Positions 1 through 64,000 of a stretch of DNA of 64,000 nt are shown in pieces (position 1 is the stretch's first letter; each line of letters opens with the position of its first letter). Source of the DNA: Streptomyces pinistramenti (GTDB lineage: Bacteria; Actinomycetota; Actinomycetes; Streptomycetales; Streptomycetaceae); the NCBI RefSeq assembly GCF_020564935.1, contig NZ_JAJCXB010000011.1, positions 1-64,000 of the forward strand, in the 5' to 3' direction. Below the pieces are notes generated by a model, which saw only the letters and a program-made list of their open reading frames with translations, had not been told where the DNA came from and made no database searches. The translations under genes and the position numbers were made by a program.

Positions 1-107
1 GGCGGGCCCCCCGCCCCCCCACCGCTGTGACATGGCGCTTTGCGGGGAACCTGTCGGGGCGAGGGGGGTGCGGAAGATCCGGAATCCGCCCATGCGAAAC
101 TTTTCAC

Positions 108-722
108 ATGAGTGCCTGCCGCGCCCCTCGCCGCCTCACCGGCCGCCGTCGCATCACCCTGCTCGCCGCGGGGACCGCGCTCGCGTCGCTGACGCTGACC
201 GCCTGCGGGGACGGCACGTCGGGCGGTTCGGCGCAGACCCGGTTCGTCCAGGGAAAGAACGGCGTCGCCACGGTCGCTGCGGGCGACCGGCAGAAAGCGC
301 CCGACATCTCCGGTGAGACCACCAGAGGAAAGCAGCTGGACATCGCGGATTACCGCGGCAAGGTCGTCGTCCTCAATGTCTGGGGATCGTGGTGCGGGCC
401 GTGCATCGCCGAGGCGCCGAATTTCGCCGAGGTCGCCAACGACACCAAGGGCAAGGGCGTCCAGTTCGTCGGGATCAACACCCGGGATTCCGAGAAGTCC
501 CAGGCGACGAGCTTCGAGGATCAGCACAAGATGCCGTATCCGAGCCTTTTCGACCCGACCGGGAAGCTGATGCTGCGTTTCCCGAAGGGCAGTCTCAACC
601 CGCAGTCGATTCCCTCCACGATCGCCATCGACCGGCACGGCAGGATCGCCGCGCGGTCCATCGGTCCGCTGGCCGAGGACGACCTGCGCAAGATGATCAA
701 GCCGCTGATCGCCGAGAAGTGA
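108..722 (+). CDS. resA: ResA/TlpA-like thiol-disulfide oxidoreductase lipoprotein
   Basis: Extracytoplasmic thioredoxin-fold reductant that keeps the apocytochrome c CXXCH cysteines reduced for haem ligation (system II). The start at 108 gives a basic N-region, a hydrophobic stretch and a lipobox (LTAC) with Cys33, so it should be a membrane-anchored lipoprotein. An earlier in-frame ATG at 27 would add 27 residues that fit no signal peptide. The redox motif WCGPC puts the active cysteines at 96 and 99. The cis-proline loop (SIPST) has Pro169. Length (204 aa) is normal. It is first of four same-strand genes, 4 nt before ccdA, which supplies its electrons. Confidence 0.93.
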   Translation: MSACRAPRRLTGRRRITLLAAGTALASLTLTACGDGTSGGSAQTRFVQGKNGVATVAAGDRQKAPDISGETTRGKQLDIADYRGKVVVLNVWGSWCGPCIAEAPNFAEVANDTKGKGVQFVGINTRDSEKSQATSFEDQHKMPYPSLFDPTGKLMLRFPKGSLNPQSIPSTIAIDRHGRIAARSIGPLAEDDLRKMIKPLIAEK

Positions 723-726
723 TCCA

Positions 727-1488
727 GTGATCGCGCTCGCCGCCGCCACGCAGAACCAGACCGTCCTGACCGGCGCCCTGCTGGCCGCCGTGCCCGTCGC
801 GCTGCTCGGCGGCCTGGTCTCCTTCTTCTCGCCCTGCGTACTGCCGCTCGTACCGGGCTACATGTCCTACGTCACGGGTGTCACGGGCACCGACCTCGCC
901 GAGGCCAAGCGCGGCCGGATGCTGGCCGGCGCCCTGCTGTTCGTCCTCGGCTTCACCGCCGTCTTCGTCTCCGGCGGCGCGCTCTTCGGGTTCTTCGGGC
1001 AGCGGCTCCAGGACAACAAGGAGATCATCTCCCGTGTCCTGGGCGGCCTGATGATCCTGCTCGGGCTGGCCTTCGCCGGTGTGCTCAAGCGCTTCGGCCA
1101 GCGCGAGCTGCGTTTCCACAGGAAACCCACGATGGGTCTGGTCGGCGCGCCGGTGCTCGGGGTGCTCTTCGGCGTCGGCTGGACGCCGTGCCTGGGCCCC
1201 ACCCTCACCGCCGTCAACACCCTCGCGTTCAACCAGGCCAGCGCGGGCCGCGGCGCCCTGCTGACCGTCGTCTACTGCCTGGGCCTCGGCCTGCCGTTCG
1301 TGTTCGTGGCGCTGGCGTTCCGGCGGGCGCTCGGCGCGTTCGGCTGGGTCAAGCGCCACTACGTGTGGGTGATGCGGGCCGGCGGCGGCATGATGGTCGC
1401 GCTCGGCATCCTCCTGGTCACCGGCGTCTGGGACAGCCTGATGTCCGAGCTGCAGAGCTGGACGCAAAGCTTCACCGTTGGGATCTGA
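727..1488 (+). CDS. ccdA: Cytochrome c biogenesis membrane protein CcdA
   Basis: Polytopic membrane protein that moves reducing equivalents from cytoplasmic thioredoxin to ResA. It has about six hydrophobic helices. The two family-defining cysteines lie in the helix motifs FFSPCVLPL (near residue 37) and WTPCLGP (near residue 156). The GTG start follows the resA stop by 4 nt and the 253-aa length is typical. It lies in the resA-ccdA-resB-ccsB operon, with resB 3 nt downstream of its stop. No recognisable extra domain. Confidence 0.95.
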   Translation: MIALAAATQNQTVLTGALLAAVPVALLGGLVSFFSPCVLPLVPGYMSYVTGVTGTDLAEAKRGRMLAGALLFVLGFTAVFVSGGALFGFFGQRLQDNKEIISRVLGGLMILLGLAFAGVLKRFGQRELRFHRKPTMGLVGAPVLGVLFGVGWTPCLGPTLTAVNTLAFNQASAGRGALLTVVYCLGLGLPFVFVALAFRRALGAFGWVKRHYVWVMRAGGGMMVALGILLVTGVWDSLMSELQSWTQSFTVGI

Positions 1489-1491
1489 TTG

Positions 1492-3354
1492 ATGTCCACC
1501 AAGACCGACACCCCCCGCGACCCGGGCTCGGGCCCGGAGACCGGCGCGCAGCCGGCGGGGGACGCGGGCACGGATCTCGGCGCGGCCGGATCCCAGCTCT
1601 CCACCGCACCCAAGGAAGAGATCAGCTTCCCCTCGCTCGGCCCGGTCGGCTGGGCGCGGTGGTTCTGGCGGCAGCTCACCTCGATGCGGGTCGCGCTGCT
1701 GCTGCTCTTCCTGCTCTCGATCGGGGCGATCCCCGGCTCGCTGATTCCGCAGACCAGCATCGACCCGGTCAAGGTCGACTCCTTCAAGGCCGACCATCCG
1801 ACGCTCTCCGGGATCTACGACAAGCTGGGGATGTTCCACGTCTACAGCTCGGTGTGGTTCTCCGCGATCTACCTGCTGCTGTTCATCTCCCTCATCGGCT
1901 GCATCGTGCCCCGCACCTGGCAGTTCGTCGGGCAGCTGCGCGCCCGCCCGCCGGGCGCGCCCAGCCGCCTGACCCGGCTGCCCGCGTACACGACCTGGCG
2001 CACCGAGGCCGACCCCGACGCGGTGCTCGGCGCGGCCCACAGGCTGCTGAAGAAGCGCCGGTTCCGGGCCGACCGTGCCGGTACGGCGGTGGCGGCCGAG
2101 AAGGGCTACCTGCGCGAGGTCGGCAACCTCGTCTTCCACCTCGCGCTGATCGTGCTGCTGGTCGCGTTCGCCGTCGGCAGCCTGTGGAAGTCCGAGGGCG
2201 GCAAGCTGGTCACCGAGGGCGACGGCTTCGCCAACAGCCTCACCCAGTACGACGACTTCAAGTCCGGGCCGTTCTTCGACACGGACACGATGGAGCCGTA
2301 CGGCTTCACGCTCGACAAGTTCGACGCGACGTACGAGCGGACCGGTCCCGAACGCGGCACCCCGCGCACCTTCCGGGCCAACGTCACGTACTACACCGGC
2401 GCGGACGGCAAGGAGCACAGGACCTCGATCGAGGTGAACGAGCCGCTTGAGATCGCGGGCTCCAAGATCTACCTGCTCAGCCACGGCTATGCGCCGGAGG
2501 TCAGCGTCAAGGACGGCCGCGGCAAGGTCGTCTACGACGGTGCGGTGCCCTTCCTGACGCAGGACCCGAAGAACTTCACCTCGACCGGTGTGGTGAAGGT
2601 GCCGGGCGCGGAGACGAAGGACGGCAAGCGCAACCAGCTGGGCTTCCAGGGCTTCTTCGTGCCGACGTTCGGCGGCAAGGGCTCCGGGTCGATGTTCTCG
2701 CAGTTCCCCGCGCTGGACTATCCGGTGCTGACGCTCACCGCCTACCACGGCGACCTCGGCCTGGACTCCGGGCTGCCGCAGAGCGTCTACCAGCTCGACC
2801 AGAAGAACCTCAAGCAGTACTCCGCCAAGGGCAAGAAGCTGGCGAAGATGATGCTGCCGGGCGAGACGATGAAGCTGCCCGACGGCGACGGGTCGATCAC
2901 CTTCAAGGGTGTCAAGACCTGGGCCAGCTTCAAGATCACCCACCAGCCGGGCAACGGGCTCGCGCTGGGCGGGGCGGTGGCGGTCCTGCTGGGCCTGGCG
3001 GGCTCGCTGTTCATCCAGCGCCGCAGGGTCTGGGTCCGTGCGGTACGCGGCGCCGACGGCGTCACCGTCGTCGAGATCGCGGGCCTGGGCCGCAGCGAGT
3101 CGGCCCGGCTGCCGGAGGAGATCGCCGACCTGGCCGTGGCGCTGGCACCCGACGCCCCCGCGGTGCCGGATCCGGAGCCTGAGACGGAGACGGAGACGGA
3201 GACGGAGACGGCGGCGGACGCCGGACCGGACGCCGCCCCCGGCACCGACGGCGGCTCCGGGGCGCACCCCTCCGCAGGCCCCGAACCCGAAGTCCCGGCG
3301 CAGCCCACCGACTCCGCCGAACCTGCTGATCCCTCCGAAGGAGCGCGCGCGTGA
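1492..3354 (+). CDS. resB: Cytochrome c biogenesis protein ResB
   Basis: Membrane half of the system II cytochrome c synthase (ResB-CcsB), which delivers haem to apocytochrome outside the membrane. It shows a variable N-terminal segment, hydrophobic helices near residues 60-80, 120-140 and 205-225, a large extracytoplasmic domain and a final helix near residue 490. The last ~90 residues are acidic, Pro/Ala/Glu-rich and contain a perfect Thr-Glu dipeptide repeat encoded by a hexanucleotide tandem repeat, so they are probably disordered. ATG at 1492 is preferred over the adjacent TTG at 1489. The stop overlaps the GTG of ccsB by 4 nt. Confidence 0.93.
   Translation: MSTKTDTPRDPGSGPETGAQPAGDAGTDLGAAGSQLSTAPKEEISFPSLGPVGWARWFWRQLTSMRVALLLLFLLSIGAIPGSLIPQTSIDPVKVDSFKADHPTLSGIYDKLGMFHVYSSVWFSAIYLLLFISLIGCIVPRTWQFVGQLRARPPGAPSRLTRLPAYTTWRTEADPDAVLGAAHRLLKKRRFRADRAGTAVAAEKGYLREVGNLVFHLALIVLLVAFAVGSLWKSEGGKLVTEGDGFANSLTQYDDFKSGPFFDTDTMEPYGFTLDKFDATYERTGPERGTPRTFRANVTYYTGADGKEHRTSIEVNEPLEIAGSKIYLLSHGYAPEVSVKDGRGKVVYDGAVPFLTQDPKNFTSTGVVKVPGAETKDGKRNQLGFQGFFVPTFGGKGSGSMFSQFPALDYPVLTLTAYHGDLGLDSGLPQSVYQLDQKNLKQYSAKGKKLAKMMLPGETMKLPDGDGSITFKGVKTWASFKITHQPGNGLALGGAVAVLLGLAGSLFIQRRRVWVRAVRGADGVTVVEIAGLGRSESARLPEEIADLAVALAPDAPAVPDPEPETETETETETAADAGPDAAPGTDGGSGAHPSAGPEPEVPAQPTDSAEPADPSEGARA
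3181..3210 (+). repeat. Hexanucleotide tandem repeat (GAGACG)5
   Basis: Five perfect copies of GAGACG in frame within the resB tail, encoding alternating Glu-Thr. Each unit gain or loss keeps the frame, so the tail can change length without breaking the gene. Confidence 0.95.
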
Positions 3355-4436
3355 ACATCGCGGCCGCAGCCAACGAGACACTGGCGCACAACAGCAATCT
3401 GCTGGTCTATTCGGCGATGGCTGTCTACACCCTGGCCTTCCTCGCGCACATGGCAGAGTGGGTGTTCGGCAGCCGCAGCAAGGTGGGCCGCACCGCCGCT
3501 GCGCTGACCGGCCAGGCGAAGGCGCCCGCCGCGGTGGCCGTACGGACGGCGGCCAAGGGCGGCACGGCGGTGCTGGAGCGGCCGAAGGTCATCACCCGCT
3601 CGGCGCCCGGCAGCCGCGACGTCCCGGACGGGCCCGGCGCGGCCGGCGGCACCGAGAAGGGCGACCTCTACGGCCGGATCGCCATCTCGCTGACCGTCCT
3701 GGCCTGGGCGCTGCACGTCGGCGGTGTGGTCACCCGCGCGCTGTCCGTACAGCGGGCCCCCTGGGGCAACATGTACGAGTTCTCCACGACCTTCGCGGCG
3801 GTCGCGGTCAGCGCGTACCTGATCCTGCTGGCGCTCAAGAAGAACGTCCGCTGGATCGGCCTGCCGCTGGTCACCACGGTGCTGCTGGACCTGGGCCTGG
3901 CCGTGTCCGTGCTCTACACCGCCAGCGACCAGCTGGTGCCCGCGCTGCACTCGTACTGGCTGTGGATCCACGTCAGCTGCGCGATCATCTCCGGCGCGGT
4001 GCTCTACCTCGGTGCCGTCGCGACGCTGCTCTTCCTCTTCCGCGACCGCTACGAAGCCAAGCTCGCCGACCCGACGGGCAAGCAGCCGGGCGCGTTCGCG
4101 ACCTCGGTGCTGGAGCGGCTGCCCGCCGCCTCCTCGCTCGACAAGTTCGCCTACCGCGTCAACGCCACGGTCTTCCCGCTGTGGACGTTCACCATCATCG
4201 CGGGCGCCATCTGGGCCGGGGCCGCCTGGGGCCGCTACTGGGGCTGGGATCCCAAGGAGGTCTGGTCCTTCATCACCTGGGTCGCCTACGCCTGCTACCT
4301 GCACGCCCGCGCCACCGCCGGCTGGAAGGGCCGCAAGGCCGCCTGGCTGGGCCTGATCGCGTTCTGCTGCTACCTCTTCAACTACTACGGCGTGAACATC
4401 TTCGTCACCGGTCTGCACTCCTACGCCGGAGTCTGA
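3351..4436 (+). CDS. ccsB: Cytochrome c biogenesis protein CcsB (CcsA/ResC family)
   Basis: Haem-handling partner of ResB in system II. The GTG start overlaps the resB stop (GTGA), implying translational coupling. The 361-aa protein has about eight hydrophobic helices and, near residue 300, the Trp-rich haem motif WGRYWGWDPKEVWSF that defines the CcsA/CcmC/CcmF superfamily. Candidate haem-ligand histidines lie near residues 200 (SYWLWIHVSC) and 356 (GLHSY). A soluble Ala/Lys-rich loop of ~80 residues follows the first helix, as in other actinomycete homologues. Last gene of the operon, closed by a hairpin. Confidence 0.94.
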   Translation: MNIAAAANETLAHNSNLLVYSAMAVYTLAFLAHMAEWVFGSRSKVGRTAAALTGQAKAPAAVAVRTAAKGGTAVLERPKVITRSAPGSRDVPDGPGAAGGTEKGDLYGRIAISLTVLAWALHVGGVVTRALSVQRAPWGNMYEFSTTFAAVAVSAYLILLALKKNVRWIGLPLVTTVLLDLGLAVSVLYTASDQLVPALHSYWLWIHVSCAIISGAVLYLGAVATLLFLFRDRYEAKLADPTGKQPGAFATSVLERLPAASSLDKFAYRVNATVFPLWTFTIIAGAIWAGAAWGRYWGWDPKEVWSFITWVAYACYLHARATAGWKGRKAAWLGLIAFCCYLFNYYGVNIFVTGLHSYAGV

Positions 4437-4452
4437 TCCCCCGTCGGTACAC

Positions 4453-4482
4453 CGGAGGCGGCCCGCGGACGGGCCGCCTCCG
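4453..4482. terminator. Hairpin between convergent ccsB and phospholipase gene
   Basis: Perfect 13-bp inverted repeat (4453-4465 / 4470-4482) with a 4-nt loop (CGGA). It sits between two convergent stop codons and could end transcription from both sides. There is no long T-run. Confidence 0.75.
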
Positions 4483-4497
4483 ACGCGTTTCCAGGGG

Positions 4498-5925
4498 TCA
4501 GCGGCGCTTGCGCCCGCCGCGTTCCTGGCGCGGCGGGTGCTGGCCGCCGCCCGGCAGCGCCGGCTTGGGCAGATGCGCCACGTCCCACTGGGCCTCGGCC
4601 AGCTGCCGCGCGGTGTCGTGCGGCAGCCGCGGCGGCCGGTGCGCCGCGTTCCGGAAGCCGAACGCCGAGGTCAGGTCGCCGAAGGTGGACCGCCGCCAGT
4701 TGCTGATGTTGGGCTCGTGGACACCGGTGAAGCGCTCCAGGAACTGGAGCACGGAGGTGTGGTCGAACGGGTCGCCCGCCGCCCAGCCGCCGACCGTCCA
4801 CGGCGAGATGATCATGCAGGGCACGCGGAAGCCGCCGCCGATGGGCAGGCCGCCGACGAACTCGTCCGGAGTGCCGGCCGGCGGGGTGGGCGGCGGCACG
4901 TGGTCGAAGAGCCCGTCGTTCTCGTCGTAGTTGAGGATGAAGGCGGTCTTGCGCCAGACCTTGGGGTTGGACGCGATGGCCTCGATCTTCTTGGCGACGA
5001 AGTCGGCGCCGGCGGCCGGCAGGTAGTCCGGGTGCTCGGACTGGTGGCTGGTGGGGATCAGCCAGGACACCGCCGGCAGCCGGTCGTTGCGGGCGTCGTC
5101 CTCGAACGTGCCGGCCGGCTGCGGCCGCACCCCCTTCTCGTACAGCGCCTCACCGGGCTTGGCGTTCCGGAAGTTCTGGAACTGCTCCAGGAGGTTGCAG
5201 CCGTAGTCGTCCTCCTCCTGGTAGACCTTCCAGCTGACCTTGGCCGCCTCCAGGCGCTCGGCGTACGTCGTCCAGCGGTACGGCTTCGGCGCGGTGTTGT
5301 TGAGGATCGGGCCGCCGTGCCTGCCGCCCGGGTCGAGGGTGCCGGTCATCCAGTACAGCCGGTTGGGCCAGGTCGGCCCGAAGACCGAGCAGAAGTAGTT
5401 GTCGCAGAGCGTGAAAGCCTCGGCGAGGGCGAACTGGAAGGGGATGTCCTGGCGGTTGTGGTAGCCCATCACGTACGGCCCGTTGACGCCGTCGGCCTTG
5501 CGGTGCGCGGGCAGCCAGCGGTCCATCTTGCCGCCGTTCCATGCCTCGTGCTGGACCGACCAGGCGTGGCTGGTGGACGGGATGGCCTGGGCGCTGGAGG
5601 TGTGGGTGTTGAGGCGGAACGGCAGCAGGTAGCCGTCCGGGTTCACCGCGTCCGGCTGGTGGAAGACGGAACGGCCGTCGGAGAGCGTGAGCGCGTCCGG
5701 GTCGGCGAAGCCCCGGACGCCGCGCAGGGTGCCGAAGTAGTGGTCGAAGGACCGGTTCTCCTGCATGAGGAGGACGACGTGTTCGATGTCGCCCAGCCCG
5801 CCGTGCCGGGGCGGCCCTGCGGCCACGGCCTTCTGGACGCTCGGAGGCAGCAGCGACAGCGCCGTGGCGCCGCCGATCGCGCCGGCGGCGGAACCGAGGA
5901 GTCTGCGTCGGGTCATATCGGGCAT
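4498..5925 (-). CDS. Tat-exported phospholipase C / phosphoesterase family protein
   Basis: Alkaline-phosphatase-superfamily phosphoesterase of the non-haemolytic phospholipase C/AcpA group, expected to hydrolyse phosphodi- or monoesters outside the cell. The N-terminus carries a twin-arginine signal (MTRRRLLG) and hydrophobic stretch. The catalytic segment MQENRSFDHYFGTLRG, with metal-binding Glu-Asn, follows near residue 50. Later motifs include the LTGTLDPGG region and NYDENDGLFDHV, which supplies metal ligands. I chose ATG 5925 because GGGAG lies about 8 nt upstream; a GTG at 5934 would overlap that site. It lacks the long C-terminal domains of haemolytic PLCs. Substrate unknown. Confidence 0.85.
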   Translation of the reverse strand: MPDMTRRRLLGSAAGAIGGATALSLLPPSVQKAVAAGPPRHGGLGDIEHVVLLMQENRSFDHYFGTLRGVRGFADPDALTLSDGRSVFHQPDAVNPDGYLLPFRLNTHTSSAQAIPSTSHAWSVQHEAWNGGKMDRWLPAHRKADGVNGPYVMGYHNRQDIPFQFALAEAFTLCDNYFCSVFGPTWPNRLYWMTGTLDPGGRHGGPILNNTAPKPYRWTTYAERLEAAKVSWKVYQEEDDYGCNLLEQFQNFRNAKPGEALYEKGVRPQPAGTFEDDARNDRLPAVSWLIPTSHQSEHPDYLPAAGADFVAKKIEAIASNPKVWRKTAFILNYDENDGLFDHVPPPTPPAGTPDEFVGGLPIGGGFRVPCMIISPWTVGGWAAGDPFDHTSVLQFLERFTGVHEPNISNWRRSTFGDLTSAFGFRNAAHRPPRLPHDTARQLAEAQWDVAHLPKPALPGGGQHPPRQERGGRKRR

Positions 5926-6114
5926 AGGTGGCACTCTCCCTGTGTCGCGTGAGACCGCAGTGGGACGACCCGACTGTCTCGGCGGGTGGGTTGCACGGGC
6001 AGGGGGAGATGGCTGAACTATGTGTCAAATGGCTATGAACAGGCGCCAGTTGGCTGGGAAAAGCTACGACATGTACGCCGATTGGTGCAGTGCGGGAGTT
6101 TCGGGTGGCGCAGG

Positions 6115-6693
6115 TTAGGGACGCTCGTCGGGCAGCAGCGCGGCGGCGGCCGCTGTGTTACCGGCCCGCACCAGGGCGTGGATCTCGTGGGCCAGCGGCG
6201 TCACGTCCGTGATGCCGGTCGTCCATTCGTCGGCGTAGCGCCCGGACGCGTCCCCGGACAGGCCGAGTTGCAGCGAGCGGTGGCCCAACGGCCGCAGCAG
6301 CAGGTCCCGTTCGGGATCCCACTGCACCCGTACCGGCGACTTTTTCACCTGCCGCTGCCAGGTGGCGCGGTCGGTGTGCACGTCGGGGTCGTAGCGCGAG
6401 AGGCAGGACGTGCGCAGCGCGGTGTCGAAGCCGGCCCGGTCGATCTCGATGGCGAGCACGGTCTCCTGGCCGGGCTTGGTGCCCCAGCCGGAGCGGTACA
6501 TCATCCACAGGAACGACGGTTTGATCCAGGTCATCCGCTCCCGCTTCCAGGCCGCGGGGAAGCGCCCGTCGCGGGCGGCGGGAACGCCAAGTTCGGGCGC
6601 GTACGCCTGATGGACGGTGACGGTCCTGGTGGTGTGCAGGGCACGGACGCGGCGCACGGGTTCGGTGGCCGGTGGGGTGTGATCAGGGGACAT
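6115..6693 (-). CDS. DUF4291 family protein
   Basis: 192-aa cytoplasmic protein with the conserved DUF4291 core: RALHTTRTVTVHQAY near residue 16, the hallmark WIKPSFLWMMYRSGW near residues 56-70, and KPGQETVLAIEI just after. The biochemical role is not established. It faces the same way as the deaminase upstream, separated by 75 nt, so co-transcription is possible. No signal peptide or membrane segment. Only a weak ribosome site precedes the ATG. Confidence 0.85.
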   Translation of the reverse strand: MSPDHTPPATEPVRRVRALHTTRTVTVHQAYAPELGVPAARDGRFPAAWKRERMTWIKPSFLWMMYRSGWGTKPGQETVLAIEIDRAGFDTALRTSCLSRYDPDVHTDRATWQRQVKKSPVRVQWDPERDLLLRPLGHRSLQLGLSGDASGRYADEWTTGITDVTPLAHEIHALVRAGNTAAAAALLPDERP

Positions 6694-6768
6694 GGCGGAT
6701 CAGCCTGCCGCAGCGCGGCGGGTGCGGGCCACCGGATTGCGCGCGCCCGGCGCTCCGGCGGCGCCGGC

Positions 6769-7329
6769 TCACTCGGCGCCGATGTCCTCGTTCCACAGCG
6801 CCGGATGCGCGCCGATGAAGTCCCGCATCATCGCCGCGCACTCCGGATCGTCCAGCACCACGATCCGTACGCCGTGCCGGGCGAGCCAGTCGTGTCCGCC
6901 GTGGAACGTCCTGGCCTCGCCGACGACCAGCCGGGAGATGCCGAACTGCCGTACCAGGCCGCTGCAGTACCAGCAGGGCGAGAGCGTGGTGACCATCGTC
7001 GTGCCGCGGTAGCTGCGCTGCCGTCCTGCCGCGCGGAAGGCCGCGGTCTCGGCGTGCGCGGACGGATCGCCGTCCTGGACCCGGCGGTTGCGGCCACGGC
7101 CGAGCAGGGTGCCGTCCGGGCCGTAGAGGGCGGCGCCGACCGGGATGCCGCCTTCGCCGAGTCCGGCGCGTGCTTCGGCGAGTGCCGTCGCCAGCATCGT
7201 GCGGGAGTGCTCCTGGAGGTGCCGCGGGTCGCCCGGCAGGTCCGGTGCGCGGCCGTCGTCGCCGTGCAGCCGCAGGGCGTCGCGGTCCTGCGCCATGCCC
7301 TGCCGTCCGTGCTCCGGTCCCTGGTCCAT
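6769..7329 (-). CDS. Cytosine-deaminase-like nucleoside/base deaminase
   Basis: Zinc-dependent deaminase of the CDA fold. It shows HAE (zinc ligand and proton shuttle, near residues 90-92) and SPCWYC (two zinc cysteines, near residues 118-123). The C-terminal pattern, with VGEARTFHGG, a D-C-x3-M segment and final WNEDIGAE, resembles yeast cytosine deaminase (Fcy1) more than tRNA adenosine deaminase TadA. A free base such as cytosine, or a related compound such as creatinine, is the likely substrate. The 45 residues before MLATALAEA look non-conserved. ATG 7329 has GAGAGG upstream, but a later start is possible. Confidence 0.78.
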   Translation of the reverse strand: MDQGPEHGRQGMAQDRDALRLHGDDGRAPDLPGDPRHLQEHSRTMLATALAEARAGLGEGGIPVGAALYGPDGTLLGRGRNRRVQDGDPSAHAETAAFRAAGRQRSYRGTTMVTTLSPCWYCSGLVRQFGISRLVVGEARTFHGGHDWLARHGVRIVVLDDPECAAMMRDFIGAHPALWNEDIGAE

Positions 7330-7399
7330 GGCGCAAGCCTCTCAGAGGTGCGCACCGACGGGCGGCCGACGGGCGGCCGGACGCCCCTTGTGCCGCCGG

Positions 7400-7810
7400 T
7401 CAGCTCTGGGTGGGCGGCGGCGTCTCCTCGGGACCGTTCGGGGAGCCGCCCTCCTTGCGGCGCAGCTCGTCCTCGCGGCGGCGCAGGTCGGCTTCCCAGT
7501 CCTTGAGCAGCGACTCGTCCTTCTTGTTCTCGTCCTTGAGCGACTTGAGGAACTCGGGGTTGTCGTCGGGCGCCACCCACCTGGTGCGGTGGTTGCGGTG
7601 CGGGGTGCCGCTGCCGTCGGCGGGCTGCCGGACCTTGCCGGCGACCAGCCAGACGATCGGTCCGACCAGCACCTCGCCGAAGAGCAGGATGATGAGCACC
7701 CAGACGACCTTGGGCAGCCCGCGGACCTGGGACTCGGGGGTGTTGACGCAGTCGATGAACGCGTAGATCCACAGCGCCAGCACCAAGAGGAAGGGCAGAT
7801 ACCTGAGCAT
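7400..7810 (-). CDS. Small membrane protein with PLDc_N domain
   Basis: 136-aa protein with two N-terminal hydrophobic helices (about residues 3-19 and 36-58) in the pattern of the phospholipase D-nuclease N-terminal domain (PLDc_N). A charged, probably cytoplasmic tail follows (Lys/Glu-rich near residues 90-122). No catalytic HKD motif, so it is not itself a phospholipase. It diverges from mqnL with an ~88-bp gap. Confidence 0.8.
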   Translation of the reverse strand: MLRYLPFLLVLALWIYAFIDCVNTPESQVRGLPKVVWVLIILLFGEVLVGPIVWLVAGKVRQPADGSGTPHRNHRTRWVAPDDNPEFLKSLKDENKKDESLLKDWEADLRRREDELRRKEGGSPNGPEETPPPTQS

Positions 7811-7898
7811 GGCGTGAAGATCCCCCTGGACGCGGTGGCGGGCCCGCTGCGGGGCCCGGTGACCCGTCCAGGGTAGTGCGTACCCGATACTGGGACGT

Positions 7899-9356
7899 AT
7901 GGCTTATGACGATCTTCGCTCGTTCCTGCGCGCGCTCGACCGGGAGGGCGACCTCAAGCGCATCAAGGCCGAGGTCGACCCTTATCTGGAGGTCGGCGAG
8001 ATCGTTGACCGGGTGCAGAAGGCGGGCGGCCCGGCCCTGCTCTTCGAGAACGTCAAGGGCTCGGCGATGCCGCTGGCCATGAACGTCTACGGCACCGACC
8101 GCCGGCTCCTGAAGGCACTCGGCCTCAAGGAGTACAGCGACATCAGCGACCGGATCGGCGGCCTGCTCAAGCCCGAGCTGCCGCAGGGCTTCGTCGGGAT
8201 GCGGGAGGCGTTCGGCAAGCTGGCCGGCATGACGCACGTCCCGCCGAAGAAGGTGAAGGGCGAGGACGCGGCCGTCCAGGAGGTCGTGCTCAAGGGCGAC
8301 GAGGTCGACCTGGACCTGCTCCCGGCGCTGTTCACCTGGCCGAAGGACGGCGGCTCGTTCTTCAACCTCGGCCTCACGCACACCAAGCACCCCGAAACGG
8401 GTGTCCGCAACCTCGGCCTCTACCGCCTCCAGCGCCACGACAAGCGCACCATCGGCATGCACTGGCAGATCCACAAGGACAGCCGCAACCACTACCAGGT
8501 CGCGGCCAAGCGGGGCGAGAACCTGCCGGTCGCCATCGCCTTCGGCTGCCCCCCGGCCGTGACCTACGCGTCCACCGCTCCGCTGCCCGGTGACATCGAC
8601 GAGTACCTCTTCGCGGGCTTCCTCCAGGGCAAGCGGATCGAGATGGTGGACTGCAAGACCGTCCCGCTCCAGGTCCCGGCCCAGGCCGAGGTCGTCATCG
8701 AGGGCTGGCTCGAACCCGGCGAGATGCTGCCCGAGGGCCCGTTCGGCGACCACACCGGCTTCTACACGCCGCAGGAACCGTTCCCCGCGCTGACCATCGA
8801 CTGCGTCACGATGCGCAAGCGGCCGCTGCTCCAGTCCATCGTGGTGGGCCGCCCGCCGACCGAGGACGGGCCGCTGGGCCGGGCGACAGAACGCTTCTTC
8901 CTGCCGCTCCTCAAGATCATCGTCCCGGACATCGTGGACTACCACCTCCCCGAGTCCGGCGGCTTCCACAACTGCGCGATCGTCTCGATCGACAAGAAGT
9001 ACCCCAAGCACGCGCAGAAGGTCATGCACGCCATCTGGGGCGCGCACATGATGTCGCTGACCAAACTGATCGTGGTGGTTGACGCGGACTGCGACGTCCA
9101 CAACCTCCACGAGGTGTCCTGGCGGGCGCTCGGCAACACCGACTACGCCCGGGACCTGACCGTCGTCGAGGGCCCCGTCGACCATCTCGACCACGCCTCC
9201 TACCAGCAGTTCTGGGGCGGCAAGGCGGGCATCGACGCGACGGAGAAGTGGCCCGAAGAGGGGTATACGCGAGACGGCGGCTGGCCGGACATGGTCGAGT
9301 CGGACCCGGCCGTCCGTGACCGGGTGACCAAGCGCTGGAAGGAGTACGGCCTGTGA
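7899..9356 (+). CDS. mqnL: Menaquinone biosynthesis decarboxylase, UbiD family (MqnL)
   Basis: UbiD-superfamily decarboxylase that uses prenylated FMN. In the futalosine pathway it should remove the carboxylate from the prenylated 1,4-dihydroxy-6-naphthoate ring. The 485-aa sequence has the UbiD pattern: AYDDLRSFLRALDREG at the N-terminus, a conserved core with LGLYRLQ and MHWQIHKD, then GEMLPEGPFGDHTGFY with catalytic Glu. mqnP overlaps its stop by 4 nt and the cofactor-making mqnM is 2.4 kb away. The ATG at 7899 lacks a Shine-Dalgarno sequence and sits 7 nt after a -10-like hexamer (7886-7891), hinting at a leaderless mRNA. Confidence 0.92.
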   Translation: MAYDDLRSFLRALDREGDLKRIKAEVDPYLEVGEIVDRVQKAGGPALLFENVKGSAMPLAMNVYGTDRRLLKALGLKEYSDISDRIGGLLKPELPQGFVGMREAFGKLAGMTHVPPKKVKGEDAAVQEVVLKGDEVDLDLLPALFTWPKDGGSFFNLGLTHTKHPETGVRNLGLYRLQRHDKRTIGMHWQIHKDSRNHYQVAAKRGENLPVAIAFGCPPAVTYASTAPLPGDIDEYLFAGFLQGKRIEMVDCKTVPLQVPAQAEVVIEGWLEPGEMLPEGPFGDHTGFYTPQEPFPALTIDCVTMRKRPLLQSIVVGRPPTEDGPLGRATERFFLPLLKIIVPDIVDYHLPESGGFHNCAIVSIDKKYPKHAQKVMHAIWGAHMMSLTKLIVVVDADCDVHNLHEVSWRALGNTDYARDLTVVEGPVDHLDHASYQQFWGGKAGIDATEKWPEEGYTRDGGWPDMVESDPAVRDRVTKRWKEYGL

Positions 9357-10282
9357 GCGGCGAAGCGATCCCCGTGGAGGGCGGCGCGAACCCACCCGCC
9401 CCGCGCGTACGCGGAGGGGTGTCGGCGTTCCTCCGCCTGGTGATGATCGAGCACTCGGTCTTCGCCCTGCCGTTCGCCTACATCGCCTCGCTGACCGCGA
9501 TGTACCAGTGGGACCGCACCATCCACTGGGGCCGGCTGCTGCTGGTGACCGTGGCGATGGTCGGGCTGCGGACGTTCGCGATGGCCGCCAACCGCATCAT
9601 CGACCGCGAGATCGACGCCCGTAACCCGCGCACGGCCGGTCGCGAACTGGTCACCGGCGCGGTCTCGGTGAAGTCCGCGTGGACCGGCGCGCTGATCGCC
9701 GTCGTCGTCTTCCTCGCCGCCGCCGCGCTGCTCAACCCGCTGTGCCTGGCGCTGGCGCCGGTCGCGGTGATCCCGATGGTGGTCTATCCGTACGGCAAGC
9801 GGTTCACGAACTTCCCGCACGCGATCCTGGGTCTCGCCCAGGCGATCGGCCCGGTCGGCGCGTGGATCGCGATCAGCGGCAGCTGGTCGTGGGACGCGGT
9901 CATCCTGGGCCTCGCGGTCGGCGTCTGGATCGGCGGCTTCGACCTGATCTTCGGCTGCCAGGACGTGCAGGCCGACCGCGCGCACGGCGTGAAGTCCGTG
10001 CCGGCCCGCTTCGGCATCCCGGCGGCGCTGCACGGTGCCCGCGCCTGCCATGCCGTCACCACCGCACTGCTGGTCTGGTACGCGCTGGCCACCGATGCGG
10101 GGGTGTGCTTCTGGATCGGCCTGGTGATCGTCGCCGGGGCCTTCCTCTACGAGCACACGATCGTCCGGCCGCACGACCTGTCCCGGCTCAACCGGGCCTT
10201 CTTCAGCGTCAACGGCTTCATCGGCATCGCGCTGTTCGTCTGCGCGCTGGCCGATCTGCTGGTCCGTGGGCTGACGGTCTGA
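9353..10282 (+). CDS. mqnP: UbiA-like prenyltransferase of menaquinone synthesis (MqnP)
   Basis: Membrane prenyltransferase that attaches a polyprenyl chain to 1,4-dihydroxy-6-naphthoate. 309 aa with about eight hydrophobic helices. It has both Asp-rich UbiA motifs: NRIIDREIDARNPRT near residue 82 and QDVQADRAHG near residue 203, which bind Mg-pyrophosphate. The GTG start overlaps the mqnL stop (GTGA), so the decarboxylase and prenyltransferase are translationally coupled. A strong hairpin follows. Confidence 0.92.
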   Translation: MSGEAIPVEGGANPPAPRVRGGVSAFLRLVMIEHSVFALPFAYIASLTAMYQWDRTIHWGRLLLVTVAMVGLRTFAMAANRIIDREIDARNPRTAGRELVTGAVSVKSAWTGALIAVVVFLAAAALLNPLCLALAPVAVIPMVVYPYGKRFTNFPHAILGLAQAIGPVGAWIAISGSWSWDAVILGLAVGVWIGGFDLIFGCQDVQADRAHGVKSVPARFGIPAALHGARACHAVTTALLVWYALATDAGVCFWIGLVIVAGAFLYEHTIVRPHDLSRLNRAFFSVNGFIGIALFVCALADLLVRGLTV

Positions 10283-10303
10283 CGGGCCGTTATCCGTGAC
10301 ACC

Positions 10304-10331
10304 AAGGGCGGGGCCGCGCGGCCCCGCCCTT
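10304..10331. terminator. Hairpin after mqnP
   Basis: Perfect 12-bp stem (10304-10315 / 10320-10331) with loop GCGC and a short T-stretch on the + strand. It lies between convergent mqnP and the DUF4870 gene. Confidence 0.8.
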
Positions 10332-10392
10332 TCCCGTGGGCCGGGCCCGGGGCACGTACGCGGCGGCCGGGCGAGGCTCGGACAGCAGGCTC

Positions 10393-10989
10393 TCAGGCCG
10401 CCTTGACCATCGGCCAGGCGATCAGCCGCGGATAGGTCCACCACTCGCCGCGGGTCGCCTTCACCGTGCCGATGATCGCGCAGACCACGCCCGTTATGCC
10501 GTAGACGCCCATCATCGCGATCACCGTCAGCATCGGGATCGCGAGGCCGGCCGATGCGCGCTGTGCCTCGTTCGCCGCGAGCCCGTAGACGAGCATCGTG
10601 CCGAAGTACAGCAGTGTGCCGAGTGCCGCCACGAGGGCCTGGGTGATGCCGAAGTTCAGGGCCTCGGTGGCGTGGTGGCGGACGTACCTGTCGTGCTTGT
10701 TGCGCTCGCCGCCGCGCACCGACATCGGGGCGATCCAGCCGGCGAACGCGCCGAGGCCGCAGCACATCATCGAGCCCGCGGTGACCGTCAGCAGCGCGCC
10801 GAGGTGCGCCCACATCGCGGCGCTCGTCGACGGCGGGGGCGGCTGGGTGCCGTAGCCGGGGTCCGTGCCGTACGCGGGGGCCGACGGGTAGCCGTAGCCG
10901 TTCGGGGGCGGGCCGCTCTGCCATCCCGGACCGCCGCCGTACGGCTGCTGCGGCCCGTATCCGTATCCCGGCTGCTGGTAATCCGACAT
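10393..10989 (-). CDS. DUF4870 domain membrane protein
   Basis: About 198 aa. The first ~70 residues are Gly/Tyr/Pro/Gln-rich (repeats such as GYGYGPQQPYGG) and probably disordered. A DUF4870 region with three or four hydrophobic helices follows (AHLGALLTVTAG, then a segment with DRYVRHHATEALNF, the DUF4870 hallmark). Function unknown. The start could also be the in-frame GTG 9 nt upstream (10998); neither has a clear ribosome site. Confidence 0.85.
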   Translation of the reverse strand: MSDYQQPGYGYGPQQPYGGGPGWQSGPPPNGYGYPSAPAYGTDPGYGTQPPPPSTSAAMWAHLGALLTVTAGSMMCCGLGAFAGWIAPMSVRGGERNKHDRYVRHHATEALNFGITQALVAALGTLLYFGTMLVYGLAANEAQRASAGLAIPMLTVIAMMGVYGITGVVCAIIGTVKATRGEWWTYPRLIAWPMVKAA

Positions 10990-11067
10990 CCTGCTCACCC
11001 CGTGTGCGCTGCGTAGTGCCCGCCGTGGCGCCGCCTCAGCGGCCCTGCGGCTCCCGTTCCCCAGAGA

Positions 11068-11658
11068 TTACGGGACGGGTCCGACAGCGGCGCCGGCCGC
11101 GTCGGCCCGGGGCCTGCTCCGGAACGCGAAGGCGGCCAGCACGCCGCCCAGCAGCCCGAACAGGTGGCCCTGCCAGCTGATCCCGCTGTCGGTCGGCAGC
11201 GCGCCCCAGACGATCGAGCCGTAGAGGACCGCGACTGCCGCGCCGATGCCGATGTCGAGGATCTTGCGGTCGATGAAGCCGCGGACGAGGAGGTAGCCGA
11301 AGAGGCCGAAGACGACGCCGGACGCGCCCGCGGTGTTGCTGTGCGGGGCCGCGGTCAGCCAGACGCCCAGGCCGCTGGTGAGGATGATCAGCAGGACGAC
11401 GCCCAGGAAGCGGCGCACCCCGCTGCGCAGCGCGGCGATGAAGCCGAGCAGCAGCAGCGGCAGGGTGTTGGCGGCGAGGTGGCCGAAGCCGAAGTGGAGG
11501 AAGGCGGCGGGTATCACGTCGGCCAGCTCGCCGAGATCCCGCGGCTGGATGCCGAAGGTGTCCAGGGCGTGCCCGCTGACGGTGTCGACACCCTCCAGCA
11601 GCCAGAGCAGCCCGATCCAGCCCAGCATCAGGAAGATCGCGGGCTTGGCGCGGCTCAT
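11068..11658 (-). CDS. Rhomboid family intramembrane serine protease
   Basis: 196-aa protein with six predicted hydrophobic helices. The catalytic dyad is visible: Ser113 in GASGVVFG (GxSG motif) and His165 in WQGHLFG. The oxyanion-hole His60/Asn64 pair occurs in GHLAANTLP. It should cleave transmembrane substrates within the bilayer; substrates cannot be inferred. The ATG has GGAAGG 7 nt upstream. It is divergent from mqnM, with about 110 bp between the starts. Confidence 0.92.
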   Translation of the reverse strand: MSRAKPAIFLMLGWIGLLWLLEGVDTVSGHALDTFGIQPRDLGELADVIPAAFLHFGFGHLAANTLPLLLLGFIAALRSGVRRFLGVVLLIILTSGLGVWLTAAPHSNTAGASGVVFGLFGYLLVRGFIDRKILDIGIGAAVAVLYGSIVWGALPTDSGISWQGHLFGLLGGVLAAFAFRSRPRADAAGAAVGPVP

Positions 11659-11733
11659 CTTCTGGCCTTCCTCTGCTTCTTTCCGGCGTCTTCCGGGTGT
11701 GGCGGGCGAGCGGGTTCATGAGGGAGAACGGCC

Positions 11734-11764
11734 GTGACGGGCCGGCGGTTCCGGCGGCTAGGCT
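11734..11764 (+). promoter_or_regulatory. Candidate leaderless promoter of mqnM
   Basis: GTGACG (11734-11739) and TAGGCT (11759-11764) are separated by 19 nt. The -10 ends 7 nt before the GTG start and no Shine-Dalgarno is present, so transcription probably begins at the start codon. Confidence 0.45.
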
Positions 11765-11771
11765 CGATGTC

Positions 11772-12494
11772 GTGGAGCCTTCGCCCATCGACACCAGTCA
11801 GCAGGACCCCGGTCGGCGCCGCCCGTGGGTCGTCGGGATCTCCGGCGCGTCCGGGACGCCGTATGCCGCGTCCGTGCTGCGCGGGCTGCTCGCGGCGGGG
11901 GAGGCGGTGGACCTGGTCGTGAGCCGGGCGTCCCGGCTGACCCTGCTCGACGAGACCGGGATCGCGTTCCGTGACGCGCACTGGCGGCCGGATCTGCGGG
12001 AGTGGCTGGCGCGTGGCGCGGACGGGAAGCCGGAGACGTTCGCGGTGCGCGAGGCGGAGCTGGCCGATGTGCGGTACTGGCCGGCCGGTGATCTGGCGGC
12101 GGGTCCTTCGTCCGGGTCGTATCCGGCGAAGGGAATGCTGATCGTCCCGGCGAGCACGGCATGTGTCGCCGGGGTGGCGCTCGGACTCTCGAAGGACCTG
12201 CTCCAGCGGGTGGCGAGCGTGACGCTCAAGGAGCGCAGGCCGCTGGTGGTCGCGGTGCGGGAGACCCCGCTGAACGGGCCGACGCTGAAGCATCTGGTGT
12301 CGCTGGACGAGGCGGGCGCCGTGGTGCTGCCCGCCTCTCCTGCGTTCTACGCGGGCGCGAGACATATCCAGGATCTGGTGGATTTCGTCGCGGGCCGGGT
12401 GCTCGATGCGGCGGATGTGCCGCACGGTCTGTACCGGCGCTGGGAGGGGGAACTGGGGGGTGGCTCCCTGGGGGAGCCCCCCGCTGCGCCCTAG
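11772..12494 (+). CDS. mqnM: Flavin prenyltransferase, UbiX family (MqnM)
   Basis: Makes prenylated FMN, the cofactor of UbiD-type decarboxylases such as the nearby MqnL. The Rossmann-like N-terminus carries the FMN motif GISGASG (residues 22-28). Later motifs are VPASTACVAGVALGLSKDLL and ERRPLVVAVRETPL, both typical of UbiX. GTG 11772 is preferred because the upstream in-frame stretch from 11697 is not UbiX-like and contains a good -10. It is 240 aa, slightly longer than usual because of a Gly/Pro tail. Its stop codon shares a CTAG tetranucleotide with the stop of the small gene on the other strand. Confidence 0.92.
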   Translation: MEPSPIDTSQQDPGRRRPWVVGISGASGTPYAASVLRGLLAAGEAVDLVVSRASRLTLLDETGIAFRDAHWRPDLREWLARGADGKPETFAVREAELADVRYWPAGDLAAGPSSGSYPAKGMLIVPASTACVAGVALGLSKDLLQRVASVTLKERRPLVVAVRETPLNGPTLKHLVSLDEAGAVVLPASPAFYAGARHIQDLVDFVAGRVLDAADVPHGLYRRWEGELGGGSLGEPPAAP

Positions 12495-12622
12495 CGCTTC
12501 TTGGTGGCGGCGCGCCCGAGGCGGCGCCGGGCCCGCGGGGCCGCGGGCTGGTGGGCACGTGAACGATTGGCCTGGTCCTGCAGCTCGCGCATGCGGGCGT
12601 AGGCCATCTCGATCGAGTACAC
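12491..12622 (-). CDS. Small basic hypothetical protein (43 aa)
   Basis: 43 residues from a GTG start, with AGGAG 8 nt upstream. Composition is highly basic after residue 20 (RARRRLGRAATKKR at the C-terminus), with a short helix-prone start (YSIEMAYARMRELQDQ). No known domain. Its stop overlaps the mqnM stop tail-to-tail in CTAG. The good ribosome site and Streptomyces-like codon use support a real gene. The basic tail could bind nucleic acid, but that is only inference. Confidence 0.6.
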   Translation of the reverse strand: MYSIEMAYARMRELQDQANRSRAHQPAAPRARRRLGRAATKKR

Positions 12623-12666
12623 GGTGACAACTCCTGTGAAGATCGTCGTTGATCATTTGGAAGAAT

Positions 12667-12687
12667 CACAGGGCGTCGAGCCCTGTG
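12667..12687. promoter_or_regulatory. Inverted repeat upstream of Lrp/AsnC gene
   Basis: Arms CACAGGGC and GCCCTGTG with a 5-nt spacer, in the 123-bp gap between the divergent 43-aa gene and the Lrp/AsnC gene. Either an operator or an RNA hairpin. Confidence 0.5.
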
Positions 12688-12696
12688 TGCCTTAGA

Positions 12697-12710
12697 TTCT
12701 ACATGTAGAA
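12697..12710. promoter_or_regulatory. Candidate Lrp/AsnC operator palindrome
   Basis: Perfect 14-bp palindrome TTCTACATGTAGAA in an AT-richer patch, 36 bp upstream of the Lrp/AsnC start. Lrp-family regulators usually bind such sites and autoregulate; the assignment is inferred from position. Confidence 0.55.
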
Positions 12711-12745
12711 CTCGAATTTGCGTAAAGATTGGAAGGCTAGAGGGC

Positions 12746-13204
12746 ATGGACGCGGTGGATAGGCAGCTCATCCAGGCACTTCGCGAGAACGGGAGGGCCT
12801 CGTACGCGGAGCTCGGCCGCCTCGTCGGCCTCTCCGGGCCCAGCGTCACGGACCGGATCAACCGCCTCGAAGCGGCCGGCGTGATCACCGGGTACCGCGC
12901 GACGGTCGACGCCAAGTCCCTCGGGCTCGGCGTCACGGCACTGGTCGGCATCTCCCTCTCGGACGCCGCCGACCACGAGGACGTCGCACGCAGGCTGCGC
13001 GACCTCGCCGAGATCGAGGACTGCTGGTTCATCGCCGGCGACGACTCGTACATGCTCAAGGTGCGGGTCGGTGACGTGGACGGCCTGGAGACGACCATCA
13101 GGCGGCTGTCCGGCACCAAGGGCGTCTCCCGTACACGCACCACCATCGTGCTCTCCACCAAGTGGGAGAACCGCGTCGGCGAGCTTCCCGAGGAGGTCGA
13201 GTAG
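12746..13204 (+). CDS. Lrp/AsnC family transcriptional regulator
   Basis: 152-aa regulator with an N-terminal AsnC-type winged helix-turn-helix (MDAVDRQLIQALRENGR, then SYAELGRLVGLSGPSVTDRI near residues 23-42) and a C-terminal RAM ligand-binding domain from about residue 65 (ISLSDAADHEDV, and GDDSYMLKVRVGD near residue 99). These proteins form octamers that sense amino acids or similar metabolites. The target is unknown. A palindrome just upstream and the divergent 43-aa gene are the likeliest targets, besides mqnE downstream. Confidence 0.92.
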   Translation: MDAVDRQLIQALRENGRASYAELGRLVGLSGPSVTDRINRLEAAGVITGYRATVDAKSLGLGVTALVGISLSDAADHEDVARRLRDLAEIEDCWFIAGDDSYMLKVRVGDVDGLETTIRRLSGTKGVSRTRTTIVLSTKWENRVGELPEEVE

Positions 13205-13234
13205 CGGCCGCCACCCCCTGGCCGGGGCTGCGAG

Positions 13235-13262
13235 GGGCGGGGCCCCGCAGGGGGCCCCGCCC
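13235..13262. terminator. GC-rich hairpin after Lrp/AsnC gene
   Basis: Perfect 12-bp stem (13235-13246 / 13251-13262) with loop GCAG, 30 bp after the stop codon. No T-run. Confidence 0.65.
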
Positions 13263-13348
13263 GCTCAGCTGACGGGGGAGTAGGCTCGGGCAGGCCCGTT
13301 TCCGGCACCGAAACGGGGCAGATACGGCAGAGACTGGGAGGCGACCGG

Positions 13349-14527
13349 ATGGCTGCGTCGATGGATGTGGGCCTCAAGCGCGAGCTGGAAGCGAAGGTCC
13401 ACGCCGGGGAGCGGCTGACCCGCGAGGACGGCATCGCCCTCTACGAGTCCGACGACCTGGCATGGCTGGGCGGCCTCGCGCACGAGGTGCGCACCCGCAA
13501 GAACGGCGACGTCGTCCACTTCAACGTCAACCGTCACCTCAACATGACCAACGTGTGCACCGCGTCGTGCGCCTACTGCTCGTTCCAGCGCAAGCCGGGC
13601 GAGAAGGACGCGTACACCATGCGCATCGAGGAGGCCGTCCGCCTCGCCAAGGCGATGGAGGGCGAGAACCTCACCGAGCTGCACATCGTCAACGGCCTGC
13701 ACCCGACGCTGCCGTGGCGCTACTACCCGCGGTCGCTCAGCGCCCTCAAGGAGGCGCTGCCCGACACGGTCTCCCTCAAGGCGTTCACCGCCACCGAGAT
13801 CCACCACTTCGAGACCATCTCCGGCCTGTCGGCATCCGAGATCCTCGACGAGCTGATCGACGCGGGCCTGGAGTCGCTGACCGGCGGCGGCGCCGAGATC
13901 TTCGACTGGGAGGTGCGGCAGCACATCGTCGACCACGCCACCCACTGGGAGGACTGGTCGCGGATCCACCGCCTCGCGCACGAAAAGGGCCTCAAGACCC
14001 CGAGCACGATGCTCTACGGGCACATCGAGGAGCACCGCCACCGCGTCGACCACGTCCTGCGCCTGCGCGAACTCCAGGACGAGACCGGCGGCTTCCAGGT
14101 CTTCATCCCGCTGCGCTACCAGCACGACTTCGTGGACATGCAGGACGGCAAGGTCCGCAACCGGCTCCAGGCGCGCACGACGATGGCCAGCGGTGCCGAG
14201 GCGCTGAAGACCTTCGCGGTCTCCCGCCTCCTCTTCGACAACGTCCCGCACGTCAAGTGCTTCTGGGTGATGCACGGCCTCCAGACCACGCAACTCGCCC
14301 TCCAGCACGGCGCGGACGACATGGACGGCTCGGTCGTCGAGTACAAGATCACGCACGACGCCGACAACTACGGCACGCCGAACAAGCTCACCCGCGAGGA
14401 CCTGCTCGACCTGATCCGCGACGCCGGATTCCGTCCCGTCGAGCGCAACACCCGCTACGAGGCGATCCGCGAGTACCCGGGCCCCGACCCGGACCGCCGC
14501 GAGTCGCCGCAGGCGATGCGCGTGTGA
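13349..14527 (+). CDS. mqnE: Aminodeoxyfutalosine synthase MqnE
   Basis: Radical SAM enzyme that joins 3-[(1-carboxyvinyl)oxy]benzoate with S-adenosylmethionine to give 6-amino-6-deoxyfutalosine, the second futalosine-pathway step. The cluster motif C70-x3-C74-x2-C77 (CTASCAYC) follows HFNVNRHLNMTN, typical of MqnE. The C-terminal segment with HDADNYGTPNKLTRED also matches MqnE rather than MqnC. The start has GGGAGG 7 nt upstream. A possible -10 (TAGGCT, 13281-13286) would place an 8-bp hairpin (13295-13317) at the very 5' end of the transcript. 392 aa, normal for the family. Confidence 0.94.
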   Translation: MAASMDVGLKRELEAKVHAGERLTREDGIALYESDDLAWLGGLAHEVRTRKNGDVVHFNVNRHLNMTNVCTASCAYCSFQRKPGEKDAYTMRIEEAVRLAKAMEGENLTELHIVNGLHPTLPWRYYPRSLSALKEALPDTVSLKAFTATEIHHFETISGLSASEILDELIDAGLESLTGGGAEIFDWEVRQHIVDHATHWEDWSRIHRLAHEKGLKTPSTMLYGHIEEHRHRVDHVLRLRELQDETGGFQVFIPLRYQHDFVDMQDGKVRNRLQARTTMASGAEALKTFAVSRLLFDNVPHVKCFWVMHGLQTTQLALQHGADDMDGSVVEYKITHDADNYGTPNKLTREDLLDLIRDAGFRPVERNTRYEAIREYPGPDPDRRESPQAMRV

Positions 14528-14592
14528 CCTGCTGACCTGCGCCCCGGTCCCGGCCGGGGGCGCTGTCAGTGGTCGGCGTTAGGGTCCAGGTC

Positions 14593-15117
14593 ATGAGCGT
14601 GCGCTTCGACCTGGACCCTTCTGTCACCCCGGAACTGCGCGACGGACTGCTCACCCTGTGGGCGGACGTCTCCAACGCCGGCGGTGCGGTCGGCTTCGTC
14701 CCGCCGGTGACGCCCGAGGAGATACGCCCCGATCTGCTGACGCATCTGACGGCGATGGCCGAGGGCCGCGAGCGCCTGGTGGTGGGCCGCGACGCGGACG
14801 GCAGGGCGGTGGCCACGGCGTTCCTGGCCCTCAACTCCCACCGCCTGATGCGCCACTGGCTGTGGGTCTACACCGTGATGGTCCACCCCTCCCTCCAGGG
14901 GCAGGGCGCGGGCCGCGCGCTGATGGACGCGGTCGACGACGCCGCCCGGAGCATCGACGGCATCACCGGCATCCGCCTCACCTGCCGCGGCGGCACCGGC
15001 ATATCGCGCTTCTACGCCGCGTGCGGCTACAAGGAGGTCGGCCGGGTGCCGGGCGCGATCAAGGTCGCCGACGACGACGTCCGCGACGACATCACGATGT
15101 GGCGTGAGCTGCACTGA
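14593..15117 (+). CDS. GNAT family N-acetyltransferase
   Basis: 174-aa acyl-CoA-dependent N-acetyltransferase. The acetyl-CoA loop is visible as VHPSLQGQGAGRALMDAV near residues 98-115, with V-x-P then Q-G-x-G-x-A. The C-terminal FYAACGYKEVGRVPG is the usual GNAT motif B. Substrate unknown. The ATG at 14593 has no ribosome site; a TAGGGT hexamer (14580-14585) ends 7 nt upstream, suggesting a leaderless transcript. Confidence 0.85.
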   Translation: MSVRFDLDPSVTPELRDGLLTLWADVSNAGGAVGFVPPVTPEEIRPDLLTHLTAMAEGRERLVVGRDADGRAVATAFLALNSHRLMRHWLWVYTVMVHPSLQGQGAGRALMDAVDDAARSIDGITGIRLTCRGGTGISRFYAACGYKEVGRVPGAIKVADDDVRDDITMWRELH

Positions 15118-15223
15118 CCGGGCCCGCGGTGAACAGCCGCCGGGGGGACGGAAGATCGCCAGTGGCGCTGTGCTTGACTGGTTGGCGACCCTTTGGTTGC
15201 CGTTGAGAAGAAGGTTCCGCCCC

Positions 15224-15514
15224 GTGAGCAGCCCCAAGTTCGCCACACTCCGCTACACCGCACTTCGCATCGGCCTTTTCAGCGCCTGCTTCGCGCTGGT
15301 GTGGGTGCTGGCCTACTTCCGGATCATCCCGCTCGGCGTCGGCAGCGCGAACGCCGTCTGGCTGCTGCTGCTCGCCATCGTGATCTCCGCGCCGCTCAGC
15401 TTCGTGCTGCTGCGCAAGCAGCGGGACGCGATGTCCGTGCAGATCGTCGACAAGGTCGACCGCCAGCGCGAGCGCCTCGCCGCCAACCGCAGCCAGGAGG
15501 ACGGCCTCCTCTGA
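15224..15514 (+). CDS. DUF4229 family membrane protein
   Basis: 96-aa membrane protein with two hydrophobic helices (about residues 12-34 and 42-62) and a conserved basic C-terminal region (LLRKQRDAMSVQIVDKVDRQR). Matches the DUF4229 family of actinobacteria; function unknown. GTG 15224 is preferred because the in-frame extension back to 15104 overlaps the GNAT gene and has no helix. A strong terminator follows. Confidence 0.82.
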   Translation: MSSPKFATLRYTALRIGLFSACFALVWVLAYFRIIPLGVGSANAVWLLLLAIVISAPLSFVLLRKQRDAMSVQIVDKVDRQRERLAANRSQEDGLL

Positions 15515-15631
15515 CCCGGTCCCCGCACGCCGCGCCGGAACCGGGCGGCCGGACCGGGCGGACGAGGGGCGGCTGCCGCCCTTCCTGCTGACGGGTCCGG
15601 TGTCGGCCTCCTCACACCGCACGCACCAACA

Positions 15632-15675
15632 CAGGCGCCCCACCGTGGAGTTTCCCCTCCGCGGTGGGGCGCCTG
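15632..15675. terminator. Strong terminator after DUF4229 gene
   Basis: Perfect 14-bp stem (15632-15645 / 15662-15675), with further pairing of GGAG and CTCC in the loop, followed by CCGTTTTCG on the + strand. It isolates the leader-symporter unit downstream. Confidence 0.85.
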
Positions 15676-15718
15676 CCGTTTTCGTCCCGCTCGGTAGTGG
15701 CCTGCCCAAAGATTTTCT

Positions 15719-15748
15719 TTGAGTTCCCCAAAGTTCGAGTGTTAACGT
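15719..15748 (+). promoter_or_regulatory. Promoter of the leader peptide / symporter unit
   Basis: TTGAGT (15719-15724) and TAACGT (15743-15748) with an 18-nt spacer. Transcription would start about 7 nt after the -10, at the ATG of the leader peptide (15756), which has no Shine-Dalgarno. This predicts a leaderless mRNA. Confidence 0.65.
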
Positions 15749-15755
15749 ACTTGTC

Positions 15756-15860
15756 ATGAAGACAGCAGCCGCGCCCTCGTTCCCCATGAGCGTCCCGCTC
15801 GTGGCGCGCCTGCACGTCGATCTTTGCCGCTGTCTGTCCGCGGCCTGTTGCCGCCGCTGA
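15756..15860 (+). CDS. Cys-rich attenuator leader peptide (34 aa)
   Basis: 34-residue peptide with the actinobacterial leader signature VARLHVDLCR followed by a Cys-rich end (CLSAACCRR). Cysteines are at 24, 26, 31 and 32, two of them consecutive. From knowledge of this family, such peptides precede sulfur-assimilation genes, where ribosome stalling at Cys codons reports low cysteinyl-tRNA and changes downstream RNA folding. Here it precedes a DAACS symporter by 93 nt, with a hairpin between. It should act in cis; the peptide itself probably has no function. Confidence 0.8.
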   Translation: MKTAAAPSFPMSVPLVARLHVDLCRCLSAACCRR

Positions 15861-15877
15861 CCTTGCTCGCCGCGGCC

Positions 15878-15900
15878 GGAGATCCGCGTAACGGACCTCC
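15878..15900 (+). promoter_or_regulatory. Hairpin between leader peptide and symporter
   Basis: Nine-position stem GGAGATCCG / CGGACCTCC with one A-C mismatch and a 5-nt loop, starting 18 nt after the leader stop. It is placed to respond to ribosome position on the leader. Whether it terminates or masks translation cannot be told from the sequence. Confidence 0.55.
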
Positions 15901-15953
15901 TGGCGCTCTTCCGCCGTTTTCCCGACGCCTGACCTGTCCCCGGAGTGTGTCCG

Positions 15954-17312
15954 TTGTCCACGTCTGAGTCCGCTGTGTCCGAAGAGGCTCCCAAGACATC
16001 CAAGTCCTCCCGAATACCGAAGATTCCGTTCTGGGTCCAGATCCTGGCCGGCCTCGTCCTGGGCGTGCTGCTCGGCTGGATCGCCAAGAGCGGCGACGTC
16101 GGCTGGCTGACGTCCACCCTTGAGCACATCGGCGACCTCTTCATCCAGCTCCTGAAGCTGGCCGTCGCCCCGCTGGTCTTCTTCGCGATTCTGGTGTCGA
16201 TCACCAACCTGCGGCAGGTCAACAACGCCGCCCGGCTCGCCACCCGCACCCTGCTGTGGTTCATGGCCACGTCGCTGATCGCGGTCGCCATCGGCCTGGC
16301 CATCGGCCTGCTGACCAACCCCGGCTCGGGCACCGGCCTGACCCCCAAGGACGGCAAGGCCCCCGAACACGCCGGCTCCTGGATCGACTTCCTCACCGGC
16401 ATCGTGCCGACCGACATCATCACGCCGTTCACCGAACTCCAGGTCATGCAGATCGTCTTCATGGCCGCCGTCGTCGGTATCGCCGCCCTCCAGCTCGGCG
16501 ACAAGGCCGAACCGGTCCTCAAGATCAGCCGGTCCGCCCTCGAACTGCTCCAGAAGGCCCTGTGGTGGGTCATCCGCCTCGCCCCGATCGGCACCGTCGG
16601 CCTCATCGGTCACGCCATCGCGACGTACGGCTGGAACCTCATCGGCAAGTACGCGACCTTCACCGTCGACATCTACGTCGGCTGCGCCCTCGTCCTCTTC
16701 GGCGTCTACCCGCTGCTGCTCTCGACGGTCGCCAAGGTCAACCCGCTCCAGTTCTTCAAGGGCGCCTGGCCCGCCATCCAGCTGGCCTTCGTCTCCCGCT
16801 CGTCGGTCGGCACCATGCCGGTCACCCAGAAGGTCACCGAGCGCCTCGGCGTGCCGAAGGAGTACGCCTCCTTCGCGGTGCCGTTCGGCTCGACGACCAA
16901 GATGGACGGCTGCGCCTCGATCTACCCGGCAATCGCCGCGATCTTCATCGCCCAGATCTTCGACGTCCCGCTGGGCATCGGCGACTACGTCCTGATCGCC
17001 TTCGTCTCGGTCATCGGCTCCGCCGCCACCGCAGGGCTCACCGGCGCGACCGTCATGCTGACCCTGACCCTCTCCACCCTGGGCCTGCCCCTGGAGGGCG
17101 TCGGCCTGCTGATGGCCATCGACCCGATCCTCGACATGATGCGCACCGCCACCAACGTGGCGGGCCAGTCGGTGATCCCGATCCTGGTCTCCGCCAAGGA
17201 AAAGATCCTGGACCGCGACGCCTACGCACGGGCACACGGCAGCCGGCTGGAGGACGAGGCCGCCGACAGCGCGGACGAGCAGGTCCCCGTACCGGCGGCG
17301 GCCGCCGCGTAG
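15954..17312 (+). CDS. Dicarboxylate/amino acid:cation symporter (DAACS family), possible cystine importer
   Basis: Secondary transporter of the DAACS/GltP/DctA family, 452 aa. The core is intact: the serine-rich loop SRSSVGTMPVT near residue 280, the TM7-type motif GSTTKMDGCA near residue 312, and hairpin 2 SVIGSAATAGLTGA near residue 352. The family carries glutamate, C4-dicarboxylates or L-cystine (TcyP). The Cys-rich leader just upstream argues for cystine here, as inference. TTG 15954 is chosen because GGAG lies 8 nt before it; GTG 15945 would overlap that site. The C-terminus has an Ala/Glu/Asp-rich tail. Confidence 0.88.
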   Translation: MSTSESAVSEEAPKTSKSSRIPKIPFWVQILAGLVLGVLLGWIAKSGDVGWLTSTLEHIGDLFIQLLKLAVAPLVFFAILVSITNLRQVNNAARLATRTLLWFMATSLIAVAIGLAIGLLTNPGSGTGLTPKDGKAPEHAGSWIDFLTGIVPTDIITPFTELQVMQIVFMAAVVGIAALQLGDKAEPVLKISRSALELLQKALWWVIRLAPIGTVGLIGHAIATYGWNLIGKYATFTVDIYVGCALVLFGVYPLLLSTVAKVNPLQFFKGAWPAIQLAFVSRSSVGTMPVTQKVTERLGVPKEYASFAVPFGSTTKMDGCASIYPAIAAIFIAQIFDVPLGIGDYVLIAFVSVIGSAATAGLTGATVMLTLTLSTLGLPLEGVGLLMAIDPILDMMRTATNVAGQSVIPILVSAKEKILDRDAYARAHGSRLEDEAADSADEQVPVPAAAAA

Positions 17313-17333
17313 TTCAGAGCCTGCGGTACGCAC

Positions 17334-17368
17334 GCGCCCCGATCCTTCAGCGGCAAGGACCGGGGCGC
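17334..17368. terminator. Hairpin after symporter
   Basis: GCGCCCC (17334-17340) pairs with GGGGCGC (17362-17368), continued by TCCTT/AAGGA after one mismatch. Between convergent genes. Confidence 0.7.
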
Positions 17369-17408
17369 ATCCGTATGCCCGGTCGCACCGGTGGGCCGGC
17401 GGGGTACG

Positions 17409-17780
17409 TCAGACCGTCGAGAACTTGGCGACGTACGCGTCGAAGGGCTCGATGCCCACCTCGGCCCGCAGTGCGTCCATGCGCTCGGGTTCCTCGCAGG
17501 GCCACGGCAGGGGCGAGCCGTCCCGCACGCCGGCGATCTGGGTGCCGTAGACCTGCTTGCGCCCCTCGTTGACCAGCGTGCGGTCGCACAGAAAGGCCAG
17601 CTCACGAGGGTCGGCCGAACCCGCAGCCACCGCCCGCGCCATCATCCGGAGCGCGCGCCGCTGCACATCGAGCTGCCGGTCGGCGTGCTGCGCGGTCAGC
17701 CGACGCCACGCCAATTGCCCGGCCGGTTCCTCCCCGTTCGCGTGCACCGAGGCCCGCTGGTCCGCCGCGGCCATCCGCAC
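17409..17780 (-). CDS. DUF6624-like protein, apparently shortened
   Basis: 123-aa protein whose C-terminal two-thirds match the DUF6624 pattern (TAQHADRQLDVQRRAL, DRTLVNEGRKQVYGTQI, and VGIEPFDAYVAKF at the end). Relatives I recall are ~40-50 residues longer, with a Trp-Pro-Gly-Arg segment before the QHAD motif; here that segment is missing or degenerate. It is in the same frame as the hydrolase upstream, with a single TGA and 18 sense codons between them, so the start (GTG 17780) is uncertain. Function unknown. Confidence 0.65.
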   Translation of the reverse strand: MRMAAADQRASVHANGEEPAGQLAWRRLTAQHADRQLDVQRRALRMMARAVAAGSADPRELAFLCDRTLVNEGRKQVYGTQIAGVRDGSPLPWPCEEPERMDALRAEVGIEPFDAYVAKFSTV

Positions 17781-17834
17781 AAGCTCATCCGTCAGCGCGG
17801 CCGCAGCCCCCCGCGCCCGACCGGCCCGCGCCCC

Positions 17835-18719
17835 TCAATTCCCCGCCACCACCGCCCCCGTGTGCTCCAGGACGGCTGCCGCGAGAGGGGCGTGTACGGC
17901 CGGGGGGAGGGCGTGGCCCATGCCGGGGATTTCGGTGAGGTGGGTGGCGTTGAGGGACTGGGCGATGTGCTGCGGGTGCGGGGGCGGGAAGACCGGTTCG
18001 GCGGGGGCGGAGATGACGAGGGTGGGGACGCGGTTGGCGGCCAGGGCTTCGGTGCGCAGCATGCCGGAGTCGTCGGCGGCGCCGGGGGCGGCCGAAGTGT
18101 CGTAGCGGCCGGTGTGTTCGATGATCCGGCGTTCCTGGGCGCGGAAGTACGCGGCGTCGAAGGGGAGTTGGTTGCCGCTGAGGACCCGCCAGTGCTGGGT
18201 GCGGCGGTCCAGTTCGGCCTCCAGGCCGTGGTCCTCGACGGGTCCGGCCCACATCTCCAGCACCTCGGGCGCGATGCCGGGGAGGTCGGCGACGGGTATC
18301 TCGGTGCCGTCCGGGGCGGTGTACGGGCGGGTGCTCAGGGCCATGGTGCACATGAGGGTGGCGCTGAGGAACCGTTCGGGACGGTCGGCGAGTGCCATCT
18401 GCGTCAGCATGCCGCCCAGGGACATGCCGGCGACGTGGGCCCGGTCGATGCCGAGTGCGTCCAGGATGGTGATGACGTCCTGGGCGAGGTCGGCGATGCG
18501 GTACGGGTTGTCGGCGAACGACCAGGTGGAGCGCCCGGTGTCGCGGTGGTCGTAGCGGATCACGCGGTGCCGTGCGGCGAGCGCTTCGACGAACGGGTCG
18601 GGCCAGCCGAGGCCGGACGCCTGGGCGCCCATGACCAGCAGCAGCGGGGGCGCGTCGGGGGCGCCGGACTGTTCGGTCCACAGGCGGACACCGGGGGCGG
18701 CTTCGATGAACTGCTGCAT
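17835..18719 (-). CDS. Alpha/beta hydrolase
   Basis: 294-aa alpha/beta-hydrolase-fold enzyme. Nucleophile elbow GMSLGG near residue 97, oxyanion region LLLVMGAQASGLGW near residue 25, RYDHRDTGRS near residue 56, and catalytic His in EIPGMGHALP near the C-terminus. Substrate cannot be read from sequence; it resembles the aclacinomycin methylesterase RdmC group. ATG 18719 has GGAGG 6 nt upstream. It diverges from a TetR gene with a 19-bp inverted repeat between them, so TetR control is likely. Confidence 0.88.
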   Translation of the reverse strand: MQQFIEAAPGVRLWTEQSGAPDAPPLLLVMGAQASGLGWPDPFVEALAARHRVIRYDHRDTGRSTWSFADNPYRIADLAQDVITILDALGIDRAHVAGMSLGGMLTQMALADRPERFLSATLMCTMALSTRPYTAPDGTEIPVADLPGIAPEVLEMWAGPVEDHGLEAELDRRTQHWRVLSGNQLPFDAAYFRAQERRIIEHTGRYDTSAAPGAADDSGMLRTEALAANRVPTLVISAPAEPVFPPPHPQHIAQSLNATHLTEIPGMGHALPPAVHAPLAAAVLEHTGAVVAGN

Positions 18720-18747
18720 GGGTGGCCTCCTGGACCGTCGCAACGTA

Positions 18748-18766
18748 ACGAGACGTATCGTCTCGT
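18748..18766. promoter_or_regulatory. Candidate TetR operator between hydrolase and TetR gene
   Basis: Perfect inverted repeat ACGAGACG-TAT-CGTCTCGT in the divergent promoter region, 29 bp upstream of the hydrolase start. Size and symmetry fit a TetR dimer site; autoregulation is inferred. Confidence 0.7.
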
Positions 18767-18859
18767 ATGGCTGGACGGCACGTCAAGGGAAGGGGTGTGC
18801 GGGCGGAAGATCGTAAACTTCCCTTGCGGGTGGAGGGGTGGAACGGAAGGGCGTTCGGC

Positions 18860-19576
18860 GTGGGTGCGGTGAAGGGCAAACGCGTACCGCGAGCGGTGCG
18901 CGAGCAGCAGATGATGGATGCGGCGGTGGCCACCTTCGCGCGACGCGGATACCGGGCCGCCTCGATGGACGAGATCGCCGAACTTGCCGGCGTCTCCAAG
19001 CCCTTGGTCTACCTCTACCTGAACTCCAAGGAAGAGCTGTTCAGCGCGGTCATCCGGCGCGAGTCGGCGGCGCTGGTCGAGGCCGTCACCGCGGCCGTCG
19101 AGCCGGATGTGGCGGCCGACCGGCAGCTGTGGAGCGGCCTGAAGGGCTTCTTCGCGCACACCGCCGAGCATCCGGACGGCTGGGCGGTGCTGCACCAGCA
19201 GGCGCGTACCCAGGGCGAGCCGTTCGTGCGCGAAGTGGCCGTGATGCGGGCCGAGATCGCCGATTTCGTGACCGGACTCATCAGCGCCGCAGCCCAAGAG
19301 GCGGGCTGCGACGGCGAGTTGGCCGAACGCGAGGTGGCGAGCCTGGCGCACGCACTGGTCGGCGCGGCCGAGTCGCTGGCGGAGTGGGCCAATGTGTCCC
19401 CGGACACGGATACCGACGGCGCGGGGGAGCGGGAGCGGCCGTCGGCGCAGGAGACCGCGGCCACTCTGATGAACTTCGCCTGGGCCGGCCTCGGCCGCCT
19501 GATGGGCGGCGAACGCTGGGCCCCCGGGGGGCCGGGGCCGGACGGGGAGCCGGGAGCGGACGCGGCGGCGTCGTAG
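18860..19576 (+). CDS. TetR/AcrR family transcriptional regulator
   Basis: 238-aa regulator. The TetR helix-turn-helix spans about residues 10-57 (REQQMMDAAVATFARRGYRA, then SMDEIAELAGVSKPLVYLYL). The C-terminal ligand domain is all-helical and variable. GTG 18860 has GGAAGG upstream; the reading frame stays open back to 18767, but those residues are non-conserved. The divergent hydrolase and the palindrome between them make that hydrolase its most likely target. Confidence 0.88.
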   Translation: MGAVKGKRVPRAVREQQMMDAAVATFARRGYRAASMDEIAELAGVSKPLVYLYLNSKEELFSAVIRRESAALVEAVTAAVEPDVAADRQLWSGLKGFFAHTAEHPDGWAVLHQQARTQGEPFVREVAVMRAEIADFVTGLISAAAQEAGCDGELAEREVASLAHALVGAAESLAEWANVSPDTDTDGAGERERPSAQETAATLMNFAWAGLGRLMGGERWAPGGPGPDGEPGADAAAS

Positions 19577-19686
19577 CGCGCGGCCGCGGCGCACCCCGGC
19601 CGCCCCAGGAGCCGCACCGGCCCCACCACACCTGACTCCGGCGTAAGAAACCCGTTCCCTCCTCTGGAGCCGGGCTCCGCGGCGCG

Positions 19687-20145
19687 TCAGACTGGGAGCC
19701 CCGTGTCACCTCTGTGGGGGAGGTGGCACGGGGACGACTTCTCTCCGCCCGGGGATTGCTCCCCGGCCGCCCGCTCCGCCACCGCGACCTCGCACCACAC
19801 GGTCTTGCACCCCGCCGCAGGCCACACACCCCACCCCAGCGAAACGGCCTCCAGCAGCGCTGTCCCGCGCCCGCCCTCCTCGTCCCGCGCGGCCGACCGC
19901 CGCACCGGCATCCCGTACGGATCCGGATCCGTCACCTCGATCCGGGTCCGCCCGTCCCCCTCCCCGCACACCCGCACCGTGACCGGTGCCCCCTCCCCGA
20001 CGTGCAGGATCACGTTGCTCAGCAGCTCACTGACGCACAGCTGCGCCGCCCCGCCCGCGTCCCCGAGGTGCCGCCGCAGCGCCCGCCGCACGCCACGGAC
20101 CGCCCCCGGAACCGCCAGCAGTTCGATGACCAGCGTCGTCCTCAC
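19687..20145 (-). CDS. RsbW-like ATP-binding regulatory protein (AbaA-cluster type)
   Basis: 152-aa HATPase_c protein of the anti-sigma-factor kinase type. The N-box ELLSNVILHV (near residue 40) and a G-box-like EGGRGTALLEAVSLGWG (near residue 90) are visible. In Streptomyces such proteins accompany WhiJ/AbaA-type XRE regulators and DUF397 proteins, as here. Its GTG overlaps the stop of the 73-aa gene by 4 nt, so the two are co-translated. Residues after ~130 look disordered. Confidence 0.8.
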   Translation of the reverse strand: MRTTLVIELLAVPGAVRGVRRALRRHLGDAGGAAQLCVSELLSNVILHVGEGAPVTVRVCGEGDGRTRIEVTDPDPYGMPVRRSAARDEEGGRGTALLEAVSLGWGVWPAAGCKTVWCEVAVAERAAGEQSPGGEKSSPCHLPHRGDTGLPV

Positions 20146-20363
20146 CGCACCGCTGCCTTCCGCAGCGCATCGGCCAGCCGCAGAGCCGTCGCCGCATTGC
20201 AGTTACCGAGCGCGACGAGCGGCGCGTGATAGGCCCCCGCGAACGCCGGCAGCTCGACCCCGAGCGACGGCAGGGTGATCCCGTTCTCCCGTAGCGCGCT
20301 ACGCAGCGCCTCGGTGCACTCGTGCACGTCATCGGGGGAGGGGCGGTGGTGGTGCTCGGACAT
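20142..20363 (-). CDS. Small hypothetical protein in WhiJ/AbaA-type cluster (73 aa)
   Basis: 73 residues from an ATG with AGGAAGG 8 nt upstream. Its stop overlaps the downstream HATPase gene. It starts with a His-rich stretch (MSEHHHRPSPDD) and ends in a helix-prone segment (LGNCNAATALRLADALRKA). No domain recognised. Its conserved place in this cluster type suggests a partner of the ATPase or regulator. Confidence 0.72.
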   Translation of the reverse strand: MSEHHHRPSPDDVHECTEALRSALRENGITLPSLGVELPAFAGAYHAPLVALGNCNAATALRLADALRKAAVR

Positions 20364-20474
20364 GGCGTACGCCTTCCTGTGCGCATCGTGATGAACCGGT
20401 CACAGCGTGCCGTCACGGGGAGTAGCGTGAAAAGGAATTCAGGCCCCACTGCGCATACCGTGGAACGGTGAACC

Positions 20475-21332
20475 ATGCCTGCACCTAAGAACATTGACGG
20501 GTCGTCCAGCGTCCCTGCCTTCTACGGCAAGGAGTTGCGCTGGAAGCGGGAGGCGGCGGGCCGCACTCTCCAAGGGACCGTCGACGGCAGCTTCTTCGCG
20601 CCGAGCTATCTGAGCGAAATCGAACGCGGCACCCGCCGCATGCCGCTGGAACTGGCCCGCCACGTCGACCGCTTCCTGGAGACGGACGGCTTCTTCGAAC
20701 GACGCTGCGAGGACGTACGCAAGGCGCGCCAGGGGGCGCATGCGAGTTACTTCGCGCCGATCGCGGAGTCGGAGAAGCGGGCGCGGGTGATCGAGGAGTG
20801 GAGTAGCGCGTTCATTCCTGGATTGCTGCAAACCGAGGCGTACGCGCGGGCCGTCATCCGTTCCACTCATCCGCTGGACCTGAGAGAGGAGGCCGACGCG
20901 AAGGTTCGCGCCCGAATGGAGCGAGCGGAACTCTTCAACGACCCGAAAAGGCCAGAGTATTGGGTCATCCTGCACGCGTCCCTGGTGCAGGACCCCGACC
21001 CGATGTTGCCATCGTCGGAGATGGCGGAACAGCTGAGCCATATCGCGTCCTTGGCGCGATCAGGTCGGGTGCCGACACAGGTCCTGCCGTGGAATGCGGC
21101 TACCCGGCCCTTCATGGCGCTGTCGTTGACGTTCATGGAGTTCAGCGACGAGCCGCCGTTCATGTACACGGAGGCGCCGTACCACGGCCAGATCGTCGAC
21201 GATCCGGCCCTCGTGAAGCAGTACCGCAAGGCATACGATCGGCTCAGGGCCGCCGCACTGTCCCCGGAGGCGTCCCTCGCCTTGATCGACGAAGCAGCAG
21301 AGGACTACGGAAATGGCAAGCACCGAGACTGA
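20475..21332 (+). CDS. XRE-family regulator with DUF5753 domain (WhiJ/AbaA-like)
   Basis: 285-aa DNA-binding protein with an N-terminal XRE helix-turn-helix (about residues 15-60, with SYLSEIERGTRRMP as recognition region) and a DUF5753 effector domain from about residue 100 (the hallmark EEWSSAFIPGLLQTEAYARAV). This is the architecture of WhiJ and AbaA OrfA, which influence development and antibiotic production together with small DUF397 proteins. The DUF397 gene overlaps its 3' end by 20 nt. The HATPase genes are divergent. Confidence 0.9.
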   Translation: MPAPKNIDGSSSVPAFYGKELRWKREAAGRTLQGTVDGSFFAPSYLSEIERGTRRMPLELARHVDRFLETDGFFERRCEDVRKARQGAHASYFAPIAESEKRARVIEEWSSAFIPGLLQTEAYARAVIRSTHPLDLREEADAKVRARMERAELFNDPKRPEYWVILHASLVQDPDPMLPSSEMAEQLSHIASLARSGRVPTQVLPWNAATRPFMALSLTFMEFSDEPPFMYTEAPYHGQIVDDPALVKQYRKAYDRLRAAALSPEASLALIDEAAEDYGNGKHRD

Positions 21333-21609
21333 CTTGAGCACAGCCTTCTGGCGCAAGAGCAGCTACAGCAACGGCGACGGCGGCAACTGCATCGAAGTGG
21401 CCGAGGAGTTCATCGGCGCGGCCCACTGGCGTAAGAGCAGCTACAGCAACGGCGATGGTGGCGACTGCATCGAGATCGCCGACAACCTCCCCGGCCTCGT
21501 CCCCGTCCGCGACTCCAAGGCGGCTCCCGGCGGTCCGGCGCTCATGATCCCGGCGGGCGCCTGGCACCACTTCGTCACGGCGGTCAAGGCGGACGGCCTC
21601 ACGGCGTAG
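21313..21609 (+). CDS. DUF397 protein with a duplicated N-terminal half
   Basis: 98-aa small acidic protein partner of XRE-DUF5753 regulators. A normal DUF397 (~60 aa) has one W-R-K-S-S-Y-S-N motif, a Cys-Val/Ile-Glu turn, then V-R-D-S-K and a W-x2-F end. Here the first half occurs twice (FWRKSSYSNGDGGNCIEV near residue 12 and HWRKSSYSNGDGGDCIEI near residue 38), followed by one C-terminal half. The repeat is also clear at the DNA level with a 78-bp period, so the duplication is recent. Confidence 0.88.
   Translation: MASTETDLSTAFWRKSSYSNGDGGNCIEVAEEFIGAAHWRKSSYSNGDGGDCIEIADNLPGLVPVRDSKAAPGGPALMIPAGAWHHFVTAVKADGLTA
21349..21486 (+). repeat. Tandem 78-bp-period duplication inside DUF397 gene
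   Basis: Copies begin at 21349 and 21427 and each spans about 60 bp of high identity, differing at a handful of mostly synonymous positions, then diverging in the linker. In frame (26 codons). Confidence 0.85.
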
Positions 21610-21630
21610 GCGAGTCCCGGCGACGCGACG

Positions 21631-21658
21631 GCCCCCGACCGGCTACGGCCACGGGGGT
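21631..21658 (+). terminator. Terminator after DUF397 gene
   Basis: GCCCCCG (21631-21637) pairs with CGGGGGT (21652-21658, one G-T pair), followed by the T-rich CTTTGCGTATTT. It separates the two XRE clusters. Confidence 0.75.
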
Positions 21659-21714
21659 CTTTGCGTATTTAATTGACCCGCGAGTCGGTTTCCCGTTCTC
21701 TCAACAGGTGCCGC

Positions 21715-21744
21715 TTGACGGCTGGTTGAGGGGACCGCAAGGAT
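21715..21744 (+). promoter_or_regulatory. Candidate promoter of the second XRE cluster
   Basis: TTGACG (21715-21720) and AAGGAT (21739-21744) with an 18-nt spacer. They would start RNA about 25 nt before the ATG at 21776. Confidence 0.45.
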
Positions 21745-21775
21745 CGAAGAGACGTCAATCCGAGGGGGGAAGTCG

Positions 21776-21982
21776 ATGAAGCTCAGGCAGCTTGCCAGTG
21801 ACTGTGACGACGGGCCGTGCCCTACTGTGTGGGCCGTGGAAGGCACGGAGAACATTCTGGTTCAGGGCTTCAAAGTGGACGATGCCCAAGCGTTGGCCAC
21901 CATGCAATTACCGGAAACGGAGACGGCCGTTCGCATCCCTTTGGCGCTACTGAGGAAGGTTGCCCGTGACCATCTCTCCTGA
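21776..21982 (+). CDS. Small hypothetical protein upstream of DUF6879 gene (68 aa)
   Basis: 68 aa, ATG with GGGGGAA 4 nt upstream. Pattern KLRQLASDCDDGPCPTVWAV then an LVQGFKVDD region resembles other short proteins that sit before DUF6879 genes in Streptomyces; I recognise no domain. Two Cys (residues 10 and 15) flank an acidic turn. It overlaps the next gene by 17 nt, so the two are probably co-translated. Confidence 0.75.
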   Translation: MKLRQLASDCDDGPCPTVWAVEGTENILVQGFKVDDAQALATMQLPETETAVRIPLALLRKVARDHLS

Positions 21983-22496
21983 GGACTTCGGAAAGCTCTT
22001 TGCCGGATTCCAGCAAGAGGCTTTCCGGCTGGAGACATTGGACGACTACGGTCAGTCCGGCGGCGTGGAAGCCTACCAGGATTTTCTGGCCGGAAAGCCT
22101 CGGCCGGAAGGCTATGAGTCGGCGCCGTGGACGGAGAAGGTACGGCGTGCGACTGATGCCGGGAAGCGGATGTACCGGGTGCACATCCTTGCCCGGCCGC
22201 TGACCAAGTATCTCCAGTACGAGCTGTCCTGGGGATATCGACGGAACATGACGGCCGGTGAAGAGTTCTTCATCCTCGACACCACTGAGCAGGAAAACCC
22301 GTTGCGCGGCGTGCCGGACTTCTGGGCGTTCGATGAACGTTCCGTGGCGTGCATGAGCTATGACGACGCCGGGAAATTCCTGGGAGCGGAACTCCGGCCC
22401 GCGGGCGAGGCGGCGCAGTGGATGGAGCGCCGGGACGTGGCCCTGCGTCACGCCGTACCGTTCGCCGAGTGGTGGGACCGGTACGGGACGGAGTGA
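21966..22496 (+). CDS. DUF6879 family protein
   Basis: 176-aa protein with the DUF6879 pattern: an N-terminal LFAGFQQEAFRLETLDDY segment, a central RVHILARPLTKYLQYELSWGY near residue 75, and EEFFILDTTEQ with FWAFDE after it, ending in PFAEWW. Function unknown. These proteins are commonly next to XRE-DUF5753 regulators. GTG 21966 has GAGGAAGG 6 nt upstream. The stop overlaps the GTG of the XRE gene by 4 nt. Confidence 0.85.
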   Translation: MTISPEDFGKLFAGFQQEAFRLETLDDYGQSGGVEAYQDFLAGKPRPEGYESAPWTEKVRRATDAGKRMYRVHILARPLTKYLQYELSWGYRRNMTAGEEFFILDTTEQENPLRGVPDFWAFDERSVACMSYDDAGKFLGAELRPAGEAAQWMERRDVALRHAVPFAEWWDRYGTE

Positions 22497-23350
22497 GCGG
22501 TCCGGGCATCGGCAAGGCGCTGCGGGAACTACGCGAGGCCGGCGGGAAGCAGGCCAAGGTGGTCGCCCGTGGCGCTGCCATGTCTCCGAGCAAGCTCAGC
22601 AAGATCGAGAACGGCGTACTGGCGCCGAGCGTGATCGACGTCGAGCGGGTCCTGGCGGCCCTGGACGTACCGGACGACGTGAAAGCCCGGCTCTCCGAAG
22701 CGGCCCGCCGAGTGGCGACCGAGGCGACGGCGTGGCGGATATACCGCCGCACCGGGCTGCACAAGCACCAGGAAGACATCCGCGCGATAGAAGCGCAGAC
22801 CACGCTGCACCGTACGTTCCAGCCGTCGTGCATTCCTGGACTGCTGCAAACCCCGGAATACGTCCGGCGGCTCCGGCAGCGATCAGCGGGTACCGATGAA
22901 GGTCTGGAGAAGATGGTGGGAGCCCGGCTCCGCCGACAGGAAATCCTCTTCGACCGCGAGCGCTCCTTCCGCTTTCTCGTCACGGAATCCGTGCTGCGCT
23001 GGCAGATGGTGCCGGTCGGGATGATGGCCGCCCAGCTCGACAAGCTGATCTCCGTGTCGCGAATGCCGAACGTTCACCTCGGCGTGATCCCGCTGGGTAC
23101 CGAGATGCCCGACCTCCCGACCTCGTCCTTCGTGATGTTCGATGCCCGCCTCGTGATCGTGGAGATCCCGCACGCCGAAATCACGACCAGTGAACTGCGT
23201 GATGTCGAGGTGTACGCGGCCAAGTTCACCCGGTTCGAGCAGGTGGCTCTTTCCGGAGAGGCGATGCGAGGTTTCGTGGCGCGCATCCGGGACGACTTCT
23301 TGCGGGAACAGGAAATCGGCGCGAGCAGGCCGGATTTGGGCGGAAGATGA
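22493..23350 (+). CDS. XRE-family regulator with DUF5753 domain
   Basis: 285-aa regulator, second in the window. XRE helix-turn-helix near residues 7-60 (LRELREAGGKQAKVVAR, SPSKLSKIENG) and DUF5753 from about residue 95, with the hallmark PSCIPGLLQTPEYVRRL. The GTG start overlaps the DUF6879 stop (GTGA), giving tight coupling. A DUF397-like gene follows 41 nt downstream. Here a DUF6879 protein replaces the HATPase seen in the neighbouring cluster. Confidence 0.9.
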   Translation: MSGPGIGKALRELREAGGKQAKVVARGAAMSPSKLSKIENGVLAPSVIDVERVLAALDVPDDVKARLSEAARRVATEATAWRIYRRTGLHKHQEDIRAIEAQTTLHRTFQPSCIPGLLQTPEYVRRLRQRSAGTDEGLEKMVGARLRRQEILFDRERSFRFLVTESVLRWQMVPVGMMAAQLDKLISVSRMPNVHLGVIPLGTEMPDLPTSSFVMFDARLVIVEIPHAEITTSELRDVEVYAAKFTRFEQVALSGEAMRGFVARIRDDFLREQEIGASRPDLGGR

Positions 23351-23391
23351 ACCGGGAAAACTCGTCCTCCGAGGAATGAGGAAGGTTCATC

Positions 23392-23622
23392 ATGCGCGAG
23401 ACCGACCTGTACGACCTGTCGCTCGACGGAGTGGAATTCACCAAGGCGTGCGGCGGCAACACGCACCCCGACGGTGAATCCTGCGTCACCCTCGCCCGTA
23501 TCAGGCCCGGGGTGTGGGCGGTGGCGGACAGCAAGCGGCCCGGTGCCGAGCCGCTGCGGTTCACCACCGGGGAGCTGGCGGCGGCCGGCATCGACCCGGC
23601 CCGTTTCGGGCTTTCGGCCTGA
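23392..23622 (+). CDS. DUF397-like small acidic protein
   Basis: 76 aa. Divergent DUF397: FTKACGGNTHPDGESCVTLARI corresponds to the usual W-K-S-S-Y-S core, followed by VWAVADSKRPGAEPL and FTTGELAA. It lacks the usual final W-x2-F. Third gene of the DUF6879-XRE-DUF397 unit; GAGGAAGG lies 5 nt before the ATG. Likely partner of the XRE protein upstream. Confidence 0.8.
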   Translation: MRETDLYDLSLDGVEFTKACGGNTHPDGESCVTLARIRPGVWAVADSKRPGAEPLRFTTGELAAAGIDPARFGLSA

Positions 23623-23637
23623 CGGTCGCCCGTCCGT

Positions 23638-23673
23638 CGGCAACCCCGCCCTGGAGGCCGGGCGGGGTTGCCG
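23638..23673. terminator. Terminator after second DUF397 gene
   Basis: Perfect 14-bp stem (23638-23651 / 23660-23673) with an 8-nt loop, 15 bp after the stop. No T-run. It marks the end of the XRE operon. Confidence 0.8.
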
Positions 23674-23698
23674 TCAACTCCCTTGGAAAGGCGGCTCG

Positions 23699-24277
23699 TT
23701 GCATCACCATGGATACCTCTGGGTGGGGCCGAAGCGGCTCCCGGAGCGAGGGGCGCGGCCGTACGGGCCGGACGGCGGCGGGGTGGACGGCGTCCACTTC
23801 GACCGGGAGGGCATCCGTCGGCCGCCGCCCGCGACGGAACCGGCCGCGACGAGTCCGCCGGATGTGATCGAGCGGTACCGGCGGGCCGCGATCGAGTGGC
23901 GTACGAGCGAGGTGCCGCCGATCGAGGTGGCGCTGTGGCTCACAAAACCGGCCACGGCGATCCGGGGAACCTGGCAGGATCCGGAGGGCGCCGCGGCCTG
24001 GCTCACCGAACAACTTGCCCTCCACGCCGCCCGGTTCGCATCCGAGCAGGACCGCGAAGCCGTCCGGCTGTCGCTGAAGGCCGCCGCGGCCGCCGACCGG
24101 CTCGCTCGCGGGCAGGACGTGGTGTACGGGTTCTACCTCGGGCGCCCGCTGTTCCTGTCGCTGGGAGTGGTGACCTGTTCGCCGAACCGTGTGCGTGCTG
24201 AACTGGGCTGTCCCTTGGGGCGCGCCGGGCAGAGGGCGGGGGCGTGGCCGGTGGCGGCGCCGTCCACCGGAGTATGA
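23699..24277 (+). CDS. Hypothetical protein (192 aa)
   Basis: The coding pattern is convincing from YLWVGPKRLPERG onward, through VIERYRRAAIEWRTSEVPPIEVALWL near residue 60 and a DREAVRLSLKAAAAADRLARGQDVVYGFYL segment, to a CSPNR motif near residue 160. No domain recognised; cytoplasmic and helix-rich. I chose TTG 23699 because GGAAAGG lies 7 nt upstream. A GTG near 23783 would drop the conserved-looking N-terminus. Streptomyces homologues are expected, but I cannot name a function. Confidence 0.65.
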   Translation: MHHHGYLWVGPKRLPERGARPYGPDGGGVDGVHFDREGIRRPPPATEPAATSPPDVIERYRRAAIEWRTSEVPPIEVALWLTKPATAIRGTWQDPEGAAAWLTEQLALHAARFASEQDREAVRLSLKAAAAADRLARGQDVVYGFYLGRPLFLSLGVVTCSPNRVRAELGCPLGRAGQRAGAWPVAAPSTGV

Positions 24278-24327
24278 GCAGGTACGGCAGCAGGTAGCGA
24301 CACCGGCAAAAGGCCATGGAGGCAAGC

Positions 24328-24795
24328 GTGGTGGCACGTCCAGGACCCCGCCTGATCCTGCTCTGCGGCCTGCCCGGTGCGGGGAAGACGACGCCGGCCA
24401 GGCGGCTTGCCGGTGAGATTCCGGCCGTGCGGCTGTGTCCGGACGAGTGGCTGGCCGATCTCGGCATCGGGTTCGAGGACGAGGAGACGCGCGAGCGGCT
24501 GGAGGGGCGGTTCTGGGTCCATGCCCAGGTTCTGCTGCGGCGGGGCCAGACCGTGATTCTGGAGTTCGGCTTCTGGGCGCGCTCGGAGCGGGACGAGAAG
24601 CGGCTCGGTGCGCGGGCGCTCGGCGTCCCGGTCGAACTGCGCTACCTGGCGGCGCCGCTCGACGAACTGCACCGCCGCCTCCACGCCCGTAATGGGGAGG
24701 GCGCGTTCGGCGCGGTCCCGGTCGCCCGCGAGATGCTCGACGCGTACGCGGGCCTCTTCCAGGCTCCGGGCTTGTGCCGAACTCGCCCTCTATGA
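24328..24795 (+). CDS. P-loop kinase-like ATPase with frameshifted C-terminus
   Basis: AAA/zeta-toxin-like P-loop protein. Walker A GLPGAGKTTPARRLA near residue 13 (Pro replaces the usual Leu after GKTT) and a CPDEWL segment near residue 37, as in small nucleoside/metabolite kinases. The product ends in APGLCRTRPL. Reading the +1 frame from about 24770 restores CAELALYDEPLAP and a stop at 24814, which looks like the natural C-terminus, so one base appears inserted or two lost. GTG 24328 has GGAGG 5 nt upstream. Activity may survive. Confidence 0.7.
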   Translation: MVARPGPRLILLCGLPGAGKTTPARRLAGEIPAVRLCPDEWLADLGIGFEDEETRERLEGRFWVHAQVLLRRGQTVILEFGFWARSERDEKRLGARALGVPVELRYLAAPLDELHRRLHARNGEGAFGAVPVAREMLDAYAGLFQAPGLCRTRPL

Positions 24796-24850
24796 CGAGC
24801 CGTTGGCGCCCTGAACGGGGGCCCCGCGCCGGTCCCGCCCGTGGGCTCGC

Positions 24851-26074
24851 TCACCCCTCCCGCCGCACCCCCGGTGCGAAGCCGTGCCGCCGAGCGGTCG
24901 TGACGATCGCCAGCGCGACGGCGGCCAGCGCCAGCAGTACCCACGGGAACACGCCGGGCCCCGAGGACTGGAGCAGCATCCCGCCGAAGGCGCCGCCGCC
25001 GAAGATGGCGAGATTGAACGAGGTGGTGAGCATGGCGTTGGCGACGTCCGTGTCGTTGCCCGCCGCGTCCGCCGATGCCGTCTGGAGCTGGGTGGCCGAT
25101 CCGCCGAAGGCGAAGCCCCACACCAGGACGGCCAGGCAGAAGGCCACCGGGTGGCGCGCCACGAGGGCGAAGGCGAGGGCGGCCAGGCCGAACGCGGCCA
25201 CGCTGCCCAGCGTCAGCACCCGCAGTGCGCGGTCGACGAGGACGCCGGTCACCCAGATTCCGGCCAGCGCGGCGAGCCCGAACAGCAGCAGGGCGATGTC
25301 CACGCGGAGGCCGACGCCGGCGTAGGAGGTGAAGGGGGCGATGTAGGTGTAGAGGATGTTGTGCGCGAGCATCCAGCTGAACACCACCGCCAGAATCGGC
25401 GGGATTCCCGGGGCCAGCAGCACGCGCAGCAGGGGGGTACGGCTGCCGGCGGCCTGCCCCGGCACGTCGGGGACCTTCGCCAGCGCGAAGAGGGACAGGG
25501 CGACCGAGAAGACCGTCATGGCGCCGAAGGCCCAGCGCCAGCCGACGAGGGAACCGGCGAACGCGCCCAGCGGTGTGCCGATCGACAGTGCCACCGGTGT
25601 GCCGGCCATCGCGACGGCGAGCGCCTTCCCCTTCTGCCCCGGCGGCGCGATGCTGCGTGCGTACCCGGCCAGCATCGCCCACAGCAGCCCGGAGAACGCG
25701 CCTGCCGTGAACCGTGCGACGAGGGCGGTCGTGTAGTCGCCCGACAGTGCCGTCACGGCGTTGGTGGCGGCGAACCCGATGATGCCGGTGAGCAGCAGGG
25801 GCTTGCGGCGTATGCCCCTGGTGAGGGCGGTGGCCGGGATCGCGGCCAGCACCGTTCCCGCCGCGTAGGCGCTCACCAGCTGGCCGGCTCCGGACGCGGT
25901 CACGTCGAGCCCGCGGGCGATCTCCGGGAGCAGGCCGGCGGGGAGCGTCTCGGTCATGATGACGACGAATCCGGTCCAGGCCATCGCCAACAGCGCGGCC
26001 CACGGCAGGCGTTGGCCCGGCGGCGCCGCCTCGCGCTCGTCGTGGACGGGCGGTGCGTCATGCGTGCTGCTCAC
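24851..26074 (-). CDS. MFS transporter (DHA1/AraJ-like)
   Basis: 407-aa major facilitator with 12 hydrophobic segments. Motif features of the DHA1 sugar/drug efflux group include FVVIMTETLPAGLLPEIARGL in TM1 and RGIRRKPLLLTG in the loop between TM2 and TM3. An exporter of small drugs or sugars is likely. GTG 26074 has GAGGGG 6 nt upstream. It diverges from a TetR gene; two related operator-like sequences occupy the shared promoter, implying repression by that TetR and induction by a substrate. Confidence 0.88.
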   Translation of the reverse strand: MSSTHDAPPVHDEREAAPPGQRLPWAALLAMAWTGFVVIMTETLPAGLLPEIARGLDVTASGAGQLVSAYAAGTVLAAIPATALTRGIRRKPLLLTGIIGFAATNAVTALSGDYTTALVARFTAGAFSGLLWAMLAGYARSIAPPGQKGKALAVAMAGTPVALSIGTPLGAFAGSLVGWRWAFGAMTVFSVALSLFALAKVPDVPGQAAGSRTPLLRVLLAPGIPPILAVVFSWMLAHNILYTYIAPFTSYAGVGLRVDIALLLFGLAALAGIWVTGVLVDRALRVLTLGSVAAFGLAALAFALVARHPVAFCLAVLVWGFAFGGSATQLQTASADAAGNDTDVANAMLTTSFNLAIFGGGAFGGMLLQSSGPGVFPWVLLALAAVALAIVTTARRHGFAPGVRREG

Positions 26075-26094
26075 GGTGGTCCCCTCGGGTCGGG

Positions 26095-26124
26095 CTAGTT
26101 ATGGATCGATTGATCCGTAACTAG
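26095..26124. promoter_or_regulatory. Candidate TetR operator 1 (MFS promoter)
   Basis: 13-bp arms CTAGTTATGGATC / GATCCGTAACTAG around a 4-nt centre (GATT), with one mismatch. It lies 21 bp upstream of the MFS start, where repressor binding would block transcription. Confidence 0.75.
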
Positions 26125-26158
26125 ACCACGCCCGGGGTGTCCCTCGTCAAGAACTTTC

Positions 26159-26179
26159 TGGATCGACTATTCTGTAAGT
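26159..26179. promoter_or_regulatory. Candidate TetR operator 2 (tetR promoter)
   Basis: 21-bp stretch matching the core of operator 1 at 16 of 21 positions in the same orientation, 64 bp away. A weaker second site could let the TetR control its own gene. Confidence 0.6.
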
Positions 26180-26265
26180 CGGCGGCTTCGGGGCCCGGGC
26201 TTCGGCGCAGGGGCTCGATCCGCCGGCTCGGACGTGTCGACCGACCAGGAAGGGGCGCGGAGCCG

Positions 26266-26883
26266 ATGGCGCGAACGGGAAGGCCCCGGGGGTTCGACAC
26301 CGGGCAGGCCGTCGACGCGGCGCTGGCGCTCTTTTGGCAGTACGGCTACGAGTCGACCTCGCTGGCGCAACTGCGGGAGGCGATGGGTATCTCGTCCGCC
26401 AGCTTCTACGCCGCGTTCTCGTCGAAGGAGCAGCTCTTCGAAGCGGTCGTGCAGCGCTATCTGTCCACCTACGGGCAGGTCACCGCCGTCGCCGCCGACG
26501 AAGCGCTCGCCCCGCGCGAGGCGATCGAGCAGACACTCCGCCGCTCCGTCCGCATGCAGACCGACCCGTCGCACCCCAGCGGCTGCCTGGTGGTGCTGGC
26601 CGAATCGACCTGCGCATCCGGGAACCAGCGGGTCCGCGACCTGCTCGCCGACCGCAGGGCCTGGGACCGCCGGAACATGACGGCCTGCGTCGAACGCGCC
26701 GTCACCCGCGGTGAACTCCCGCCCGGCACGGACCCGAAGGCGCTCGCAGCCGTATTCCACAGTTTTCTGCTGGGGCTCTCCACCCAGGCACGCGACGGCG
26801 TCCCGGCAGCGGACCTCGACGCGTCCGTGACGCACGTGATGCGGGTGTGGGACGGCATGGCTTCGGCTTTGCATCCGGTGTGA
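26266..26883 (+). CDS. TetR/AcrR family transcriptional regulator
   Basis: 205-aa regulator with the TetR helix-turn-helix in residues 5-52 (TGRPRGFDTGQAVDAALALF, then SLAQLREAMGISSASFYAAF). The C-terminal domain contains SHPSGCLVVLAESTCAS, typical of the TetR_C subgroup near AcrR/YxaF-type repressors. ATG 26266 has AGGAAGGGG upstream; the extension back to 26137 is non-conserved. It controls, by inference, the divergent MFS gene. Confidence 0.88.
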   Translation: MARTGRPRGFDTGQAVDAALALFWQYGYESTSLAQLREAMGISSASFYAAFSSKEQLFEAVVQRYLSTYGQVTAVAADEALAPREAIEQTLRRSVRMQTDPSHPSGCLVVLAESTCASGNQRVRDLLADRRAWDRRNMTACVERAVTRGELPPGTDPKALAAVFHSFLLGLSTQARDGVPAADLDASVTHVMRVWDGMASALHPV

Positions 26884-26955
26884 GTGCCGGGGGCGGGGCC
26901 GGATGCTGCCCCCCGTCCCCCCACGCGACAACCCTGACGGCCACCCGGCGCAAGC

Positions 26956-27402
26956 ATGCAAGCATTCCGCATGCTTCTTGTGCTTTTCGGGCTACCCGCC
27001 GTGGTGGTACTCCTCGCGCTGACCCTGCTGCTGGCCGGTCATGCCAGGAGGCGGCTGCGGGGCGGGGGCGGAGTGCGGCTGGCCAGTCCCAAGCCGTGGG
27101 CGTTGGTGTGCGGTCTTGCGGTGGCCGGGGCGTTTTTGGTGTTCGCGTATGCGGAGGGGGCCTACTCGCCGGGGTTTTACGGGGACAAGACCTGTATGTG
27201 GCGGATGGGGGTGCGGGCGCACCCGTCCTCGTACAGCTACTTTCCGCTCAGCACGGTGTGCAGCGGGGGTGTGGAGATCGTTCCTGGCTGGGTGAATCCG
27301 GTGCTGGCGGGGCTGGGGGTGCTCGCGGTGGTGGCGTGCGTGGCGTTGCCGGTCGCGGCGGTGGTGCGGTGGCGGCGGCCGGTGGGGGACCGGGCTGCCT
27401 GA
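26956..27402 (+). CDS. Hypothetical membrane protein (148 aa)
   Basis: Three hydrophobic segments (about residues 5-27, 48-66 and 112-135) with an extracytoplasmic loop holding two Cys (KTCMWRMG and STVCSGG), which could form a disulfide. No family recognised. The start is uncertain: ATG 26956 or ATG 26971, both inside a palindrome (26952-26976) and without a clear ribosome site. Confidence 0.65.
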   Translation: MQAFRMLLVLFGLPAVVVLLALTLLLAGHARRRLRGGGGVRLASPKPWALVCGLAVAGAFLVFAYAEGAYSPGFYGDKTCMWRMGVRAHPSSYSYFPLSTVCSGGVEIVPGWVNPVLAGLGVLAVVACVALPVAAVVRWRRPVGDRAA

Positions 27403-27613
27403 CCGTGGGCGGGCGGCGCGGCGGAACTCCGGGAGTTTCAGGGCGTGTTCCGGCCCACGGACCTGACCGCTCCGCCCGCGTGGAGGCGGGTGATGCGCTG
27501 CTGGGCGGCGAGGCCGACGACACAGCCTGGTGACGTATCAGGCGACGTCCGCCGCGCAGTGGGGGACGTGCCTCAAACGCCGTGGGGCTGTTGATCTCTG
27601 CCATCATCGGCGG

Positions 27614-27985
27614 ATGCTGAGCATCGGAACGATCGTGATGGGGGCTGCTGATGTGCGGCGGGCCGCGGAGTTCTGGAGCCGGGCACTGGGCTACGTCCCT
27701 CGCGACGGCGAGGTGGAGGACGACTGGGCGGTCCTGGTGCCGGCCGACGGTTCCGGTGCCGCACTGGCCCTCGGCCTCAGTACGACGCCCGTGCAGGAAC
27801 ACCCGAGAGTCCACCTCGACCTCTATGCCGGCGGCGCCGCCGATCAGGAAGCCGAAGTGGCGCGACTGATGTCCCTGGGCGCTGGACGCGTCGACTGGGA
27901 TGCGTATCCGGATGACGCCGACTTCGTCGTGCTCGCCGACCCCGAGGGCAACCGCTTCTGCGTCATCGACACCGGCCACAGCTGA
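27614..27985 (+). CDS. VOC/glyoxalase-like family protein
   Basis: 123-aa single-domain vicinal oxygen chelate protein with two beta-alpha-beta modules. The motifs are RRAAEFWSRALGY near residue 17 and the C-terminal FVVLADPEGNRFCVID. HLDLYAGG near residue 61 supplies the usual His. The metal-binding set is incomplete for a true glyoxalase I, so it may be a dioxygenase-like or antibiotic-binding relative. ATG 27614 is preferred; the 28 residues upstream are not VOC-like. Confidence 0.82.
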   Translation: MLSIGTIVMGAADVRRAAEFWSRALGYVPRDGEVEDDWAVLVPADGSGAALALGLSTTPVQEHPRVHLDLYAGGAADQEAEVARLMSLGAGRVDWDAYPDDADFVVLADPEGNRFCVIDTGHS

Positions 27986-28025
27986 CCGACACGGGGACGG
28001 CGGAACGCATGCGGGTGCGCGCGAC

Positions 28026-28071
28026 GGGTCCGTGAAGTCCTGTCCGGCTCGCGGCAGGGCTTCACGGACCC
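28026..28071. terminator. Bidirectional hairpin between VOC gene and lysA-like gene
   Basis: 17-position stem: 12 perfect pairs (28026-28037 / 28060-28071), one G-T pair, then 4 more pairs, closing a 12-nt loop. It lies between convergent stop codons. Confidence 0.85.
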
Positions 28072-28079
28072 GCGCTGGC

Positions 28080-29414
28080 TCAGAACCCCACGTCCCGGCT
28101 GCGGAAGTCGTCCAGCGATTCCCGCCGTACGAGCAGCCGGGCCCGGCCTTCGTGGACGGCCACCACCGGGGGGCGTCCCACCAGGTTGTAGCCCGAGGCC
28201 ATCGACAGCTGGTACGCGCCGGCCACCGGCACCGCCAGCAGGTCGCCGGGCCGGACGTCGGCGGGCAGCGGCACGTCGGATGCGAGGATGTCGCCCGCCT
28301 CGCAGTGCCGTCCGACGACCGTCGCCCGGCACGTCGCGGTGTCCGGGCGGCGGCCGATCAGGCGCGGTGCGTAGCGCACTCCGTAGAGGGCCGGGCGCGG
28401 GTTGTCGCTCATCCCGCCGTCGACCGCGACGAACACCTGGCCTCCGGTGCGCTTGACGGCCAGCACCCGGTACAGCGCGATGCCGGCCGGGCCTGCCACC
28501 GCGCGACCGGGCTCGATGATCAGGCGGGGCACGGTCAGGCCGGCCGCCGCGCAGCTCTCGATGAGTTCGGTGCGCAGCCTGCGGGCCAGTGCCGTGAGGT
28601 CGAGGGCGGGCTCGCCCGGCCGGTAGGCGATGCCGTGGCCGCCGCCCATGTCCAGCTCGGGCAGCACGACGCCGTGCGTGTCGCGGATGCGGGCCATCAG
28701 GCCCACGACCCTGCGCAGCGCCGCGAGGTACGGCTTGACGCTGGTGATCTGGGAGCCGATGTGGCAGTGCAGGCCGGTCAGTTGGAGCTGCGGCTGGCCG
28801 ATGATCCTGGCGATGGCGTGCTGCGCGGAGCCGTCGGTGAGGGACAGGCCGAACTTCTGCCCGTCCGTTCCGGTACGGATCTTCTCGTGGCCGCCCGCGG
28901 AGATGCCGGGGACGACGCGGACCATCACCTTCTGGTGGCCCTTGGGCCCGACCGCGGAGGCCAGCCGGGCGATCTCGGACGGGCTGTCGATGACGATCCG
29001 GCCCACGCCGAGCCGCAGCGCGGCCTCCATGTCGTGCGGCGACTTGGCGTTGCCGTGCAGCACGATCTGATCCGGCGGGAAGCCGGCCGTCACCGCGAGT
29101 TCCAGCTCGCCGGCCGAGCACACGTCGAGCCCGAGCCCTTCCTCGTCGACCCAGCGCACCATGGCCCGGGAGAGGAACGCCTTGGCCGCGTAGAGCACGT
29201 CGGCGTCGGGGAAGGCGTCGCGGTACATCCGGCAGCGGGCCCGGATCTCGCCCTCGTCCAGGAGGTAGACGGGGGTGCCGAAGCGTTCGGCCGTCTCGGC
29301 CAGAGCGACCCCGGCGACGGCCAGGCCGCCGTCGGGGAGGCGGGTGGTGGAGGCCGGCCAGACGGACAGGTCGTCGGCGTCGGCGGGGAGTTGGGGGAGA
29401 ACTGCTGTGGTCAT
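28080..29414 (-). CDS. Diaminopimelate decarboxylase-like PLP enzyme
   Basis: Fold-III PLP decarboxylase of the LysA/ornithine decarboxylase group, 444 aa. The PLP lysine is K78 in VLYAAKAF. HCHIGSQ, a GGGHG loop and EPGRAV contact the phosphate, and HCEAGDIL carries the active-site Cys/Asp from the partner subunit. The Arg and Tyr positions for the diaminopimelate carboxylate look LysA-like. Most streptomycetes also have a main lysA beside hom/thrC, so this is probably a second paralogue; substrate not certain. Starts at ATG 29414 with AAGGGG upstream, 14 nt after the SAV_915-type gene. Confidence 0.85.
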   Translation of the reverse strand: MTTAVLPQLPADADDLSVWPASTTRLPDGGLAVAGVALAETAERFGTPVYLLDEGEIRARCRMYRDAFPDADVLYAAKAFLSRAMVRWVDEEGLGLDVCSAGELELAVTAGFPPDQIVLHGNAKSPHDMEAALRLGVGRIVIDSPSEIARLASAVGPKGHQKVMVRVVPGISAGGHEKIRTGTDGQKFGLSLTDGSAQHAIARIIGQPQLQLTGLHCHIGSQITSVKPYLAALRRVVGLMARIRDTHGVVLPELDMGGGHGIAYRPGEPALDLTALARRLRTELIESCAAAGLTVPRLIIEPGRAVAGPAGIALYRVLAVKRTGGQVFVAVDGGMSDNPRPALYGVRYAPRLIGRRPDTATCRATVVGRHCEAGDILASDVPLPADVRPGDLLAVPVAGAYQLSMASGYNLVGRPPVVAVHEGRARLLVRRESLDDFRSRDVGF

Positions 29415-29428
29415 GGAATGAGGCCCCT

Positions 29429-29782
29429 TCAGGCGGTCCTGGCCGCGCGCCGGCCGTCGGGCGATGACGTGCGTGAGGCGGCGGGCGCGGCCGCGACCTG
29501 GGCGGCGGTGAACGTCGGGTCGACGGTCAGCAGCCGCATTCCCAGCGGCCTGGTCATCGCGCGCAGGACGGGTCCGGAGAGCCGGACCCAGGGCTGGTCG
29601 GTGCCGAGCGTGGCGGCCAGGCGTTCCCGGCTGGTGAAGGCGACGGCGGTGTGGGTGCCCAGCGGGGTACGGAACATGCGTACCGCCACCCCCACTCCTC
29701 CCGGCCGGACGGGCACGTACAGGGGTCCGGCCGGGACCGGTTCTTCCGGCTCGGGGTCGTCGTCGTACTCGTACAGGCACAT
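29429..29782 (-). CDS. SAV_915 family (SseB-like) protein
   Basis: 117-aa protein resembling the Streptomyces SAV_915 family: acidic start (MCLYEYDDDPEPEEP), then a beta-rich SseB-like core with GTHTAVAFTSRERLAATLG near residue 42 and VDPTF near residue 87. GGGAG lies 6 nt before the ATG. It is probably in an operon with the lysA-like gene (14-nt gap). Function unknown. Confidence 0.75.
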   Translation of the reverse strand: MCLYEYDDDPEPEEPVPAGPLYVPVRPGGVGVAVRMFRTPLGTHTAVAFTSRERLAATLGTDQPWVRLSGPVLRAMTRPLGMRLLTVDPTFTAAQVAAAPAASRTSSPDGRRAARTA

Positions 29783-30050
29783 GGCGGTCTCCCTGCGGGA
29801 TCACGGATGGTGCGCCCGGGATGCGGGGAGGCAAGCCCGTGGCGCGCACCGAAGGTATCCCCGCTGTGCGGCGGCTACCGCACTCTCATGACGGGACCTT
29901 GACGGCTGCCGTCCCGGCCCTTGCGGATCACTGACGGCGGATCGTTGACGGGGGGCGCGTCCGACGTGCGCAGGGCCGGGTGTGGCGGGTGGGTACCGTT
30001 GCGGCGAGCGGCGGAAGCCGGTCATCGGCGCGGAATCGGGAGAGTGGTGC

Positions 30051-30269
30051 GTGGTGCTGGGAGAGCTGGGGTCCGTGGGAGCGGTGCTGCTCGGGATAGT
30101 GGTGCTGGTGGTGTACTTCCTGCCGTCCTACATCGGGTTCTACCGGCGCATCGACAACCGGTGGCTGGTGCTGGTCATCAACGTGCTGTTCGGGGCCACG
30201 TTCGTGGGCTGGCTGGTGGCGCTGTTCCTGGCCACGCGGAAGACGCGGGTCCGGCAGCAGGCGGCGTGA
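30051..30269 (+). CDS. Superinfection-immunity-like small membrane protein
   Basis: 72 aa, two hydrophobic helices. The pattern VVYFLPSYIGFYRRIDNR followed by LVINVLFGATFVGWLVAL matches the superinfection immunity (T4 Imm-like) family, which is also common in chromosomes without phage. GTG 30051 has GGGAGAG upstream. Its 3' half overlaps the opposite-strand extension of the SIS-domain pseudogene. Confidence 0.78.
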   Translation: MVLGELGSVGAVLLGIVVLVVYFLPSYIGFYRRIDNRWLVLVINVLFGATFVGWLVALFLATRKTRVRQQAA

Positions 30270-31014
30270 GCACGGGGCGGGCCCGCGCCGCCGCGGGAGT
30301 GCCCTACGGCGTCTCCCCGCGTCCCCCGCGACTTCGGCTGCGGAGCGAGCAACTGCTCGCGGAGCGCCGTGAGGTGATGCGGGGTCTCCCCTGCGCGGGT
30401 CTCGTCCAGTGTCGTCGGAGCGAGCAGCAGGGCATCCGTGACCACCAGGCCGGCCGGTGATCCGGCGGTGACGCCGGTGGGGGTGTGCGGCGCGGCCCCC
30501 AAGGTTTCCCCCAGCACGTCGGTGACGAAGACGGCCTTGGCGCCGACCGCGCGGGCCCGCTCCACCAGCACCGTGAACTCGTCCAGCGGGCGCCCCGGCG
30601 GGAAGACCACCACCGTGTCGCCGCGGCCCAGCGGCAGCAGCGCGTCGGCGAGCGCGAAGCCGGTGGCGCCCAGGAAAAGGGCCCGGCGGCCGGTTCTGGC
30701 GAGCATCAACGCGAGGCGGCGGGCGGCGAGTTCGGAGGCGGCGACGCCGTAGCAGAACACCTCGCCGGCCGGTGCGAGGGCGGCCGCCGTGCGCTGGAAG
30801 GACGCGGTTCCGGTCAGCCGCCGGGCGCACCCGATGCGTTCCTCCGCCTCGTCGAAGACGTCGTCCCAGATGCCCGCAGGTCCTGGCCGACGTGGGCGAT
30901 GCGCTGCCGCAGCCGGACCTCGGCGGCCAGGCCGCGCGTGCGGCCGGTGACGTCGTCCGCGGGCCGTCCCGCGGGTCCGGCCCGCGACGTTTCTGGAGTC
31001 TCCATCACCGCCAT
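30140..31014 (-). pseudogene. SIS-domain (RpiR-like) regulator, frameshifted
   Basis: A SIS phosphosugar-binding domain is clear: GEVFCYGVAASELAARRLAL, then RALFLGATGFALADALLPLG and GDTVVVFPPGRPLDEF. Its upstream part lies in another frame: from ATG 31014 one frame reads LRQRIAHVGQDLRA, and the continuation IWDDVFDEAEERIG needs a one-base shift at about 30870-30885. No helix-turn-helix precedes the domain, although RpiR-type regulators have one. The C-terminus also runs on past its natural-looking end (LTALREQLLAPQ) into an arginine-rich tail over the opposite gene. I read it as a decaying regulator. Confidence 0.68.
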
Positions 31015-31041
31015 TGACTTCCGCGTGACCGCCGTTACTCT
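31014..31041 (+). promoter_or_regulatory. Promoter of C45 hydrolase gene
   Basis: TTGACT (31014-31019) and TACTCT (31036-31041) with a 16-nt spacer, about 75 nt before the ATG. It coincides with the start of the divergent pseudogene. Confidence 0.5.
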
Positions 31042-31115
31042 CCTGGGCGACGCATTTCAAGAGAGCCACTCACGGAAATCGACGTTACGGCAGCGGGCCC
31101 TGCGCAGGGAGACAC

Positions 31116-32318
31116 ATGGCACAGCGCACCCTTCCGGTCATCGAGATCTCCGGCCCGCCGGCCGAGCGCGGCCGCCGGTACGGCGAGGCGGTGCGCGAGC
31201 GCATCCACGCCGCGACCGCCTACTACGAAGCCGCCTTCGGCGCCTCCAGCGGCCTGACCTGGGAACAGGTCACCGCCCGCGCCGCCCGCTGGCTGGCACC
31301 GGTCCGCGACTTCGCCCCGCACCTGGTCGAGGAGATGCAGGGCATCGCCGACGGCGCCGGGGTCGGCCTGCTCGACATCCTCGCCCTCAACGCCCGCGGC
31401 GAGATCATCTACGACAAATCGTTCACCGCGATGGCCACGGACGGCGGCGCGCACCCGGGCACCGCCGACGCCGGTGAGCCCGCCGAAGGCTGCACCTCCT
31501 TCGCCGCGTTCGGCGAGGCCGGCGGCGACGGGCACGTCTGGGCCGGGCAGAACTGGGACTGGCGGGCCGGTGTCGCCGACACCGTCGTCCTGCTCCGGAT
31601 CGTGCAGCCGCCGAAACCGACCCTGATCATGCAGGTCGAGGCCGGGCAGATCGGCCGCCAGGGCGCCAACTCCGCCGGTATCGCCCTGAACGCCAACGGT
31701 CTCGGCGGCCGCTTCGACGACGCGATCGGACTGCCGCAGACCGTCGTACGGCGCAGCGCCCTGGACCGGCACAGCATCACCGACGCCCTCGACGTGCTGT
31801 GCCGCACCCGCGCGCACATCGCCAGCAACGCCCTGCTGACCTGCCGCGAAGGCTTCGCCATCGACCTGGAGACCACCCCGGCGGGGCACGGCTGGATGTA
31901 CCCCACCGACGGTCTGCTGGTGCACGGCAACCACTACCAGGCGGGCATCCCGGCCGCGCTCGCCGCCGGATACCGCCCGATGGCGTCCGGCTCGCTGGTA
32001 CGGGTGCCGCGCGCCGAGGCCGGACTGCGCGCGCTGCGCACCTCCACCGGGCCCGACGACTCCCGCCGGATCATCCGGGAGGCGATGTCGGACCACCTCG
32101 GCCACCCCGCATCGCTGTGCACCCACCCCGATCCCCGCACACCCCCGCTCAAACGCTGGGCCACGCTGGTCTCCTCCTGCGTCGACCTGACCACCGGCGA
32201 CTACCACGCCACGGCCGGCACCCCCTGCGATCACCCCTACCAGCGCCTGCCGTGGAATCTCTACGACGGCCCCGGCGCACCCGCGGACCGCCGCCGGGAC
32301 ACGGGAGCCCGCCGATGA
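31116..32318 (+). CDS. C45 family autoproteolytic acyltransferase/hydrolase
   Basis: 400-aa Ntn-hydrolase related to isopenicillin-N acyltransferase. The N-terminal pattern ISGPPAERGRRYGEAVRERI is typical of peptidase family C45. The proposed autocleavage nucleophile is Cys126 in EGCTSF, followed by GQNWDWR near residue 148 (oxyanion). It would mature into two chains and cleave or transfer acyl groups on amides; substrate unknown. GGGAG lies shortly before the ATG. It is divergent from the broken SIS regulator, which may once have controlled it. Confidence 0.85.
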   Translation: MAQRTLPVIEISGPPAERGRRYGEAVRERIHAATAYYEAAFGASSGLTWEQVTARAARWLAPVRDFAPHLVEEMQGIADGAGVGLLDILALNARGEIIYDKSFTAMATDGGAHPGTADAGEPAEGCTSFAAFGEAGGDGHVWAGQNWDWRAGVADTVVLLRIVQPPKPTLIMQVEAGQIGRQGANSAGIALNANGLGGRFDDAIGLPQTVVRRSALDRHSITDALDVLCRTRAHIASNALLTCREGFAIDLETTPAGHGWMYPTDGLLVHGNHYQAGIPAALAAGYRPMASGSLVRVPRAEAGLRALRTSTGPDDSRRIIREAMSDHLGHPASLCTHPDPRTPPLKRWATLVSSCVDLTTGDYHATAGTPCDHPYQRLPWNLYDGPGAPADRRRDTGARR

Positions 32319-32435
32319 CGCCGGGTGACCGTTCGGGCAAAGGACCGGACGTACACGGGCAAGGGAAGCGGCCGGCGAAGGGGCCCCGGCCGGTGGAAGC
32401 GACCGGTCGGCGGAAGGCCCCGCCCCGCAAAAGGC

Positions 32436-32476
32436 AGGAGCCCCTCTCCCCACCGAAGTGGAGGAGCGGGGCTCCT
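32436..32476 (-). terminator. Terminator of cold-shock gene
   Basis: 9-bp outer stem (AGGAGCCCC / GGGGCTCCT) extended inward by further pairs to a TTCG tetraloop on the minus strand, followed by GCCTTTTGC. It is oriented to end the cold-shock transcript and may also stop C45 transcription. Confidence 0.85.
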
Positions 32477-32526
32477 TGGGTACTGCGTTAGCTCGACCTA
32501 AAGGCTTTCAGGTCGGACCGGGCAAC

Positions 32527-32730
32527 TCAGACCGGCGAAACGTTCTCCGCCTGCGGGCCCTTCGGACCCTGCGTGACGTCGAAGTTCACCTGCTGGTTCT
32601 CCTCCAGAGAGCGGAAGCCAGAGGCGTTGATCGCCGAGTAGTGGACGAAGACATCCGGGCCGCCGCCGTCCTGGGCGATGAAGCCGAAGCCCTTTTCAGC
32701 GTTGAACCACTTGACGGTTCCGGTAGCCAT
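32527..32730 (-). CDS. Cold-shock protein, CspA family
   Basis: 67-aa single cold-shock domain RNA/DNA-binding protein. RNP1 GFGFIAQD (residues 15-22) and RNP2 VFVHYSAI (near residue 30) are intact, preceded by the standard [14 protein letters not shown]. It acts as an RNA chaperone and probably antiterminator. ATG 32730 has AAGGAGG 4 nt upstream. A long leader holds a terminator-like hairpin about 65 nt before the start. Confidence 0.95.
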
Positions 32731-32795
32731 AAGCCCTCCTTGGGCCAAAGGGTTGCCCTGCTCCAGAACCTGCAAACAAGTCTGAAAACTACAAA

Positions 32796-32823
32796 AGCCT
32801 GCGGGTCACATGCTCCGCAGGCT
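32796..32823 (-). promoter_or_regulatory. Terminator-like hairpin in cold-shock gene leader
   Basis: On the minus strand AGCCTGCGG pairs with CCGCAGGCT (9 bp, 10-nt loop) and is directly followed by TTTTGTAGTTTT. It lies 66 nt upstream of the cold-shock start, where it could attenuate transcription; alternatively it ends an upstream RNA. Confidence 0.6.
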
Positions 32824-32970
32824 CTGTACTGCAAGGGAAACCAAACTGCAACTTGCGCTGAGCGTAGCATGGGGCGCTCGTGAGGCGGAAGAGCCAAAGA
32901 TCACGTTTACCCGACGGGCGTACCGGCCATGTGCGCCCCCGCCGTGCTGGCGTACTCCCCACAGGTCTAG

Positions 32971-33870
<900 letters not shown>

Positions 33871-33910
33871 CCGGCCGCCCGCCTCCCACCCCACGGCGGG
33901 AGGCGGCCGG
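33871..33910 (+). terminator. Hairpin between mqnA and mqnC
   Basis: CCGGCC (33871-33876) pairs with GGCCGG (33905-33910) and GCCTCCC (33881-33887) with GGGAGGC (33898-33904), with a 4-nt bulge. It starts right after the mqnA stop; termination may be partial. Confidence 0.55.
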
Positions 33911-33975
33911 AGGGGCGAAAACCCCTGGCGTACGCTGGACCGGTCCGTCAATACCCCTCCGAAAGGGACGCCCCG

Positions 33976-35175
33976 GTGACCGAGAACGCCGACCTCCAGT
34001 CCGTACTCGACCGCGCCGCACAGGGCGGCCGCATCACGCCGGAGGAAGCGCTCGACCTGTACCGCTCCGCGCCGCTGCACGCCCTCGGCCGGGCGGCCGA
34101 CGCCGTACGCCGCCGCCGCTACGCCGGCACCGAGCACATCGCGACGTACATCATCGAGCGGAACATCAACTACACCAACGTCTGCGTGACGGCCTGCAAG
34201 TTCTGCGCCTTCTACGCCGCGCCCAAGGACACCGCCAAGGGCTGGAGCCGCGACCTCGACGACATCCTGCGCCGCTGTGCGGAGACCGTCGAACTGGGCG
34301 GCACCCAGATCATGTTCCAGGGCGGCCACCACCCGGACTACGGCGTCGAGTACTACGAAGAGCACTTCTCGGCGATCAAGAAGGCGTTCCCGCAGCTGGT
34401 CATCCACTCCCTCGGCGCCTCCGAGATCGAGCACATGGCCCGGATCTCCAAGGTGACGCCGGAAGAGGCGATCCGCCGCATCCACGCCGCCGGCCTTGAC
34501 TCCTTCGCCGGTGCCGGCGCCGAACTCCTCCCGGCCCGCCCGCGCAAGGCCATCGCCCCGCTCAAGGAGTCCGGCGAGCGCTGGCTGGAGATCATGGAGA
34601 CCGCGCACCGGCTGGGCGTCGAGTCCACCTCCACCATGCTCATGGGCACCGGCGAGACCAACGCCGAACGCATCGAGCACCTGCGCATGATCCGTGACGT
34701 CCAGGACCGTACGGGCGGCTTCCGCGCCTTCATCCCGTACACCTACCAGCCGGAGAACAACCACCTGAAGGGCCAGACGCAGGCCACCCTCTTCGAGTAC
34801 CTGCGGATGATCGCCATCGCCCGGATCTTCCTCGACAACGTCGCACACATCCAGGGCTCCTGGCTGACCACCGGCAAGGAGGTCGGCCAGCTGTCGCTGC
34901 ACTACGGTGCCGACGACCTCGGTTCGATCATGCTGGAGGAGAACGTCGTCTCCTCGGCGGGTGCCAAGCACCGCTCCAACCGCATGGAGATCATCGAGCT
35001 GATCCGCACGGCAGGACGGGTGCCGGCCCAGCGCGCGACCACCTACGAGCACCTCGTCGTGCACGACGACCCGGCCAACGACCCCGTCGACGACCGTGTC
35101 GCCTCGCACATCTCCTCGACGGCCATCGAGGGCGGCACCGCCCACCCCGAACTCAAGCTGATCGACGCCAACTGA
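33976..35175 (+). CDS. mqnC: Cyclic dehypoxanthinyl futalosine synthase MqnC
   Basis: Radical SAM enzyme that cyclises dehypoxanthinyl futalosine. Cluster motif C70-x3-C74-x2-C77 (CVTACKFC) after YIIERNINYTNV, then QIMFQGGHHPDYGVEYY and FIPYTYQPENN, both MqnC hallmarks. Its cluster cysteines have the same residue numbers as those of MqnE in this window, reflecting common ancestry. GTG 33976 has AAAGGGA upstream and TACGCT (-10-like) about 40 nt earlier. The next gene begins 4 nt after its stop. Confidence 0.95.
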   Translation: MTENADLQSVLDRAAQGGRITPEEALDLYRSAPLHALGRAADAVRRRRYAGTEHIATYIIERNINYTNVCVTACKFCAFYAAPKDTAKGWSRDLDDILRRCAETVELGGTQIMFQGGHHPDYGVEYYEEHFSAIKKAFPQLVIHSLGASEIEHMARISKVTPEEAIRRIHAAGLDSFAGAGAELLPARPRKAIAPLKESGERWLEIMETAHRLGVESTSTMLMGTGETNAERIEHLRMIRDVQDRTGGFRAFIPYTYQPENNHLKGQTQATLFEYLRMIAIARIFLDNVAHIQGSWLTTGKEVGQLSLHYGADDLGSIMLEENVVSSAGAKHRSNRMEIIELIRTAGRVPAQRATTYEHLVVHDDPANDPVDDRVASHISSTAIEGGTAHPELKLIDAN

Positions 35176-35179
35176 GCCC

Positions 35180-35782
35180 GTGGCGCTGACACTTCACGTC
35201 GCCGAGTCCTCCCCGGAGGCCGCGGTGCTCGTCGACGGCGCGTCCATCGCGGCCGTCGGCCCGTACGAGGACCTGGCCGCCGTCCGCCCCGGAGCGCGGG
35301 TGCGGCGGTGGCCCGGCATCCTCACCCCGGGGCTGCTCAACCCGTACGGGCCCGAGCTGCTCGAAGACACCTATCACCCGGACCCGCGCGAGGCCGACGA
35401 GTTCGGCACCGAGCCGATCACCGGCGCACGCGCGCGGGCCCTCTTCCGCGCCGACCCGTCACGCCACGGCGCCAGCGCACGGCGCGGGGTGCAGCGGATG
35501 CTGGCGCACGGCACGGTCGCCATCGCAGGGGAGCTGCGTGGCCGGGCCGCCGTGGACGCGGTGCGCAGGGCCGGGCTCGCGGTCGGGCGGCGCCCGGAGA
35601 GCCTGCCGGGCCCGGCGTCCTTCTCGCCGGTCCCGCTCGTCCTGCTGCCGCCGCTGAAGCCGGGCGGCCCCGCCAGGTTCGCCGTGTTCGACGTGCCGGA
35701 CCGGGCCGCGCTGGTCAGGCTCGGCGCCGCCACCTGCGTCGCCACGGTCATCGACGGACGCCTGGTCCACCGCCGCCGCTGA
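35180..35782 (+). CDS. Imidazolonepropionase-like protein lacking the catalytic barrel
   Basis: 200-aa protein that looks like the composite small domain of metal-dependent amidohydrolases: [17 protein letters not shown] near the N-terminus, [19 protein letters not shown] where a functional enzyme would have PGFVDxHxH, and [14 protein letters not shown] at the end. The metal-binding His-x-His is replaced by N-P-Y-G, and most of the TIM barrel is absent, so it should not be an active amidohydrolase. It begins 4 nt after mqnC and 54 nt before menG, suggesting a link to menaquinone synthesis. Role unknown. Confidence 0.78.
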
Positions 35783-35835
35783 CCCGACCGCCGCCCTGCG
35801 GACCGGGCCCGTGGGCGTCCTGCCACAATGGACGC

Positions 35836-36534
35836 GTGACCCGCGCATCCCTGGACAAGCAGCCGCACGAAGTCGCCGCGATGTTCGACGACGTGGCGGC
35901 GCGCTACGACCTCACCAACGACGTGCTCTCGCTGGGCCAGGCCCGACGCTGGCGCAAGGAGGTGGACCGGGCGGTGGCCGCACGGCCCGCCGAGCGGGTG
36001 CTCGACCTCGCGGCCGGCACCGGCACGTCCTCGCTGCCCTTCGCCGCGACCGGCGCCTACGTCGTGCCCTGCGACTTCTCCGTCGGCATGCTGGCGGAAG
36101 GCAAGAAGCGGCACTCCTGGCTGCCGTTCACCGCAGGCGACGGCACCCGCCTGCCGTTCGCGGACGCGGTCTTCGACGCCGTCACCATCTCCTTCGGCCT
36201 GCGCAACATCCAGGACACCGACGCGGCGCTCGCCGAGCTGTACCGCGTGACCAAGCCCGGCGGCCGGGTGGTGATCTGCGAGTTCAGCGAGCCGGTCTGG
36301 GCGCCGTTCCGCACCGTCTACACCGAGTACCTGATGCGCGCACTGCCGCCGGTCGCCCGCGCGGTCAGCAGCAACCCCGACGCGTACGTCTACCTCGCCG
36401 AGTCCATCCGCAGCTGGCCCAACCAGCCCGAACTGGCCGCCCGGATGCAGGGCGTGGGCTGGACGAAGGTCGCCTGGCGCAACCTGACGGGCGGCGTGGT
36501 CGCCCTGCACCGGGGGACCAGGCCGGCCGTCTGA
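35836..36534 (+). CDS. menG: Demethylmenaquinone methyltransferase MenG/UbiE
   Basis: SAM-dependent methyltransferase that performs the last step of menaquinone formation. 232 aa with the UbiE pattern: [24 protein letters not shown] at the N-terminus, SAM-binding [12 protein letters not shown] near residue 56, [23 protein letters not shown] (family signature) and CEFSEP near residue 150. GTG 35836 is 6 nt after CACAAT, a weak -10, without a ribosome site. In the mqnC-35180-menG run. Confidence 0.94.
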
Positions 36535-36607
36535 CGGGGTACGGGCCGCGCCCACCGGACCGTCCGCCCGGTGAACCGCGGCCACCCGCCCACCCGTTGG
36601 GCCCCGG

Positions 36608-37132
36608 TCAAAGATCCAGCCGGTAGCAGTGCCCCTCCCGCTGCGACCCCGGCGTGCTCACCGTCTCCGCCCGCCGCATCCCCAGCCGCCCGGCCACCGC
36701 CAGGGACCGCTCGTTGCGCGCGTCGATCATCGCGACGACGTGCCGTACGCCGCCCGCCCGTACGGCATCCAGCGCGGCCTCGGCCGCCGCCGTCGCGTAG
36801 CCCTTTCCCCAGTGCTCGCGGCCCAGCCGCCAGCCGATCTCTATCTCGCCCGCAGGACCCCAGTCGTCGTACGGCCACGGCTGGGCCCCGGTGAAGCCCA
36901 GTACCGCGCCGTCGTCCGGGGCGAGCAGCGTGTAGAAGCAGAAGCCGCGTTCGGCGTGATGCCGGCGCTGGCGGGCGGTCAGCTCGTCGTACACCGACAA
37001 TTCGGCCGGTGCGCCGCCGTGGAATTCCATGACATCGGGGTGCCGGAAGGCGCGGTGCCAGTGCAGTGCGTCCTCGTCCGTGGGCACCCGCAGCTCGACG
37101 GCCGGGAGCGGCCTGTCGGTGGTCTTCGTCAT
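36608..37132 (-). CDS. GNAT family N-acetyltransferase (RimJ/RimL-like)
   Basis: 174-aa acetyltransferase of the RimJ/RimL type: IEIGWRLGREHWGKGYATAA near residue 95 is the acetyl-CoA loop, and NERSLAVAGRLGMRRAE follows. It may acetylate protein N-termini or small amines. The start is ATG 37132, or GTG 37138, which has AAGGG 7 nt upstream. Divergent from the GGR-family gene. Confidence 0.85.
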   Translation of the reverse strand: MTKTTDRPLPAVELRVPTDEDALHWHRAFRHPDVMEFHGGAPAELSVYDELTARQRRHHAERGFCFYTLLAPDDGAVLGFTGAQPWPYDDWGPAGEIEIGWRLGREHWGKGYATAAAEAALDAVRAGGVRHVVAMIDARNERSLAVAGRLGMRRAETVSTPGSQREGHCYRLDL

Positions 37133-37253
37133 CGGCTTCACGGGCCAACCCTTCAGGAGGTGATCACCAAGGCACCCATAGACTGCCCCTGCCCGGTGCC
37201 CTTCGGCACCCACATATGCAGATACCCCGATATCGACTTCCGGGAGACCCCCC

Positions 37254-38561
37254 GTGACCGAGTCCTTGACCGAGTCCGTGACCACACCCCGCTCGGAGAA
37301 CAGCGCGGATGTGATCGTCGTCGGTGCCGGTCCTGCCGGCTCGACCACCGCCTACCACCTGGCCAAGTCCGGCCTGGACGTGCTCCTCCTGGAGAAGACC
37401 GCCTTCCCCCGGGAGAAGGTCTGCGGCGACGGCCTCACCCCGCGTGCCACCAAGCAGCTCATCTCGATGGGCATCGACATCTCCGAGGAAGCGGGCTGGC
37501 TGCGCAACAAGGGCCTGCGCATCATCGGCGGCGGCTCCCGTCTCCAGCTCGACTGGCCGGATCTCGCGTCCTTCCCCGACTACGGCCTGGTCCGCAAGCG
37601 GGACGACTTCGACGAACAGCTCGCCCGCCAGGCGCAGAAGGCCGGCGTCCGGCTGCACGAGCGCTGCAACGTCGGCGCCCCGATCATCGACGACCTGACG
37701 GGCCGCATCACCGGCGTGCACGCCAAGCTCGGCGAGGAGAAGACCCCGGTCACCTTCCACGCGCCCGTGGTCGTCGCCGCCGACGGCAACTCCACCCGGC
37801 TGTCCCTGGCGATGGGCCTGCACCGCCGCGAGGACCGCCCCATGGGCGTCGCGGTCCGCACCTACTTCACCTCACCGCGCCACGACGACGACTACCTGGA
37901 GTCCTGGCTGGAGCTGTGGGACCGCCGCGGCGCCCAGGACCGGCTGCTGCCCGGCTACGGCTGGATCTTCGGCATGGGCGACGGCACCAGCAACGTCGGC
38001 CTCGGCATCCTCAACTCCAGCTCCGCCTTCAAGGAACTTGACTGGCGCGAGATCCTCAAGGCGTGGTGCGCCTCCATGCCGGCGGACTGGGGCTACACCC
38101 CGGAGAACATGACGGGCCCGATCCGCGGCGCCGCCCTCCCGATGGCCTTCAACCGCCAGCCGCACTACACCAAGGGCCTCCTCCTGGTCGGCGACGCCGG
38201 CGGCCTGGTGAACCCCTTCAACGGCGAGGGCATCGCGTACGCCATGGAGTCCGGCGCCATCGCCGCCGAGGTCATCGTCCAGGCGCATGCCCGCGCCACC
38301 TACGCACAGCGCGAACTGGCCCTCCAGGGCTACCCGAAGGTCCTCAAGGAGACCTACGGCGGCTACTACTCGCTGGGCCGCGCCTTCGTGAAGCTCATCG
38401 GCAACCCGAAGGTCATGAAGATCGCCACTCAGCGCGGCCTGACCCACCCGCTCCTCATGCGCTTCACCCTCAAAATGCTCGCCAACCTCACGGACCCCAC
38501 CGGCGGCGACGCGATGGACCGCATCATCAACGGCCTGAGCAAGGTGGCGCCGAAGGCGTGA
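37254..38561 (+). CDS. Geranylgeranyl reductase family FAD-dependent protein
   Basis: 435-aa flavoprotein with the N-terminal dinucleotide fold DVIVVGAGPAGSTTAYHLAKSG near residue 23 and the GGR family segment FPREKVCGDGLTPRA near residue 58, then VGDAGGLVNPFNGEGIAYAMESG near residue 310. In actinobacteria such enzymes reduce isoprenoid double bonds, including one in the menaquinone side chain (MenJ). Position between menG and nuo favours the menaquinone role, by inference. The GTG start is preferred over the GTG 8 codons later (TESLTESVTT repeat). Confidence 0.88.
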   Translation: MTESLTESVTTPRSENSADVIVVGAGPAGSTTAYHLAKSGLDVLLLEKTAFPREKVCGDGLTPRATKQLISMGIDISEEAGWLRNKGLRIIGGGSRLQLDWPDLASFPDYGLVRKRDDFDEQLARQAQKAGVRLHERCNVGAPIIDDLTGRITGVHAKLGEEKTPVTFHAPVVVAADGNSTRLSLAMGLHRREDRPMGVAVRTYFTSPRHDDDYLESWLELWDRRGAQDRLLPGYGWIFGMGDGTSNVGLGILNSSSAFKELDWREILKAWCASMPADWGYTPENMTGPIRGAALPMAFNRQPHYTKGLLLVGDAGGLVNPFNGEGIAYAMESGAIAAEVIVQAHARATYAQRELALQGYPKVLKETYGGYYSLGRAFVKLIGNPKVMKIATQRGLTHPLLMRFTLKMLANLTDPTGGDAMDRIINGLSKVAPKA

Positions 38562-38584
38562 GCCGCCCGCCAGGAGGTACGGCA

Positions 38585-38612
38585 GCGGCCCCTGTCATCC
38601 GGCGGGGGCCGC
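38585..38612. terminator. Hairpin after GGR-family gene
   Basis: GCGGCCCC (38585-38592) pairs with GGGGCCGC (38605-38612), 12-nt loop, between convergent genes. Confidence 0.6.
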
Positions 38613-38635
38613 GTGCTGTGAGCCTGCTGCGAGGG

Positions 38636-39440
38636 TCAGCCCCTGAACGCCTCGCCCCGGACGCCGCCGACGAACGAGGACCAGGCGGCTGCCTCGAAGA
38701 CCACGGCGGGCCCGTCGGGTGTCTTGCTGTCGTGGACGGGGACGACGCCGGGGAAGCCGTCGGCGACCTCGACGCACGCGCCGCCGTTCTGGTTGCTGTA
38801 CGAGCTCTTGCGCCATGCCACCGTGCTGCCGTCCGGAGACCGCAGGAACATGGTGTCGCTGTTCTTCAGGGCGTGGGGTCCGACGGCGAACGGCACGGCC
38901 TGGATCGTGATGTTCCGCCGCTCGCTCATCTCCAGCAGGAGCTCCAGCTGCTGGCACCAGGCGGCGCGATCGGGCAGGGGAGTACGCAGCACGGCCTCCG
39001 ACAGGATCGTGCGGAAGTGTGGCGGTTCCTTACGTTCCAGCAGCTCGCTGCGCCCAATACGCGCTTCCACCTGCCGGGACAGCTCTTCGCCGTCGAGGCC
39101 ACCCGCGGACAGCAGTGCCTGGGCGCACTTCTCCGTCTGCAACAGGCCGTGGATCGTGCTCACCCCGTAGTGCCACTGGCTGACCGCTTCGGACTCCGGC
39201 GTCATGTAATAGCGGTATTGCTCAAGGAATTGGCTCCGGTCGGCCATCGCCGGCTCCCACAAGGTGGGGAACGAACAACGACGCGTCCCAGCCGAGAGCT
39301 TCGCCGAGCTGACGCAGGCTCTCGCCCCTCTGTGCCCGGAGTAACCGCAGCTCTTCGGCGAACCGTTTGCGGGCTCCTGGCTCCGGCCCGTGATCGCTCG
39401 TCGTGGCGGCATGTTCCGCCCCCTTCGTAGCAGGCGTGGC
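38636..39440 (-). pseudogene. Broken XRE-DUF5753 regulator fused to DUF397
   Basis: Remains of a third XRE/DUF397 pair. The helix-turn-helix (RKRFAEELRLLRAQRGES, LRQLGEALGWDASLF) is in one frame around 39370-39290. The rest (MADRSQFLEQYRYYM, IHGLLQTEKCAQALL, a truncated DUF5753) is in another, because the segment joining them has been lost with a frame change. A second in-frame deletion joins DUF5753 (DTMFLRSPDGSTVA) directly to a complete DUF397 (WRKSSYSNQNGGACVEVADG). No proper start precedes the helix-turn-helix frame. The 3' reading frame could still yield a DUF5753-DUF397 protein. Confidence 0.75.
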
Positions 39441-39611
39441 AGTAACGCCGTACGGCCGGGAACAACGGCCGTACGGCGTCGCCTCGTGCGCTGTAATGAA
39501 CGCGCGCTCAAGGCTTTCCCGCTATCCAAAGTGGCCCAATTACCGTTATGTGTAATGGCGTTGGGGGTTGCAGGGGGAATTCCCGGCGTCGGCCGGATCG
39601 CCGGTGATCCG

Positions 39612-40433
39612 TCAGGAGGCCGGGACGCCCGAAGGGACCGTCGCCGGCGCGGACCTGCGGGGCTCCGGAGCCGTCAGCTCCCCGGCGCCCGCCGGGACGG
39701 GCACGGCGGCGAAGATGGCGTTCTGCTGGGCCTGGAGTTCGCGTACGCGCTCGGGCGGGGTGCCGGGCAGGCGCTGCTCCTCGTACAGCTTGTGGGTCTC
39801 CAGCTGGGCGGCTTTGCTCTCGGGGGTGTGGAACTGGACCTCGAAGAGCTGGCCCGAACGGGGCGCGCGCCAGGCGGAGTTGATGGCCTTGTAGCCGGAC
39901 TCGCGCTTCCAGGTGTTGGCCCAGCGGGCGCTGTCGTTGCCCCAGGAGGACAGCAGTCCCGCGGCGGTGGCGACGCCGGCGCTGTAGCGGCCGGAGGGCC
40001 ACTGGAGGGTGTAGCGGACCGAGTCGTTGATCTGCGCGAGCGATGCGTTGACGGTCTGGCCCGGTGTCTCCTGCATCCAGGTCGCGACCTTGCGCTTGAG
40101 CGAGTCCGGGGACTTCAGCCGCTGGTCGAAGCCGACCAGCTCGGCGTGGCTGAGCTGCGCGGCGGCCCGGATCTGCGGGCTGATGGAACGTTCGGCCTGC
40201 CGGGCGCGGGCGGCGAAGGCGTCGACGGCGGCGTTGTCGGAGGCGTTCAGGTTCAGGCCGTCCTGGTGCCAGCCGCCGTCGGTGCCGGTGTCCTGGCCGG
40301 TGGTGTGGGCGGACTTGGCGGCCTTCGTGGTGCCCGTCGGGGCGGCGGTGGCGGTGTGGACGGCGCCCAGGCCGAGGGCGGCGGCAAGGGCGGCGCCGGT
40401 GACGGCCCGGCTGACGGTGCGATGGGTGTTCAT
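39612..40433 (-). CDS. Secreted RelA/SpoT-like nucleotide 3'-pyrophosphokinase
   Basis: 273 aa with a Sec signal peptide (basic start, hydrophobic core, ATA-AP cut near residue 30). The mature part resembles the extracellular ATP:nucleotide 3'-pyrophosphokinase known from Streptomyces morookaensis, and shows a minimal RelA/SpoT synthetase set: basic KSPDSLKRK near residue 107, INDSVRYTL (D137, R140, Y141), GYKAINSAWR near residue 180, and FEVQFHT (E198, Q200, H202) with TH-x-LYEEQR after it. It would transfer pyrophosphate from ATP to the 3'-OH of nucleotides, outside the cell. No hydrolase (HD) or TGS/ACT domain. Tail Pro/Ala-rich. Confidence 0.78.
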   Translation of the reverse strand: MNTHRTVSRAVTGAALAAALGLGAVHTATAAPTGTTKAAKSAHTTGQDTGTDGGWHQDGLNLNASDNAAVDAFAARARQAERSISPQIRAAAQLSHAELVGFDQRLKSPDSLKRKVATWMQETPGQTVNASLAQINDSVRYTLQWPSGRYSAGVATAAGLLSSWGNDSARWANTWKRESGYKAINSAWRAPRSGQLFEVQFHTPESKAAQLETHKLYEEQRLPGTPPERVRELQAQQNAIFAAVPVPAGAGELTAPEPRRSAPATVPSGVPAS

Positions 40434-40630
40434 CGGAGTGCGGTGTCCCTCTCTGCGAGTGCCGCACGGTGCCGTGGAGGCAGGTGTGCGGCGGGTGGCG
40501 AGAGGTGCAACGGTCCGTCCGGCCCATCGGTAGCGGGCGCGCGGCCATGGGGGTGTACATGACCGGATCGTGGCGCCGTGCGGCGTGAACTCGCCGCAGA
40601 AGCGGGCCGTTCCGTGCAGCGGACAGGCGA

Positions 40631-40666
40631 AGGGCCGCCCCTCCCGAGCGGGGGAGGGGCGGCCCT
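40631..40666. terminator. Strong hairpin in the gap between NlpC/P60 and pyrophosphokinase genes
   Basis: Perfect 15-bp stem (40631-40645 / 40652-40666), 6-nt loop, with TTTTC on the + strand. The 343-bp gap 40434-40776 holds no other gene or clear signal. Confidence 0.8.
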
Positions 40667-40776
40667 TTTCAGGCGCTAGGGGACATGAGCGGCATAACGC
40701 ACCGCTCGTGCCCGTGAGTTGTCGCCGGAGCGTGCCGGTGCCACGCGCCGCAGGGGCTCATGGCACTCAGGGCGGC

Positions 40777-41598
40777 TCAGAGGACGCGGACGGCGCCCGT
40801 GGGCTGGTCGTAGCTCAGCGGGCGCTCGACGATGCCCGTGCTGGAGTTCTGGGCGCCGATGAAGTTGCCGTTACCGACGTAGACACCCACGTGGTACGCG
40901 CTGCCCGCGCTGCCCCAGTAAAGGAGGTCGCCGACCTGGAGGTTGTCCAGGCCGACCTGGGTGCCGGCGGTCGACTGGGACTGTGAGACGCGCGGCAGGC
41001 TGATGCCGACCTGGCGGAACGCGGCCTGGGTGAGGCCGGAGCAGTCGTACGCCGAGGGGCCGGTGGCGCCCATCACGTACGCCTTGCCGATCTGGGCGCG
41101 CAGGAAGGAGACCAGGGCGGAGGTGCTGCCGCTGGAGACCGGTGCCGGCGTCTCGTCGGCGGCCGGGGTGGAGGCGCCGACGAGGGTGGTGCGCTCGGAG
41201 GAGCGCGAAGCGCGGGTCTGCGCCGCCTCCTTGGCCTTCCGCTCGGCCTCGGCCTTGGCCTTCTTCTTGGCCTCGGCCTTCTTCTCCGCCTCTGCCTGGT
41301 CCTTCTTCGCGGTCTTGGCAGCCGTCGTCAGCGCGCTGTCCTGCGCGGCCTGACGCTCGTAGGAGAGTGCGACCTGCTGGGTGGTGTCGGCGCTCTCGGC
41401 AAGGTCGGCGGCGAGCGCCGTGGTGATGGTCGGTATCTCCTGGGTTTCGGAGACCGGCTTCTCGGCGGCGTTGGCGGGCACACCGGCGCCGGCCACCGCG
41501 AGGGTGAGGATGCCACCGGTCACTCCCGCACGCAGTGCCCGCGAGGACGCGGAACGGCGGGGCTTCCGGTGGCTGGGTATGAGTGCGTTCGGGGACAT
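40777..41598 (-). CDS. Secreted NlpC/P60 peptidoglycan hydrolase
   Basis: 273-aa cell-wall endopeptidase. Signal peptide to about residue 44 (PANA|AEK), then a helical, Lys/Ala/Glu-rich coiled-coil (about residues 88-130, AEAEKKAEAKKKAKAEAER), a linker, and a C-terminal NlpC/P60 (C40) domain from residue 158. Catalytic Cys186 is in YDCSGLTQ and His236 in AYHVGVYVG. It should cut stem peptides during growth or spore germination. ATG 41598 is preferred to the GTG 8 codons upstream. Confidence 0.9.
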   Translation of the reverse strand: MSPNALIPSHRKPRRSASSRALRAGVTGGILTLAVAGAGVPANAAEKPVSETQEIPTITTALAADLAESADTTQQVALSYERQAAQDSALTTAAKTAKKDQAEAEKKAEAKKKAKAEAERKAKEAAQTRASRSSERTTLVGASTPAADETPAPVSSGSTSALVSFLRAQIGKAYVMGATGPSAYDCSGLTQAAFRQVGISLPRVSQSQSTAGTQVGLDNLQVGDLLYWGSAGSAYHVGVYVGNGNFIGAQNSSTGIVERPLSYDQPTGAVRVL

Positions 41599-42202
41599 GG
41601 CACCACGGCTATCAGGAGCCACAGGTTGCTGCCAACAAAGGTGGCCTGCACCACACTTGACGCGTACGCGATGAACAAAACGGACTTTTGACTGCCCGTC
41701 GGTTCGGCGGTGCGATGCCCGAAATTCGTGATCATGTTCCTACGCACGGCATTTGCAGCCGGTGCGGGGGTCCGGAGGCGCCTATCACCTCTCCAGGCGC
41801 CACGCCAAGGCTTCCCGCGAGTCAAGGATTTATGGCGCGAAGCCGGGTGGGATAGCTCACTCCTGAGTGTCCGTTATGTTCCCGTGACCTCTCTGCGGTG
41901 CGCGCTCGTGAATGCGCGCACGTACGGACGATCACGGCGGGGTCACGAGCGGGTCACGCCTGCGGGTGTGCGGCATATAGCAGTTGACGGTGTCCAGCGC
42001 CAATTTGCTTGTATCGGCCATGTCTTGATAGGGGCAATGCCGCCTGACCAGCGGTAACCCGCGTGAATGTCACCTCTCGTGATCACTCGCGCGCTTCACG
42101 TATGAAGATCACCGCTCATCCGGCTTCATGATCCTTCGTCAGGTGGTGGAGATCACAAAGACGTTGGTGCACCCCGTGTCGCAGATCACAGACCGTCGGG
42201 CA

Positions 42203-42208
42203 TAAGAT
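42203..42208 (+). promoter_or_regulatory. Candidate -10 of the nuo promoter
   Basis: TAAGAT in CATAAGATGC. A transcript from here would start near 42215, just before the Rex-like site, leaving a leader of about 105 nt. No convincing -35. Confidence 0.4.
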
Positions 42209-42223
42209 GCAGGCGGTTCGGGC

Positions 42224-42241
42224 TTGTGAACTGCCTCACAT
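42224..42241. promoter_or_regulatory. Rex-like (NADH/NAD+ sensor) operator upstream of nuoA
   Basis: TTGTGAAC-TGC-CTCACAT matches the Streptomyces Rex consensus TGTGAAC-N3-TTCACA at 12 of 13 defined positions. It lies 80 bp before nuoA and just after the probable transcription start, fitting repression that is relieved by high NADH. Confidence 0.75.
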
Positions 42242-42320
42242 GCGCGCGATCTCCATGAGGTGAAGATCGAGTCCGGGCGGACCGCCATCCAGTCATCGTC
42301 GACTGAAGGGAGCGAGGACG

Positions 42321-42680
42321 GTGAACGCCTATGCGCCCATCCTCGTACTGGGTGCCCTCGGGGCAGGCTTTGCGATCTTCTCTGTCGTGATGGCCACGCT
42401 CGTCGGACCCAGGCGCTACAACCGGGCCAAGCTCGAAGCGTACGAATGTGGAATCGAGCCGACCCCGCAGCCGTCCGGCGGCGGTCGCTTTCCGATCAAG
42501 TACTACCTGACGGCGATGCTGTTCATCGTCTTCGACATCGAGATCGTCTTCCTCTACCCCTGGGCCGTCACCTTCGACGCCCTGGGGCTGTTCGGGCTCG
42601 TCGAGATGCTCCTCTTCGCGCTCACCGTCTTCGTCGCCTACGCCTATGTCTGGCGTCGTGGCGGCCTGGAATGGGACTAG
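42321..42680 (+). CDS. nuoA: NADH-quinone oxidoreductase subunit A
   Basis: Membrane-arm subunit (119 aa, three helices) of complex I. The conserved loop KLEAYECGIEPTPQPSGG near residue 38, including the Cys that switches between active and inactive states, and IVFDIEIVFLYPW near residue 70 are intact. GTG start with GAAGGGAG upstream. First gene of the 14-gene nuo operon; the long leader contains the Rex-like site. 9 nt to nuoB. Confidence 0.97.
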   Translation: MNAYAPILVLGALGAGFAIFSVVMATLVGPRRYNRAKLEAYECGIEPTPQPSGGGRFPIKYYLTAMLFIVFDIEIVFLYPWAVTFDALGLFGLVEMLLFALTVFVAYAYVWRRGGLEWD

Positions 42681-42689
42681 GGGCCACCA

Positions 42690-43244
42690 ATGGGACTTGA
42701 AGAGAAGCTGCCCAGCGGCTTTTTGCTGACCACTGTCGAGCAGGCCGCGGGCTGGGTGCGCAAGTCATCGGTCTTCCCCGCGACCTTCGGGCTCGCCTGC
42801 TGCGCCATCGAGATGATGACGACCGGCGCCGGGCGGTACGACCTGGCGCGCTTCGGCATGGAGGTCTTCCGCGGTTCGCCGCGACAGGCGGACCTGATGA
42901 TCGTGGCCGGCCGGGTGAGCCAGAAGATGGCGCCCGTTCTGCGGCAGGTCTACGACCAGATGCCGAACCCGAAGTGGGTGATTTCCATGGGGGTTTGCGC
43001 TTCATCGGGCGGAATGTTCAATAATTACGCGATTGTTCAGGGCGTCGACCACATTGTCCCGGTTGACATCTATTTGCCGGGCTGCCCGCCACGTCCCGAA
43101 ATGCTGCTGGACGCCATCCTCAAGCTGCACCAGAAGATCCAGGAGACCAAGCTCGGGGTCAATCAGCAGCAGGCGGCCCGCGAGGCGGAGGAAGCCGCAC
43201 TCAAGGCGCTCCCGACGATCGAGCTGAAGGGGCTGCTGCGGTGA
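42690..43244 (+). CDS. nuoB: NADH-quinone oxidoreductase subunit B
   Basis: Peripheral subunit carrying cluster N2, the last Fe-S centre before menaquinone. Ligands Cys37, Cys38, Cys103 and Cys132 are in [16 protein letters not shown] and GCPPRPE. 184 aa. The segment coding about residues 93-131 has many A/T-ending codons (ATT, GTT, AAT, TCA, TAT), unlike the rest of the operon. The stop overlaps nuoC by 4 nt. Confidence 0.97.
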
Positions 43245-43963
43245 GCGAGCAGGACGACCCGAACGCACCCGGCCAGAATGTCCCGGCGCAGCGCGACGAC
43301 GCCGGCGACCTCATCGCCACCCGCCACGGCATGTTCGGTGCCGCGGGCGGTGCCGACACCTCCGGATACGGCGGCCTCGTACGCACCGTCCGGCTGCCCG
43401 GCGCGAGCGGCCGGCCGTACGGCGGCTGGTTCGACGAGGTCGCCGACGAACTGGAAGGCGCCCTGGAGGAACAGGGCCTGGTCCCCGAGAACGTCATCGA
43501 CAAGACCGTCGTCGACCGGGACGAGCTGACCTTCCACATCGAGCGGGAGTACCTCCCCACCGTCGCCAGGACGCTGCGCGACGACCCGGCGCTGCGCTTC
43601 GAGCTGTGCACCGGCGTGAGCGGCGTGCACTTCCCCGGCGACAAGGGCCGCGAGCTGCATGCCGTCTACCACCTGCGCTCGATCACCCACAACCGGCTGA
43701 TCCGGCTGGAGGTCTCCGCCCCCGACACGGATCCGCACGTGCCCTCGCTCGTGGAGGTCTATCCCACCAACGACTGGCACGAGCGCGAGACCTACGACTT
43801 CTTCGGTCTCATCTTCGACGGCCATCCGGCGCTGACGCGGATCATGATGCCCGACGACTGGCAGGGCTTTCCGCAGCGCAAGGACTACCCGCTCGGCGGC
43901 ATCCCCGTCGAGTACAAGGGCGCCCAGATCCCGGCTCCCGACCAGCGGAGGTCGTACAGCTGA
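43241..43963 (+). CDS. nuoC: NADH-quinone oxidoreductase subunit C
   Basis: Hydrophilic connecting subunit (30-kDa family), 240 aa. The signature [19 protein letters not shown] is near residue 177, and RKDYPLGG near the end. The first ~50 residues are a variable acidic extension usual in streptomycetes. GTG overlaps the nuoB stop; its own stop overlaps nuoD ATG by one base (TGATG). Confidence 0.96.
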
Positions 43964-45321
43964 TGTCTTCTTCCCCCACCTCCCCGACGCCCGAAGCGCC
44001 GTCCGCGTCGCAGGCGCCGCCCCGCGAGACGACCGAGGGCACCGTCTACACCGTCACCGGCGGCGACTGGGACGAGGTCGCGACGGCGGCCGCGAAGTCG
44101 GACGACGAGCGCATCATCGTCAACATGGGCCCCCAGCACCCCTCCACGCACGGCGTGCTGCGGCTCATCCTGGAGATCGACGGCGAGACCGTCACCGAGG
44201 CCCGCTGCGGCATCGGCTACCTCCACACCGGCATCGAGAAGAACCTCGAATACCGGACCTGGACCCAGGGCACCACGTTCGTCACGCGGATGGACTACCT
44301 CACGCCGTTCTTCAACGAGACGGCGTACTGCCTGGCCGTGGAGAAGCTGCTCGGCATCACCGACCAGATCCCGGACCGCGCCTCGGTCATCCGCGTCCTG
44401 CTGATGGAGCTGAACCGGCTCTCCTCCCACCTCGTGGCCATCGCCACCGGCGGCATGGAGCTGGGCGCCACCACGATCATGATCTACGGCTTCCGCGACC
44501 GTGAACTCATCCTCGACGTCTACGAGTTGATCACCGGCCTGCGGATGAACCACGCCTACATCCGGCCCGGCGGGCTCGCCCAGGACCTGCCGCCGGGCGC
44601 CGTCGACCAGGTGCGCGCCCTGATCAAGAAGATGCGCAAGAACCTCCCCGAGTACGACAAGCTCGCCAGTGGCAACCCCGTCTTCAAGGGCCGCATGGAG
44701 GGCATCGGCTACCTCGACCTGGCCGGCTGCATGGCCACCGGTGCCACCGGCCCCCTCGTCCGCTCCGCCGGCCTGCCGCACGACCTGCGCAAGTCGCAGC
44801 CCTACTGCGGCTACGAGAACTACGACTTCGAGGTGCCGACCGCCGACACCTGCGACGCCTACGGGCGGTTCCTCATCCGCCTGGAGGAGATGCGCCAGTC
44901 GCTGCGGATCGTCGAGCAGTGCCTGGACCGGCTGGAGCCGGGTCCTGTCATGGTCGCGGACAAGAAGATCGCCTGGCCCGCCCAACTGGCCCTGGGCCCG
45001 GACGGACTCGGCAACTCCCTCGACCACATCAAGAAGATCATGGGCACCTCGATGGAGGCCCTCATCCACCACTTCAAGCTGGTGACGGAGGGCTTCCGGG
45101 TGCCGGCGGGACAGGCGTACGCCGCCGTGGAATCCCCCAAGGGCGAGCTGGGGGTGCACGCCGTCAGCGACGGCGGCACCCGCCCCTACCGGGTGCACTT
45201 CCGCGACCCGTCCTTCACCAACCTGCAGGCCATGGCAGCGATGTGCGAAGGCGGCCAGGTCGCCGACGTCATCGTCGCCGTCGCATCCATCGACCCCGTG
45301 ATGGGAGGCGTCGACCGGTGA
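43963..45321 (+). CDS. nuoD: NADH-quinone oxidoreductase subunit D
   Basis: 49-kDa subunit that forms the quinone pocket with NuoB; related to [NiFe]-hydrogenase large subunits. 452 aa. [15 protein letters not shown] near residue 48 gives the quinone-binding His, and ELNRLSSHL near residue 148 and the C-terminal DPVMGGVDR are standard. The first ~45 residues are Ser/Pro/Ala-rich and probably disordered. ATG 43963 overlaps the nuoC stop by one base. Confidence 0.97.
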
Positions 45322-46277
45322 CCGAGACCACTGCGACGAGCCTGGGCATGCCTCAGCTCCCCGCCCCCGACTACCCGGCCGACGTACGGGCCCGGCTCGA
45401 CGCCGACGCCAGGGAGGTGATCGCCCGCTATCCCGGCCCGCGTTCGGCGCTGCTGCCGCTGCTGCACCTCGTACAGGCCGAGGAAGGGCACGTCACCCGG
45501 ACCGGCATCCGCTTCTGCGCCGAACAGCTCGACCTGACCACCGCCGAAGTCACCGCGGTCGTGACCTTCTACACCATGTACCGCCGCCGGGCGAGCGGCG
45601 ACTACCAGGTCGGGGTCTGCACCAACACGCTCTGCGCCGTGATGGGCGGCGACGCCATCTTCGACGAACTCAAGGAACACCTCGGCGTCGGCAACGGCGA
45701 AACCACCGAGGACGGCGCCGTCACCCTCGAACACATCGAGTGCAACGCGGCCTGCGACTTCGCGCCCGTCGTGATGGTGAACTGGGAGTTCTTCGACAAC
45801 CAGACGCCGCAGTCCGCCAAGCAGCTGGTCGACGACCTCCGGGCAGGACGCACCGTCGAGCCCACCCGGGGTGCGCCGCTGTGCACCTTCAAGGAGACGG
45901 CGCGGATGCTGGCCGGCTTCCCCGACCGGCGCCCCGGAGCCGTCGAGGCCACCGGCGGCGCGGGCCCCGCCTCCCTGGTCGGCCTGCGACTGGCCAAGGG
46001 CGAGCCCGTCGCCGGACGCGGCCCCGACCACGTCATCGCGCCACGCGCCACGGCGGACGGAACCCCGGACGCGCCGCGCGCCGATGCACCGACCACGGGC
46101 GAACCGCCGTCCGGCCGCCCGTCCGACGAAGCGCCGGGCGGGCACCCCAGCTCGCACGACGCGCCACAGCAGACTTCGGCGTCCGACCAGGCCGGCCCCT
46201 CTCCCGCCACCCCGGAGGGAGGGGCCACGCCCCGCGGAGACGAAACGGCCGGGCCCGCAGTCGAGGAGGGGGAGTGA
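45318..46277 (+). CDS. nuoE: NADH-quinone oxidoreductase subunit E with long disordered tail
   Basis: 24-kDa subunit with a thioredoxin-like [2Fe-2S] cluster N1a: Cys101, Cys106 (CTNTLC), Cys142 and Cys146 (CNAAC). 319 aa, about 110 more than most bacterial NuoE. The extra C-terminal part (about residues 205-319) is Pro/Ala/Gly/Thr/Glu-rich with no predicted fold. GTG overlaps nuoD stop; stop overlaps nuoF ATG by one base. Confidence 0.95.
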
Positions 46278-47632
46278 TGACGGTGGCAGCCGAGATCAAC
46301 GAGACCAGCCCGGAGAAGATCCTCGCGCCGGTCCTGTCCGCCTTCTGGGACCAGCCCGACTCCTGGACCCTGGAGACCTACCGGCGGCACGAGGGCTACG
46401 AGGGCATGCGCAAGGCCCTCGCCATGGCCCCGGACGACGTCATCGCGTACGTCAAGGACGCCGGACTGCGCGGCCGCGGCGGCGCCGGCTTCCCGACCGG
46501 CATGAAATGGCAGTTCATCCCGCAGGGCGACGGCAAACCGCACTATCTGGTGGTCAACGCCGACGAGTCGGAGCCCGGGACCTGCAAGGACATCCCCCTC
46601 CTCTTCGCGAACCCGCATTCCCTCATCGAGGGGATCGTCATCGCCGCTCACGCGATCCGGTCGAACCATGCCTTCATCTACCTGCGTGGTGAGGTCGTGC
46701 CCGTCCTGCGGCGGCTGCACGAGGCGGTGCGTGAGGCGTACGCGGCGGGCTTCCTCGGAAAGGACATCCTCGGGTCGGGCCTCGACCTGGACGTGATCGT
46801 GCACGCGGGCGCCGGCGCGTACATCTGCGGTGAGGAAACCGCGCTGCTCGACTCACTGGAGGGCCGTCGCGGACAGCCCCGGCTGCGTCCTCCCTTCCCT
46901 GCGGTGGCGGGCCTGTACGCCTGCCCCACTGTCGTGAACAACGTCGAATCCATCGCGTCGGTTCCCGCCATCATGAACAAGGGGAAAGACTGGTTCAGGT
47001 CGATGGGCAGCGAGAAGTCCCCGGGCTTCACGCTGTACTCGCTCAGCGGCCACGTCACCAACCCCGGCCAGTACGAAGCCCCGTTGGGCGTCACGCTGCG
47101 CCAGCTGCTCGACATGAGCGGCGGTATCCGGCGCGGCCACCGGCTGAAGTTCTGGACACCGGGCGGCTCTTCGACCCCGATGTTCACCGACGAGCACCTC
47201 GACGTCCCGCTCGACTACGAAGGCGTCGGCGCGGCCGGCTCGATGCTCGGCACCAAAGCGCTCCAGTGCTTCGACGAGACCACCTGCGTCGTCCGCGCGG
47301 TGACCCGCTGGACCGAGTTCTACGCGCACGAGTCCTGCGGAAAGTGCACACCCTGCCGCGAAGGCACCTACTGGCTGGTGCAGTTGCTGCGCGACATCGA
47401 GGCCGGCAAGGGCGTGAGGGACGACCTCGACAAGCTGAACGACATCGCCGACACCATCAACGGCAAGTCCTTCTGCGCCCTCGGCGACGGCGCCGCCTCG
47501 CCGATCTTCTCCTCGCTGAAGTACTTCCGCGAGGAGTACGAGCAGCACATCACCGGCAAGGGCTGCCCCTTCGACCCCGCCAAGTCGACCGTCTGGGCCG
47601 ACAACGACGCTCACCTGGGGGTGAATGCATGA
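46277..47632 (+). CDS. nuoF: NADH-quinone oxidoreductase subunit F
   Basis: 51-kDa subunit with the NADH site, FMN and a [4Fe-4S] cluster (N3). 451 aa. [10 protein letters not shown] (residues 66-75) binds [23 protein letters not shown] near residue 180 binds FMN, and [11 protein letters not shown] near residue 355 plus a later Cys (SFCALGD) ligate the cluster. The preceding GTG (46274) is in frame and an alternative start. Confidence 0.97.
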
Positions 47633-50136
47633 CCGTCACGACCAATGCTCCCAACGGGGGCGGCGAGGCGGCGAAACCGCCGGAAGACCTCGTCTCCCTG
47701 ACGATCGACGGCATCGAGATCTCGGTCCCCAAGGGGACGCTGGTCATCCGCGCCGCCGAACTCCTCGGCATCGAGATCCCGCGCTTCTGCGACCACCCGC
47801 TGCTGGACCCGGCAGGCGCCTGCCGCCAGTGCATCGTCGAGGTCGAGGGCCAGCGCAAGCCGATGGCCTCCTGCACCATCACCTGCACCGACGGCATGGT
47901 CGTCAAGTCGCAGCTCACCTCCCCGGTGGCCAAGAAGGCCCAGCGCGGAGTGATGGAACTGCTGCTGATCAACCACCCGTTGGACTGCCCGGTCTGCGAC
48001 AAGGGCGGCGAATGCCCGCTGCAGAACCAGGCGATGCAGGTCGGTGCCCCGGACAGCCGCTTCGACGGCAAGAAGCGGACGTTCGAGAAGCCGGTGCCGA
48101 TCTCCACCCAGGTGCTGCTGGACCGCGAGCGGTGCGTGCTGTGCGCGCGCTGCACCCGCTTCAGCAACCAGATCGCCGGCGACCCGATGATCGAGCTGCT
48201 CGAACGCGGCGCCCTCCAGCAGGTCGGCACGGGTGAAGGCGACCCGTTCGAGTCGTACTTCTCCGGCAACACCATCCAGATCTGCCCGGTCGGCGCGCTC
48301 ACCTCCGCCGCCTACCGCTTCCGCTCCCGCCCCTTCGACCTGGTGTCGTCGCCGAGCGTGTGCGAACACTGCGCGGGCGGCTGCGCGACCCGTACGGACC
48401 ACCGGCGCGGCAAGGTGATGCGGCGGCTGGCCGCCGACGACCCCGAGGTCAACGAGGAGTGGATCTGCGACAAGGGCAGGTTCGGCTTCCGGTACGCGCA
48501 GCAGCGTGACCGGCTGGAGACCCCGCTGGTGCGCAACGCGGAATCCGGCGCCCTGGAGCCGGCCAGCTGGCCCGAGGCCCTGGAAGCGGCGGCCCGCGGA
48601 CTGGCGGCGGCCAAGGGCCGCGCCGGCGTCCTGACCGGCGGCCGGCTGACCGTCGAGGACGCGTACGCCTACGCCAAGTTCGCCCGGATCGCCCTGGACA
48701 CCCACGACGTCGACTTCCGGGCCCGCGCGCACAGCGCGGAAGAGGCCGACTTCCTGGCGGCCAGGGTCGCCGGGCGCGGCCGCGACCTGGACGGCAGCGG
48801 GGTCACGTACACCGCCCTGGAGAAGGCGCCAGCCGTCCTGCTCGCCGGGATCGAGGCGGAAGAGGAGGCGCCCGGCGTCTTCCTGCGGCTGCGCAAGGCG
48901 CACCGCAAGCACGGCCAGCGCACCTATGGCCTCGCCACCCACGCCTCGCGGGGCCTGATCAAGGCGGGCGGCACCCTGCTGCCGGCCGCACCGGGCACCG
49001 AGACCGAATGGCTGGACGCGCTCGCGGGCGGCGTCGGCCTGGAGGGCGAGGGCCATGCGGCAGCCGAGGCGCTGCGGGCCGAGGGCGCCGTCATCCTGGC
49101 CGGCGAGCGGCTCGCGACGGTACCGGGGGCGCTCACCGCGGCGGTCCGCGCCGCCACCGCCACCGGGGCCCACCTGGTCTGGATCCCGCGGCGGGCCGGT
49201 GAACGCGGCGCCGTCGAGGCGGGCGCGCTGCCCGGCCTGCTGCCCGGCGGCCGGCCGGCCACCGACCCGAGGGCGCGCGACGAGGTCGCCGCCGTCTGGG
49301 GCGTGGCCCAGCTCCCCAGCCGGCACGGACGGGACACCGGCCAGATCATCGAGGCCGCGGCGACCGGCGAACTCGGCGCCCTCCTGGTCGGCGGCGTGGA
49401 ACTCGCGGACCTGCCCGACCCGGCCCGCGCCAGGACCGCGCTGGACGAGGTCGGCTTCCTGGTCAGCCTGGAACTGCGGCCGTCCGATGTGACCGAACGC
49501 GCGGACGTGGTCCTCCCGGTGGCGGCCGTCGTGGAGAAGGCCGGCACCTTCCTCAACTGGGAGGGCAGGGCGCGGATGTTCGACGCCGCGCTCAAACCGG
49601 ACCAGATGACCCGCAGGCACCTGCTGCCGGACGCCCGGGTCCTGCACATGCTCGCCGACGCCCTCGACGTGCACCTGGCGCTGCCGGACCTCCACGCCGT
49701 ACGCCGCGAGCTGGACCGGCTCGGCGGCCGGAGCGGGCCGTACGCGCCGGAGCCGCTGGAGAGCGGGCAGCCGGCGCACCGCCCCCAGGCCGGCGAGGCG
49801 GTGCTCGCAGGGCACCGGCTGCTGCTGGACCAGGGAAAGCTCCAGGAGGGCGACGAGGCGCTGGCCGGTACCCGGCACGCGGCCGTGGCCCGGCTGTCGC
49901 GGGCCACCGCCCAGGAGACCGGCGTCAAGGACGGCGACCTCCTGGCGGTCACCGGCCCCGCGGGCGCGGTCCACCTCCCGTTGCAGGTCACGCCGATGCC
50001 CGACCGGGTGGTGTGGCTGCCGCTGAACTCCGTGGGCGGCGGCGTGGCGGCCGACACCGGGGCGCTCCCCGGTGAGTTGGTGAAGGTCTCCGCCGTCCCC
50101 GGTGCGCCGGGGCCGGCCAAGGAGGTGGACGCATGA
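47629..50136 (+). CDS. nuoG: NADH-quinone oxidoreductase subunit G
   Basis: 75-kDa subunit, 835 aa. The N-terminal [2Fe-2S] domain uses Cys54, Cys65, Cys68 and Cys82. A His/Cys-rich and two [4Fe-4S] sets follow ([14 protein letters not shown] near residue 121; [10 protein letters not shown] near residue 167), then a molybdopterin-oxidoreductase-like domain starting with [13 protein letters not shown] near residue 246, which may bind an N7-type cluster, and a MopB C-terminal region. No sign of Mo cofactor use is expected. Overlaps nuoF and nuoH by 4 nt each. Confidence 0.96.
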
Positions 50137-51530
50137 TGCAGCAACTCGCCCTCGGCGGCGGCGCGCTGGCGCAGGAAGACCTGTCGATGTTCGGCCGCGA
50201 CCCGTGGTGGCTGATCGTCATCAAGGCGGTCTTCTGCTTCGCGTTCCTGATGGTGACCGTGCTGTTCTCGATCGTCTGGGAACGCAAGGTCGTCGCCTGG
50301 ATGCAGCTGCGCATCGGCCCCAACCGGCACGGCCCCTGGGGCATGCTCCAGTCGCTCGCCGACGGCATCAAGCTGATGCTGAAGGAGGACCTGGTCGTCA
50401 AGCGGGCCGACAAGGCGGTCTACATCCTGGCGCCGGTCGTCGCCGCGATCCCCGCCTTCATGGCCATCGCGGTGATCCCCTTCGGCCCCGCGGACAACGA
50501 GATCTCGATCTTCGGCCAGCGCACCCCGATGCAGCTGACCGACCTGCCGATCGGCATCCTCTACATCCTGGCCACGGCCTCGGTCGGCATCTACGGCATC
50601 GTCCTGGCGGGCTGGTCGTCGGGCTCGACGTACCCGCTGCTCGGCGGGCTCCGCTCGTGCGCCCAGATGATCTCCTACGAGATCGCGATGGGCATGTCGT
50701 TCGCCGCGGTCTTCCTCTACTCCGGGTCGATGTCGACGTCGACGATCGTGGAGGCGCAGCAGAGCAGGTGGTACGTCCTGCTGCTGCCGGTCTCCTTCCT
50801 CATCTACATCGTCGCGATGGTGGGCGAGACCAACCGCGCGCCGTTCGACATGCCGGAGTCCGAGGGCGACCTCGTCGGCGGCTTCAACACCGAGTACTCG
50901 TCCATCAAGTTCGCGATGTTCATGCTCGCCGAGTACATCAACATGGTCACCGTGTCGGCGGTCGCGATCACCCTCTTCCTGGGCGGCTGGAAGGCACCCT
51001 GGCCCATCTCGACGTTCTGGGAGGGCGCGAACCACGGCTGGTGGCCGCTGCTCTGGTTCGTCATCAAGGTGCAGCTGCTGCTGTTCTTCTTCATCTGGCT
51101 GCGCGGCACGCTGCCGCGCGTGCGCTACGACCAGTTCATGAAGCTGGGCTGGAAGGTCCTCATCCCGGTTTCGCTGCTCTGGCTGATGCTGGTGGCGACC
51201 GTCCGCGCACTGAAGAACGAGGGCTACGCCTTCCAGCAGATCGTCCTCTACGTCGCCGGGGCCGCGGTCGCCCTGCTGCTCATCTCCCTCGTCGTGGACT
51301 TCTTCCGGCGGGGCGAGAAGGAGGCGGAGCCGGCCGGTGAGGGCGACGGGGCCGACGGCGCGTTCGACCCGATGGCCGGTGGTTTCCCCGTGCCGCCGCT
51401 GCCAGGACAGGAGTTGCCGCCCGCGCCGCGCCGACGGCCGAGCCAGGAGCGCGAGTTGATTGTCAGTGGTGGGGTGGACACTGTCAGTGACGGAAACGGA
51501 ATCGACGGAAAGGGGGGCGACGGTGCCTGA
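50133..51530 (+). CDS. nuoH: NADH-quinone oxidoreductase subunit H
   Basis: Membrane subunit that completes the quinone tunnel. About eight helices in the first ~360 residues, with [21 protein letters not shown] near residue 53 and the conserved acidic [21 protein letters not shown] near residue 230. At 465 aa it is about 100 residues longer than usual; the extension is a charged, Pro/Gly-rich tail. Overlaps nuoI by 8 nt. Confidence 0.96.
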
Positions 51531-52140
51531 GTTCCAGAACCCTGTGGCCGGCTTCGGCGTGACCTTCAAGGCCATGTTCAAGAAGCGGCTGACCGAGCAG
51601 TACCCGGAGGAGAAGAAACCGACGGCGCCGCGTTTCCACGGCCGCCATCAGCTCAACCGCCATCCCGACGGCCTGGAGAAGTGCATCGGCTGCGAGCTCT
51701 GCGCCTGGGCCTGCCCGGCGGACGCGATCTACGTCGAGGGCGCGGACAACACCCCCGAGGAGCGCTACTCCCCCGGGGAGCGCTACGGCCGCGTCTACCA
51801 GATCAACTACCTGCGCTGCATCCTGTGCGGCCTGTGCATCGAGGCGTGCCCGACCCGCGCCCTGACCATGACCAACGAGTACGAACTCGCCGACAGGTCC
51901 CGCGAATCGCTCATCTACACCAAGGAAGAGCTGCTCGCCGGCCTGGAGGACACCATGGTCGACACGCCGCACGCGATCTTCCCCGGGATGACGGAGAAGG
52001 ACTACTACAACGGCCTGGTGAGCGAGGCGGCCCCGGGCACCGTTCGGCAGGTCGCGCGCACCAAGGGCGAGATGCCCCAGGAGGCGGCCCACACGGCAGG
52101 GGACAACGAGCCCGCATCGCCGGAGGTGATCGAACGATGA
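51523..52140 (+). CDS. nuoI: NADH-quinone oxidoreductase subunit I
   Basis: Ferredoxin-like subunit with two [4Fe-4S] clusters (N6a, N6b): Cys54, 57, 60, 64 ([11 protein letters not shown]) and Cys99, 102, 105, 109 ([11 protein letters not shown]). 205 aa from GTG 51523, which has AAGGGGGG 5 nt upstream and leaves an [15 protein letters not shown] start. Earlier in-frame starts (51460, 51487) would add a non-conserved Thr/Glu stretch. Confidence 0.95.
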
Positions 52141-52994
52141 ACTCCCTCGCCGCCGCGGCCTCCACGGGCGAGGCCGTGCAGTTCTGGATCCTGGGCACCG
52201 TCGCGGTCACCGGCGCGCTGTGCACGATCCTGATGAAGCGGGCCGTGCACAGCGCCCTGTCGCTCGCCGGGACCATGATCGTCCTTGCGGTGTTCTACCT
52301 CGCCAACGGCGCGTACTTCCTCGGCGTCGTCCAGGTCGTCGTCTACACCGGCGCGATCATGATGCTGTTCCTGTTCGTCGTCATGCTGGTCGGTGTCACC
52401 GCGGCCGACTCCCTCAAGGAGACGCTCAAGGGCCAGCGCTGGCTCGCCGCGGGCCTCGGCATCGGCTTCGGCATCCTGCTCATCGCCGGGATCGGCAACG
52501 CCTCGCTCAAGGAGTTCAACGGCCTGGGCGAGGCCAACGCCGGAGGCAACGTCCAGGGCCTGGCCGCCCTCATCTTCACGAAGTACGTCTTCGCCTTCGA
52601 GATCACCGGCGCCCTGCTGATCACCGCCGCCGTCGGCGCGATGGTGCTCACCCACCGGGAGCGCACGGAACGCCCCGCATCCCAGCGCGAGCAGTCCCAG
52701 GCGCGGGTCCGCGCGGGCAAGCAGGTGCCGCCGCTGCCCGCCCCCGGCGTCTACGCCCGGCACAACGCCGTGGACATCCCCGGCCTGCTGCCCGACGGCA
52801 GCCCGTCCGAACTGACCGTCAACCCCACGCTGCGCGGCCGCGGCCAGATCCGGGACGTCTCCGGGGAGGCGCTGGCCGAACTGAAGGCACTGGAACAGCG
52901 GTCCACGGAATGGCTGGGCCGCGAGACGGAGCCGAAGCCTCCGGCCGCGCAGTCGCCCACGCCGGCGGAGCCGAAGGAGGAGGCCAGCAAATGA
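52137..52994 (+). CDS. nuoJ: NADH-quinone oxidoreductase subunit J
   Basis: Membrane subunit with five helices in the first ~165 residues ([47 protein letters not shown]), the usual NuoJ core including the pi-bulge TM3. 285 aa; the C-terminal ~110 residues are cytoplasmic and variable, with [20 protein letters not shown] as the actinobacterial motif. Overlaps both neighbours by 4 nt. Confidence 0.95.
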
Positions 52995-53290
52995 ACCCGG
53001 TCTACTACCTCTATCTCGCCGCCCTGTTGTTCACCATCGGCGCGGCCGGGGTGCTGATCAGGCGGAACGCCATCGTGGTGTTCATGTGCATCGAGCTGAT
53101 GCTCAACGCCTGCAACCTCGCCTTCGTCACCTTCTCGCGGATGCACGGCAATCTCGACGGCCAGATCATCGCCTTCTTCACGATGGTCGTCGCCGCGGCC
53201 GAGGTCGTGGTCGGCCTGGCGATCATCGTGACGATCTTCCGCACCCGTCATACGGCCTCGGTCGACGACGCCAGCCTGATGAAGCTGTAA
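52991..53290 (+). CDS. nuoK: NADH-quinone oxidoreductase subunit K
   Basis: 99-aa membrane subunit, three helices, related to Mrp antiporter subunit MnhC. It retains the buried glutamates in [14 protein letters not shown] (near residue 36) and in [13 protein letters not shown] (near residue 70), both needed for proton movement. 13 nt to nuoL. Confidence 0.97.
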
Positions 53291-53303
53291 GGGGTCGCAC
53301 AAA

Positions 53304-55187
53304 GTGGAGAACTTGATCGCGCTGCTTGTCGCGGCACCGCTGGTCGGTGCGGCCCTGCTGCTGTGCGGCGGAAAACGGCTCGACCGCGCAGGCCACTGGA
53401 TCGGCACGCTCCTGGCGGTGGCCTCGTTCGCCGTCGCCGCGGTGCTCTTCGCCGACATGCTCGGCAAGAGCGCCGGGGACCGCGCCCTGCACCAGCACCT
53501 GTTCAGCTGGATCCCGGTCGGCGGCTTCCGCGCCGACCTCGCCTTCCAGCTCGACCAGCTGTCGATGACCTTCGTCCTGCTGATCACCGGTGTCGGATCG
53601 CTGATCCACATCTACTCGATCGGCTACATGGAGCACGACGAGCGGCGCCGCCGCTTCTTCGGCTACCTCAACCTCTTCCTCGCGGCGATGCTGCTGCTCG
53701 TCCTCGCCGACAACTACCTTCTGCTGTACGTCGGCTGGGAGGGCGTCGGCCTCGCCTCGTACCTCCTCATCGGGTTCTGGCAGCACAAGCCCAGCGCCGC
53801 CACCGCAGCCAAGAAGGCGTTCCTCGTCAACCGCGTCGGTGACGTCGGCCTGTCCATCGCGATCATGCTGATGTTCACCACGTTCGGGACCTTCGCCTTC
53901 GGCCCGGTGCTCGCCGCGACCGGTGACACCGGAGAGGGCAAGCTGACCGCCATCGGCCTGATGCTGCTGCTGGCCGCCTGCGGCAAGTCCGCCCAGGTGC
54001 CGCTGCAGTCCTGGCTGGGCGACGCGATGGAGGGCCCGACCCCGGTCTCGGCCCTGATCCACGCCGCCACCATGGTCACCGCCGGCGTGTACCTCATCAC
54101 CCGCTCCGGGGCGATCTTCAACGCCGCTCCGGACGCCCAGATGGCCGTCGTCGTGGTCGGCGCCGTCACGCTCCTCTTCGGTGCGATCGTCGGTTGCGCC
54201 AAGGACGACATCAAGAAGGCGCTGGCCGGTTCGACGATGTCGCAGATCGGCTACATGATTCTGGCGGCCGGCCTCGGCCCGATCGGCTACGCCTTCGCGA
54301 TCATGCACCTGGTCACTCACGGCTTCTTCAAGGCGGGCCTCTTCCTCGGCGCCGGATCCGTGATGCACGGCATGAACGACGAAGTGGACATGCGCCGTTA
54401 CGGCGGCCTCCGCAGGTACATGCCGGTCACCTTCATCACCTTCGGCCTCGGATACCTCGCGATCATCGGCTTCCCCGGCCTGTCCGGCTTCTTCTCCAAG
54501 GACAAGATCATCGAAGCGGCCTTCGCCAAGGGCGGCACCGAGGGCTGGATCCTCGGCGGAGCGGCCCTGCTGGGCGCCGCGATCACCGCGTTCTACATGA
54601 CGCGCGTGATGCTGATGACGTTCTTCGGCGAGAAGCGCTGGGATCCGCAGGAGGTCCACCCGCACGAGTCGCCCAAAACCATGACGATTCCGATGATCGT
54701 GCTCGCCGTCGGATCGGTCTTCGCCGGCGGCCTGTTCAGCATCAACGACGCGTTCGTCAGCTGGCTGGAACCGGTCACCTCCTTCGAGCACGGCCACTCA
54801 CCGCTCAGCGCGACGGCCACCACCACCGCCACCATCGTGGTGCTGCTCGTCGGTGCCGGCCTCGCCTGGCTGATGTACGGCCGCAAGCCCGTCCCCGCCG
54901 TCGCCCCGCGCGGCTCGCTGCTCACCCGCGCCGCCCGCCGCGACCTCCTCCAGGACGACTTCAACCACGTCGTCCTGGTGCGCGGCGGCGAACACCTCAC
55001 CCGCACTTTGGTCTACCTCGACCACTCGCTGGTGGATGGCGCGGTCAACGGCACCGCGGCCACGATGGGCGGACTCTCCGGCCGGCTGCGCCAGTTGCAG
55101 AGCGGCTTCGTCCGCTCGTACGCAGTCCAGATGTTGGGCGGGGCGGCCGTGCTCGTCGCCGCGACCCTGCTGATGAGGGGTGTCTGA
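53304..55187 (+). CDS. nuoL: NADH-quinone oxidoreductase subunit L
   Basis: Antiporter-like proton-pumping subunit, 627 aa, about 16 helices. Conserved [14 protein letters not shown] near residue 148 (Glu), [31 protein letters not shown] split over TM7-8 (Lys, and the loop with Glu), and the C-terminal lateral helix region. GTG start. The last ~70 residues form the amphipathic lateral helix end. 3 nt to nuoM. Confidence 0.96.
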
Positions 55188-55190
55188 GCC

Positions 55191-56849
55191 ATGTCGTTTC
55201 CCCTACTGACGGCCACCGCCGTGGTGCCGGCGGTCGGTGCCGTCGCCACCGCCGCGCTGCCCGCGGCCAAGCGCACCGCCGCCAAGTGGGTGGCGCTGTC
55301 CTTCTCGCTGGCCACCTTCGTGCTGGCCCTCGTGATCGCGATCCGCTTCACACCGGGCGCCAAGGGCCCCTTCCAGCTGACCGAATCGCACGCCTGGATC
55401 GCCGACTTCGGCGTCCGCTACGAACTCGGCGTGGACGGCATCGCCGTCGCCCTGATCGCGCTCACCGCCCTGCTGATCCCGTTCGTCATCCTGGCGGGCT
55501 GGCACGACGCCGACCCCCTGGAAGAGACACGCCCCAACCGTCGCTGGCGCCCCACCCAGGGCTTCTTCGCGCTGATCCTGGCCGTCGAGGCGATGGTGGT
55601 CATCTCCTTCGAGGCCACCGACGTCTTCCTCTTCTACCTCTTCTTCGAAGCCATGCTGATCCCGATGTACTTCCTCATCGGCGGCTTCGGGGACGGCGCG
55701 GGGGAGCACGGCGAGGAGCAGGCCGCCACCCAACGGTCCTACGCCGCGGTGAAGTTCCTGCTCTACAACCTCGCCGGCGGCCTGATCATGCTGGCCGCCG
55801 TCATCGGGCTGTACGCCGCCACCGCCGACCAACTCGGCGCCGGCACCTTCTCCTTGCCGCAGATCGTCGAGGCACGGGCCGCCGGGCACCTGCACCTCGG
55901 CGCCGGCACCGAACGCCTGCTCTTCCTCGGCTTCTTCTTCGCCTTCGCGGTGAAGGCGCCGCTGTGGCCGCTGCACACCTGGCTGCCCAACGCCATGGGC
56001 GAGTCGACATCGCCGGTCGCCGTGCTGATCACCGCAGTCGTCGACAAGGTCGGCACGTTCGCGATGCTCCGCTTCTGCATCCAGCTCTTCCCCGAAGCCA
56101 GCAAGTGGGCCACCCCGGTCATCCTGATCCTCGCCCTGATCAGCGTGCTCTACGGCGCGCTGCTCGCGGTCGGCCAGCGGGACATCAAGCGCCTGATCGC
56201 CTACGCCTCGATCTCCCACTTCGGCTTCATCATCCTGGGCATCTTCGCGATGACCTCCCAGGGCCAGGGCGGCGCCACCCTCTACATGGTCAACCACGGC
56301 ATCTCGACCGCCGCGCTGATGCTGGTCGCCGGATTCCTGATCAGCCGCCGCGGCTCGCGCCTGATCGCGGACTACGGCGGGGTGCAGAAGGTCGCCCCCG
56401 TCCTCGCCGGCACGTTCCTGATCGGCGGCCTGGCCACCCTCTCGCTGCCCGGCCTCGCCCCGTTCGTCAGTGAATTCCTGGTACTGGTCGGCACGTTCAG
56501 CCGCTATCCGGTGATCGGCATCATCGCCAGCGCCGCCATCGTCCTCGCCGCGCTCTACGTCCTCGTCCTCTACCAGCGGACGATGACAGGACCGGTGAAG
56601 GCCGAGGTCCGGAAGATGCCGGACCTCCGGGTGCGGGAGCTGGTGGTGGTGGCACCGCTGATCGCGCTGCTGCTCTTCCTCGGGGTGTACCCGAAGCCGC
56701 TGACCGACCTCGTCAACCCGGCGGTCGAGCACACCCTCTCCGTCGTGGACAAGCAGGACCCCAAGCCCGACGTACACGTGGACGCCACCACCGGCGGCAG
56801 CCGGCCCGGCCATGCCACGCACGGTGACGATGCGGAGGCCGCGAAGTGA
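55191..56849 (+). CDS. nuoM: NADH-quinone oxidoreductase subunit M
   Basis: Antiporter-like proton-pumping subunit, 552 aa, about 14 helices. FYLFFEAMLIPMYFLIGG near residue 148 has the key Glu, and AFAVKAPLWPLHTWLPNAMGE near residue 250 the Lys. The C-terminal ~40 residues are hydrophilic (Asp/His/Gly). Overlaps nuoN by 4 nt. Confidence 0.96.
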   Translation: MSFPLLTATAVVPAVGAVATAALPAAKRTAAKWVALSFSLATFVLALVIAIRFTPGAKGPFQLTESHAWIADFGVRYELGVDGIAVALIALTALLIPFVILAGWHDADPLEETRPNRRWRPTQGFFALILAVEAMVVISFEATDVFLFYLFFEAMLIPMYFLIGGFGDGAGEHGEEQAATQRSYAAVKFLLYNLAGGLIMLAAVIGLYAATADQLGAGTFSLPQIVEARAAGHLHLGAGTERLLFLGFFFAFAVKAPLWPLHTWLPNAMGESTSPVAVLITAVVDKVGTFAMLRFCIQLFPEASKWATPVILILALISVLYGALLAVGQRDIKRLIAYASISHFGFIILGIFAMTSQGQGGATLYMVNHGISTAALMLVAGFLISRRGSRLIADYGGVQKVAPVLAGTFLIGGLATLSLPGLAPFVSEFLVLVGTFSRYPVIGIIASAAIVLAALYVLVLYQRTMTGPVKAEVRKMPDLRVRELVVVAPLIALLLFLGVYPKPLTDLVNPAVEHTLSVVDKQDPKPDVHVDATTGGSRPGHATHGDDAEAAK

Positions 56850-58498
56850 GTTCCGTGGCGACTGTCCACAGCCTGTGGATGACGGCGGCCGATGCGCCCG
56901 GCAGGATCCCGGGGCCGCACATCGAGTACGCCCAGCTCTCCCCGACCCTGATCGTCCTCGGCGCCGCGGTCCTCGGCATCCTCGTCGAGGCGTTCCTGCC
57001 GCGCCGCAGCCGCTATCACACCCAGCTGCTGCTGTCCGTGGTGGCGCTGGCCGCCGCGTTCGCCGCGGTGATCGGCCTGGCGGCCGGCGGCTTCGGCACG
57101 TCGAAGGCGCATGTCGCGGCCATGGGCGCGATTGCCGTCGACGGCCCCGCGCTCTTCCTCCAGGGCACCATTCTGCTGGTCTCGCTGGTCGCCGTGTTCA
57201 CCTTCGCCGAGCGCAGGCTCGACCCGGCGTCGCACGGCAAGCGGGTCGACTCCTTCGCCGCGCAGGCCGCGGCGGTGCCCGGCGGCAAGGCCGAACAGGA
57301 AGCCGTCAAAGCCGGGTTCACCACCACCGAGGTCTTCCCGATCGTGCTGTTCGCGGTCGGCGGCATGCTCGTCTTCCCCGCCGCCAACGACCTGCTGACC
57401 CTTTTCATCGCCCTGGAGGTCTTCTCCCTCCCGCTCTACATCCTGTGCACGCTGGCCCGCCGCCAGCGGCTGCTGTCGCAGGAAGCCGCGCTCAAGTACT
57501 TCCTGCTCGGCGCGTTCTCCTCGGCGTTCCTCCTGTTCGGCATCGCCCTGCTCTACGGCTACGCCGGGACGGTCACCTACGCCGGCATCGCCGAGGTCGT
57601 CGCCGACGGCGCGAAGCAGATCGACCCGGCACTGGCCGGCACCATGGGCAACGACGCGTTGCTGCTGATCGGCGCCGCGCTGGTGCTGATGGGCCTGCTG
57701 TTCAAGGTCGGCGCCGTCCCGTTCCACATGTGGACGCCGGACGTCTACCAGGGTGCCCCCACGCCGGTCACCGGCTTCATGGCTGCCGCCACGAAGGTCG
57801 CCGCCTTTGGAGCGCTGCTGCGGTTGTTGTACGTGGTGTTGCCTGGGCTGCGGTGGGACTGGCGGCCGGTGATGTGGGGCGTCGCGATCATCACCATGCT
57901 GGCCGGTGCGATCGTGGCCATCACCCAGACCGACATCAAGCGGCTGCTGGCCTACTCCTCCATCGCGCACGCCGGCTTCATCCTGGCCGGTGTCCTCGCC
58001 ACCAGCGAGGACGGCATCTCCTCGGTGCTCTTCTACCTTGCCGCGTACTCCTTCGTGACGCTCGGCGCCTTCGCCGTCGTCACCCTGGTGCGCGACGCCG
58101 GCGGCGAGGCGACGCACCTGTCCAAGTGGGCGGGTCTCGGGCGGCGTTCGCCGCTGGTGGCCGCGGTCTTCGCGGTCTTCCTGCTGGCCTTCGCGGGCAT
58201 CCCGCTGACCTCAGGTTTCGCCGGAAAATTCGCGGTGTTCAAGGCCGCGGCGCAGAGCGGCGCCGGCTGGCTGGTCGTCATCGGTGTGCTCTCGTCGGCC
58301 ATCGCCGCGTTCTTCTACATCCGGGTGATCGTGCTGATGTTCTTCAGCGAGCCGAAGGCCGACGGCCCGACGGTCGCGGTGCCCAGCCCGCTGACCACGA
58401 CGGCCATCGCGATCGGCGTCGCCGTCACCGTCGTACTCGGCGTGGCACCGCAGTACTTCCTCGATCTGGCGGGCCAGGCGAGCGTCTTCGTCCGCTGA
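56846..58498 (+). CDS. nuoN: NADH-quinone oxidoreductase subunit N
   Basis: Last subunit of the operon, antiporter-like, 550 aa, about 14 helices. FIALEVFSLPLYILC near residue 185 has the Glu, and LLFKVGAVPFHMWTPDVYQGAPTPVTGF (spanning residues ~285-312) the Lys. An insertion of ~40 hydrophilic residues follows TM3 (near residues 130-160). The GTG start overlaps the nuoM stop. Followed at 22 nt by a 24-bp hairpin. Confidence 0.96.
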   Translation: MSSVATVHSLWMTAADAPGRIPGPHIEYAQLSPTLIVLGAAVLGILVEAFLPRRSRYHTQLLLSVVALAAAFAAVIGLAAGGFGTSKAHVAAMGAIAVDGPALFLQGTILLVSLVAVFTFAERRLDPASHGKRVDSFAAQAAAVPGGKAEQEAVKAGFTTTEVFPIVLFAVGGMLVFPAANDLLTLFIALEVFSLPLYILCTLARRQRLLSQEAALKYFLLGAFSSAFLLFGIALLYGYAGTVTYAGIAEVVADGAKQIDPALAGTMGNDALLLIGAALVLMGLLFKVGAVPFHMWTPDVYQGAPTPVTGFMAAATKVAAFGALLRLLYVVLPGLRWDWRPVMWGVAIITMLAGAIVAITQTDIKRLLAYSSIAHAGFILAGVLATSEDGISSVLFYLAAYSFVTLGAFAVVTLVRDAGGEATHLSKWAGLGRRSPLVAAVFAVFLLAFAGIPLTSGFAGKFAVFKAAAQSGAGWLVVIGVLSSAIAAFFYIRVIVLMFFSEPKADGPTVAVPSPLTTTAIAIGVAVTVVLGVAPQYFLDLAGQASVFVR

Positions 58499-58519
58499 TC
58501 CCGCACCGCCCGTCCCAGA

Positions 58520-58574
58520 CACGAACGGCCGCCGCCCGGCACCGACTTCAGGTGCCGGGCGGCGGCCGTTCGTG
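58520..58574. terminator. 24-bp perfect terminator hairpin of the nuo operon
   Basis: Arms 58520-58543 and 58551-58574 pair perfectly around a 7-nt loop. It lies between convergent nuoN and a lipoprotein gene and can serve both. No T-run, typical of actinobacteria. Confidence 0.9.
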
Positions 58575-58595
58575 CGTCGCCCGTGTTCGTCGCCC

Positions 58596-59087
58596 TCAGC
58601 TGCCGTTGGGCACGCCGCTGGGCAGCTCCGGCAGGTCGGGAATCTTCACCTTGCCGTCGGTCGACCGGGCGTACTTCTCGGTGGGGCCGCCCTTCCAGCT
58701 GACGGTCAGGGACGTGCCGTCGGAGCCGGGCGTGAGCGTGCCCATCGTGCGGGTGTCGTCTTTGGTGGTGCACTTGAGCGCGGCCACGGCCATGCCGCCC
58801 ATCTTCTCGACCTTGCCCAGGCAGGCGGTCTTGTGGCCCTGGCTGAGCGCCACCGTCCCGTTGCTGATGGCCAGGATGAGCGGATCGCCCGCCGACTCCG
58901 TCTGCCAGGCACCGTCGAGAGAGCCGCCGTCGGCGGGCTTGCCCGCGCCGTCCGGCGCTGTGGGAGCCGTCGGCTCCGGCTGCTTGCCGTCCTTGTTCCC
59001 GGAGTTGCTGTCGCCGCTGCTGCCGCAGCCGCTGAGCAGTATCGCGGCGAGGGCGGCCGCTCCGGCGATCTGCGCTGCCTTGCGCAC
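58596..59087 (-). CDS. Hypothetical lipoprotein (163 aa)
   Basis: Start GTG 59087 has GAGGAG 6 nt upstream and gives a clean lipoprotein signal with lipobox LLSGC near residue 20. A Ser/Gly/Asp linker follows, then a beta-rich domain of ~110 residues with GSLDGAWQTESAGDPL and two Cys (TACLGK and ALKCTTK) that could pair. No family recognised. Surface-exposed; role unknown. Not in an operon with nuo. Confidence 0.75.
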   Translation of the reverse strand: MRKAAQIAGAAALAAILLSGCGSSGDSNSGNKDGKQPEPTAPTAPDGAGKPADGGSLDGAWQTESAGDPLILAISNGTVALSQGHKTACLGKVEKMGGMAVAALKCTTKDDTRTMGTLTPGSDGTSLTVSWKGGPTEKYARSTDGKVKIPDLPELPSGVPNGS

Positions 59088-59235
59088 GTACGTCTCCTCG
59101 GTCGGTGGTGGAACAGGGAGACGTGAGGCTAGCAGCCGGCCGGCCACCGGGAGCGGGTGTCCGGAGACGGGCGGGAGATCCCGCATCCGCCCCTGCCTCC
59201 CGGTAGTGCCGGCCTGCGCGGTGGGCCACCGGGGG

Positions 59236-59955
59236 CTACTTGTCGGCGCCGACCGGGCTCACGGTGATGTGCATGGCGGAGTCGGTGGCAGGAACGTTGA
59301 TGTAGAGCTTCAGGGTGCGGGAGTGGGTCTCGTTGGGCGGGGTGACCACCATGCTGGTGAAGGTCAGCCCGCTGCCGCCCGAGTGGTTCGGCGGGAAGCG
59401 CAGCGTGAACCGGGTGTCCTGCCCCGTCCGCAGCGTCACGCGCGGCGCGGCGGATGTGGTGCGCTCCGCGCTGTAGCTGCCGAACTGCGACTTGAGGTCG
59501 ACACCGGGGAAACCCTGCATCGAACACGTCGCGGAGCCCGTGTTCTTGAGATGTATCAGAACCTGCCCCTCAGCCTTCCCGCCGGAGGCGCTCAGCTTCA
59601 GATGGGAGGTCTTGCAGCCGGTGGGCGCCGACTGCCGTGGCGCGCTCGCCTCGGCAGCAGGCTTCGTCACCTTCGCGGAATGGGAGTCCGAAGCCGGCTT
59701 CTTCGCCGGAGCCGACGTCTCCGGCGAACCCGAGGCCGAAGCCGACTCCTTGGGGGAAGCCGACGTCGACTCCTTGGGCGAGGCCGAGGGCGATCCGCCT
59801 TCAGGTGTCGCTGTGCCACCGTCCGCCGCGCTCTGCGAGGGAGCCGCGCTCGCGGCCGAAGACGCGTCCTTGCTGCCGCCGCCGTCACACGCCGTGAGCG
59901 AGAGACCGGCCGCGACCACAGCCACGGCGAGTACCGGCATTTTCTGAACGCGCAT
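59236..59955 (-). CDS. DUF4232 domain lipoprotein
   Basis: 239-aa lipoprotein: MRVQKMPVLAVAVVAAG signal with lipobox LTAC near residue 23, a long Ser/Ala/Pro/Lys linker with imperfect SASPKES repeats (about residues 50-85), and a C-terminal DUF4232 beta-domain starting at GCKTSHLKLS, with GSATCSMQGFPGVDL as hallmark; the two Cys probably form a disulfide. ATG 59955 has GGAGG 7 nt upstream. Function unknown. Confidence 0.85.
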   Translation of the reverse strand: MRVQKMPVLAVAVVAAGLSLTACDGGGSKDASSAASAAPSQSAADGGTATPEGGSPSASPKESTSASPKESASASGSPETSAPAKKPASDSHSAKVTKPAAEASAPRQSAPTGCKTSHLKLSASGGKAEGQVLIHLKNTGSATCSMQGFPGVDLKSQFGSYSAERTTSAAPRVTLRTGQDTRFTLRFPPNHSGGSGLTFTSMVVTPPNETHSRTLKLYINVPATDSAMHITVSPVGADK

Positions 59956-60191
59956 CGCTATGCCTCCAGGTAAAGGTTGCTGCCCCTGCCGGCAACCCCC
60001 AAGCCTCCCCAGCCTCAAGAGCGTCACGAGCAAGATTTTTTGATCACGCGGACAGTGACGCTACGGCCCCGCATCCCCCTTGCAAACCCTGCATACATGG
60101 CCGTTACGCAGAGGTTGGAGATCCGTGATGTGACGACAACCCTGCACGTCAGCGAGGTCAGGGGCACGACGCCCCCACCTGGCGAAGCCGC

Positions 60192-60917
60192 CTAGCCACC
60201 GGCCCCCGCATTCGCCGCGTTCCGGTCCCGCTGGACGGCGCGCAGTGCGGCCCGCGACGTCCACTCCGCCTTGGCCATCGCGCGCAACTCCCGCCGCAGC
60301 GGCCGGTATACGCCGTCCCGCAGCAGCTTCGCGTCCAGGGTGACCGCCGACGCATGCGCCCCGAGCATCCGGGCGCGGGGCTCGGCGTACACCCGGGCCA
60401 CGGCCGCGGCGGCCTCCCGCCCGCCCCCGGCCCGTGCCTGCTCCCTGGCCAGCGCCCCTGCCTGTGCCCGTGCGGCGAAGCGCGCCCGTACCGGGCCGCC
60501 CAGGTCCACCGGCCCCGCGGGGAACCGCTCGTAGGGAAGGATCCCCAGCACCCGCCGGGACTCCCTGCGGACCGCGCCACGCTCCTCCAGCCGCCGCAGG
60601 CACAGCCCGATGAGCGATCGGCCCGCGGAGCACACCCAACGGTGCGCAGGCGCGCCCCCGTTGCCCTTCCCGGGCGCCGGCAGCAGGGCCAGCGCGCCGT
60701 CCAGCACCGGATCGCCCAGCGGCAGCGGATTGACCACCACCACCCGGTCACCGCGCTCGACGGCGATCCGCCCCGCCGCCTCCAGGTCGGCGAGCGCCGC
60801 GCCCGCTGTGCCGTACCGGAGGAAGGAGGGCTTGACCGCCATCCGGCCGCGCACCGGATCCAGGGCGAGCAGCAGCAGTTCCTCGGCGAGGGTGAGTGTG
60901 TCCGGCGGCCCGTTCAT
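60192..60917 (-). CDS. GPP34 (GOLPH3-like) family phosphoprotein
   Basis: 241-aa all-helical protein with the GPP34 pattern: LTLAEELLLLALDPVRGR at the N-terminus, ALADLEAAGRIAVERGDRVVV near residue 40, and VTLDAKLLRDGVYRPLRREL near residue 192. Eukaryotic GOLPH3 binds phosphatidylinositol-4-phosphate; bacterial members are common in actinomycetes and of unknown role. Its ATG overlaps the stop of fumarylacetoacetase (ATGA), so they are co-translated. Confidence 0.85.
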   Translation of the reverse strand: MNGPPDTLTLAEELLLLALDPVRGRMAVKPSFLRYGTAGAALADLEAAGRIAVERGDRVVVVNPLPLGDPVLDGALALLPAPGKGNGGAPAHRWVCSAGRSLIGLCLRRLEERGAVRRESRRVLGILPYERFPAGPVDLGGPVRARFAARAQAGALAREQARAGGGREAAAAVARVYAEPRARMLGAHASAVTLDAKLLRDGVYRPLRRELRAMAKAEWTSRAALRAVQRDRNAANAGAGG

Positions 60918-62125
60918 GCCCCGGGGTCGGTGTCCCGTGCGGGCAGGATGCGGCCGGTGACCTCGCCCAGGCCGATCCGGGCGCCCTCCGGGCCCGGCGC
61001 CCAGGCCGTGAGGGTGACCTCGTCGCCGTCCTGGAGGTACGGCCCCTTGCCCTGGGTGAGTTCGAGCAGGCAGCCGAGCTGGTCCGGTTCGGGGCCGGAG
61101 ACCGTGCCGGACGCGTAGAGGTCGCCGGTACGCAGCGAGGCGCCGTTGACCGTCATATGGGTCAGCTGCTGGGCGGCCGTCCAGTACATCGTCGAGAACG
61201 GCGGGCGGGAGACCGTCTCGCCGTTGATGCGCACCTCGATGCGCAGATCGATGCCGCCCGGTTCGGCCGCCGCGTCATCGAGGTACGGCAGCAGCGGCAG
61301 TTCCCGGGCGGGCGGGGCGGTACGGGCGTCGTCCAGGGCGTCGAGGGGCGTGATCCAGGCGGAGACGGACGTGGCGAAGGACTTGCCGAGGAACGGGCCG
61401 AGCGGGACGTACTCCCACGCCTGGATGTCCCGCGCCGACCAGTCGTTGAGCAGGCAGACGCCGAAGACGTGGTCACGGAAGGCGCCCAGGGCGACCGGCT
61501 CGTGCAGCGTGGAGGGGGCGCCGACCACGAAGCCGACCTCCGCCTCGATGTCGAGCCGGACCGAAGGCCCGAACGACGGAACGGCATCCGCGGGAGCCTT
61601 GCGCTGCCCGTGGGGACGCACCACCGGCGTGCCGCTGACGACGATGGTGCCGGCCCGGCCGTGGTAACCGATCGGCAGATGCTTCCAGTTCGGGGGCAGG
61701 GCGGCGTCGTTGGGGCGGAAGATCTTGCCGACGTTGGTGGCGTGATGTTCGCTGGCGTAGAAGTCGACGTAGTCCGCGACCTCGAACGGGAGGTGCAGCG
61801 TCACCTCGTCCAGCGGATGCAGCAGCGGCGTGATCGCGCTGCGGTGCGCGGGATCGGTCACCGCAGCCCGTACGGCCGCACGGACCTCCTGCCACACCGA
61901 ACGCCCCGCGGCCAGCAGCGGGTTGAGCGTCGGCGCCTGAAGGACATCGGCATGCTCGGGCCGTACGGCATCGGGCAACGCGCTCAGGTCCAGCACATGG
62001 CGGCCGTACCGGACCCCGATCCGGCGCAGCGCGGGCGCCGCAGCGGTGCTGAAGACGCCGTAGGGCAGGGTGTGCGGGCCGAAGGGATCGCCTTCCGCCA
62101 GGTCGAACGGGCTCTGCTCGGTCAT
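60914..62125 (-). CDS. fahA: Fumarylacetoacetase
   Basis: Last step of tyrosine/homogentisate degradation: hydrolyses 4-fumarylacetoacetate to fumarate and acetoacetate. 403 aa with the N-terminal SH3-like domain and the C-terminal FAH barrel. Metal-ligand motifs DFYASEHHATNVG near residue 125, LDIEAEVGFVVG near residue 196 and LLNDWSARDIQAWEYVPLG near residue 224 are intact. GGAG lies a few nt before the ATG. hmgA or hpd are not next to it here; the partner gene is a GPP34 protein. Confidence 0.93.
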   Translation of the reverse strand: MTEQSPFDLAEGDPFGPHTLPYGVFSTAAAPALRRIGVRYGRHVLDLSALPDAVRPEHADVLQAPTLNPLLAAGRSVWQEVRAAVRAAVTDPAHRSAITPLLHPLDEVTLHLPFEVADYVDFYASEHHATNVGKIFRPNDAALPPNWKHLPIGYHGRAGTIVVSGTPVVRPHGQRKAPADAVPSFGPSVRLDIEAEVGFVVGAPSTLHEPVALGAFRDHVFGVCLLNDWSARDIQAWEYVPLGPFLGKSFATSVSAWITPLDALDDARTAPPARELPLLPYLDDAAAEPGGIDLRIEVRINGETVSRPPFSTMYWTAAQQLTHMTVNGASLRTGDLYASGTVSGPEPDQLGCLLELTQGKGPYLQDGDEVTLTAWAPGPEGARIGLGEVTGRILPARDTDPGA

Positions 62126-62293
62126 GACAGCTCCTCGCGTTCTACGTAACCGACGGGCCGGTGGGCCCCCGCCGCACAGAGTACGACCGCCCCGCCACCC
62201 CACGTGCGGCCTGTGGAAAACCCCCGCCCGCACAGAAGGGCGAGGCGGGATGCGGGAAGGGGACCACCGGCCGGCGGCCGCCGATGCGGCCGG

Positions 62294-64000
62294 TCACCCC
62301 GCAGTCCGCGGAATCCCCCGCTGCCACCGACGCCGGAAGATCTCCTCCTCCCCGTCATGGCACACCACCTCGTTCACGGCCACGAACTCCCCGGCGTCCG
62401 CCCTGATTTCGGACCGGGTGGCCACCCGCACATCCCAGCCGATCTCCGGCCGGCGCAACCGGACCGACCAGTCGGAGCGGGTACGCGCACTGGTCGGATC
62501 CCCCGACCTGATCCGGTACGTCTCCAGCGCGTCCTCGGTGAACTCCAGCCCGTCCGGGTACACCCGGGTGCCGCCGTACCGCGGATCGACCTCCAGGACC
62601 CATTCCTGCGCCGCCACGTCGCGCACCACCCGCCGCTCCGGCCGCACTTCGCCGGACTGCGGGTACTCCACGCCCAGCGGCGCCGCCTGCTCCGGCGCCT
62701 CGAAGGCGATCGGCCCGCCGTCGGACCCGGTGCCCCGCACCGGCAGTTCGAGCGACGAGGCGGCCGGATCGACGGTCCAGCCCGAGCCGTCCGGGTGCGG
62801 CCAGATCCACGGCCAGTACGCGGAGGACAGCGCGAGGCGGATGCGGTGGCCGGGCGGGAAGGCGTGCCCGATGCCGTTCAGTTCGAAGGTGACGTCCTCC
62901 GTGGCGCCCGGTTCCCAGTCCACGGCGCGGTCCCGTCCGTGCCGGGCGACGAGGTTGAGGACCCCGCGGGTGACCAGCGTCGACGAGCCGTCCGGGGCGA
63001 CGTCGCAGACCCGGGCGATGACCTGGCCGCGCGTCGCCTGCGAGGTGAGCCGCAGCCGGACCCGGGGACGGCCGAGGATCTCGGTCCGCTCGGTGAGTTC
63101 GGGCAGGTCGAAGCAGACCGAGCGGCCGTCCTCCTCGCGCTGGTCGGGCGGCAGGTCCGCGTCGTTGCCGAACGGGAAGAAGCGGCCCGCGTCGACCCCG
63201 GTGTGCTGCGGCGAGCACACCGGCCGGGGGCGGTCGCCGGGCAGCGGGTACACGGTCGGGGTCACCCGGGGCGACGGCCAGGCGGCGTCGCCGACCCACC
63301 GGCCGGGCAGCTCCTGGTAGACGGTGGCCGGCGGGTGCGACTCGCTGATCCAGGCCCGCAGCAGCGGTTCGTCCATGACGTCACGCTCACCGGCCGGCCG
63401 GTCGGCGTCCGGCTTCAGCCAGCGGTCCCACCAGCGCAGCGTCTCCTGGAGGAAGCCGATGGCGGGCCCCGGCGGCAGCCCACGGTCGGGGTACTGGTGT
63501 GACCAGGGGCCGATGATGCCGCGCACCGGCGCGTCCAGGTGCTCGATCAGCCGCAGGACGGTGTCCCGGTACGGATCGTGCCAGCCGCCGACGGCCAGGA
63601 CGGCGGCCTTGACGGCGGAGTAGTCCTCGCAGGCGCTGCCGTGCTGCCAGTAGGTGTCGCGGGACTGGTGGGCCAGCCAGGTGTGGATCAGCGGCTCGAC
63701 GGCTTCCAGGCGCTCCCGCCAGGTCTCCCGCCAGGCGTCGCCGACCTGCGCCGGGTCCGGCGGCCGGGAGACGAAGGCGAGCATCGTCGCGGCCCAGGCG
63801 TGCATGTCGACGGCGAGCACCGAACCGCCCATGTAGTGCACGTCGTTGTCGTAGCGGTCGTCGGCGGAGCAGACCGTGACGATCGCCTTCAGGGCCTCGG
63901 GGGCGCGGGCGGCGAGCTGGAGGCTGTTGAAGCCGCCCCAGGAGATGCCGAACATGCCGACGTTCCCGGTGGACCACGGCTGTGCGGCCAGCCACTCGAT
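62294..64000 (-). CDS. CocE/NonD family hydrolase (5' end outside window)
   Basis: 3' part (at least 568 aa) of a Xaa-Pro-dipeptidyl-peptidase/CocE-type esterase-peptidase. The nucleophile elbow GISWGG is near the window edge, followed by the cap domain and the second catalytic segments (GGWHDPYRDTV with Asp-like position; GPWSHQYPDRG with His). A C-terminal jelly-roll domain (RLRLTSQATRGQVIARVCDV) completes the family architecture. The frame stays open to the window end, so the start is missing. Confidence 0.88.
   Translation of the reverse strand: MEWLAAQPWSTGNVGMFGISWGGFNSLQLAARAPEALKAIVTVCSADDRYDNDVHYMGGSVLAVDMHAWAATMLAFVSRPPDPAQVGDAWRETWRERLEAVEPLIHTWLAHQSRDTYWQHGSACEDYSAVKAAVLAVGGWHDPYRDTVLRLIEHLDAPVRGIIGPWSHQYPDRGLPPGPAIGFLQETLRWWDRWLKPDADRPAGERDVMDEPLLRAWISESHPPATVYQELPGRWVGDAAWPSPRVTPTVYPLPGDRPRPVCSPQHTGVDAGRFFPFGNDADLPPDQREEDGRSVCFDLPELTERTEILGRPRVRLRLTSQATRGQVIARVCDVAPDGSSTLVTRGVLNLVARHGRDRAVDWEPGATEDVTFELNGIGHAFPPGHRIRLALSSAYWPWIWPHPDGSGWTVDPAASSLELPVRGTGSDGGPIAFEAPEQAAPLGVEYPQSGEVRPERRVVRDVAAQEWVLEVDPRYGGTRVYPDGLEFTEDALETYRIRSGDPTSARTRSDWSVRLRRPEIGWDVRVATRSEIRADAGEFVAVNEVVCHDGEEEIFRRRWQRGIPRTAG

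Follow-up and report, generated by a model that had tools for sequence, protein, structure and literature searches.

The gene on the minus strand at 39612–40433 of the window, the whole 64,000-nucleotide stretch of Streptomyces pinistramenti DNA that was analysed, is, judging by sequence and by the predicted model, an ortholog of SaEAS, the exported alarmone synthetase of S. albidoflavus (mBio, November 2025; AMM07692.1; PDB 8vx3; PMC12691689), and encodes a signal peptide followed by a small RelA/SpoT synthetase (SYNTH) domain. The reading frame opens with ATG and specifies 273 residues followed by TGA. The initial annotation had proposed a secreted RelA/SpoT-type synthetase, and this proposal is supported by the homology to SaEAS, the match with 8vx3, and the predicted fold. 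The gene is genuine and the core of that reading is correct; since the SaEAS family has already been published, the window gene is a member of a described family.

In a phmmer search of the PDB sequences, 8vx3 (molecule name SaSAS) matched residues 53–258 with E = 8.1e-84, and the row after it reached only E = 0.46. The AlphaFold2 model, built from 35 sequences, had a mean pLDDT of 85, with nearly all of the residues below 50 located within the first 46. Comparison of a predicted structure with RelA/SpoT folds had been suggested as a check, and it revealed the synthetase fold: the Foldseek match between the model and 8vx3 had E = 6.6e-26 and TM = 0.93 by target length, the top ranks were occupied by the four 8vx3 chains (TM 0.91–0.95 by target length), and cytoplasmic small alarmone synthetases, CapRel, and Rel followed as far weaker matches. 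The phmmer and Foldseek matches with 8vx3 indicate that the SYNTH assignment is not due to chance. The Pfam RelA_SpoT model gave 11.8 bits against a cut-off of 27 (E = 0.29), far below the threshold, and the NCBIfam XopAD model matched the same region with E = 1.5e-30, its 105 bits being set against a whole-protein cut-off of 2000. The assignment is therefore based on the SaEAS family match and not on Pfam, which alone would have missed it.

The precursor carries a predicted Sec signal peptide, as was originally claimed; a simple hydropathy/AXA heuristic finds an AXA site in residues 1–31, and no twin arginine (Tat motif) is present within them. Among 46 distinct sequences that share 50% identity or more, the window's among them, the heuristic calls a signal peptide in 39, and three further ones are visible by eye (L005, L020, L057). 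Apart from the signal peptide, the SYNTH domain, and a short C-terminal tail, no further domain of the synthetase is recognised by Pfam. The surface role that had been suggested from the tail is unsupported, the tail being short, variable, and Pro/Ala-rich.

The catalytic residues D137/R140/Y141 and E198-x-Q200-x-H202 are as first described. In the alignment, D137, R140, N185, E198, and Q200 correspond to D121, R124, N169, E182, and Q184 of SaEAS, and D137, R140, E198, Q200, and H202 are invariant among 35 aligned sequences. In a wider set of 49 rows with 50% identity or more, including three duplicates, D137 is kept in 48, R140 in all 49, E198 in 47, Q200 in 46, and H202 in 48, while position 141 is occupied by Y in 40 and by F in nine. 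K154 of SaEAS, which is listed as ATP-binding (PMC12691689), aligns with R170 of the window protein; this position holds R in 19 and K in 25 of the 46 distinct sequences mentioned above, again counting the window's own.

Table 1. Coordinates of the predicted features in the window and in two relatives with a Lys-rich stretch.
Feature	Record	Coordinates	Strand	Basis
Exported alarmone synthetase gene (SaEAS ortholog), 273 aa	window	39612..40433	-	ORF, homology, fold match
Sec-type signal peptide, residues 1–31, predicted cleavage ~30/31	window	40341..40433	-	hydropathy/AXA heuristic
SYNTH domain, residues 53–253	window	39675..40277	-	PDB 8vx3 alignment, model, fold search
D137-S-V-R140-Y141 active-site motif (= SaEAS D121/R124)	window	40011..40025	-	sequence alignment
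E198-V-Q200-F-H202 active-site motif (= SaEAS E182/Q184)	window	39828..39842	-	sequence alignment
Candidate promoter CGCTAC-N17-CGTTGC, ECF/sigma-BldN-like	window	40507..40535	-	motif-based inference only
Strong hairpin after the NlpC/P60 gene, probable terminator before the synthetase gene	window	40628..40669	-	alignment in relatives, folding
Signal peptide, Lys-rich stretch, and SYNTH	L020	1474-2751	-	
Signal peptide, Lys-rich stretch, and SYNTH	L022	1030-2178	+	

According to the parts of PMC12691689 available to us, SaEAS is secreted through Sec, and the extracellular synthetase activity is lost upon deletion of its gene. The donor is ATP, and guanine and adenine nucleotides serve as acceptors, which yields extracellular (p)ppGpp and (p)ppApp with a kcat of approximately 95,000 to 190,000 per minute; the Km values for ATP and guanylate acceptors are below 100 µM, which fits extracellular action, and the cytoplasmic SasB and RelA are much slower and have higher Km (PMC12691689). 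The window protein resembles SaEAS in combining a signal peptide with SYNTH, in its fold and catalytic residues, and in that no adjacent immunity gene was found beside its gene. It differs in having R170 in place of K154, in a longer stretch between the signal peptide and the core, and in the position of the gene at the nuo/NlpC locus; identity with the protein derived from the S. albidoflavus genome is 67% over 204 residues.

Cytoplasmic small alarmone synthetases such as SAS1 and RelP are not known to carry a signal peptide; SAS1 of B. subtilis and RelP of S. aureus share the SYNTH fold with the window protein at a Foldseek E of about 1e-4 and 12–17% identity. The XopAD/skwp type III effectors and the SYNTH domains linked to phage head proteins show approximately 29–33% identity over the SYNTH region among the matches listed, and they differ in being borne in effectors or minor head proteins, with other delivery routes. 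An ATP:nucleotide 3'-pyrophosphokinase of S. morookaensis was reportedly described by Oki et al. in 1975. That enzyme, cited in PMC6491832 and PMC3153485, is likewise described as a secreted purine nucleotide pyrophosphotransferase, and it is stated to hold a SYNTH domain (PMC3153485). The parallel with S. morookaensis drawn in the initial annotation is thus borne out, a secreted RelA/SpoT-type synthetase being the kind of enzyme behind that activity.

By analogy with SaEAS, we regard it as highly probable that the gene encodes an exported enzyme of the same type, which leaves through Sec and makes (p)ppGpp/(p)ppApp by extracellular pyrophosphate transfer. The precursor would exit through Sec and have its signal peptide removed, after which the extracellular SYNTH enzyme would use ATP to pyrophosphorylate the 3'-OH of nucleotides, those of guanine being better acceptors than those of adenine. 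Production of (p)ppGpp and (p)ppApp would occur upon release of ATP nearby, for example by lysis, and export would spare the cytoplasm of the producer from a fast synthetase. Most likely, then, the window enzyme is secreted and makes both kinds of alarmone outside the cell; that it behaves like SaEAS, and what purpose its product has, we infer. The product may serve signalling to neighbours, their poisoning, or nucleotide salvage, the purposes suggested in the initial annotation. ATP and GTP are scarce outside cells, which counts against an explanation by an extracellular synthetase, and we know of no demonstrated physiological source of the extracellular nucleotides.

Matches with E ≤ 1e-10 were detected in 26 of 295 genomes of the genus, the own genome included, and a second query with a second cut-off gave 30 of 392. 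A collection of named genomes yielded 42 loci, of which 27 bear Streptomyces in their title and the remainder, going by theirs, belong to other actinobacteria. One relative with 65% identity lies on a Streptomyces plasmid, near the end of the record (NZ_CP108386.1:200434-201027), and is annotated as 'ATP nucleotide 3'-pyrophosphokinase'; another 44 plasmid and 36 phage records have matches, all below 60% identity. Clusters of two to three distant SYNTH-like matches with 31–36% identity were observed at G241 C11:267392-271150, G035 C4:339781-341578, and G060 C4:121590-123282. PADLOC gave no defence-system match, and membership in such a system was rejected on this ground.

A plausible immunity gene beside the synthetase was found neither at the 31 homologs located elsewhere nor at the 12 loci of the nuo/NlpC site; a lineage-specific one may be present. 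The flanking ORFs of the 31 homologs are common only to sets of three to five related genomes. At seven of the 12 nuo/NlpC loci, a CMD-family gene (Pfam) on the opposite strand is convergent with the synthetase (L002, L003, L004, L031, L033, L037, where it occupies 5770-6360 of the minus strand, and L038). It is absent beside the window synthetase, although a relative with 72% identity is encoded at another place in the own genome; we read it as an ordinary neighbour rather than an immunity gene. The DUF5753-DUF397 ORF next to the synthetase gene was rejected as an immunity protein, since tblastn at E 1e-8 matched it at only two of 72 loci, the window's own (L001) and the distant L066; the flanks covered in this search were either 1.5 kb or 5 kb, depending on the locus. 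This ORF (38636-39529, minus strand) has DUF5753 fused directly to DUF397 in one frame, with no other Pfam domain found. DUF5753 and DUF397 are normally encoded by separate neighbouring genes, so the fusion may be a deletion remnant.

These data bear on the reading of the protein as a diffusible antibacterial toxin, which would enter competitors and kill them by depleting their GTP/ATP, as the type VI effector Apk1/Tas1 does. When SaEAS lacks its signal peptide and is retained in the cytoplasm of E. coli, it is toxic and kills the cell from inside (PMC12691689), and related SYNTH domains are found in effectors of several secretion systems. The secreted SaEAS had no effect on B. subtilis, S. 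venezuelae, or S. coelicolor (PMC12691689), Pfam sees nothing beyond the signal peptide, SYNTH, and the tail, and Pfam, PADLOC, and the neighbour comparison gave neither a cognate immunity or antitoxin gene adjoining the synthetase nor a delivery domain, as would be looked for in a toxSAS or other antibacterial toxin; we consider a toxin unlikely. Less credible still, to the point of being nearly negligible, is a non-functional remnant or an enzyme with a target other than free nucleotides, for example tRNA, as in CapRel: the ORF is intact, the catalytic residues are retained, and the nearest structure by far is that of SaEAS, which acts on free nucleotides (PMC12691689), to be weighed against the presence of CapRel among the more distant fold matches, the replacement of the lysine by R170, and relatives in which Asn replaces the catalytic Asp (L020, L022) or a frameshift is apparent (L021, L057). 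The synthetase copies of L021 and L057 lie at the nuo/NlpC locus and appear frameshifted or decayed, for which a sequencing error is possible.

It is also very improbable that the enzyme is attached to the surface and acts as a unit with the neighbouring NlpC/P60 cell-wall hydrolase, the neighbour from which a surface role had been suggested. We compared the neighbours in 28 genomes, namely 18 of the 26 with the synthetase and 10 of the 269 without it. The NlpC/P60 and synthetase matches are 272–898 bp apart in eight of the 18 synthetase genomes, those with the synthetase at the nuo/NlpC locus, which speaks for a unit. The best NlpC/P60 match, however, is 1.0–2.3 kb from nuoB (distances between matches) in all 28 genomes, including the 10 without the synthetase and the 10 with the synthetase elsewhere; a functional link was rejected and the suggested surface role is left unsupported, as the hydrolase stays near nuo with or without the synthetase. 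Furthermore, the two genes are set apart by a strong hairpin and a separate promoter-like element. The hairpin, 40628..40669, has an MFE of −39 kcal/mol and a z of −6.3, and it is not listed by the scan for T-run terminators; 13 of 14 aligned upstream regions fold at −27.5 to −40.3 kcal/mol within 180–304 bases of the start codon, and the fourteenth, L036, has no NlpC match in its flanks. Given the position of NlpC/P60 near nuo regardless of the synthetase and the intergenic hairpin, the adjacency seems to reflect inheritance of a single insertion site rather than a functional pair. PMC12691689 divides 152 Streptomyces homologs into five clusters and finds no conserved position for the genes of its clusters C–E; in the present comparison, one sub-lineage keeps the synthetase at nuo/NlpC.

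Returning to the exported SaEAS-type enzyme, the alignment of upstream regions shows that a promoter-like element is kept in relatives at the nuo/NlpC locus. The promoter comparison covered 42 upstream regions in 13 groups with no 12-mer common between groups; homologs below 45% identity, those without a callable start, the duplicates L032, L041, and L050, and also L019, L021, L023, L048, and L057 were excluded. With the BldN consensus as its seed, a leave-one-group-out profile recovers [AC]GTNAC(C)-N16/17-[CG]GTTGT, with p < 0.05 against random genomic segments in 36 of the 42 regions and, by median, in 10 of the 13 groups, the controls being shuffles and random genomic segments rather than other promoters. 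In this profile the S. albidoflavus gene had a weak score (p = 0.06). A second implementation gave nine of the 13 groups, with the window's own group at 0.055. The seed scores were 22.44 for BldN, 22.45 for SigE, 22.42 for SigR, 19.9 for WhiG, and 15.0 for HrdB, with 20.0 for the best of 60 random seeds; because the seeds for SigE and SigR end up at almost identical sites, the designation 'ECF-type' is favoured over BldN in particular. With two mismatches allowed, chance alone would give 1.8 matches to the element TTGCAYCTCTYGCC in the window, and one is present; its mere presence is therefore no evidence, and the case for the promoter rests on conservation. The sigma-70 scan gave nothing at the candidate promoter.

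The published BldN consensus is CGTAAC-N16-CGTTGA (PMC2375139, available to us in part). Used in fixed form, it reached p < 0.05 in nine of the 42 upstream regions, and its best match in the window was not significant (p = 0.10) and located elsewhere than 40507-40535. With N16 or N17, this consensus has two sites in the own genome, one of them upstream of a response regulator gene on the same strand. We take this regulator to be BldM, a known BldN target; sigma-BldN is the sigma factor of bldM, the chaplins, and the rodlins. Overall, the conservation suggests that synthetase genes at unrelated loci probably have an ECF-type promoter, and that the candidate is served by sigma-BldN in particular is possible but the less favoured case. 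A wider scheme, in which the Sec-exported alarmone synthetases of Streptomyces would belong to a developmental programme, with a sigma-BldN-class ECF promoter active during aerial hyphae formation and lysis of the old mycelium and with ATP/GTP from lysis turned into extracellular alarmones, we regard as rather doubtful. The expression of SaEAS, described as low and apparently constitutive, counts against a BldN-type promoter (PMC12691689), and a shared ECF-type promoter motif was not met in the parts of PMC12691689 available to us.

In three genomes of the genus, a relative downstream of the NlpC gene has a Lys-rich stretch between the signal peptide and SYNTH (L020, L022, and L107, in this order below). 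The stretch is 175, 132, and 188 residues long; Lys+Arg account for 56, 41, and 59 of these and acidic residues for only six, five, and three, respectively. It is matched by Pfam HC2 (histone-like) in L020 and L022 and by extensin in L022, all below the cut-off, and these matches could arise from composition alone. The stretch may tether the protein to anionic polymers. Relatives of this kind were not met in the parts of PMC12691689 available to us, and its main text contains neither 'linker' nor 'lysine'. At the position of D137, L020 and L022 carry Asn, whereas L107 carries Asp. Since the D121A mutant of SaEAS is inactive (PMC12691689), the enzymes of L020 and L022 may, by analogy, be impaired.

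Taken together, the enzyme class is already known, and the window contributes a further ortholog, placed at a defined locus. Comparing the loci discards the lead to the cell-wall hydrolase and offers instead a promoter motif similar to the one used by a developmental sigma factor. The remaining interest lies in the purpose of extracellular alarmones and in this promoter lead, as the motif could tell when the enzyme is made and hence where its substrates come from.
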